IMG/VR virus record: IMGVR_UViG_3300021379_000258
Span: 1 to 30,023 of that record
Direction: 5' to 3' (one strand)
Source of the DNA: a virus
Length of the DNA stretch: 30,023 nt
Of this stretch, positions 1-30,023 are shown one piece after another. The notes below the pieces were generated by a model. That model searched no databases, was not told where the DNA came from, and worked only from the letters and a program-made list of their open reading frames with translations. Each line of letters begins with the position of its first letter. Within the stretch, counting starts at the first letter, position 1. Both the position numbers and the translations under genes were made by a program.

Positions 1-1
1 T

Positions 2-373
2 GAAGACTCACAAGCGTATGACAAACTCACCGCACAAGGTGTGTGCGAGTTTTCATCTACATCATTCTTGAGGGGTATCACATTCTCTGACTGTGTGTTG
101 GTCGTGGATGAGATGCAGAACCTCACCTTCCATGAACTAGACAGTATCATCACAAGGGTCGGACAGAACTGTCGGATCATCTTCTGCGGTGACTACTACC
201 AATCAGATTTCGTCAAACGTGACGATAAAAAAGGTCTATCCAAGTTCCTTGACATCATTGAACACCTAAATAACTTCACAACAGTCAACTTCACGTGGGC
301 AGATATTGTTCGATCTGACTTCGTGAGAGACTACATAATGACAAAAGAAATGTTAGGAGTTACTAATGAATAG
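2..373 (+). CDS. phoH: PhoH-family P-loop ATPase, C-terminal part
   Basis: Only the C-terminal ~123 residues lie in the window; the frame is open from base 2. The RGITF segment, the Walker B-like LVVDEMQNLT stretch and the following IIFCGDYYQSD segment match the second half of the PhoH ATPase core, which is common in marine phages. PhoH proteins are ATPases with proposed RNA-linked or phosphate-starvation roles; the role in phages is unsettled. The N-terminal Walker A region is outside the window, so completeness cannot be judged. The gene overlaps the lysozyme start by 8 bases, which suggests coupled translation. Confidence 0.85.
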   Translation, partial: EDSQAYDKLTAQGVCEFSSTSFLRGITFSDCVLVVDEMQNLTFHELDSIITRVGQNCRIIFCGDYYQSDFVKRDDKKGLSKFLDIIEHLNNFTTVNFTWADIVRSDFVRDYIMTKEMLGVTNE

Positions 374-815
374 AGAAGCGGTATTTGAACAATTAAAAAT
401 AGACGAAGGAGTCGAATATGAAATCTATAACGATCACCTCGGCTACCCCACTTTTGGAGTTGGTCACCTTATCGTCGAAGGTGACCCAGAGGTCGGACAA
501 TCAGTTGGAACTCCAGTTAGCGAAGAAAGAGTTAAGGAGTGTTTTGAAAGAGACCTTGATACAGCCATCGGAGAGTGTGAGCACTTATACGGCGCAGGGG
601 AATTTGGAAACCTACCAGATGAAGTCCAGCAAATCTTGGTTAATATGATGTTTAACATGGGACGTACACGTCTCAGTAAGTTCAAGAACTTCAACGCTGC
701 AATTGCAGAAGGTGACTGGAAACGGGCTGCCGTTGAAGGTCGTGATAGTCTTTGGTATCGACAGGTCACGAACCGTGCAGAACGTCTCATGTCACGCATG
801 GAGAATGTTTCGTAA
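366..815 (+). CDS. T4-lysozyme-type endolysin (GH24)
   Basis: A 149-residue muramidase that would cut the glycan strands of peptidoglycan at lysis. Glu14, Asp23 and Thr29 have exactly the spacing of the T4 lysozyme catalytic triad (Glu11, Asp20, Thr26), within the segment LGYPTFGVGHL. A later segment, LVNMMFNMGRTRLSKFKN, matches the C-terminal helical lobe. The length is slightly below the 164 residues of T4 lysozyme. No signal peptide is visible, so it would depend on a holin to reach the wall. Its start overlaps the end of phoH by 8 bases. The spanin genes lie about 15.5 kb away, so the lysis genes are dispersed. Confidence 0.93.
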   Translation: MNREAVFEQLKIDEGVEYEIYNDHLGYPTFGVGHLIVEGDPEVGQSVGTPVSEERVKECFERDLDTAIGECEHLYGAGEFGNLPDEVQQILVNMMFNMGRTRLSKFKNFNAAIAEGDWKRAAVEGRDSLWYRQVTNRAERLMSRMENVS

Positions 816-838
816 CCACAGGGAGACTTGAGAGAGTC

Positions 839-1003
839 ATGGCAAAGTACAGCCGCCACGATGTCCGCAACAAAAAGCGGAACAAGCACAAACAGTACTC
901 AAAGGATGGGTACAAAGGAAGATTACATAATGTCGAAGGTAAACAGCGAGTCAGGGAAAAACTTAATTTTCCAGTATATGATTCTGAATCCGGACTTAGA
1001 TGA
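839..1003 (+). CDS. Small basic protein overlapping the next gene
   Basis: A possible 54-residue, strongly basic protein beginning MAKYSRHDVRNKKRNKHKQ. The ATG at 839 follows a purine-rich stretch (GGGAGA, then GAGAG). The Lys/Arg-rich start resembles other small basic phage proteins, including the one at 22881. It overlaps the start of the glycosyltransferase at 930 by 74 bases in another frame. The C-terminal residues past about position 40 look less constrained. I do not recognise a function; nucleic-acid binding is a guess from charge alone. It could be spurious. Confidence 0.45.
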   Translation: MAKYSRHDVRNKKRNKHKQYSKDGYKGRLHNVEGKQRVREKLNFPVYDSESGLR

Positions 1004-1778
1004 GAAGCGTGGCCCTATACTAGGACAGTCTCGTTCTAAAATCTACTCCGAATGTGCGGACATCTCCCGTAAGTCTTTTGAGATTTACGCAGACAAGATT
1101 GGTGCAGAATACTTCTATTCAGATGAAGCGGTCTACACCAAGGATGAGTATGAGAGAGACACTACAGTGTGTCTCTTTGAATGTCTGCGTTTGATCTACG
1201 ATCCTTGGTTTGATCAGTTCGACAAGGTTGCGTTCTTTGATACCGACATTGTTGCGAACACCGAAGAGAACATCTTCGATGCACACGACAGTGAAGTCTA
1301 CGGTGTCTTAGAGTCTGACATTAGAACCCACAACGGTGGTGGATACAACGCATGGGACAGGAAAGAATCTGTCTATTGGGATCAGGTGGAGAAGTTTGTA
1401 CACCACGGCATTCCAGTCGTACCCGCTATGCCACCCAACGTACCATCCAAGTTGACCATCATGAACACGGGTGTCGTGGTCTGGACTAAGGACGCCAGAC
1501 TATACGCACGTGAATGTTTTGATGATTGGAAAGAGTGGTACTTTACCGGCCCACAGAAACACATGTCCCTAATGAACGATCAACCGTACCTGTCCGGCAT
1601 GTTTCAGAAACATGATATGGATGTTGGTACGTTGGATCAGACTTGGAACGACTCACCCCACTATGAGACACTAGACAAGTTTTTTGAAATCGCCAAGATG
1701 TGTCACTACACAGGGGGTGAGTGGAAGGTCGATATGATCCAACACTACAAGGATGGACGTTTTAAGATATTCGGGTGA
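930..1778 (+). CDS. GT-A glycosyltransferase (GT8-like)
   Basis: A 282-residue protein with a hydrophobic strand ending in Asp104-Thr-Asp106 (AFFDTDIV), the DxD motif that binds metal and nucleotide-sugar in GT-A enzymes. Downstream, IMNTGVVVWTKDA resembles the acceptor-side 'NTG' segment of GT8-type enzymes, and NDQPYLSGMF resembles the later D-Q motif. The ATG at 930 is preferred over the upstream start at 828 because it has a good AAAGGAA ribosome site and the preceding residues look unstructured. A paralogue-like protein is at 15689. It converges with the minus-strand gene at 1762, overlapping it by 17 bases. Sugar and acceptor are unknown. Confidence 0.72.
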   Translation: MSKVNSESGKNLIFQYMILNPDLDEKRGPILGQSRSKIYSECADISRKSFEIYADKIGAEYFYSDEAVYTKDEYERDTTVCLFECLRLIYDPWFDQFDKVAFFDTDIVANTEENIFDAHDSEVYGVLESDIRTHNGGGYNAWDRKESVYWDQVEKFVHHGIPVVPAMPPNVPSKLTIMNTGVVVWTKDARLYARECFDDWKEWYFTGPQKHMSLMNDQPYLSGMFQKHDMDVGTLDQTWNDSPHYETLDKFFEIAKMCHYTGGEWKVDMIQHYKDGRFKIFG

Positions 1779-2010
1779 TGTCCTTGACGTTACAGATCAT
1801 CTTCTCACCGTCTATGATTAACATAACCCTACCGTGTTTACGAAGTTTACCAATAGGTCGCAGTACGACATTCTTGGCATCCTTCTGAACCCACCAACAG
1901 TCGGTGGTGATTTCGACTAACTTTTGTTCAGACTTCGACTGCATTCTGAACTCGGCGGCCTGAGATGGAATCGCTATAAGTAATGCGATAGTTGCAATTA
2001 GTGCTCTCAT
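1762..2010 (-). CDS. Small exported protein of unknown function
   Basis: An 82-residue protein on the minus strand. It starts with a textbook Sec signal peptide: MRALIATIALLIAIPSQAA, with cleavage likely after SQAA (residues 16-19). The mature part is about 63 residues with two Cys (one in DCWW, one in MICNV), which could form a disulfide in the periplasm. A strong ribosome site (GAAGGAG, 7 bases before ATG) lies at about 2018-2024. It is one of few minus-strand genes in this half of the window, so it is a separate transcription unit. I cannot assign a function; a role in the envelope of the infected cell is inferred only from the signal. Confidence 0.75.
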   Translation of the reverse strand: MRALIATIALLIAIPSQAAEFRMQSKSEQKLVEITTDCWWVQKDAKNVVLRPIGKLRKHGRVMLIIDGEKMICNVKDITRIS

Positions 2011-2096
2011 GTGTATCTCCTTCGTTTCACAACGAGTTGGTATATATGACAGTTTTATTACATATATACATTATATATGCATTTTAGGATTTTAAG

Positions 2097-2246
2097 ATGA
2101 GCAAAAAACCGAAGAACGATCAGTTATTGGTAAAAATTAACAAGGAGGATAAGAAGAAGTTTATCGCCTTGTGTGAGAGTGATGACACCACCGCCAGCAG
2201 AGAAATCCGCAAATTTATTGAAAGATTTTTGAAAGAAAACGCTTGA
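2097..2246 (+). CDS. Ribbon-helix-helix (CopG/Arc-like) small DNA-binding protein
   Basis: A 49-residue ORF. After a basic start, the strand-like DQLLVKINKED is followed by two predicted helices (KKKFIALCES and SREIRKFIERFLKE) separated by a short turn (DDTTA). This is the order and size of ribbon-helix-helix repressors and antitoxins. The ATG at 2097 has an upstream AGGA at 2087-2090. Its stop codon lies inside the -35 box of the promoter for the HAD gene, so it may autoregulate or control that promoter. The fold is inferred from pattern only. No toxin-like partner is adjacent. Confidence 0.65.
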   Translation: MSKKPKNDQLLVKINKEDKKKFIALCESDDTTASREIRKFIERFLKENA

Positions 2247-2271
2247 CAGGGGTACTCAGTTCAGGTATACT
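2243..2271 (+). promoter_or_regulatory. Consensus sigma70 promoter for the HAD phosphatase gene
   Basis: TTGACA at 2243-2248 and TATACT at 2266-2271 are separated by 17 bases. Transcription would start near 2278, giving a ~17-base leader that carries GAGAGG before the ATG at 2295. The -35 box overlaps the stop codon of the preceding ribbon-helix-helix gene. Confidence 0.8.
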
Positions 2272-2294
2272 TACCCTGTAACTGAGAGGTAGTA

Positions 2295-2867
2295 ATGAAA
2301 GAAAAAGTGATTTTAGTTGATTGTGATGGTGTCCTACTGGACTGGATGTACGCATTCCGTCAGTGGATGAAGCGTCACGGATATGAAGAGGTTAACCCCA
2401 ACCTCTACGAAGTGCACCGAATATTCGACATCCCTCGTGCAGAGGCCAAGAAGTTGTGTCGGATGTTCAACGAGAGTGCAACCATTCGGAAACTCCCGCC
2501 CCTACGAGATGCGATCAAGTACGTTCGCAAACTCCACGAAGAACATGGATACATCTTCCATGCAATCACCAGTCTGAGTAACGATGAGTACGCTCAACAC
2601 CTACGGACTAAGAACCTGTGTGAGTTGTTCGGCCCTACTGTCTTTGAGAAGTATGTCTACCTAGACACTGGTGCGGACAAGGACGAAGCGCTTCTCCCCT
2701 ACAAGGACACTGAGTGTCTCTGGGTTGAAGACAAGCCTGAGAACGCACAAGTCGGTAAGGAGTTGGGTCTTGATGCTGTCCTGATGGCATGGGAATACAA
2801 CCGTGACGAATACAACATCCCCCGTGTCCAGAACTGGAAGGCGATCTACGAACGTCTAGTTGGGTAA
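2295..2867 (+). CDS. HAD-superfamily phosphatase, 5'-nucleotidase-like
   Basis: A 190-residue HAD hydrolase. Motif I is Asp9-Cys-Asp11-Gly-Val (nucleophile and general acid), motif II Thr92/Ser93 in ITSLS, motif III probably Lys129 in GADKDEAL, and motif IV Asp146 in WVEDKPENA. Size and the insert after motif I resemble deoxynucleotidase-type HAD proteins found in phages, which would dephosphorylate nucleotides during genome synthesis. Substrate is not certain from sequence; a sugar-phosphate is also possible given the glycan genes nearby. It has its own strong promoter immediately upstream. Confidence 0.8.
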   Translation: MKEKVILVDCDGVLLDWMYAFRQWMKRHGYEEVNPNLYEVHRIFDIPRAEAKKLCRMFNESATIRKLPPLRDAIKYVRKLHEEHGYIFHAITSLSNDEYAQHLRTKNLCELFGPTVFEKYVYLDTGADKDEALLPYKDTECLWVEDKPENAQVGKELGLDAVLMAWEYNRDEYNIPRVQNWKAIYERLVG

Positions 2868-2904
2868 CCCATATATACCTCTGTGATTAATTGCGAGGTA
2901 TAAC

Positions 2905-4452
2905 ATGACCAGATACGTAGGATTTAGTGAGTTCTATCACGATGCGGGTGTCTCCGTAATCGAAGAGGACGGTACAGTTTCGTATGCAACCCATGCGGAA
3001 CGGTGGTCTAAGACTAAGAATGATGCAACTATTCCGGAGTCTCTCTGGGATTTCGTGGGTCAACAAGATGACGAAGTGATCACCTTTTACGAGGATCACA
3101 AAGTCAAGTATGGTATCAGAGGCGGCATTGCCGCTCATGCTGGTATCTACAATAAGTTGACAGGTGATCTGACTCCCGGCCAAATCACAGACAAGTATGG
3201 ATACACCAAGCATCTGAACGCACACAAGATGGTGCCTCTCTACGAGGCACTGGTCTTCGACACTCACCACCTCCACCACGAATCACACGTTGCAGGCGCA
3301 CTGTACACCCGCCCTTGGGATTCCCTTGAGGATACCGTCTGCGTGTCCATTGACGGCGCAGGAGAGGTTCAGTGTTCGGTCATCATGGATACCAATTACA
3401 ACGTCATCAAAGAGTGGCACTACCCCAAGTCTATCGGGGTCATCTACGGAACCGTAACAAAGGCACTTGGTCTTCGTCCCCTTGAGGATGAGTATGTTGT
3501 TATGGGACTAAGTTCCTACGGAGAGGATGAGTTCTCTGACTGGATTTACCAGAAGTACCATGAGTTCAGTGATGAGGCTCATGAGATTGAGAACGGTGTT
3601 AAGATCGGAGAAGAGGACTCAGAGAGAGAACAACGCAGACGTTTGTTCAGGGATGAGTTGATGCACAAGTGTAAAAAAACTTCTCCGGAGAACGCCGCTG
3701 CGTCTGTACAAGAGTTCGCACGTCGAGCGATTCTGGAGATCATGGAGATCGCCCGCCAGCATGGTTCTAAGTTAGTTTACTCCGGCGGGTGTGCACAGAA
3801 TGTGGTAATCAACTCTTTGATCCACGAGATGTTCGATGAGGTACACATCGCAATCGCTCCCGCAGACTCAGGGTCTTCTCTGGGGTGTGCTGCAAAGACT
3901 TGGGCAGAGGCGACAGGAAAGGACAAACTCATCTGGACTCCCTACATGGGAACCAACATTGACCGTGAGATCAACCCCAAGGAAGTCGTGGATCATTTGA
4001 TGCAACACCAGTACTGTGGTGTCGCAAATGGTCGTGCAGAGTTTGGGCCACGTGCACTGGGGAATCGATCCCTGATTGCAGACGTTAGGTTCGATGTCAA
4101 GGACACCGTGAACGAGATCAAACGCAGACAGAAGTATCGTCCTTTCGCCCCCGCAATCCTAGAGGAGTTTGCGGATCAATACTTTGAAGGGCCAATGAAT
4201 GAGTACATGCAGTTTACCTCCAAGGCACTTCATGACTATTCGTCGGTGACTCACGTAGACGGAACCGCACGTGTACAGATTGTACGCAAGGACTGTCAGT
4301 CAGTGTTCCGTAAGATCATTGAGGAGTACTACGAACGCACGGGCGTTCCAATGTTACTAAATACTAGCTTGAACATCCGTGGAAGACCTATGGTTGATGA
4401 TGTCAAGGACGCAAAACTGTGGGAGAGTACATATAATGTCAAGGTGTTCTAA
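2905..4452 (+). CDS. NodU/CmcH-family carbamoyltransferase
   Basis: A 515-residue protein that would transfer a carbamoyl group from carbamoyl phosphate to a hydroxyl, through a carbamoyl-adenylate. The Kae1-like N-terminal domain shows FYHDAGVSV (10-18), HHLHHESHVAGAL (121-133), the SIDGAGE phosphate loop (148-154) and YSGGCAQN (292-299). The C-terminal domain shows GRAEFGPRALGNRS (376-389), RPFAPAILEE and NTSLNIRGRP. All hallmark segments are present and the length is near the usual 550-600. It ends shortly before a small membrane-protein gene. Acceptor is unknown; neighbouring glycosyltransferases suggest a sugar. Confidence 0.92.
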   Translation: MTRYVGFSEFYHDAGVSVIEEDGTVSYATHAERWSKTKNDATIPESLWDFVGQQDDEVITFYEDHKVKYGIRGGIAAHAGIYNKLTGDLTPGQITDKYGYTKHLNAHKMVPLYEALVFDTHHLHHESHVAGALYTRPWDSLEDTVCVSIDGAGEVQCSVIMDTNYNVIKEWHYPKSIGVIYGTVTKALGLRPLEDEYVVMGLSSYGEDEFSDWIYQKYHEFSDEAHEIENGVKIGEEDSEREQRRRLFRDELMHKCKKTSPENAAASVQEFARRAILEIMEIARQHGSKLVYSGGCAQNVVINSLIHEMFDEVHIAIAPADSGSSLGCAAKTWAEATGKDKLIWTPYMGTNIDREINPKEVVDHLMQHQYCGVANGRAEFGPRALGNRSLIADVRFDVKDTVNEIKRRQKYRPFAPAILEEFADQYFEGPMNEYMQFTSKALHDYSSVTHVDGTARVQIVRKDCQSVFRKIIEEYYERTGVPMLLNTSLNIRGRPMVDDVKDAKLWESTYNVKVF

Positions 4453-4477
4453 TACTAACTAGAATAAGGAACATGAC

Positions 4478-4801
4478 ATGTCAGAAGAGAACAAACCAAT
4501 GTACCATCCCGCAGACTCTAACGGTGATGGTGTTGTATCCCCCGAAGAACACCAGATGTATCTTGAGTTCAAACGAAAGGAACTAGAAGACGCAGATGCA
4601 ATGCGTGACGCACAGCGCAGCATGACATGGTTCGCACTGTTCGGTCTGTTACTCTATCCCTTTGCGGTTGTACTCGCAGACTGGATCGGGTTGGATAGTG
4701 CGTCCAAGATTTTAGGTGATATGGCTGCAACTTACTTCGTGTCTGTTGCTGCAATCGTTGCTGCATTCTTTGGTGGACAGGCATACTCAGCGAAGAAGTA
4801 A
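4478..4801 (+). CDS. Membrane protein with one EF-hand-like loop
   Basis: A 107-residue protein. Residues 13-24 form a canonical EF-hand loop (Asp13, Asn15, Asp17, Gly18, Ser21, Glu24), followed by a charged helix (about 25-48) and two predicted transmembrane segments (about 51-68 and 84-101). The cytoplasmic or periplasmic side of the loop is not determined. Small two-span proteins of this type occur in marine T4-like phages, but I know no proven function; holin is a possibility because no other holin is evident in the window. It ends with TAA overlapping nothing, directly abutting the next ATG at 4802. Confidence 0.78.
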   Translation: MSEENKPMYHPADSNGDGVVSPEEHQMYLEFKRKELEDADAMRDAQRSMTWFALFGLLLYPFAVVLADWIGLDSASKILGDMAATYFVSVAAIVAAFFGGQAYSAKK

Positions 4802-4969
4802 ATGAAGAACCTTTGGAGATTATGGGCCAAGTCACTTGGTGAGAAGGTCGGAGAGACCGACACACAGGCAGACGGTGTAGCAGTCATTAGAACCTTCTGG
4901 TGGGTGCTACACGTCTTTACCTGTTTTATGATCATAATCCACAATGGAAGAAACTTGGGATGGTGGTAA
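4802..4969 (+). CDS. Small conserved membrane protein (55 aa)
   Basis: Starts immediately after the stop of the EF-hand protein and ends immediately before the ATG of the next gene, with no spacer on either side. The start MKNLWRLWAKSLGEKVGET is a pattern I recall from marine T4-like phages. It is followed by one hydrophobic segment (about residues 31-47, VLHVFTCFMIII) and a Trp-rich C-terminus ending GWW. The perfect packing between neighbours supports it being real. Function is not known; a membrane role linked to the preceding gene is inferred from position. Confidence 0.75.
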   Translation: MKNLWRLWAKSLGEKVGETDTQADGVAVIRTFWWVLHVFTCFMIIIHNGRNLGWW

Positions 4970-5821
4970 ATGGAACGAGTGACATGGCGAGGAACGCCAG
5001 GCGTAGGTGATTTCATGTGGGCACTTAACTGTGTCCACCACTACGCATACACCAATAAAGTCAAAGTCAAACTGGAGATGCACTGGGAACACGGTGAGGA
5101 CTATCTCCATCACTTCGAAGACCCCGAAACAATCATCGAGCGGATGAACTACATCCACAACTTCTATCATCGTAAGGATGATGTTGTGATCAGTCATGAG
5201 TACTATGCAGAAGGAAGATATTCCGACTGGAAGTATAGTGATGACTTGGAGAAAGAGGGTGGTATGGTTCGGGTTAAATCACCAAAAGACTCCAACCCCA
5301 ACAAGAATCGGTTCTGGTTTGAATCAGGAAATGTGCTCGACAACTCTGCACCACCTAATAACTGGTTATTTCGTGAGGACGCTTTCCAACAAATAGACGG
5401 TAAGAAAGTAGTCATTTGGACGCCAGTGACCAACGCAGAACTCCCCCGTCACTGGAAAAGAAAGTTGACAAAACAGGATTGGGATGTTATAATCTATAAA
5501 CTCCGCCGAGCGGGATTAAATGTAGTTGAATTGAACTACCGAACACCTGTAAGAGAAGCTATGTATCACATCTCTACATGTAGACAGGTGATCTGTTACG
5601 ATGGTATGTGGCACTATATTGCTAAGAACTTCGCAAGACCTATGGCAGTATTAAGTAAAGAAGGGATCACTAAATACCACACCGAACATGCCATTAGAGT
5701 GTGTCCTGATGATACACATGAAACAAACATATGGTGGTGGATGGATAACTTACCTATCTTATTAGGTCATTCGAAGAAGAAGGCAGTGGAGTATGAAAGA
5801 CGAATACGATCTCTTTGTTAA
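4970..5821 (+). CDS. GT9-like (heptosyltransferase-type) GT-B protein
   Basis: A 283-residue protein. PGVGDFMWALN (10-20) resembles the N-terminal loop of ADP-heptosyltransferases. The middle IWTPVTNAELPRHW marks the start of a second Rossmann-like domain, and TPVREAMYHISTCRQVICYDG followed by WHYIAKNFARPMAVL resembles the C-terminal donor-binding lobe of GT9 and similar phage proteins. Sequence similarity to true GT9 enzymes looks remote, so activity is inferred. It is the first gene of a one-direction accessory island and overlaps the methyltransferase at 5793 by 29 bases. A consensus promoter sits inside it at 5465-5493. Confidence 0.6.
   Translation: MERVTWRGTPGVGDFMWALNCVHHYAYTNKVKVKLEMHWEHGEDYLHHFEDPETIIERMNYIHNFYHRKDDVVISHEYYAEGRYSDWKYSDDLEKEGGMVRVKSPKDSNPNKNRFWFESGNVLDNSAPPNNWLFREDAFQQIDGKKVVIWTPVTNAELPRHWKRKLTKQDWDVIIYKLRRAGLNVVELNYRTPVREAMYHISTCRQVICYDGMWHYIAKNFARPMAVLSKEGITKYHTEHAIRVCPDDTHETNIWWWMDNLPILLGHSKKKAVEYERRIRSLC
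5465..5493 (+). promoter_or_regulatory. Perfect consensus sigma70 promoter inside a coding region
   Basis: TTGACA at 5465-5470, a 17-base spacer and TATAAT at 5488-5493, all within the GT9-like gene. A transcript would start near 5500 and carry the methyltransferase (5793) and radical SAM (6332) genes. Matching all twelve bases at optimal spacing is unlikely by chance in 30 kb, but coding constraint cannot be excluded. Confidence 0.55.
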
Positions 5822-6344
5822 AGAAGGTCACATTCTTGACACCCCTAAAACAAGGGAAGTGTTCAAACACATCCTTCGACTAGGTAACATTAGGAGAGTC
5901 TTCGAAATTGGATTTAACAGTGGACACTCAGCTAGGTTATGGTTAGACTTAGGAGTAGAACACTTACAGTCAATTGACAACTGTCAACACGAGTACACGG
6001 AATATGTTGCAAGAGACCTAGAGATTGAGACCCCTAGATTTTCTTTCAACAAGATAAACAGTCATCAACTGAACCCCAAAGAACTACGAGGATATGACCT
6101 TCTGTTCATCGATGGAGATCACAGTAAGATGGGTATCCAGAACGACTTTTGGTTAGGTCAAGAGGCGCAGATACCTTACATCCTGTTCGATGATTATGTA
6201 GACTATGGATGGCAGGCTCGATGCGGCGGTTGGATTGATCGAATCATAAACAGTCAAGATAATTATACTTGGTGTAGCGACACGTATCAGTATGATGCTA
6301 GTGGTGGTATAAATCAAATGAGAATGTGCAAATGGGTGAAATAA
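5793..6344 (+). CDS. Class I SAM-dependent methyltransferase
   Basis: A 183-residue protein with VFEIGFNSGHSA (36-47) as the SAM-binding glycine loop, the acidic end of strand 2 at SIDNC (60-63) and DLLFIDGDHS (102-111) as the strand-4 region. The IDGDHS signature is typical of the Methyltransf_24 group, which includes sugar O-methyltransferases. The C-terminus, YQYDASGGINQMRMCKWVK, is unusual for a catalytic domain, but all core motifs are present. It overlaps the gene before by 29 bases and the radical SAM gene after by 13, indicating an operon. Substrate is unknown, likely a sugar by context. Confidence 0.75.
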   Translation: MKDEYDLFVKEGHILDTPKTREVFKHILRLGNIRRVFEIGFNSGHSARLWLDLGVEHLQSIDNCQHEYTEYVARDLEIETPRFSFNKINSHQLNPKELRGYDLLFIDGDHSKMGIQNDFWLGQEAQIPYILFDDYVDYGWQARCGGWIDRIINSQDNYTWCSDTYQYDASGGINQMRMCKWVK

Positions 6345-7303
6345 AGATAGACCGTGCGGTAATTGAGATACAGGGTGCATGTAACTTTGACTGTACCATG
6401 TGTCCCCAAGACAAACGAGCGGGAGGTAGACACAAAGGGTTTCTGACCAAGATGTCTCTCCTTGAGTTCGAAGACAATGTAAGAGACTGTGCACAACATG
6501 GTATGCGGGTGGTCAACCTAGATGGATCGGGAGAGGCAACTCTGAATCGACTTCTACCTGAGTATATCAAGATCGTCAAGAGATACGACTGTCAGTCAGT
6601 TATCTTCTCTAACGGGTTTAATATGAAAGGTCAGTACATGAGGGATTGTGTGGATGCAGGACTGGACTTCTTTCGGTTCTCGTTCATTGGGCCTACACCC
6701 GAACTGTATGACAAGTGGATGTACAACACACGGGGTAGTAACTACCACCTGATCAAAGAGAACATCCGTGCTATGAAACAGTACGTTGATGAGACGGGTA
6801 GTAACTGTGTGATTGAGACATACCACCTAATCACTGACAACAACAACATCGACTGGGAACTGGATAAATACAAAGAACTCGTTGAGGAACTTGGTGTCAA
6901 AACAGAAATTTGGAAGATGCATAACTGGTCTGGTGCGTGGGACATCGGAGAGAATGCACGTAAAGGAGAGGTGAAGACTTGTGGAAGACCCTTTAGTCCT
7001 GACGTTGTTATACGTGCTGGCGGTCTTGATGGCCAACGGGGCGCTGTTCATCCTTGTTGTCAAGTTCTGGGGAGAGACGAAGAAGCCGTCCTTGGACATA
7101 CTAGCCAAAACACAATCGAAGAGATTATTCGGGGAGAAGAGTACTCTGCTTTAAGAGAAGGTCACCGAACAGGAAACTACCCGAACTACTGCAAAGATTG
7201 TGACTTCCTGTTGGATGATCCGGAGGTATTGGTCTACACCAACAACGAGAGAGACCTACATAAAATGATAGGTACAGAATTCGATCTAAACGACTATAGG
7301 TGA
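6332..7303 (+). CDS. Radical SAM enzyme with C-terminal Cys-rich region
   Basis: A 323-residue protein. Cys17-x3-Cys21-x2-Cys24 (ACNFDCTMCPQ) binds the [4Fe-4S] cluster that cleaves SAM, and NLDGSGEATL (about 60) is the SAM-binding GGE-like segment. The C-terminal region has further cysteines in CGRPF, PCCQVLG and YCKDCDF, the arrangement of a SPASM/twitch-like auxiliary cluster. The ATG at 6332 is chosen over GTG 6326; both lie within the preceding gene. Related SPASM proteins modify peptides or act in sugar and cofactor pathways. Its substrate is unknown; neighbours suggest a glycan or small molecule. Confidence 0.88.
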   Translation: MGEIKIDRAVIEIQGACNFDCTMCPQDKRAGGRHKGFLTKMSLLEFEDNVRDCAQHGMRVVNLDGSGEATLNRLLPEYIKIVKRYDCQSVIFSNGFNMKGQYMRDCVDAGLDFFRFSFIGPTPELYDKWMYNTRGSNYHLIKENIRAMKQYVDETGSNCVIETYHLITDNNNIDWELDKYKELVEELGVKTEIWKMHNWSGAWDIGENARKGEVKTCGRPFSPDVVIRAGGLDGQRGAVHPCCQVLGRDEEAVLGHTSQNTIEEIIRGEEYSALREGHRTGNYPNYCKDCDFLLDDPEVLVYTNNERDLHKMIGTEFDLNDYR

Positions 7304-7307
7304 GGGT

Positions 7308-7523
7308 ATGAATAAACTAAAGAAGTGGTGGTTAGACTTAACCAAAGAGGAGTACCACATTACCATCTGGTACGATAACGATCCCAAGGCGAAGACGATC
7401 TACAAACTCAAGTCTATTGCCAAATTGACCAACAAGAGATTGGAGGGAACGTCTACTGATGGGCATAAGATGACCCTCAGTGTAGAAGTCCCGTTTAATT
7501 ATGAGGTGAAAAAGATTCACTAA
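7308..7523 (+). CDS. Small conserved phage protein (71 aa)
   Basis: A 71-residue protein beginning MNKLKKWWLDLTKEEYHITIW, with alternating hydrophobic residues suggesting a short beta-rich fold. GAGGGT (7303-7307 region) precedes the start by a few bases. It overlaps the following glycosyltransferase by a single base (TAATG). I recall similar small proteins in marine T4-like phages but none with a function. No motifs, signal peptide or membrane segment are visible. Confidence 0.7.
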   Translation: MNKLKKWWLDLTKEEYHITIWYDNDPKAKTIYKLKSIAKLTNKRLEGTSTDGHKMTLSVEVPFNYEVKKIH

Positions 7524-8308
7524 TGAAAAGGATGATCTTCCAAGTCGCAGTGGGTAAACCCTCGGCTCTATATGAACGTTGCATTCAATCAGTTGCGGAC
7601 TACTGCGAGACGCATGACATCACTCACTACGTGTTGCGTCAACCTCAATATCGTATCGCACCCGATCCTTTCAACATGGGTCGGTCTCGTGAGTCCTTTG
7701 AGAAGTATGGTGGTTACCTTCCCATCTTTGAGAAGGAGGTTGCGTTCGACTATATCGACAACTACGATCAGATCGCAATCATTGATGCGGACATCACCAT
7801 TCGCCCTGACGCACCCAACATCTTTGAAGAGTTTGGTACGTCTCATGCATGGGGTGGTGTGGTCGAACGTGATATGGATATCCAGCCTTGGTACGTGCAG
7901 AAGATCATCAACTACTCTCGTATGCAGTACGGTCAACTACACAACAACAGACTTGATTTCAAACCAACTGACCGTGGGTTTGAGTTCTTCAACATGGGTA
8001 TGATTCTTCTCAACTGCGAGAAATTCAAACCATACCTGAAGGGACAGACAGGTAAACAGTTCCTTCAACGTGCAGAGTTCAAGGACTTTGTGGATGGGGT
8101 AGGCGCATGGAAATGGTCTACAGATCAAACACTCTTGAATGTATTCCTCAAAAAATACAACGTTCCGGTCAAGCACATGGACAACGTGTGGAACGGTCTA
8201 TACACTGCAGTAAACAACGTTAAGGAATGTCATTTCATTCACTTCTTCCTCAAGGACAAGTTACCTAACAGGGGAGAGAACGTGGACGAACTGTTTAAGT
8301 CAATATGA
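7523..8308 (+). CDS. GT-A glycosyltransferase, GT8-like
   Basis: A 261-residue protein. IAIIDADITI contains Asp88-Ala-Asp90, the metal-binding DxD motif at the end of a hydrophobic strand. FEFFNMGMILLNC (about 150-162) matches the 'NxG' acceptor-side segment, and WSTDQTLLNVFL matches the later D-Q motif of GT8-type enzymes. It ends in a His-containing stretch, CHFIHFF, comparable to the C-terminal metal-binding His of the family. Length fits. Start overlaps the stop of the preceding ORF by one base and its end overlaps the next gene by 4 bases (ATGA). Donor and acceptor are unknown. Confidence 0.75.
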   Translation: MKRMIFQVAVGKPSALYERCIQSVADYCETHDITHYVLRQPQYRIAPDPFNMGRSRESFEKYGGYLPIFEKEVAFDYIDNYDQIAIIDADITIRPDAPNIFEEFGTSHAWGGVVERDMDIQPWYVQKIINYSRMQYGQLHNNRLDFKPTDRGFEFFNMGMILLNCEKFKPYLKGQTGKQFLQRAEFKDFVDGVGAWKWSTDQTLLNVFLKKYNVPVKHMDNVWNGLYTAVNNVKECHFIHFFLKDKLPNRGENVDELFKSI

Positions 8309-9078
8309 AACCACCTGTAAGATTTGCCCTTCAGTACCCCTCTGGTGCTGGCGGTATGTTTTTAACTGAACTTGTGGACAACACTGTGTGGGAAGACTCA
8401 GGGTGTTGGGACACGAATCCCGGCTGTCGCAGGAACATGCACTTCAACGAGTACGGTGGTTCTGTGCACTGCGTTCAGGTCGATGATTCTACCGAAGCAC
8501 TACCCACAACCAATCATTCTATCTTGATTGCAAAACAACAGATCGAAAAGTATCTACCTTTCTACGACTGTCCGACTACCTATGTTATCGACGCAACCGA
8601 CGATGACTCGTTTGACTACACCCTAGAGTTGATGTTCATCAAAAAGTGGTGTGCGTGGATGCCTCTACACGAAAAGCAAAGGGAGATCATCGATCAATCA
8701 GGCGTAAATGAATTTGTAGAAGGATATAAGTCCATTGACTTGTACAGTAAAATTGTGTTACAATATGTGAATCATCATTTGGGGAAAACCCCATTTGAGG
8801 ATTTTGTGGCTGGTGCAAGAAATGCATGGATCGATGATGGTAGGTCAAAACAACCGCCAGAAGTTTGGAGCAGGAGTCAATATAGAAATCTGAGTATTGA
8901 CCCCGAAGAGATTGAGAAATACTCGGAACTACACGTGATCAACTATGCGGATTTGTTTTTGTATGGACTACCCACGGATAGTATCTTTGATAAGTACAAG
9001 AGCGAAATACAAGAGTATCGAAACCGAAACGACAAGATTCTTGACACGTTTAACTTGGAGTTTCATATAAATAACTGA
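8305..9078 (+). CDS. Sulfotransferase-like P-loop protein
   Basis: A 257-residue protein starting MKPPVRFALQYPSGAGGMFL. The segment YPSGAGG (11-17) after a hydrophobic strand resembles the 5'-phosphosulfate-binding loop of sulfotransferases, in which a P-loop variant binds PAPS. The following helix FLTELV fits. The expected 3'-phosphate-binding R...S motif is not obvious, so activity is uncertain. The C-terminal part is charged and helical. It starts inside the previous gene (ATGA) and ends just before a late-type promoter, at the end of a run of eight tightly packed genes. It could be a structural relative without catalysis. Confidence 0.5.
   Translation: MKPPVRFALQYPSGAGGMFLTELVDNTVWEDSGCWDTNPGCRRNMHFNEYGGSVHCVQVDDSTEALPTTNHSILIAKQQIEKYLPFYDCPTTYVIDATDDDSFDYTLELMFIKKWCAWMPLHEKQREIIDQSGVNEFVEGYKSIDLYSKIVLQYVNHHLGKTPFEDFVAGARNAWIDDGRSKQPPEVWSRSQYRNLSIDPEEIEKYSELHVINYADLFLYGLPTDSIFDKYKSEIQEYRNRNDKILDTFNLEFHINN
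9066..9073 (+). promoter_or_regulatory. T4-type late promoter (TATAAATA)
   Basis: Exact match to the T4 late -10 sequence TATAAATA, overlapping the end of the preceding gene. Transcription would begin near 9079, about 41 bases before the ATG at 9121. A gp33-like late co-activator is encoded at 24607, so the phage has part of the matching machinery. Confidence 0.7.
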
Positions 9079-9120
9079 AGGTGAATATCTATATTAAGAG
9101 TGTGAAAAAAGGAGAACCTC

Positions 9121-9819
9121 ATGTTAGAACCCAACGAGTTTGTGAAGAAAATTCGCAACGAAAATCAAGCACTGTTCGAAGCGTCCAAGATGAATGTCAA
9201 GGCGTACTTCGAAGGTGACCTTTCCGAAGAGGAAATGGTCGATCACTTCATTGGTCGAATGGTCAATGAACGTATGAACATGGCTGAAATTTCTCAGCAG
9301 ATTGCAACTGCGGCTGATAATACAGACCCCAAAGAACTTGAACTTCTGTCAAAGCAGGCTGCAGACGAAGCAAAACACTATCGCATGGTCAAGGAAGTCA
9401 TTGAACATATCTCTGGCAATGTATGTGATGCCGCAGAAGCACTTCGAAAGGAACGTGAAATGGACACCGCAAAGGGTGCATCGCTTCTTGAAAAGTATGG
9501 TGCACAGTGTGACGAAGCAGTCCTTGCTGCATATCAATTGGTTGCGGAAGGACGTGCAGAAGCAGTCTGGAACCAGATGGCTGATACTATTCAAGATGAT
9601 TACATCTCTACACGGTATCGTGAAATCGCAAAGGACGAAGGTTTCCATTCTGCAATCGGTGGATGGAAGTTGCGTCAACTTGCAACGGATGAAGAGACTC
9701 AGACCCGTGTACAGAAAGTTATTGAAGGAATGAGAAAGGACTTGTTCGAAATCTCGTGTTCAAATACCGTCGAAGCGGAAGGATCACGACAACTGGTGAA
9801 CGAAGCATACAACTGGTAA
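9121..9819 (+). CDS. Ferritin-like diiron protein
   Basis: A 232-residue, nearly all-helical protein with the four-helix diiron ligand pattern: Glu50 (NERMN), Glu83-x2-His86 (DEAKHYR), Glu143 or Glu147 (VAEGRAEAVW) and Glu173-x2-His176 (DEGFHSA). Two ExxH motifs place it with ferritin-like oxidases and oxygenases rather than with ferritin storage proteins. Ribosome site AAAGGAGAA is strong and a T4-type late promoter lies 48 bases upstream, so it may be expressed strongly late in infection. The substrate is unknown. It ends 3 bases before the glutamine amidotransferase gene, suggesting a joint role. Confidence 0.75.
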   Translation: MLEPNEFVKKIRNENQALFEASKMNVKAYFEGDLSEEEMVDHFIGRMVNERMNMAEISQQIATAADNTDPKELELLSKQAADEAKHYRMVKEVIEHISGNVCDAAEALRKEREMDTAKGASLLEKYGAQCDEAVLAAYQLVAEGRAEAVWNQMADTIQDDYISTRYREIAKDEGFHSAIGGWKLRQLATDEETQTRVQKVIEGMRKDLFEISCSNTVEAEGSRQLVNEAYNW

Positions 9820-9822
9820 ATT

Positions 9823-10389
9823 ATGAATATTGGGCTCACTCAAAGAGTCATTGAATATTCGGTTGAATCAGGAATCCTTTGTGACGCAACAGATCATGGT
9901 TGGTACTCAGCCCCGTTTCTGAAAGGTCACAAACTGATTCCTGTTCCGAATAGACAGGACTTAGATTATGATGAACTTGCGGAAGAGTTAGACCTCTTGA
10001 TCATCACCGGCGGCAAGAACGAAGACATTCGTGTCATTACCGAAACGGAAATTGCAACATCAATGGTGTCTTTAGGCAAACCTATTCTAGGTGTTTGTCA
10101 CGGTGCTTTTTTGTTGACCTCTATCCTTGGTGGTCATGTCGATGGTGATAAGAAACAACACTTCTTTAGCGAACATTCTGTTTACTATAGAGGTATGACC
10201 AAGACGGTAAACAGTTTCCATACACCCTTTATCAAAGAGAAACCGCCCGGAGCAATGGTGCTTTGTACTGATCCCGAAGGCGACATTGAGTCTTGGATAA
10301 AGGATAATATCTGTGCTATTGTATGGCATCCCGAAAGAATGAAGGAGCCCTTTATTCCAGAAGAGATTTTGGAGGCAACAGGATTATGA
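9823..10389 (+). CDS. Class I glutamine amidotransferase (gamma-glutamyl hydrolase-like)
   Basis: A 188-residue GATase1 domain. The nucleophile elbow is GVCHGAF with Cys92, and the catalytic His-Glu pair is His169/Glu171 in WHPERM. LLIITGGKNED (58-68) is the oxyanion-side GG loop. All three catalytic residues are present. Such domains release ammonia from glutamine for a partner synthetase, or hydrolyse gamma-glutamyl bonds. No fused synthetase is present, so the ammonia acceptor must be a separate protein. It lies between the diiron protein and the cupin, overlapping the cupin start by 4 bases. Confidence 0.88.
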   Translation: MNIGLTQRVIEYSVESGILCDATDHGWYSAPFLKGHKLIPVPNRQDLDYDELAEELDLLIITGGKNEDIRVITETEIATSMVSLGKPILGVCHGAFLLTSILGGHVDGDKKQHFFSEHSVYYRGMTKTVNSFHTPFIKEKPPGAMVLCTDPEGDIESWIKDNICAIVWHPERMKEPFIPEEILEATGL

Positions 10390-11057
10390 TCAAAGAACTC
10401 ACTCACAGAGACACAAAAGCATGTAGAGACATCTGGTCTTACGACATCACGACTTACAAAGGTTCGAACTTTATCGAACTGGACAATGCGCTGGGCACAC
10501 GATATATCATGTCTATCAACTGTAGAATCATGACGCCGGGATTTGTGTCTACTGCTAACGGATACACTTGTATTCAAACCCAGAAGTACACGCAAGTGGA
10601 GATGGTTGCAGACTCAGTTCTGTGCGTTGTGGATTTCTTCGGACAGTCCCCCAACGCTGACCAGTTGTTCCACTTGAATGAACTACCCACAGGTAACCTA
10701 TCCTACATGGACGGTGGTACGAACAGTAACGCACTCAGTCCAGATCGTGCAGGAATGCCTGTGGTCAACTATGCACACTTCCCCAAGGGAATGTCGCAGA
10801 CTCTACACACCCATCCTAGTCAACGGGTCGGTCTTATCCTCTCAGGTAAGGGTCGCATTGAACTAGATGGTAATCGATACTTCCCTCTAGAGACTGGTTC
10901 CGTGTGGTACATGGAACGCAACACTCTACACAACTTCCTTTGTGATCAAGGTGAAGACGTAGCCCTTTTCGTGTTTGCGCCTGACTCCGGTACAGGCCCA
11001 ACGGATGAAATTAACCCATTGAAGGTACGCACCTATGTCGGACAACAGAGATCGTAA
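10386..11057 (+). CDS. Cupin-domain protein
   Basis: A 223-residue protein with a C-terminal cupin barrel. Motif 1 is at HTHPSQRVGLILSGKGRIEL (141-160), with His141 and His143 as metal ligands. Motif 2 is SVWYMERNTLHNF with His182. The N-terminal ~110 residues are of unknown fold and could be a second, degenerate cupin. Cupins with this pattern include sugar epimerases, isomerases and dioxygenases, all plausible in a sugar pathway. Start at 10386 is chosen because ATGA overlaps the preceding stop. It overlaps the P-loop gene at 11035 by 23 bases. Confidence 0.8.
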   Translation: MIKELTHRDTKACRDIWSYDITTYKGSNFIELDNALGTRYIMSINCRIMTPGFVSTANGYTCIQTQKYTQVEMVADSVLCVVDFFGQSPNADQLFHLNELPTGNLSYMDGGTNSNALSPDRAGMPVVNYAHFPKGMSQTLHTHPSQRVGLILSGKGRIELDGNRYFPLETGSVWYMERNTLHNFLCDQGEDVALFVFAPDSGTGPTDEINPLKVRTYVGQQRS

Positions 11058-11694
11058 CAGACCCGTTCACAAAAAAATCGTTCTGGTAACAGGCCCCCAA
11101 GGATCAGGTAATCACCTATTCAGTAAGATTCTGGGGGCAAGTCCCCATGTCTACGGATGGGACTTTGGAGACAAGTACTGGATTCCTAGTGACGAAGAAC
11201 CCTTCGCAGACTGTTGGGTCAATCCCGAACTAACCGTTCCTACCCTAGAGAAGATTGAAGAGGATTACATTGTCGCAAATGTAAGTGTGCCCTTTGTCTA
11301 TGATGGGGAGGTTCGTGTTCCTGCCATTCAAGAATTCATTGACAACGCAACCAAAGCCGGTTATACTGTAACCCTTGCAATTGTAGTACGTGATCGTAAC
11401 ATCAACGCACTGCAACAGGAACGTGTACGGGATGGTATCACGTTACCTATCGCAATGAGTTACTACAACAGTCTGGATCACTACGATAGGGTCTATCTAG
11501 ATCATGAGGCTTTGTTCTTGCACAAAGTTTCTTATATCCGATTCTTGGGTAGACTGTTGGGTATTCCGGTGGTGTATGACAACCTGAGTCATTTGGACGT
11601 TGACTCCAATAATAAGTATGTTCGGTATGTAGAAGAACACTGGTTAGATCAAGAAGTATGGAATGGACTCAGACCCAAAGATGAAAGAAAATAG
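11035..11694 (+). CDS. Sulfotransferase-like P-loop protein
   Basis: A 219-residue protein in which a hydrophobic strand KIVLVTG leads into GPQGSGNHLFSKIL (20-33), a phosphate-binding loop of the PAPS-sulfotransferase type (GSGN instead of GKS/T). Later VTLAIVVRDRNINALQQ could supply the 3'-phosphate contacts (Arg-Asp). Length is short for the family. I judge it sulfotransferase-like, but a general P-loop nucleotide-binding protein is not excluded. It overlaps both neighbours and contains a consensus promoter at 11339-11367. Confidence 0.55.
   Translation: MSDNRDRNRPVHKKIVLVTGPQGSGNHLFSKILGASPHVYGWDFGDKYWIPSDEEPFADCWVNPELTVPTLEKIEEDYIVANVSVPFVYDGEVRVPAIQEFIDNATKAGYTVTLAIVVRDRNINALQQERVRDGITLPIAMSYYNSLDHYDRVYLDHEALFLHKVSYIRFLGRLLGIPVVYDNLSHLDVDSNNKYVRYVEEHWLDQEVWNGLRPKDERK
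11339..11367 (+). promoter_or_regulatory. Near-consensus sigma70 promoter inside a coding region
   Basis: TTGACA at 11339-11344, 17-base spacer, TATACT at 11362-11367, within the P-loop gene. It could start a transcript near 11374 serving genes from 11681 onward. Same -35 and -10 sequences and spacing as the intergenic promoter at 2243. Confidence 0.45.
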
Positions 11695-12262
11695 ATACAT
11701 CCTGTTCACGGGTGCGCCGGGCAGTCGGTGGTCTAGTGTTGCGAATGGACTCTACCAGTCCTTTGACCTAGATACTACCGATCAGTCGGACACCCGTAGT
11801 TATGAACACAACAACGGTCTGCGTCATTCTGGTTCATACTTCGATCCTGAGATGGAGTACGACTTCTTTCCTTCTGAGTTCCACAAACCCTTTTCTGGTG
11901 AGGGTAGGAGACTGATCAAGTCTCACACCCTTGCGACTCAACTAGAGATGCACAAACAGTATCCTATTGTTCTGGTCTATCGGAGTGACATTCGATGTCT
12001 TGACTGGTGGAAAGAATGTGGTGGTTTCGATATTGAGTATCCGAACTACAGTTGGTACAGAGAAGAACGAGTGATGTTCTCAAACATCCAGAGACAGAAC
12101 CACGGAATAATGCGGTTCATATATAACAATCGGGGGAAAATTAAAGAGTGTACTGATACCTTCGAAGTGCTTACAGAATTGGGTCTCAGTACACTAGGAG
12201 TTAGAATTGAAGGTTATCAAGAGAAGGACACTACTGTCTATGTCTATAAACCCACACTATGA
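11681..12262 (+). CDS. Degenerate sulfotransferase-like P-loop protein
   Basis: A 193-residue protein with YILFTGAPGSRWSSVANGL (6-24): the strand-loop-helix shape of a P-loop, with GAPGSRWS replacing the usual GxxGSGKS/T. IVLVYRSDIRCLDWW lies where the 3'-phosphate-binding Arg/Ser would be. ATG 11681 overlaps the stop of the previous gene by 14 bases; an earlier start at 11663 is possible. It resembles its upstream neighbour in layout and may be an old tandem duplicate. Catalytic competence is doubtful. Confidence 0.5.
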   Translation: MKENRYILFTGAPGSRWSSVANGLYQSFDLDTTDQSDTRSYEHNNGLRHSGSYFDPEMEYDFFPSEFHKPFSGEGRRLIKSHTLATQLEMHKQYPIVLVYRSDIRCLDWWKECGGFDIEYPNYSWYREERVMFSNIQRQNHGIMRFIYNNRGKIKECTDTFEVLTELGLSTLGVRIEGYQEKDTTVYVYKPTL

Positions 12263-12788
12263 TTTTCTGAAGGACTACTTCACTAACACTTGGCCAAGTT
12301 CTCGCACCGCAGGACTTGATAATTATCACTGGACTGGATTTAGGTTGATTGATGAAATTGAAGAGGGAGAGCGAGTCTTGGACGTGGGCTGCGGAGTTAA
12401 TCCTTTTAAGCGCCACATTCGTCATCTGCACGGAATTGATATTACTGATATCGGTGCTGATGAGGTAGTTGCAATTGAGGACTATGAGTTAGTTCATATG
12501 TACGAAGATAAGTTCGACGTTGCGTTCTGTTTGGGTAGTATCAACTTCGGTGACATAGATTTGATTCGAACACAAGTCTATCGGGTATCAGATGCGCTTC
12601 ATGACAAAGCAAGAATTTACTGGAGATGCAATCCAGGCCATAGGGATCATGGTAACGACAGGGTAGGTGAGGTTCCATTCTTTAACTGGACGATTCAAGA
12701 CCACATCATGTTAGCGGAAGAAACAGGGTTTGAAGTGACTGAGTTTATGCCCGACAGAAATAGGATGTATGTAAAATGGGAGCGTTAA
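12240..12788 (+). CDS. Class I SAM-dependent methyltransferase
   Basis: A 182-residue protein. RVLDVGCGVNPF (45-56) is motif I of SAM methyltransferases, IDITDI the acidic strand 2, and FDVAFCLGSINF the strand-4 motif with a 'Leu-Gly-Ser' turn typical of Methyltransf_11-type small-molecule enzymes. The start at 12240 overlaps the gene before by 23 bases; its end overlaps the next methyltransferase by 13. Substrate unknown. Two different methyltransferases side by side suggest two methyl groups placed on one product. Confidence 0.75.
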   Translation: MSINPHYDFLKDYFTNTWPSSRTAGLDNYHWTGFRLIDEIEEGERVLDVGCGVNPFKRHIRHLHGIDITDIGADEVVAIEDYELVHMYEDKFDVAFCLGSINFGDIDLIRTQVYRVSDALHDKARIYWRCNPGHRDHGNDRVGEVPFFNWTIQDHIMLAEETGFEVTEFMPDRNRMYVKWER

Positions 12789-13420
12789 GAGAACTATTCG
12801 ACGAATATGAATGCGACAAAGGTACTAAGAAACACATGTATGACCGTTGCTACGAGCCATACATGGAGGCAAAGCGTAACGAACCTATTAACATCCTTGA
12901 GATCGGATGTTTTCGGGGTGAGAGTACCAAGGCATTTTTGGATTATTTTCCTCATGCTAATATTTACACGATTGACATCTTCGAAAGAGTCAAACCGAAA
13001 GACATTGAGGTGTTAAACGACGAACGGTGTCATTGGTTGAAACATGACACTACAAATGCTTACTTACCTACTGCAATGAAAAACAAGTGGGGGGATGTCA
13101 AGTTCGATTTCATCATCGATGACGGTGCACACTGGCCTGAAGCAAACCGAAAGACCTTTGAGTCGTGTTTCCCTTTTCTCAAAGAAGACGGTGTGTATTT
13201 CATTGAGGATGTGTGGATGTTAGATCGTGACTACGCTGCAAATCATTCTTGGGTCAAAAGGCGTCCTCACCTATATTCTCTGGGAGAACACATTCGGTTG
13301 ATGACTACGATTGAGAAGTATGATCTCAAACATTACGACTACACCAAGACCGTTCGAAAAATAAACGGAGTTGAGGAAAATTATCCGGACAGTTACATCC
13401 TAAGAGTCAAGAATGCGTAA
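12776..13420 (+). CDS. Sugar O-methyltransferase-like SAM enzyme
   Basis: A 214-residue protein. NILEIGCFRGEST (39-51) is the SAM-binding loop and DFIIDDGAHW (111-120) carries the Asp-Asp-x-x-His group that binds a metal in macrocin/mycinamicin O-methyltransferase-like enzymes, which methylate sugar hydroxyls. GVYFIEDVW downstream completes the strand-5 pattern with its Glu-Asp. Length matches the catalytic domain of that group. It overlaps neighbours on both sides, so it is part of the island operon. Confidence 0.8.
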   Translation: MGALRELFDEYECDKGTKKHMYDRCYEPYMEAKRNEPINILEIGCFRGESTKAFLDYFPHANIYTIDIFERVKPKDIEVLNDERCHWLKHDTTNAYLPTAMKNKWGDVKFDFIIDDGAHWPEANRKTFESCFPFLKEDGVYFIEDVWMLDRDYAANHSWVKRRPHLYSLGEHIRLMTTIEKYDLKHYDYTKTVRKINGVEENYPDSYILRVKNA

Positions 13421-14108
13421 ACTTTTTATCCATATCCCCAAGAACGGGGGTATGACCATTCGACGAAACCCCGAACTTCGCAACCATATTATTCCCTGTG
13501 TTCCTCAGACTCATAAGAGTAGGGAATACACTAGGGGTCTAGAACAGAAGATGGCTGCAACCGGAGATGATCTAGGATACGAACATGCAAGGTGGAGAGA
13601 CCTTGCCCCTCACGTACAGAACACTAATCGTGCTTTTGCGATTGTTCGCAACCCTTGGTCACGTGTGGTGTCTCGTTACTTCTTTGCAAAGAAAGTCATT
13701 GAAGTAGAGAAGGACTCAAACGTTTACGGTCAGAAAGACTACGCAGACGTTTCGTCCTTCGAAGCGTTTCTAGAGGAACGTCACAAGTGGGGTGGTCAAG
13801 ACTACATGTGGCATCGTGCAGTACGTGGTTGGTATAATGCATATGATTACGTTACGGATGGACAAGATAACGTAAAGTGTGATATACTTCGTTTCGAAAA
13901 TTACAACGAGGATATCAAGGCATACTTTGGTGTACTGTTCAATCCAGAACCTCGCAATGTGACCAACCTACATAAGGGTACGTATCAAGAGATGTATAAC
14001 GAGAAGACGATTCAGGTGGTTGCGGACTGGTATAAACAGGACATTGATTACTGGGGATTCGACTTCGATACCGGAGCAGCGAAGAACTACTGGAATGGAC
14101 TTGGTTAA
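13413..14108 (+). CDS. Sulfotransferase (sulfotransferase-2-like)
   Basis: A 231-residue protein with both PAPS-binding elements: FIHIPKNGGMTI (5-16), the 5'-phosphosulfate loop with Lys10, and AIVRNPWSRVVSRYFF (76-91), the 3'-phosphate motif with Arg79 and Ser83. This pair is characteristic of carbohydrate sulfotransferases of the chondroitin/heparan type. It is the clearest of four sulfotransferase-like genes in the island. It would move sulfate from PAPS to a sugar hydroxyl. It overlaps the preceding methyltransferase by 8 bases and the next gene by 14. Confidence 0.85.
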   Translation: MRKLFIHIPKNGGMTIRRNPELRNHIIPCVPQTHKSREYTRGLEQKMAATGDDLGYEHARWRDLAPHVQNTNRAFAIVRNPWSRVVSRYFFAKKVIEVEKDSNVYGQKDYADVSSFEAFLEERHKWGGQDYMWHRAVRGWYNAYDYVTDGQDNVKCDILRFENYNEDIKAYFGVLFNPEPRNVTNLHKGTYQEMYNEKTIQVVADWYKQDIDYWGFDFDTGAAKNYWNGLG

Positions 14109-15036
14109 ACTGATAGAGATGGCTAACAAGATTGAAAGTCCCGAACCAACACAAGTAGGAATTGGTGATGATAGACACATCAAAGCCTTAATTATTTCTC
14201 TGGTTGAGGATGGTGCAGCAACCCATGCAACCCGTAGATTGATTCGTTCTATTGAGAACACGGGTTCGAAAATCAATCCTCTCATTTTGTCTGCCACGAC
14301 ACCGGATAGAATTCAGAAAGACCTGAACGATATCTCGTACCTGAAAGTAAAACCACGATGGACTTGGCCTCAAGATGACTCTGGGAATGGTCTTGATTTA
14401 AGAACAGGATTATATCGTAAGGCATATCGTGCAAACGATCAGAGAAAGGTTATTGCGTGTATGGTCTCCCATATGCGTACATGGCAACATTGTATCGACG
14501 TTAATGAACCCATCATGGTATTAGAACAGGACGCATTATTCATACGTCCTTTTCAATGGGAAGAACTTTCTAATCCCAAACCTATTACTGTCGCTTCTGG
14601 TTGGTGGGAACGATGGAAGGATACTCGTGAGATTACTGTGTTACCTTGGAATGAAAAGAAGAAATGGGAGACCATGAGAGATGCTGTCAACAAAGAACCT
14701 GTTGGAACTTTTAAGGCGGGTATCCTTGGGTTGAACTCTCCGATTGGTGCGACACGTAAAGCGTCCGTTTTCCATAACGCACTGTTTGGTAAATATGGTT
14801 TTCACAGTGTTCCTTCGGTGGATGGTCTTGGTGACGATCCCTTACCGCAGGGTCTTGCAGGAAACTCTGCATACATCATCAAACCTTGGGCTGCAAAGAA
14901 ACTACTAGATAAAGTCGCAGAGATTGGAATGTGGCCCAATGATGCCCTTATGTGTAAACAGTTTTTTCCGTGGATGCAAGTCTGCTGGCCTTACTATACG
15001 GTGGTGCAGGGAACCGCCTCTTCAACAACGGGATGA
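14095..15036 (+). CDS. GT25-like (LPS biosynthesis type) glycosyltransferase
   Basis: A 313-residue protein. The family pattern is the conserved ACMVSHMRTWQHCI (121-134), then IMVLEQDALF with Glu144-Gln-Asp146 as the E/D-x-D metal site, as in LPS beta-galactosyltransferase-type GT25 enzymes. A C-terminal GNSAYIIKPWAAKKLL fits the acceptor-end 'xxAYxIxxxxAxkLL' segment, and WPNDALM the late Asp. The ATG at 14095 overlaps the sulfotransferase stop by 14; 14119 is an alternative. It ends overlapping a second GT25-like gene (ATGA). Confidence 0.75.
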   Translation: MDLVKLIEMANKIESPEPTQVGIGDDRHIKALIISLVEDGAATHATRRLIRSIENTGSKINPLILSATTPDRIQKDLNDISYLKVKPRWTWPQDDSGNGLDLRTGLYRKAYRANDQRKVIACMVSHMRTWQHCIDVNEPIMVLEQDALFIRPFQWEELSNPKPITVASGWWERWKDTREITVLPWNEKKKWETMRDAVNKEPVGTFKAGILGLNSPIGATRKASVFHNALFGKYGFHSVPSVDGLGDDPLPQGLAGNSAYIIKPWAAKKLLDKVAEIGMWPNDALMCKQFFPWMQVCWPYYTVVQGTASSTTG

Positions 15037-15692
15037 TTATGAAAAGTTACGTGATCACTATCATGAACAACGAGAAATCTGTAGAGGTAGCAGAAAGGTG
15101 TATCGCATCCGGAAAAAAGTTCGGAGTGGACATTGAGAAGTGGGGAGCAGTAACCCCCGCAGATGCTCCTCAGGCGATTGCTAAACGAGAGGGAATCCAG
15201 ACGAAAGGTTTTGATGAAGTCTATTCTCGTTTTGAAAACTGTCTGTCTGCTTTCCTCTCTCATTACAGTCTATGGCAAGAGTGCGTTAGACTAAATCAAA
15301 ATATCACGATCTTCGAACACGATGCCGTTCTGTACGATGCAATCCCCAATAGACCTTTCCTTGGTGTCATGAATATTGGTGAACCTAGTTATGGTAGATT
15401 CGTTCAACCCCGACACATTGGAGTGGGGCCACTTACCACCAAGAAGTATCTGCCAGGCGCACATGCATATCAGATAACTCCTCGTGGTGCAAAGACTCTG
15501 ATCTCAACCGCACAGGACAACCGTGCAAGACCTACGGATGTATACATCAACGTAGACAACTTTCCTTGGATACAGGAATACTACCCTTTTGTTGCAAAGG
15601 CGGATGACTCTTTCTCAACCATTCAGGTAGAGAGAGGATGTATCGCCAAGCATAACTATAGTGAAGATTATAAGATTGAGACTGTACTATGA
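15033..15692 (+). CDS. Second GT25-like glycosyltransferase
   Basis: A 219-residue protein with the same features as its upstream neighbour: SHYSLWQECVRL (76-87), ITIFEHDAVL with Glu95-His-Asp97, and GAHAYQITPRGAKTLI. It is shorter, lacking part of the central insert. The pair looks like an ancient tandem duplication that has diverged. The start at 15033 forms ATGA with the previous stop; ATG 15039 is an alternative. It overlaps the next gene by 4 bases. The two enzymes may add successive sugars. Confidence 0.75.
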   Translation: MIMKSYVITIMNNEKSVEVAERCIASGKKFGVDIEKWGAVTPADAPQAIAKREGIQTKGFDEVYSRFENCLSAFLSHYSLWQECVRLNQNITIFEHDAVLYDAIPNRPFLGVMNIGEPSYGRFVQPRHIGVGPLTTKKYLPGAHAYQITPRGAKTLISTAQDNRARPTDVYINVDNFPWIQEYYPFVAKADDSFSTIQVERGCIAKHNYSEDYKIETVL

Positions 15693-16354
15693 TCGATAAG
15701 TTATTCATTACAGGATGTGATGTAAATACAGAGTGGCAACTCCCGTGGTTCTGGGACAACTACCGTGAGAACAACAAGACCCCATTGAAGGTCATTGACT
15801 TTGGTATGTCCGAAGGATGTGTCGAGTGGGTCAAGTATAACATCGGCGAGGACGCATGTATCGAACTGCATACTCAGGCAGACGGATGGTTCAAGAAACC
15901 TTCTGCGATGTTACGTGCGTGTGAGGAAGCACACAAAGTTTGTTGGTTAGATACTGACTGTCAAGTTCTAGATGATGTTTCTGGTATCTTTGATTTAACT
16001 GTACCTTTCAAGATCGGTATGGTAGAAGACAGACCGTGGACTCGTAGACGTGGAGAGTACGGTACGTGGTATAACTCTGGTGTGGTAGTTTGGGAAGGTA
16101 AACCTAACATCCTACGTGCATGGGCAGAACAGTGTATCAACGATCCGTGGCAGGGTGATCAGGAGACTTTGTATGCGATGATGGGTGGTGATGAGATCAT
16201 GAAAATGGCCATCATAGAACCTTTACCGCATAAATATAATACATTAAGACTGGATTATTTGGATAATATAGCGGTCAAAAACCCTCTTATTGTTCATCAC
16301 ACTGGTCAAAAAGGTAAGGACGTAATAAGGGAGCAGATGAACGATGTTCAGTAA
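15689..16354 (+). CDS. GT-A glycosyltransferase-like protein (DxD)
   Basis: A 221-residue protein with VCWLDTDCQV holding Asp88-Thr-Asp90, YNSGVVVWEGK as the acceptor-side 'NSG' segment, GDQETLYAMM as the D-Q motif and a terminal LIVHHTGQKGK with metal-binding His. This order equals that of the first glycosyltransferase in the window (930-1778), so it belongs to the same GT8-like group. It closes the accessory island; its end overlaps the spanin gene by 11 bases. Confidence 0.7.
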   Translation: MIDKLFITGCDVNTEWQLPWFWDNYRENNKTPLKVIDFGMSEGCVEWVKYNIGEDACIELHTQADGWFKKPSAMLRACEEAHKVCWLDTDCQVLDDVSGIFDLTVPFKIGMVEDRPWTRRRGEYGTWYNSGVVVWEGKPNILRAWAEQCINDPWQGDQETLYAMMGGDEIMKMAIIEPLPHKYNTLRLDYLDNIAVKNPLIVHHTGQKGKDVIREQMNDVQ

Positions 16355-16748
16355 GGTACTATTCGGCATCATCGTTGCAATGGGAGGAGTTGGTTACATC
16401 TACTATCAGGCCAGCGAATCCAAACTTGCAGATATGAACGCCCAACTACAAACGCAAGCGGGAGTTATTACCGCATTCGAAACACGACAGGCGGAACAAG
16501 TCCGTACTATCGAAGCACTGCAGAACAATCTGCAGAAAACGACAGAAGCACTCAACACCATGAGTACTCGCAATCAGGAGATCGAAGCAGAGGCGCAACG
16601 TTACCTCGCAATCTTTGCACGACATAATCTGTCGAAACTGGCGGCCGCAAAGCCCGGTCTAATCGAAACACGAATCAACAAGGGGACAAGTGATGTTTTC
16701 AGAACTATCGAGCAAGATACTACTGATATCGATGCTATTGATGACTAG
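16344..16748 (+). CDS. i-spanin-like (Rz) inner-membrane protein
   Basis: A 134-residue protein with one N-terminal membrane span (about residues 5-21, VLFGIIVAMGGVGYIYY) followed by a long heptad-rich coiled coil (about 25-92), the standard layout of an Rz-type inner-membrane spanin. The next gene, a lipoprotein, starts inside its 3' end in another frame, the classic overlapped Rz/Rz1 arrangement. Together they would bridge and fuse inner and outer membranes after the endolysin has acted. I infer the role from topology and position, not from sequence identity. Confidence 0.75.
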   Translation: MFSKVLFGIIVAMGGVGYIYYQASESKLADMNAQLQTQAGVITAFETRQAEQVRTIEALQNNLQKTTEALNTMSTRNQEIEAEAQRYLAIFARHNLSKLAAAKPGLIETRINKGTSDVFRTIEQDTTDIDAIDD

Positions 16749-17133
16749 TGGATGTACTTCACTAGGACTCCCTTGGGGTAAGAAAGAACCACCCGCACCG
16801 ATCCCTGTAGAGATTCGTACCGTTGAGGTACAGATTCCGATCACACACCCCACCATGCCCCGTGCAATCTCCCTGAGAGACCCGCAGTGGTACGTGGTAT
16901 CTGACAAGAACGTTGATACCTTCCTTGAGGATATCAAGAAGAGACACGAGGGTCAGTTGGTCTTCGTTGCGATGTCAGTTGGGGACTACGAACTCATGGC
17001 ATATAACATGCAGGAGATTCGTCGATATATAAATCAACTAAAAGAAGTTGTGGTATATTACCGTACTATCAACACAGACGATAAGGAAGAAACAGATGGA
17101 CAGGAGACAGAGAGCGATCCAAGCGGTTCGTGA
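16693..17133 (+). CDS. o-spanin-like (Rz1) outer-membrane lipoprotein
   Basis: A 146-residue protein with a signal sequence ending in LLMTSGC; Cys21 would be lipidated. A short Pro-rich stretch (KKEPPAPIPVE, about 31-41) follows, as in Rz1 proteins. It starts 56 bases before the end of the coiled-coil i-spanin gene, in another frame. It is longer than most Rz1 proteins, with a helical C-terminal half (about 70-125) and an acidic tail. The ATG at 16693 has an AAGGGG ribosome site and is preferred to GTG 16690. It overlaps the next small gene by 38 bases. Confidence 0.72.
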   Translation: MFSELSSKILLISMLLMTSGCTSLGLPWGKKEPPAPIPVEIRTVEVQIPITHPTMPRAISLRDPQWYVVSDKNVDTFLEDIKKRHEGQLVFVAMSVGDYELMAYNMQEIRRYINQLKEVVVYYRTINTDDKEETDGQETESDPSGS

Positions 17134-17305
17134 TTTTGCCACTGGTAACATTGAGAAACATAGGTACAACGTAGATGTTTACCTCAACAGTCCGGTAGGT
17201 ATCGGAGAACACCCCGATGTCTTGGACGCTATCCAAACCGAACTTCATAAGATGGCAGAGTACGATGACATCCTAGAGGTTCTTGACAAGTACTTTAAGG
17301 ACTAG
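17096..17305 (+). CDS. Conserved small phage protein (69 aa)
   Basis: A 69-residue protein beginning MDRRQRAIQAVRDFATGNI, with GIGEHPDVLDAIQTELHKMAEYDD in the middle; I recall closely similar small proteins in marine T4-like phages, all of unknown function. It is helical and mildly acidic, with no membrane span. ATG at 17096 has AGGAAGAA a few bases upstream and overlaps the o-spanin end by 38. A perfect sigma70 promoter begins inside its 3' end. Confidence 0.75.
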   Translation: MDRRQRAIQAVRDFATGNIEKHRYNVDVYLNSPVGIGEHPDVLDAIQTELHKMAEYDDILEVLDKYFKD

Positions 17306-17311
17306 TATAAT
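17283..17311 (+). promoter_or_regulatory. Perfect consensus sigma70 promoter overlapping a start codon
   Basis: TTGACA at 17283-17288, 17-base spacer, TATAAT at 17306-17311. The -10 box shares bases with the ATG (17310) of the nuclease gene. A transcript would start near 17318, after that ATG, so it cannot supply full-length nuclease; it could serve genes from 17805 on. Confidence 0.5.
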
Positions 17312-17798
17312 GCCCAACCATAACAAGTATGATGTAGACATCATCAAAGTAGTCGATGGGGATACCGTCGATGTGGATATCGATCTGGGATTCGGTATCT
17401 GTCTCAAGGACGAACGTGTTCGTATCATGGGCATTGATACACCTGAGTCACGTACCAGTGACAGAGTAGAAGACCTGTTTGGTGAGGCTGCAAAGGCACG
17501 TCTCAAGGAACTGTTGAAGGGCGGTGCAAAACTGATCACCACCGAAGATAAACACGGTGAGGACATGAAGGGTAAGTTTGGACGTATCCTTGGTGACTTC
17601 GAAGTGTATGACGGAGAACTAGATAGATGGACTCCGGTCACTGATATCATGATTCGGGAAGGTCACTGCGTCCCTTACTTCGGCGGTTCGAAAGAAGAGA
17701 TTCAGGCAAAGCATATGGTCAATCGTGAAAAACTTTTGCGTGAAGGTGTTGTGAGTCGAGAAGACTATGACGCTGCTGTTGAGAAAATGAAAGGGTAA
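17310..17798 (+). CDS. Staphylococcal-nuclease-type (SNase) nuclease
   Basis: A 162-residue SNase-like domain. VVDGDTVDVDI (14-24) opens the barrel with the Ca-binding Asp; RVRIMGIDTPE (36-46) holds Arg38 and Glu46, spaced like Arg35 and Glu43 of the S. aureus enzyme; GKFGR (88-92) supplies the second catalytic Arg92. All key residues are present. No signal peptide is seen, so it would act inside the cell, possibly on host DNA or RNA. AAGGA lies 8 bases before ATG 17310. The gene sits 4 bases after the previous stop. Confidence 0.88.
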   Translation: MPNHNKYDVDIIKVVDGDTVDVDIDLGFGICLKDERVRIMGIDTPESRTSDRVEDLFGEAAKARLKELLKGGAKLITTEDKHGEDMKGKFGRILGDFEVYDGELDRWTPVTDIMIREGHCVPYFGGSKEEIQAKHMVNREKLLREGVVSREDYDAAVEKMKG

Positions 17799-17804
17799 AA
17801 ATTC

Positions 17805-18437
17805 ATGAGAGTGAATGTTTTGGGTAACGGTGATCACGCCTTTATGTTCGAACGTGGTACGCCGGGTAAATTATTGATTTGTAATATGCCTCCTTTTGAG
17901 ATACCTCGTAAAGAGGTTTTCGCTACCTGTATGGTAGATTTCAAGATGATGGTTGCTCTCATGGAAGGTCGAGTTAACCTCGCCATGTATGATTGGGTTC
18001 TAGGTATGCGTCCCCGTCGATGGATGGAAATGCAACCTAGTTTCTACCTGAAGTATTCTCAAAACATTAAAGCGTTTCACCAACACGTTCCTAAGTATGC
18101 ACAGTTGCCTGGCCAGTCAGAAGGACAAGCAGCAACCAACTATTCTTGTGGGCACATGGCAGTGGACTATGCCGCCCGTGCTCTAAAGGCGGAGGAGATT
18201 CATCTATATGGATTCGACTCCATGTTTGAAATGGACTTGCGGAGTTCTACGGACTTGATTCTAGAGAGTGATCGTGGACATGGAAATACTTTCCGACTTG
18301 CTAACAATTGGCGTCCCGTTTTCACTATGATTTTCAAAGAGTTCAAGAACACACAGTTCTATCTCTACCATAGTCACGACAAAATCAAAATAGAAATTCC
18401 AAAAAACGTTACTATAGTAACAGGGGGTAAGAAATGA
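17805..18437 (+). CDS. Unknown protein, possibly sialyltransferase/DUF115-like
   Basis: A 210-residue protein with VNVLGNGDHAF near the N-terminus, a CNMPPFEIP segment, YDWVLGMRPRRW in the middle, and SCGHMAVDYAARALKAEEIH followed by LYGFDSMF. The GNG start, the 'CN' segment and the AxxYA...A..IxLxGFD pattern resemble motifs of CMP-sialic-acid-dependent or DUF115-type transferases, but the match is partial. It is not adjacent to the main glycan island but could act on the same product. It ends in ATGA with the next small gene. Confidence 0.4.
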   Translation: MRVNVLGNGDHAFMFERGTPGKLLICNMPPFEIPRKEVFATCMVDFKMMVALMEGRVNLAMYDWVLGMRPRRWMEMQPSFYLKYSQNIKAFHQHVPKYAQLPGQSEGQAATNYSCGHMAVDYAARALKAEEIHLYGFDSMFEMDLRSSTDLILESDRGHGNTFRLANNWRPVFTMIFKEFKNTQFYLYHSHDKIKIEIPKNVTIVTGGKK

Positions 18438-18559
18438 AATTAGAACAAGTAACAAGCTTCGTTAAAGACACTTGGTTAGACTTCAAATATGTTTGGAAGA
18501 ACTATCCTAACGTACATATTTGGTGGACTATCGCATTCTTGATTGCTCTATTTGTATAA
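18434..18559 (+). CDS. Small single-span membrane protein (41 aa)
   Basis: A 41-residue ORF starting at an ATGA junction with the preceding gene. It is a charged N-terminal half (MKLEQVTSFVKDTWLDF) followed by WKNYPNVHIWW and one hydrophobic span (TIAFLIALFV) running to the C-terminus. Small tail-anchored proteins of this sort are frequent among phage accessory genes. Its stop codon is inside a late promoter box (18555-18562). Function unknown. Confidence 0.6.
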   Translation: MKLEQVTSFVKDTWLDFKYVWKNYPNVHIWWTIAFLIALFV

Positions 18560-18562
18560 ATA
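18555..18562 (+). promoter_or_regulatory. T4-type late promoter (TATAAATA)
   Basis: Exact TATAAATA, ending over the stop of the small membrane gene. Start site would be near 18568, 28 bases before the ATG of the P-loop kinase at 18596. Confidence 0.7.
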
Positions 18563-18595
18563 ACCTTATACAAACAATCACGTGCAGGGTCACTA

Positions 18596-19471
18596 ATGAA
18601 ATCCTTTAACTCGTTTCTACACGAAGAAATTTTAGCAGCGGGACTAGACGCTGAGATTCTTATGGAGAAACTTATCACCTTTGGTGGTAAAGCGTATCCT
18701 AACTATGGTCACATCGTCTTGATGGCTGGTGGTGCAGGATCGGGTAAGGGATTTGTTCTTAGTAATCTGGTGGGTCTTGAGGGTAAAGTCTTTGATGTCG
18801 ATGAACTCAAAACGTTGGCATCAAAGACTCCCGCAATCAAGAGACGGGTTGCACAGGAACTTGGGGTCGATCTTGAAGACCTCGCATCCAACCTGAAGAA
18901 CCCTGAGAACGTGGGTAAACTCCACGACATCATGGGTGACTATCTTGAGATCGACAAGCGCAAAGAACGGGCATTCTATCGTGGTGTCCTCGCCGCACCA
19001 GAAGACCGCAAACCCAACATCATCTTTGACATGACTCTGAAGTCACTGGACAAACTTGATAAGATCGCAAAGGATGCCGCTAAGTTGGGTTACGATAAGA
19101 AGAACATCCACATCGTCTGGGTGGTCAATGATATCGAAGTTGCGAAACAACAGAACCTCAAGCGGTCACGTACCGTACCTTCAGAGATTCTGGTCAACAC
19201 TCACCGTGGTGCCGCAAACACTATGGGTGACATCATCAACATGGGTACACGGTTGAAGAAGTACATCGATGGAGACATCGTGTTCGCATTCAACAAGGTC
19301 GGTGTTGATGCAAACCTAGTCAAGTCTGGTAAGGGCGGTTCCTACGTCAAGGACGCAAACTACTTCTACGTCAAACGTGCAGGTAAGGCACCTACATCCG
19401 TAGAGAAACTAGACAAAGAGATTCGTGCGAAGATCAAAGCCTACGTTCCGAAGAACGTAGACTGGAACTAG
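18596..19471 (+). CDS. P-loop kinase, zeta-toxin/AAA_33-like
   Basis: A 291-residue protein. HIVLMAGGAGSGKGFVLSNL (39-58) is a Walker A motif. FDVDELK (66-72) is the acidic strand often seen in zeta-type and polynucleotide-kinase-like proteins, and KPNIIFDMTLKSLDKLD is the later strand with Asp. The N-terminal 30 residues are a helical extension. Related phage proteins phosphorylate small molecules or nucleic-acid ends; the substrate here cannot be told. It is preceded by a late-type promoter and converges with the minus-strand gene at 19468, overlapping it by 4 bases. Confidence 0.7.
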   Translation: MKSFNSFLHEEILAAGLDAEILMEKLITFGGKAYPNYGHIVLMAGGAGSGKGFVLSNLVGLEGKVFDVDELKTLASKTPAIKRRVAQELGVDLEDLASNLKNPENVGKLHDIMGDYLEIDKRKERAFYRGVLAAPEDRKPNIIFDMTLKSLDKLDKIAKDAAKLGYDKKNIHIVWVVNDIEVAKQQNLKRSRTVPSEILVNTHRGAANTMGDIINMGTRLKKYIDGDIVFAFNKVGVDANLVKSGKGGSYVKDANYFYVKRAGKAPTSVEKLDKEIRAKIKAYVPKNVDWN

Positions 19472-20325
19472 TAGACCTTAATATCTCTTTCGAACGCTTG
19501 GAAGTGTGCGGGTCTTCCCGTGATGACTTGCTGATCCCACTCTGCACGAGTAGAGAACGCCTTCACGATTTGAGGTGAGTGATCCTTCCTGTTCTCCAGA
19601 TCGCTATATCTCAACTTGTCCTCTTCACCATATTGAATATCAAAGATTTCGAAATCGGGAACACAGTGGTCTTCGAAGAGTGACTTTATTTCAGAAGAAG
19701 TAAATGTAGTGTCATCATACTTCTTGGGGACACCCAAAAAGACAACCGCATCGTAGTCAGTATCCACCAGATTAAACTCTGTCGATGTACTTCCGTACTT
19801 GTACTGTTTTGAAGATTCTACGGTATTGATTTCGAAGTGGTCATACAATGTATGAATGGCTCCGTTGTGTCTAGACTCCGGAGGTCTTACAACGTCAAAT
19901 TCAAACTCATACCCATACTCTTTTGCGATAATGGGTAAGAACTGATAACAGACGTTGAAGTCCATTACGTGAGTAATGTTTGCAGACTCAAAGGGAATTT
20001 CATCCACAAAACTGGGATCGTCGGGTGTCTTCATCCAGTTCAACATTCTACCTTCATCATAGTATCCCACGAACAAAACTTTTCTGTAACCACGCCCCGC
20101 AATCATGTTGAGAATAATAGGGCACCTTGTCATGACACTGTTCATACCATTTGCGGTAGATGTGTAAAAGGTCAAAGCAGGTTGTATATTATTTTGGTAA
20201 CTCTTCAAGTTACCATACATTCTACTCTTAAGATTACTCTTATCTCCACTATGAACCAATCTAGAGAGATATGTGTCTCCGTCACGTTTATACACTATAA
20301 ACTCATTATTGCTTGAATATAACAT
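19468..20325 (-). CDS. Unknown protein (285 aa), minus strand
   Basis: A 285-residue protein of unknown function. Hydrophobic strands alternate with acidic loops, for example RKVLFVGYYDEGRMLNW (about 80-96) and DYDAVVFLGVPKKYDD (about 191-206), suggesting a Rossmann-like alpha/beta fold. NGMNSVMTRCPIILNMI lies between. It has an AAGGGAT ribosome site before ATG 20325, 2 bases after the stop of the upstream gene at 20328. The two genes form a minus-strand pair behind a TATAAATA box, so they may be late genes. No catalytic motif is recognisable. Confidence 0.65.
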   Translation of the reverse strand: MLYSSNNEFIVYKRDGDTYLSRLVHSGDKSNLKSRMYGNLKSYQNNIQPALTFYTSTANGMNSVMTRCPIILNMIAGRGYRKVLFVGYYDEGRMLNWMKTPDDPSFVDEIPFESANITHVMDFNVCYQFLPIIAKEYGYEFEFDVVRPPESRHNGAIHTLYDHFEINTVESSKQYKYGSTSTEFNLVDTDYDAVVFLGVPKKYDDTTFTSSEIKSLFEDHCVPDFEIFDIQYGEEDKLRYSDLENRKDHSPQIVKAFSTRAEWDQQVITGRPAHFQAFERDIKVY

Positions 20326-20327
20326 GG

Positions 20328-20591
20328 TTATCCCTTATAGATGTTCTGAATGTGGTCTTCAAACTGTTCAATCTTCTCCAGTCTGTTTGGCCATAGTATG
20401 TATTCCTTCTCAGGGTTCTGTTTCAGGTTGTTCAATAGGGGTTGAATCGCATTGAACAACTTGTCCAGTTTTTCCTGAGTAGAGATGACCGCAGTGGTAT
20501 TCTGAGATACAGTCTGTTGCGCCTGTTGTACAACTTCCAGTTCATCCTCGTTTGCGAAGGTGAACCCAAAGTCAAATAGTTCGTCACTCAT
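20328..20591 (-). CDS. Conserved T4-like phage protein (87 aa)
   Basis: An 87-residue protein of the type MSDELFDFGFTFANEDEL, then a helical stretch and a conserved-looking C-terminus LLNNLKQNPEKEYILWPNR (52-70). I recall this pattern from marine T4-like phages as an unassigned conserved protein. It is acidic with no membrane span. The ATG at 20591 lies within a second TATAAATA match, and a better placed late box is at 20628-20635. It is translated just before the 285-residue gene. Confidence 0.75.
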   Translation of the reverse strand: MSDELFDFGFTFANEDELEVVQQAQQTVSQNTTAVISTQEKLDKLFNAIQPLLNNLKQNPEKEYILWPNRLEKIEQFEDHIQNIYKG

Positions 20592-20606
20592 ATTTATACC
20601 TGTGGT

Positions 20607-20618
20607 GAAAATATTTTC
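20607..20618. promoter_or_regulatory. 12-bp perfect palindrome in a divergent promoter region
   Basis: GAAAATATTTTC reads identically on both strands. It lies just downstream of the minus-strand late box (20628-20635), over the predicted 5' leader of the minus genes, and 21 bases from the plus-strand -35 box (20639). It could be an operator, or simply AT-rich leader sequence. Confidence 0.35.
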
Positions 20619-20627
20619 GCTTTTTTC

Positions 20628-20635
20628 TATTTATA
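20628..20635 (-). promoter_or_regulatory. T4-type late promoter (TATAAATA), minus strand
   Basis: Plus-strand TATTTATA equals TATAAATA on the minus strand. A transcript would start near 20622, leaving a ~30-base leader to ATG 20591. It drives the minus-strand pair 20591-19468. Confidence 0.65.
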
Positions 20636-20638
20636 CGC

Positions 20639-20667
20639 TTGACAACCTCTGGAAATGGTGGTAGACT
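20639..20667 (+). promoter_or_regulatory. Sigma70 promoter for the gene at 20699
   Basis: TTGACA at 20639-20644, 17-base spacer, TAGACT at 20662-20667. The start site would be near 20674, followed by GAGAGGA and the ATG at 20699. It is back-to-back with a minus-strand late promoter. Confidence 0.7.
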
Positions 20668-20698
20668 GTATCTGTAAATTGATGAGAGGAATCATATC

Positions 20699-21031
20699 AT
20701 GCAAGTAGCAGTTATCCACGGTGCGTTCGAAGACTCAGCCCGTACAGTAGCCTTCGTTGAGGTCGGTGATCGCCCAGTCATGGAGGCACTTGAGTATGCC
20801 TACCATCGGACTCAGAACCTTGGTGGTTCGTGGTCTCGTGGTTCTAAGATTGAGTTCGGAGGTGAGACTTATGACAACCCCGACTTTTCACCAGACGTGA
20901 CCGTCATGGCGGCTCTGCCTGTCCACGAAGGTGTCACCTATGGTCTGCGTTCTACCTCTATGGGTGACCACATGTTGTACGGTAACACCAAGTACGAAGT
21001 CGCCATGATGGGTTTTGAGGAGGTTGCATGA
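20699..21031 (+). CDS. Unknown conserved protein (110 aa)
   Basis: A 110-residue protein, MQVAVIHGAFEDSARTVAFVEV at the N-terminus, with a beta-rich look and an aromatic/Gly patch (NLGGSWSRGSKIEFGGETYDN) in the middle. It has no recognisable catalytic motif. The strong upstream promoter and the ribosome site AGAGGA support it. It overlaps the next gene by 4 bases (ATGA). Function unknown. Confidence 0.7.
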   Translation: MQVAVIHGAFEDSARTVAFVEVGDRPVMEALEYAYHRTQNLGGSWSRGSKIEFGGETYDNPDFSPDVTVMAALPVHEGVTYGLRSTSMGDHMLYGNTKYEVAMMGFEEVA

Positions 21032-21321
21032 TCCACGGGTCTATGCGTCACTACGCCAGTGGGCGTAAGAAGAAAGTCAACTACTGGACTAAACCCAAGA
21101 AGAGGGAGAGGGAGTTCGTACCCCTAGAACCCTCTCAGGCGTTCCGTAGGGAGACACCGGAGTACAAATCGGTGGACACGGGTGCAGGGTCTACCCCCAA
21201 AATCGAACCCCAGAAGTACACTGGCACCCTTGTGAAGGGGATCAGTACCATGCACAAGTCCAATGCAGTCCCCATCATTGACGAACGGGAGGCCAAGGAA
21301 CACGCCTCTATGCGACGATAG
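21028..21321 (+). CDS. Small basic conserved protein (97 aa)
   Basis: A 97-residue protein with a very basic N-terminus (RHYASGRKKKVNYWTKPKKR, 7-26) and a less ordered remainder containing RRETPEYKS. I recall similar basic small proteins of unknown function in marine T4-like phages. It starts in the stop of the previous gene. Charge suggests nucleic-acid contact, which is inference. It is followed by a 247-base region with a promoter and a candidate structured RNA. Confidence 0.7.
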   Translation: MIHGSMRHYASGRKKKVNYWTKPKKREREFVPLEPSQAFRRETPEYKSVDTGAGSTPKIEPQKYTGTLVKGISTMHKSNAVPIIDEREAKEHASMRR

Positions 21322-21367
21322 GTTATATGCATATAGCAAAAAAGTCTAAAAATACCAAAAAAAAGTG

Positions 21368-21396
21368 TTGACTTTTGACGCCAGATCGGAGATAAT
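21368..21396 (+). promoter_or_regulatory. Sigma70 promoter in front of the structured leader
   Basis: TTGACT at 21368-21373, 17-base spacer, GATAAT at 21391-21396. The start would be near 21403. The spacer contains the left arm (21375-21385) of an 11-bp inverted repeat. Confidence 0.65.
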
Positions 21397-21428
21397 AGTA
21401 CCGTTGATTGGGAGAGTTCTGGCGTCAA
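21375..21428. repeat. 11-bp inverted repeat around the promoter
   Basis: TTGACGCCAGA at 21375-21385 and its exact reverse complement TCTGGCGTCAA at 21418-21428, centres 43 bases apart. The left arm is between the -35 and -10 boxes and the right arm lies just after the start site. A 10-bp palindrome, GTCAATTGAC (21424-21433), overlaps the right arm. The placement suits a repressor bound at two sites. Confidence 0.55.
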
Positions 21429-21557
21429 TTGACTAGGAACCTTGGTTCACTGCTTCTCTCCCTTTGGTTTTTGTTTTGGGGTACGGCCCTGTGGTAACAG
21501 GGGGCCTCCACCGGATGCTCGGGACATGCAAACCCTGTCGCCCTGCCCCACTTTTTT
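21403..21557 (+). ncRNA. Candidate structured leader RNA ending in a U6 tract
   Basis: About 155 bases between the predicted start site and a T6 run (21552-21557), with no ORF. Helices seen by eye: GGGAGAG (21410-21416) with CTCTCCC (21456-21462); a closing stem TGGGG (21477-21481) with CCCCA (21546-21550); inside it CCCTGT (21487-21492) with ACAGGG (21497-21502), and GGGACA (21521-21526) with TGTC-G-CC (21536-21542, one bulged G). A hairpin followed by U6 is terminator-like, and GAGG (21558-21561) and ATG 21569 follow at once. It could be a riboswitch-like attenuator or a free-standing small RNA. I do not recognise a known class. Confidence 0.5.
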
Positions 21558-21568
21558 GAGGATTGATT

Positions 21569-21700
21569 ATGTCCTATGATGACCTGATGAATGACCTGAT
21601 GTGCCTCTGTGAGGTACGTGGGGAGTTGTCTCCCGAAGACAACGCAATTGTCGAGGCACGTATTCAAGAAATCCAGAAGCAACTTGAGGAGCTTTCATAA
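21569..21700 (+). CDS. Small acidic helical protein (43 aa)
   Basis: A 43-residue ORF: MSYDDLMNDLMCLCEVRGEL, then a helical acidic stretch EARIQEIQKQLEEL. Ribosome site GAGG ends 7 bases before ATG 21569, directly after the T6 tract of the candidate leader RNA. Its stop overlaps the next ATG (TAATG). It is the first product translated downstream of the leader and so the most likely one controlled by it. Function unknown. Confidence 0.6.
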   Translation: MSYDDLMNDLMCLCEVRGELSPEDNAIVEARIQEIQKQLEELS

Positions 21701-21873
21701 TGAAACCAATGCACATGGTCGAGTCTATGTCTGAGAAGGAACTGGCTGCTCTCCAGCGTCAGTGGTCTGATAACGAGAAGAAGATCAATGAACTTCTCAA
21801 CTGGCAACAGGAGATCGATAAGGTGTTCGACAAGATCGATCAAGGTAAGATTCTTATTTCAGGAGCAGTCTAA
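21700..21873 (+). CDS. Small helical protein (57 aa)
   Basis: A 57-residue ORF joined by TAATG on both sides. MKPMHMVESMSEKELAALQR starts a predicted long helix or coiled coil through NWQQEIDKVFDKIDQ. The two flanking TAATG junctions support translation as one unit with the genes at 21569 and 21873. Function unknown. Confidence 0.6.
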   Translation: MKPMHMVESMSEKELAALQRQWSDNEKKINELLNWQQEIDKVFDKIDQGKILISGAV

Positions 21874-22190
21874 TGCAAGTAGGTGATAACATCGTCCGTC
21901 CGTTCTGCACTACCCCCTCTCACGGTTATCTCCGTGTCCCTCTGTCCGATCTAGATGAACTAGGTATCCGCAACAAGATCACCTCGTTCTCCTACAAGAA
22001 CGCAACCCATGCGTTCCTAGAAGAAGACTGCGATTACGAGACCTATATGTCCGCCATGGCTGACAAGGGTATTTCGGTCAAGATCGTGGAACGTGGTGCG
22101 CCACGTGGTCTGCGCTCGTTCGCTTCGTTCCCACCCCCGTCTGAGGGTCAGTTTGCGGAGTTGTTCAACCACCCCCAGATGCACTACTAA
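21873..22190 (+). CDS. Unknown protein (105 aa)
   Basis: A 105-residue protein. An N-terminal beta-rich part (MQVGDNIVRPFCTTPSHGYL) is followed by a segment with ITSFSYKNATHAFLEEDCDYE and a Pro-rich C-terminus (FASFPPPSEGQF). No motif, signal or membrane span is seen. It ends the small operon that starts behind the candidate leader RNA; the next gene has its own promoter. Confidence 0.6.
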   Translation: MQVGDNIVRPFCTTPSHGYLRVPLSDLDELGIRNKITSFSYKNATHAFLEEDCDYETYMSAMADKGISVKIVERGAPRGLRSFASFPPPSEGQFAELFNHPQMHY

Positions 22191-22245
22191 TCGATAAAAT
22201 CGATGGATTCTGAGATATCTATCGAAAAAATCAATGAAAAAGGTG

Positions 22246-22274
22246 TTGACAATCACGTCGAAATGAAGGATAAT
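22246..22274 (+). promoter_or_regulatory. Sigma70 promoter for the SprT-like gene
   Basis: TTGACA at 22246-22251, 17-base spacer, GATAAT at 22269-22274; start near 22281, followed by AGGTGA before ATG 22304. The intergenic stretch before it (22191-22245) holds ATCGAT twice (22190-22195, 22199-22204) but no gene. Confidence 0.7.
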
Positions 22275-22303
22275 ATACCCCTATTGATGAGAAAGGTGAC
22301 GGT

Positions 22304-22741
22304 ATGAATATTGCGATTGAAGGTCAAATCAAGAACAAACACCTTGTCCGGTTCTATGTCGAGCAACTTGTCAAGGAGTTGGGTCTTGGTCGGTTTCGCA
22401 AACCCGTCATCACTGTCCGGTTTGTGACTAACGCAGAAGGTGCGTTCGGTCTCTGTGACGGTAAGAAGGGTGAGTACGCTGAGATCGTCATAGCTCGCAA
22501 GTGTCCCATCACTGAACGTAAACTTGGGTTCGTTGAGATGATGCAGACTCTTGCACACGAGATGGTTCACGCCCGACAGTTCATTCGGGGTCAGTTGAAG
22601 AACACTGGTGGTTGGGCTTGGAAAGGTCGCAAGGCAGATGGGTTTGAGTATGACAATCAGCCTTGGGAGAAGGAAGCGTTCCGTCTTGAAAAGAAGTTGT
22701 TCATGGACTGCTTCCCGCACTTCGCTCCCTTCAATAACTAG
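22304..22741 (+). CDS. SprT-like zinc metalloprotease-type protein
   Basis: A 145-residue protein with LAHEMVHARQFIRGQL: His85, Glu86 and His89 form HExxH, and Glu124 in WEKEAFRLE is a candidate third zinc ligand or family Glu. SprT/Spartan-like domains in bacteria and phages have this size and an early beta-rich part (TVRFVTNAEGAFGL). Possible roles are protein cleavage, including DNA-protein crosslinks, but the substrate is unknown. No signal peptide is seen, so it is cytoplasmic. Own promoter at 22246. Confidence 0.75.
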   Translation: MNIAIEGQIKNKHLVRFYVEQLVKELGLGRFRKPVITVRFVTNAEGAFGLCDGKKGEYAEIVIARKCPITERKLGFVEMMQTLAHEMVHARQFIRGQLKNTGGWAWKGRKADGFEYDNQPWEKEAFRLEKKLFMDCFPHFAPFNN

Positions 22742-22750
22742 GAGAATCAA

Positions 22751-22924
22751 ATGGGGTTTGATGCATTTTTGAGAGAGAAGTATTTTGAGTATCGTGAAGA
22801 GGTTGCCCTGTACAAGGAACCTATCATGACATTCGAAGAGTATGTGGGGAAGTATTCCCACTGGTTGAAGGATATGTATGATGGCGAAGAAGACAAGAAA
22901 TCGGAATCCAGTAGCGAAGTTTAG
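22751..22924 (+). CDS. Small protein of unknown function (57 aa)
   Basis: A 57-residue ORF, MGFDAFLREKYFEYREEVAL, helical and acidic, ending in a Ser-rich tail (KKSESSSEV). GGAG lies 6 bases before ATG 22751. It overlaps the following basic protein by 44 bases in another frame. Nothing is known of its function. Confidence 0.6.
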   Translation: MGFDAFLREKYFEYREEVALYKEPIMTFEEYVGKYSHWLKDMYDGEEDKKSESSSEV

Positions 22925-23054
22925 TCGCAAGTTTAACAAGGCGGTCACGATGACTGACCGCAAAAAGGAACAGAAGAAGACCGGCGTAATCAAGGGCCGG
23001 AGCTACTGCGTAGACGAAGACTTCTACGACAGTGCGGGGGGATTTGAAGAGTGA
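22881..23054 (+). CDS. Small basic conserved protein (57 aa)
   Basis: A 57-residue ORF beginning MAKKTRNRNPVAKFSRKFNK, a pattern I recall from small basic proteins of marine T4-like phages. The first 40 residues are Lys/Arg-rich and the last 17 acidic and aromatic. It starts inside the preceding gene and its stop overlaps the GTG start of the next. It may bind nucleic acid; that is inference from charge. Confidence 0.7.
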   Translation: MAKKTRNRNPVAKFSRKFNKAVTMTDRKKEQKKTGVIKGRSYCVDEDFYDSAGGFEE

Positions 23055-23578
23055 ACATATTTGGTTTAGAGTACGATGACAAGCGAGGGTTCAAGTTCCC
23101 TTGTGCAATAGACTCCGCACGTTCTCAATGCGATAAACACATAGTGAAGATGCCCCTTGAGTCTTGTCAAATGTTGTGTACTGCACATCGTATACTTGAC
23201 GGTGGTAACGATCACTTGTACAAGATCGCCCATCCCAAACACCCATCGACTCTCTGGACTATGGAGTCTCGTGCTAACTACTACTGGCACTACCGTCACT
23301 GGCAAGAACTCTGCAGGGAGTACACGTTCCGGTACGGTAAGGTTCACAAGTCTTGGCAGAAGTATGGTGAATACCTTATGTGGGCACCACAGAACATTCC
23401 TGATTCACGTGCTTTGACCCCATTCAAACTTGCATTCAAAACGCATCCTGAATGTGTGGTTGAAGGTGATCCGGTTGCGTCCTACCGGAAATTCTACAAA
23501 ACGAAACAAGATCGTTTTGAGATGAAGTGGACGAAACGCAGAGTCCCAAATTGGTTCTTGACAAGTGAGGAGGTATAA
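23051..23578 (+). CDS. Conserved phage protein of unknown function (175 aa)
   Basis: A 175-residue protein starting with GTG. The segment CDKHIVKMPLESCQMLCTAH (27-46) with its Cys/His pattern, then HPSTLWTMESRANYYWHYRHW, the stretch EYTFRYGKVHKS and a C-terminal DPVASYRKFYKTKQ and VPNWF, form a pattern I recall as a widespread phage family without experimentally known function. It may carry a metal site (Cys27, His30). It has sometimes been annotated as a DNA-repair glycosylase, which I cannot support here. Confidence 0.75.
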   Translation: MNIFGLEYDDKRGFKFPCAIDSARSQCDKHIVKMPLESCQMLCTAHRILDGGNDHLYKIAHPKHPSTLWTMESRANYYWHYRHWQELCREYTFRYGKVHKSWQKYGEYLMWAPQNIPDSRALTPFKLAFKTHPECVVEGDPVASYRKFYKTKQDRFEMKWTKRRVPNWFLTSEEV

Positions 23579-23587
23579 GTATATAAT
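23558..23587 (+). promoter_or_regulatory. Consensus sigma70 promoter overlapping a start codon
   Basis: TTGACA at 23558-23563, 18-base spacer, TATAAT at 23582-23587, whose last two bases are the first two of ATG 23586. A transcript would start near 23594, past that ATG. It repeats the arrangement at 17283-17311. Confidence 0.45.
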
Positions 23588-23816
23588 GGACGACATGTTC
23601 ATGGCAAAGAGGTACGCAATGATTCGACGGGCTGCATTGAAGATTCAACAACAGAATCGTCAACAGAGTCAACGAAGGACTCAACACCTTCAGGAAAAAA
23701 AGTTGAACAAGGCTATCGAAGTGTTAGACGATCAGAGCAACATGCACTGGTCTGATACTGATAGGTACATTAACGCACATTATGGAGATCGTTTTAATGG
23801 AGTCAGTGATGATTGA
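23586..23816 (+). CDS. Small basic helical protein (76 aa)
   Basis: A 76-residue protein beginning MDDMFMAKRYAMIRRAALKI, then a Gln/Arg-rich helix (QQQNRQQSQRRTQHLQ). The ATG at 23586 has GAGGAGG some 13 bases upstream, a little far, so the start might be the Met at 23595 or 23601, either of which is also downstream of the predicted transcript start near 23594 for the second of them. Function unknown; basic and Gln-rich, so possibly RNA-binding. Confidence 0.6.
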   Translation: MDDMFMAKRYAMIRRAALKIQQQNRQQSQRRTQHLQEKKLNKAIEVLDDQSNMHWSDTDRYINAHYGDRFNGVSDD

Positions 23817-24060
23817 TAAAAGTCGTGATGAGATGTTGGATGCACTGCGTGAAGGTGTGGTCAATCTCTCATTTGAGAAAGTCAAAGACGGTGCAGTTCG
23901 TGTGATGAACGCAACCCTGCGTGATATCCCCGAAGAGAAGATGCCTAAGGGCGGAACTGTTGATCAGTCTGTGGGTGGTGATTCTACCCTACGGGTGTTC
24001 GATGTGGACATTCAGGAGTGGCGTAGTTTCCGTATAGATAAACTCATTTCATTCGGATAA
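23809..24060 (+). CDS. WYL_2/DUF2693-like (SH3-barrel) phage protein
   Basis: An 83-residue protein. The body LREGVVNLSFEKVKDGAVRV, then MNATLRDIP and the terminal VFDVDIQEWRSFRIDKLIS match a small SH3-type barrel family of phages in which the last strand contains 'WRSFRxD'. Function is unknown; the fold suggests ligand or nucleic-acid binding. Starts at 23797 and 23782 are also possible; 23809 is chosen because GGAG is 6 bases upstream and the overlap with the previous gene is short. Confidence 0.65.
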   Translation: MIDKSRDEMLDALREGVVNLSFEKVKDGAVRVMNATLRDIPEEKMPKGGTVDQSVGGDSTLRVFDVDIQEWRSFRIDKLISFG

Positions 24061-24065
24061 GAGTT

Positions 24066-24719
24066 ATGACGAAAGGTCAGAAGGCAGCAGAGACCCGCAA
24101 GAAGAAACAACAGAAGATGTTGGATCAACTTGGGTTCGAACGCAAGAAGGTTAAGCGTAAGCGTAAACCTATGACCGAAGAACAACGCAAGGCTGCAATA
24201 GAACGCCTTGCGAAGGCACGTGAGGCTCGTGGTGCGACAGGTATGGCGTCAATCCACGAGTCCATTCGTGATCTACCAGAAGACCACTTCCTTCACTGGA
24301 AGAAGGTCAAGGAGTGGATCAAAGACAACGAGATGAAGTTAAAGGGTATGTCGGGGATGCGTGACTCTTCCAACTGGAAGGAACGATCCGAATACAAAGA
24401 CCTTGAGACTTACATTAAAAACATGAAGTCCTATCTCTCGACAGGACATTGGAGTGACTTTCGATATGGTGCAAATGGCGAAAATAAAATACAAGAGGTC
24501 TGTATCGCCATGTCGTACTATCCAGACGGAACGCCTAACCGCAGTTACGGAACGTTCTACCCTGACATTGGACAAGTCTGGTCGAAAGAACTTGAGGAGA
24601 TGTGGTATGGAAAAGACTTTAACCCCCGACGAACCCCAGTCAAACAACTTCCTGACGAAGAAGACCTTCTCGAAGCTGGTGGAGGAGACGGTGAAGAAGA
24701 CGGGGATGAACTATATTGA
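24066..24719 (+). CDS. Conserved basic-N-terminus phage protein (217 aa)
   Basis: A 217-residue protein with a highly basic helical N-terminus (about 1-60; KKVKRKRKPMTEEQRKAAIE), a central conserved-looking region (IHESIRDLPEDHFLHWKKVK, then WSDFRYGANGENKIQEVCIAM) and an acidic Gly-rich tail (GGGDGEEDGDELY). I recall such proteins next to gp33 in marine T4-like phages, without known function. It overlaps the gp33 gene by 113 bases in another frame, a large overlap that deserves attention. Confidence 0.7.
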   Translation: MTKGQKAAETRKKKQQKMLDQLGFERKKVKRKRKPMTEEQRKAAIERLAKAREARGATGMASIHESIRDLPEDHFLHWKKVKEWIKDNEMKLKGMSGMRDSSNWKERSEYKDLETYIKNMKSYLSTGHWSDFRYGANGENKIQEVCIAMSYYPDGTPNRSYGTFYPDIGQVWSKELEEMWYGKDFNPRRTPVKQLPDEEDLLEAGGGDGEEDGDELY

Positions 24720-24864
24720 TACGATAGTTCACCTGTGCGAAGAGAATAAGATTGAGATTGAGGACATCAAGAAGTATCTCAATGAACCGATCAAGGATAG
24801 ACTAGAGGCAGAAGCGATGGGTCTCAACTTTATCAAAAACGAAACGAGTGTACTTGATGTCTAA
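24607..24864 (+). CDS. 33: gp33-like late-transcription co-activator
   Basis: An 85-residue protein. TKKTFSKLVEETVKKTGMNY (about 17-36), then DTIVHLCEENKIEIEDIKKY (about 38-57) and LEAEAMGLNFI match the pattern I recall for T4 gp33-like proteins of marine phages. In T4, gp33 bridges the sliding clamp and host RNA polymerase and activates late promoters with sigma gp55. The start at 24607 has GAGGAG upstream. TATAAATA boxes in this window are the expected targets. No gp55 gene is in the window. Confidence 0.8.
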   Translation: MEKTLTPDEPQSNNFLTKKTFSKLVEETVKKTGMNYIDTIVHLCEENKIEIEDIKKYLNEPIKDRLEAEAMGLNFIKNETSVLDV

Positions 24865-25435
24865 CCTGATTAAATTCAGACCCTTCGTAAAGAAGGTTCT
24901 CACTGAAAATCAGATAGAAGACCTCAAGAACATTGAAGCGCCTTGGGTTCCTTCTCATTCTTCAAAAGGCTCTTCGGAAGAGACTTACGTTGACATCGTG
25001 CAGAATGGTACTGATTATCAAACTGCACACTATGAAGACAGGGCATTTAGACTCAGCAGTAACAAGGTCATCACTACTGAAATGATTCAGGATATCTTAG
25101 ATGACATTGACTTAGTTTGGAAAGAAGAAGGACTGCGGGTAATCGATACCAACTACTTGCGTTATGTTGAAGGAGACTGGTTAGGCCCACATACGGACTC
25201 ATCAACATATCAGGATAAGAATGGTAGACATCTGAATCGACAGATCACTGCAATCACCATGTTGGACAAGTCGGATGACCTACGTGGCGGAACTCTCTGT
25301 GTGTATCAGAATGGGTTGCGTCATGAATTTAATCTGGAGATAGGTGAGACAGTATTCTTTCCGGCGGGGGATCATCATGAATGCACAAAGATTCGTCGTG
25401 GGTTTCGGGAGATACTAGTTTCATGGATGGGGTAA
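24857..25435 (+). CDS. 2OG-Fe(II) oxygenase (P4H-like) 1
   Basis: A 192-residue protein with the double-stranded beta-helix metal triad: His112 and Asp114 in GPHTDSS, distal His173 or His174 in GDHHECTK, and the 2-oxoglutarate-binding Arg184 in GFREILVSW. The prolyl-hydroxylase-like C-terminal pattern GETVFFPAGDHHECT is clear. Such enzymes hydroxylate proteins or nucleic-acid bases; phages carry several. The start overlaps gp33 by 8 bases and the second oxygenase overlaps its end by 13. Confidence 0.85.
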   Translation: MSNLIKFRPFVKKVLTENQIEDLKNIEAPWVPSHSSKGSSEETYVDIVQNGTDYQTAHYEDRAFRLSSNKVITTEMIQDILDDIDLVWKEEGLRVIDTNYLRYVEGDWLGPHTDSSTYQDKNGRHLNRQITAITMLDKSDDLRGGTLCVYQNGLRHEFNLEIGETVFFPAGDHHECTKIRRGFREILVSWMG

Positions 25436-25992
25436 GACGGGGATACGTATTATCCGAACAGTCACTACAAGATATACTTGACTGTGTAGATGAAGATGTC
25501 TTTATTCACCGTAGAGCGGAAGCCTATAGTGGTCGTGGTGAAACCAAAGAAGATGTTACCGAACTTTATCGGGGAACTACTCAACGTGTTAGTGTACACT
25601 ACAACATGTTTCCTGAAGCGAAGAGGGAACTTGAAGAGTGGGTTGGAGACGGAACTCTTGTGGGTCAGTTTGATCTGATCATCTACCGGAAAGGAAGTAG
25701 GTTTCGAAGACATATAGATAATTACAACGGTCTGGATATCGATCCCGACAAGTTAAGAATTCATTCAACCAGTACAATACTCTATAAGAGTGATGATCTG
25801 GTTGGTGGTGATCTGTATCTCTACGATAGTAAGGATGCAGAGAGTGGCACCAAAGTGGATATTGATGTAGGGGAGACCGTACTCTTTCGTCCAGACAGGT
25901 GGCACGAAGTAACTGAGGTAACTCAAGGAGTGAGAATCTGCTTGATATCTTGGTTGAAAAATCCCCTGTGGGCTGGGAGAAGTTTTCCTTGA
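25423..25992 (+). CDS. 2OG-Fe(II) oxygenase (P4H-like) 2
   Basis: A 189-residue paralogue-like neighbour. His97 and Asp99 (RRHIDNYNG), His161 in DRWHEVTE and Arg171 in GVRICLISW complete the iron and 2OG sites, and GETVLFRPDRWHEV matches the first enzyme's GETVFFPAGDHHEC. N-terminal halves differ, so substrates may differ. The start at 25423 overlaps the first gene by 13 bases. It stands in the position where T4 has gene 59 between genes 33 and 32. Confidence 0.85.
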   Translation: MDGVRRGYVLSEQSLQDILDCVDEDVFIHRRAEAYSGRGETKEDVTELYRGTTQRVSVHYNMFPEAKRELEEWVGDGTLVGQFDLIIYRKGSRFRRHIDNYNGLDIDPDKLRIHSTSTILYKSDDLVGGDLYLYDSKDAESGTKVDIDVGETVLFRPDRWHEVTEVTQGVRICLISWLKNPLWAGRSFP

Positions 25993-26018
25993 CACGGGAG
26001 ATATAAATAGTGTATTAT
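25989..26018 (+). promoter_or_regulatory. 32p: Sigma70 promoter for gp32 (with a late promoter inside it)
   Basis: TTGACA at 25989-25994, 18-base spacer, TATTAT at 26013-26018. A start near 26025 would leave a 55-base leader. A T4-type late box (26002-26009) lies within the spacer, so the same stretch could be used both early and late. Confidence 0.55.
26002..26009 (+). promoter_or_regulatory. T4-type late promoter (TATAAATA) for gp32
   Basis: Exact TATAAATA with a predicted start near 26015, about 65 bases before ATG 26080. It is nested inside the sigma70 promoter at 25989-26018. Confidence 0.7.
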
Positions 26019-26079
26019 ATGATGGTAATGTGGATAAACCTTAATACAACGACATACAAATATCATACGGAGAAAACAT

Positions 26080-27000
26080 ATGAGCTTTGCTAATCTCAAG
26101 TCCAAGTCTATGGACGTTTCTAAACTGGTATCTGCCGCTAACGAAATGAACGGTGGTGGTACTGAGAAAAAATCCTACGGTGATGACCGTTTCTGGAAAC
26201 CCACAGTTGACGAATCAGGTAACGGTTATGCCGTTATTCGTTTCCTGCCTGCGGGTGAAGGACAGGAACTTCCGTGGGTGCGTTACTGGGATCACTTCTT
26301 CAAGGGCCCTTCGGGTCAGTGGTACATTGAGAAGTCTCTGACTACTATCGGTCAGAACGATCCGGTGTCTGAGTTGAACTCTCGACTCTGGAACTCTGGT
26401 ATCGAAGATGACAAGGAGATCGCACGTAAGCAGAAGCGCCGTCTTCACTACGTGTCCAACATCCTTGTTGTGAACGATCCTTCTAACCCCGCAAACAACG
26501 GTAAAGTATTCCTCTATGATTTTGGGAAGAAGATTTTCGACAAGATCATGGACAAGATGCAACCTGAGTTTCCCGGCGAAGAGCCAGTGAACCCGTTCGA
26601 CTTCTGGTCTGGTGCAGACTTCCAACTCAAGATTCGTAACGTTGCGGGTTACCGTAACTACGATAAGTCTGAGTTTAAGGCACCGTCTGCCCTGTTCGAA
26701 GCGGATGAAGTTCGATTGGAAGCAACTTACAATCAACAGTTTGATTTGAGTGAGTTCTCTAATCCTACTACGTTCAAGTCCTACGACGAACTCAAGGGTC
26801 GTCTGGAAGTAGTACTTGGTACTGCGGTAGGTGCGAGTGCGGTTGCTGCAACTGCGAACGTGTCTCAGTCTGCAGAAGAGAACGTTGGACGTTCTGCTCC
26901 TGAACCTGAGATCGTTGCTACTCCTGCACCGTCTGTTGGTGCGGAGGATGATGAGGATGATACCTTGTCTTACTTCGCTAAGATGGCACAGGAAGACTAA
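26080..27000 (+). CDS. 32: gp32-like single-strand DNA-binding protein
   Basis: A 306-residue protein with the T4 gp32 layout: a Lys/Ser-rich N-terminal cooperativity region (LKSKSMDVSKL), an OB-fold core with FWKPTVDESGNGYAVIRFLP, then YWDHFFKGPSGQWYIEKS, a Lys/Arg-rich loop IARKQKRRLHYVSNILVV, NPFDFWSGADFQLKIRNVAG, and an acidic tail (GAEDDEDDTL) for partner binding. It would coat ssDNA in replication, repair and recombination. The protein contains no cysteine, so the zinc site of T4 gp32 is missing, a condition I believe is shared with marine relatives. It is probably autoregulated, as in T4, but no leader pseudoknot was proven here. Confidence 0.92.
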   Translation: MSFANLKSKSMDVSKLVSAANEMNGGGTEKKSYGDDRFWKPTVDESGNGYAVIRFLPAGEGQELPWVRYWDHFFKGPSGQWYIEKSLTTIGQNDPVSELNSRLWNSGIEDDKEIARKQKRRLHYVSNILVVNDPSNPANNGKVFLYDFGKKIFDKIMDKMQPEFPGEEPVNPFDFWSGADFQLKIRNVAGYRNYDKSEFKAPSALFEADEVRLEATYNQQFDLSEFSNPTTFKSYDELKGRLEVVLGTAVGASAVAATANVSQSAEENVGRSAPEPEIVATPAPSVGAEDDEDDTLSYFAKMAQED

Positions 27001-27119
27001 TGTATACCCTTCACTGTCCTAGTGGAACATACTGTGAGGATACGTTTCTAAGACTGATCCTCACAGTCTTTAGACATAGGATGAGTCATTGGATTAAAGG
27101 TGAAGGGTTTTCTGACTAG
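27000..27119 (+). CDS. Micro-ORF downstream of gp32 (39 aa)
   Basis: A 39-codon ORF joined to the gp32 stop by TAATG, with AGGA 6 bases before the ATG. It reads MYTLHCPSGTYCEDTFLRLI, then LTVFRHRMSHWIKGEGFSD. Its stop (27117-27119) sits at the base of the terminator stem. The same DNA forms strong inverted repeats, so sequence constraint may be structural, coding or both. No function is recognised. Confidence 0.4.
   Translation: MYTLHCPSGTYCEDTFLRLILTVFRHRMSHWIKGEGFSD
27006..27108 (+). other. Nested inverted repeats, folded gp32 3' region
   Basis: Outer 9-bp stem ACCCTTCAC (27006-27014) with GTGAAGGGT (27100-27108), a middle stem TGTCCTA (27015-27021) with TAGGATG (27077-27083, two G-U pairs), and an inner perfect 11-bp stem ACTGTGAGGAT (27031-27041) with ATCCTCACAGT (27057-27067). 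The stems are mutually compatible. It could protect the gp32 mRNA, be a small RNA cut from its 3' end, or pause ribosomes on the micro-ORF. Confidence 0.55.
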
Positions 27120-27141
27120 GGGGCATACGCCCCCTTTTTTT
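27118..27141 (+). terminator. Rho-independent terminator after gp32
   Basis: A 7-bp stem, AGGGGGC (27118-27124) with GCCCCCT (27129-27135), four-base loop ATAC, followed by seven T (27135-27141). It ends plus-strand transcription at the junction with the convergent tail gene. The minus strand has no T run on its side, so it acts in one direction. Confidence 0.9.
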
Positions 27142-29479
27142 ATCCTACTCGCCAGTTAGAAGCCCGTGAACCGTTTCTTGACGATGGTCTGGAACCAATC
27201 AGATTGGTGGTTTGACTGTTAGTGTTATTGGATATACTAGTGCTACCACCCATCATAGCAATTGATGCAACCTGAGTATTGGTAGTCTGGGATGCAAGTT
27301 GTTTCTGTTGATCCTGCAAGTACATGGAACCCAACTCCCTTTCGGACATGGCGGGAGGTTCGATCTGAATATCCGGAATGTCTAGTTCCGGTGCCTCTAA
27401 AGGTTCCATCTCAAACTTAGGAGTGGGTACTTCCAGACCCTCATAGGGGTTCTCTACACGTGGTAAGAACGTAGGAGGCGGTTCGACAGGTAGGAAGTCT
27501 TCCCTTCTAGGAGGCGGTTCTCTCTCTGCGGTTACAACAACCTCTTCTACAGGACGAGGTGTGGCTCTAGTTTCCTCTGCGACTTGGGCGGCTTGAGTCA
27601 AGACGGAAGCGGGGATTTCAAGATTTCTTCCACGAATCTCCGCTAACTTACTATCCACTTCTGAGGTGTCGAGTTGAACCAACATTGCGAGAGGTCTAAG
27701 ACTCTCTTCAATCTCTTCGGTTGGGACATCTTTCAATCCCACCTCAACCTTCACACCCTCAAAGGCTCCGTCTGTTATCTCTCCCCCTTCATACATGGTG
27801 ATCATGAGTTTATTGATGTCACCCATTTTCGTACCAAGTTCATTGAGTTTCTCAATGATCTTATCAACGTCCATGTTCTCAAAGTACTCTAGAGCAGCGG
27901 CATATTCAACGAGAGGGGTAACCGCATCCGCAATGTTCTTTAGGTTCGTTCCGTCTACATCTTCGAACGCCTTCAGAGAGTCCGCTACTTTTTCGAAAAG
28001 AGATTTTTCATCATCGTCACCAAAGATGAAGTCTACTACCCCACCAAGCGCATTTCGGATTGATAATAAACCTTCCTGTCCCAGTAACGCAAGTAATGCA
28101 GGCCCCATGGCCAGTATACCACCAGCGGTCTTCATCAACCCCACACCGTCTACATCTGCAAGAGCTGACAGTCCGGTAGACATGTTTACCATGATCCGTT
28201 TCATGTTCTCGCCAGTAGCACCAATGAGTTGGGTGAACTTATCTGCGATACCAAATCCAGCGAAGAATGTACCTAACCCCAAACCCACGAGTCCAAGACC
28301 AACAGTTGCCTTGGCACCTACTGAGGGCGCATATCCAAACAATCCTCCAGCACCAAGTAAAGTCGCCACCACGGCGGCCGGTATAGAACCTAATGCAGTA
28401 AGACCTCCTGCCACATTTTCCATTAAGGATTTGAGACCTTCACCGTTTGTACCAAACTGTTCTGCGATTGCAGAAACCGCAGCCATCTCAACCATGAAAC
28501 CTGCGATACCCGCACCAATCAGTGTTAAACCAGCAGCGGCTCTTCCGCTTCTACCGACACCAAACAACATACCCAAGGCACCACCCGCCGCCATCAATGC
28601 ACCTGTCAGAATGAAACCATCACTCTCTGACAATACGGATAACACATCCGCCAAACCAACAACAGTACTTTTCAGTGCTACCATGTCGGTGTTCAACCAA
28701 CTGAGTGCTTTGTCTCCTGTGGCGAGTGCAAGGAAGAATCCTGCGATACCCGCACCAATTGCGGACATACCGGAGGCTAAACCACCCGCACCTCTTTTAG
28801 TCCCAAACATCACACCCGCAACTGCACCACCAGTCAAGACAGCGAGTGTCGCAGTTAAAGCAGTTGCATCAACGTCTTTGAAGATATCACCAAAGGCAAC
28901 TACTGCCTTCTTGATACCATCATAGTTGGGTTCGGAGTCAAAGAATTCTAGTGCGAGGTTACTTAATTTGAGACCAAGGAAAAATCCACCAACACCCGCA
29001 CCTATAGAAGCCATCGCTGCAGCGGGTGCAAGGAGAGCAGTTAGGGCACTGCCACCAAATAAGTTACCAAGTCTGGTGAAACCAAAACGGTTACCGCTGC
29101 CGCCGCCTTTCATCCCTTTCTGAAGAAATAGGATGTCTCTGGTTAATTTGTTGTTTTCAAGTTGAGCGTCTAGGAGAGACTTGAACAGTTGGTTCTGTTC
29201 TCTTTCTTTTTCTTCAATATCCCCTGCAGTGTCGGGAGACTCGTTTTCAGTAGTAGGATTGACGATGCTATCGAAAATGTTCTTCGACGCTTGTAGAGTT
29301 GTTTCAGTTGAATGCATGATAGCATCCTTGAGGTCATCCATCTGATTAGCGGATTCCTCATGGGTACTTTTCAAAACTTCTTTTACAGTACGAATTGAAT
29401 TCGAACCAGTATTTCTGGTAAGCAGTCCTTCTGCTTTTAGACGTTCAATTACGTCATGTAAAGTCTTTTCTCTTGCCAT
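27140..29479 (-). CDS. Large tail protein, tape-measure-like, with internal repeats
   Basis: A 779-residue protein. Residues 1-130 are charged and helical (coiled-coil-like). About 135-480 are hydrophobic Gly/Ala-rich units with a repeated IGAGxxGFF-type segment near residues 159, 241, 321 and (as LGLGTFF) near 397, spacing about 75-82. Residues about 480-600 are helical and the C-terminal part is Pro/Glu-rich (to about 715) and then Ser/Asn-rich. This resembles tape-measure-type tail proteins, and the gp51/gp26-like neighbours upstream support a tail role. T4 gp29 is shorter (about 590 residues), so identity with it is not claimed. Stop codon lies in the terminator T-run. Confidence 0.6.
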   Translation of the reverse strand: MAREKTLHDVIERLKAEGLLTRNTGSNSIRTVKEVLKSTHEESANQMDDLKDAIMHSTETTLQASKNIFDSIVNPTTENESPDTAGDIEEKEREQNQLFKSLLDAQLENNKLTRDILFLQKGMKGGGSGNRFGFTRLGNLFGGSALTALLAPAAAMASIGAGVGGFFLGLKLSNLALEFFDSEPNYDGIKKAVVAFGDIFKDVDATALTATLAVLTGGAVAGVMFGTKRGAGGLASGMSAIGAGIAGFFLALATGDKALSWLNTDMVALKSTVVGLADVLSVLSESDGFILTGALMAAGGALGMLFGVGRSGRAAAGLTLIGAGIAGFMVEMAAVSAIAEQFGTNGEGLKSLMENVAGGLTALGSIPAAVVATLLGAGGLFGYAPSVGAKATVGLGLVGLGLGTFFAGFGIADKFTQLIGATGENMKRIMVNMSTGLSALADVDGVGLMKTAGGILAMGPALLALLGQEGLLSIRNALGGVVDFIFGDDDEKSLFEKVADSLKAFEDVDGTNLKNIADAVTPLVEYAAALEYFENMDVDKIIEKLNELGTKMGDINKLMITMYEGGEITDGAFEGVKVEVGLKDVPTEEIEESLRPLAMLVQLDTSEVDSKLAEIRGRNLEIPASVLTQAAQVAEETRATPRPVEEVVVTAEREPPPRREDFLPVEPPPTFLPRVENPYEGLEVPTPKFEMEPLEAPELDIPDIQIEPPAMSERELGSMYLQDQQKQLASQTTNTQVASIAMMGGSTSISNNTNSQTTNLIGSRPSSRNGSRASNWRVG

Positions 29480-29489
29480 CTGTTACACT

Positions 29490-29615
29490 CTACTTTATTT
29501 GTTTTAGTCGATCATTCTCTTCCTTAACATAATCAATCAGCATACCAACGTAAATCTCCCTTTCCCACGGCATCATCATTTCAAGTTCGGTTAGACTGTA
29601 ATGATGATGTTGCAT
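29490..29615 (-). CDS. 51: gp51-like baseplate hub assembly protein (short)
   Basis: A short ORF on the minus strand: MQHHHYSLTELEMMMPWERE, then IYVGMLIDYVKEENDRLKQIK (41 residues). The PWERE(I/V)Y pattern with a preceding HHHYSLTELE is one I recall for small gp51-like proteins of marine T4-like phages. The frame stays open upstream into the end of gp26, and a TTG at 29648 could add 11 residues (NHYKTNFSL in front); the true start is not settled. It sits between gp26 and the large tail protein, matching a baseplate hub gene cluster. Confidence 0.6.
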   Translation of the reverse strand: MQHHHYSLTELEMMMPWEREIYVGMLIDYVKEENDRLKQIK

Positions 29616-29665
29616 CAACGAAAAATTGGTCTTATAATGATTGACCAAATTATCGTGAGAAAGGT

Positions 29666-30023
29666 TTAGGATAAAAAATCTCTCATCCCTCTCAAGACAG
29701 TCTCACCGTCCTCTTTGCACTTCACACAAGTAAACTCTACCTTGTGTTCTAGTTTAGGAATCTTGACAAGGAAGTCTGTCAATACCTTAAACTGTTCTGT
29801 TGTCAAGTTCTCTAAGAAGTCTCTGAGTTCTCCCTTCTTCAAGTCCTTGGCATCGTATCGTTCTTCTTCTGTCAGAATGGCCTTGACACATGTCTCTGCA
29901 AGTACCAGTCCATCCTCTGCAGTACCCGTAGACTCTTCATCCACAACCCTCTGGTATGAAGGATATGCCAACTCTAACTGAATGTCATCGGTTAGATTGA
30001 CAACCTCAATACGGTTCTCTGCA
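29666..30023 (-). CDS. 26: gp26-like baseplate hub protein, C-terminal part
   Basis: The minus frame is open to the window edge, giving at least 118 residues. The C-terminus carries FTCVKCKEDGETVLRGMRDF, a Cys-x2-Cys element and a terminal pattern typical of T4 gp26-like baseplate hub proteins, preceded by LTTEQFKVLTDFLVKIPKLEH. The start lies outside the window. Only the C-terminal domain can be judged. Confidence 0.65.
   Translation of the reverse strand, partial: AENRIEVVNLTDDIQLELAYPSYQRVVDEESTGTAEDGLVLAETCVKAILTEEERYDAKDLKKGELRDFLENLTTEQFKVLTDFLVKIPKLEHKVEFTCVKCKEDGETVLRGMRDFLS

Follow-up and report, generated by a model that had tools for sequence, protein, structure and literature searches.

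The DNA examined here, hereafter the window, is a 30,023-base IMG/VR virus record that comes from a marine T4-like phage. Its gp32-like protein is nearest to that of C48C1 (68%), followed by those of the Melnitz methylophages (57% identical); C48C1 and the Melnitz methylophages are classified as Kyanoviridae. The locus consists of a promoter, a leader with two elements, termed modules A and B, and an operon of small genes. The P1 strands of module A, the linker, the T6 tract and the Shine-Dalgarno sequence were read directly from the letters, P2 of module A was judged on an alignment of nine units, and P3 on compensatory changes. The features are listed below (related records carry L numbers).

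21368 to 21396, plus strand: sigma70-type promoter, with -35 TTGACT (21368-21373), a 17-nt spacer and -10 GATAAT (21391-21396); predicted +1 at about 21403
21375 to 21385 and 21418 to 21428: inverted repeat TTGACGCCAGA/TCTGGCGTCAA, centred on the predicted +1
21403 to 21462, plus strand: module A, single-unit form (GUUGAUU, P1, the unit UGG..GACUAGG-P3-CACUG, P1 3' strand)
21410 to 21416, plus strand: module A P1 5' strand, GGGAGAG
21456 to 21462, plus strand: module A P1 3' strand, CTCTCCC
21419 to 21436, plus strand: module A P2 (CTG/TAG and GTC/GAC around AATT)
21437 to 21448, plus strand: module A P3 (GAAC-CTTG-GTTC)
21448 to 21452, plus strand: invariant CACTG after P3
21463 to 21476, plus strand: U-rich linker joining modules A and B
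21477 to 21550, plus strand: module B, with a conserved joining strand at about 21507-21520
21477 to 21483 and 21544 to 21550, plus strand: module B P1, TGGGG(TA)/(TG)CCCCA
within 21477 to 21550, plus strand: module B P2, a GNRA-capped hairpin, GGCCCTGTG-GTAA-CAGGGGGCC
within 21477 to 21550, plus strand: module B P4, GACATG/CCTGTC
21552 to 21557, plus strand: T6 tract 3' of module B, an intrinsic-terminator-like end
21558 to 21561, plus strand: GAGG Shine-Dalgarno (SD) sequence, immediately 3' of the T tract
21569 to 21700, plus strand: operon ORF 1, 43 aa, start codon ATG at 21569; homologues in L004 (76%) and C48C1 (61%)
21700 to 21873, plus strand: operon ORF 2, 57 aa; in L403 its homologue comes first after the leader
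21873 to 22190, plus strand: operon ORF 3, 105 aa; homologue in L004 (70%)

The promoter, the two closed stems, the U6 tract and the ribosome-binding site were all found at the positions given by a first-pass annotation of the window. The same annotation called the stretch free of ORFs, which holds for the plus strand, where none is listed, but not for the minus strand, where an 85-aa ORF with a TTG start crosses the leader; this ORF has no gene-like signs. Its mention of two internal hairpins was partly right, the supported inner helices being P2 and P3 in module A, and the GNRA-capped P2 and P4 in module B.

In related loci, 167 promoter-like sites have a start codon behind them, and for 95 of these the predicted 5' UTR measures 20-29 nt, so the 165-nt leader of the window is exceptional. 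In L004, the nearest relative of the operon, a similar promoter lies about 25-30 nt ahead of the gene and the leader is absent; the leader is thus dispensable and, considering also the usual 5' UTR length, an extra element rather than a standard one. In L003, which is 99% identical to the window around the leader, the leader itself is identical. Between leader and first gene, no second promoter turned up that could serve the operon. At the leaderless gene of L005 (3310-3340), the first stretch transcribed, GTTGATTGGGGGAGA, also serves as the Shine-Dalgarno sequence and has nearly the same letters as the P1 5' strand of module A, which suggests a possible origin of the leader.

Folding energy was dropped as evidence for an RNA in the window: the leader folds at -51.6 kcal/mol against -49.2 +/- 4.1 for dinucleotide shuffles, an ordinary z of -0.60 that makes single-sequence folding uninformative either way, and the minus strand gives a z of -1.82. 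In terms of conservation, the leader is far beyond chance.

Module A was found in five lineages besides the window (L392, L399, L400/L401, L403 and L404), which makes six with the window, as L400 and L401 share one leader. Its 5' part is 87% identical over 52 nt in L245/L392, and L399 was found next. The module A model scored 89-95 bits in two further phages, themselves members of the model, and a three-sequence model scored 29-40 bits in L400, L401, L403 and L404 (four records, three lineages), model E-values being rough. The viral collection, most records of which are fragments, was scanned with exact patterns and close-protein searches only, so the lineage counts are lower bounds. No phage record searched contained more than one leader of this kind.

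Nine units of module A could be aligned, with the letters UGG..U..GA.UAGG..CACUG invariant. The counted pairs show standard pairing in 62 of 62 cells. P3 has compensatory changes in three of its four pairs, a count inflated by kinship among the nine units; among the changes are two positions where G-C replaces A-U and a third where U-A replaces C-G, and the P3 covariation score was reached by none of 500 shuffles. The outer three pairs of P2 form wherever letters exist and never vary across the nine units, so P2 is neither confirmed nor refuted by covariation. L392 and L399 retain both P1 strands; an indel on the 5' arm is accompanied there by a T-to-C change on the other arm. A folded leader with a terminator-like end ahead of a small-gene operon, as proposed in the first pass, is supported by these homologues, whose covarying stems are located at the predicted +1 of promoters. 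The RNA family is real, since the RNA recurs at the corresponding place in relatives and its stems are preserved there.

In all six lineages P1 of module A starts 13-14 nt past the -10 hexamer of a promoter with the consensus TTGAC[A/T]-N16/17-[G/T]ATAAT, and this constant offset ties the RNA to the transcription start. An ORF with a ribosome-binding site stands shortly behind the last RNA module, again in six of six. L400, L403 and L404 carry a tandem form in the order P1, unit 1, hairpin P4, unit 2, P1; P4 differs in sequence among the three, and each version can form a hairpin at the same place. Module A is the only module of the leader in L392, L399, L400 and L404, with no poly-U after it in L404. 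In L399, L403 and L404 a gene whose product ends in FYRSWYA lies just behind module A or within about 1.1 kb of it, and in L400 such a gene lies upstream; four of the six copies thus share a comparable neighbourhood in which the small genes turn over. The idea of a mobile cassette, a leader hopping among unrelated genes, is weakened by this recurrent gene. A coding origin of module A was rejected, as the TTG frame is lost in L392 (by-eye reading).

Module B is 95% identical over 75 nt to its homologue in L264/L393, found by a gapped pattern, and 83% identical to that in L195/L394. The L195 copy was recovered by a 14-mer scan of viral contigs followed by re-alignment; the 3' part of the leader matches it at 78% over 108 nt (E 2e-16), and it lies between tRNA-Leu and tRNA-Thr genes. 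The L393 copy begins 4 nt past a stop codon, ahead of a SprT-like gene that shares its PHROG with the window gene at 22304, and the gene preceding it belongs to the family of the window gene at 20699, linked through L004. Common to the three sequences are the closing stem, a 9-bp hairpin with a GNRA cap (GUAA or GUGA), the joining strand CUCMAYCGGAUGCUC and a third hairpin. Pairing holds in 95.7% of cells, compared with 43-62% when the partners are slid, and double changes occur in two pairs, in P1 and P2; the shuffle control, limited to three sequences, is weak (58 of 500). A leader peptide or coding origin of module B was rejected, since a 1-nt insertion in L264 breaks its short ATG frame.

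Poly-U follows module B in the window and in L195. L393 has a C run instead (TCCCCCC within 4341-4360), which makes ordinary intrinsic termination at this copy unlikely. U-rich linkers comparable to that of the window precede module B in L195 and module C, described below, in L403. Modules A and B do not travel together, and the leader of the window is composed of two separable RNA modules, each occurring alone elsewhere. Upstream of module B in the L195 tRNA cluster (about 1175-1080, minus strand) is a strong hairpin, GGGACAGGGTTC..GAACCCATCCC, with a fold z of -2.8; it occupies the place that module A has in the window, and the module A model does not match it.

Module C, apparently another conserved RNA of these phages, was found in L400 (1286-1354), L403 (locus positions 1487-1413, minus strand) and L406, i.e., C48C1 (1142-1205). 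It consists of a terminator-like stem with a conserved head (approximately TTTCGAAGATTCCGACTGACAGGTAAGTG) followed by poly-T, the stem sequences differing among the three phages. It lies ahead of tRNA-Pro in L400 and between genes in C48C1. In L403 it stands in the position of the window's module B, as a GTGGGG..CCCCAC stem with the conserved head, and the order is promoter, tandem module A, U-rich linker, module C, GTTTTTT, GAGAGAGG, ATG. The T6 tract directly abuts the ribosome-binding site in both the window and L403. The L403 leader precedes an ORF (1712-1891) with 72% identity to the window ORF at 21700.

The first-pass statement that the RNA belongs to no recognised class was borne out: Rfam had no match for the window region or its homologues at either gathering or permissive thresholds, except that the homologues yielded tRNAs (Rfam 15, gathering cut-offs). 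A match to Qrr (window 21345-21447, minus strand; 20.7 bits against a cut-off of 50) was treated as chance. ARAGORN and Rfam found no tRNA or tmRNA in the window, whether one- or two-piece. In cultured phages and plasmids, blastn found no relative of modules A or B and only module C in C48C1, and the A and B models found none in C48C1, T4, Melnitz, HTVC008M, P-SSM2, S-SM2 or SynMITS9220M01. One strict pattern run on bacterial genomes returned three Actinobacterial stretches lacking wider similarity.

Several known systems resemble parts of the leader. In phage transcription attenuators a promoter is followed by a structured leader and a U tract right before the ribosome-binding site, which is also the arrangement in the window; modules B and C differ from them in having conserved elaborate heads and in that one takes the other's place in different phages. 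Glycine-type riboswitches have tandem aptamers, two similar units per leader, and so does module A of L400, L403 and L404; however, in module A one P1 encloses both units, single-unit forms exist and Rfam gives no match. The T4 rnaC and rnaD RNAs (species 1 and 2 stable RNAs) are, like module B of L195, non-coding RNAs inside a phage tRNA cluster, but a relationship was rejected: there is no sequence or structure homology, and the best covariance-model score was 9.9 bits, outside rnaC/rnaD. Leader RNAs of the manA and wcaG types (RF01745, RF01761) are structured RNAs carried by T4-like marine phages in potential 5' UTRs of their genes (PMC2864571), a setting shared by the window leader, which differs in its associated genes, its two modules, one with a tandem form, and the lack of an Rfam match. 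Melnitz and other marine phages are reported (PMC9004378, PMC2864571) to carry the glnA glutamine riboswitch, which, like module A, is compact, sometimes tandem and present in phages related to that of the window, whereas the window leader adjoins no nitrogen gene or tmRNA and has no Rfam match even at permissive thresholds. Judged by these comparisons, the leader is an undescribed family within a known kind, the leader RNAs of T4-like marine phages.

The leader probably decides if the downstream genes are expressed. The reading that we favour, with confidence that is about evenly balanced, is a cis-acting transcription attenuator of riboswitch-like layout, forming a new 5' leader RNA family. 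Transcription would start at the early-type sigma70 promoter heading the small-gene operon, and module A (+1 to about +60), a conserved junction domain of one or two units, would fold first. As the sensor, it may bind a metabolite or a host or phage protein, and depending on its state the polymerase would either stop at the U6 tract behind module B, with release of a leader RNA of about 155 nt, or continue into the operon. The terminator would be module B (in L403, module C), with its closing U tract immediately ahead of the ribosome-binding site. That termination occurs at U6, that module A has a binding partner and which way control runs are inferred.

Attenuation in cis is favoured because module A comes first and is strictly kept, the U tract abuts the ribosome-binding site, and C replaces B in L403; the division into a sensor part and a terminator part is best argued from L403, which has the same composition at a related operon. 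The G+C-rich stem (21477-21550) and the T6 tract (21552-21557) upstream of a gene have the layout of an attenuator. Points against it are the C run behind module B in L393, the four lineages in which module A occurs alone, the leaderless promoter of L004, and the closing stem of module B, which encloses about 60 nt and not a simple hairpin loop; a simple terminator scan omits this stem, as it permits only 3-8 nt inside a stem. In the predicted folds of L400 and L403 the P1 5' strand is alternatively paired with UCUCCC.

Module A shares with riboswitches the character of a conserved structured 5'-UTR domain with compensatory changes. It may, though this is an unlikely extension, represent a new riboswitch class of marine T4-like phages, in which single or tandem aptamers sense a metabolite or infection signal and exchangeable terminators gate an early operon. 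The association with genes of one pathway that is usual for riboswitches was not found among the phages with module A. The downstream genes differ among phages and match no family with a known role, which leaves no basis for guessing a ligand.

The leader's own promoter and terminator-like end are also those of a free small RNA, and an RNA of about 155 nt might act in trans, the operon being transcribed by read-through. This alternative is possible, if rather doubtful, and is kept in consideration by the L195 copy of module B, which has a tRNA gene on either side, a setting of the kind that houses the stable RNAs C and D in T4, and by the operon of L004, in which the leader is dispensed with. 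It does not account for the ORF and ribosome-binding site shortly behind the last module in all six lineages; furthermore, no second promoter for the operon was found behind the leader, and the two modules travel separately.

An improbable alternative is a 5' element of mRNA stability or processing, in which P1 (at about +8) shields the 5' end and module B serves for RNase processing or protection of the 3' end. P1 does lie 7-8 nt from the predicted +1 in six of six lineages, and module B is intergenic in L393 and L195, where processing is expected; however, such an element would need neither the conserved junction letters UGG..GA.UAGG..CACUG nor the tandem form.

Still less probable is a translational operator, with a phage or host RNA-binding protein acting on module A in a regulon of early operons. 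Module A precedes different genes in different phages, two similar tandem units suggest a dimeric or cooperative binder, and the P1 3' strand is a sequence of the anti-SD type, which pairs with the SD in the predicted fold of L403. A regulon would sit poorly with at most one such leader per phage record searched. Opening P1 in silico in six leaders gave no consistent change in SD access, so a translational switch is not supported in general, and SD sequestration as the switch was rejected. A CsrA decoy, suggested by GGA motifs, was considered as well.

A DNA-level operator, the inverted repeat being a repressor site and the RNA stems incidental, was rejected as very improbable: its perfect 11-bp arms flank the start site, but the left arm is missing from the promoters of L392, L399, L400, L403 and L404, where module A is kept, and the right arm belongs to the conserved unit of module A.

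Structured regulatory RNAs known from phages are few. In at least six related marine phage lineages module A is fixed to the transcription start; it exists as single and tandem units and is joined to terminator-like modules that can replace one another and that recur between genes and within a tRNA cluster. A ligand or protein identified for module A would show what is sensed by these phages at an early stage of infection, and the set of modules provides seed alignments for a wider search. A further locus in L078 (about 2582-2790) has a promoter (TTGACA..TATACT) followed by about 150 nt with no assigned gene before the next promoter, and possibly encodes another non-coding RNA.
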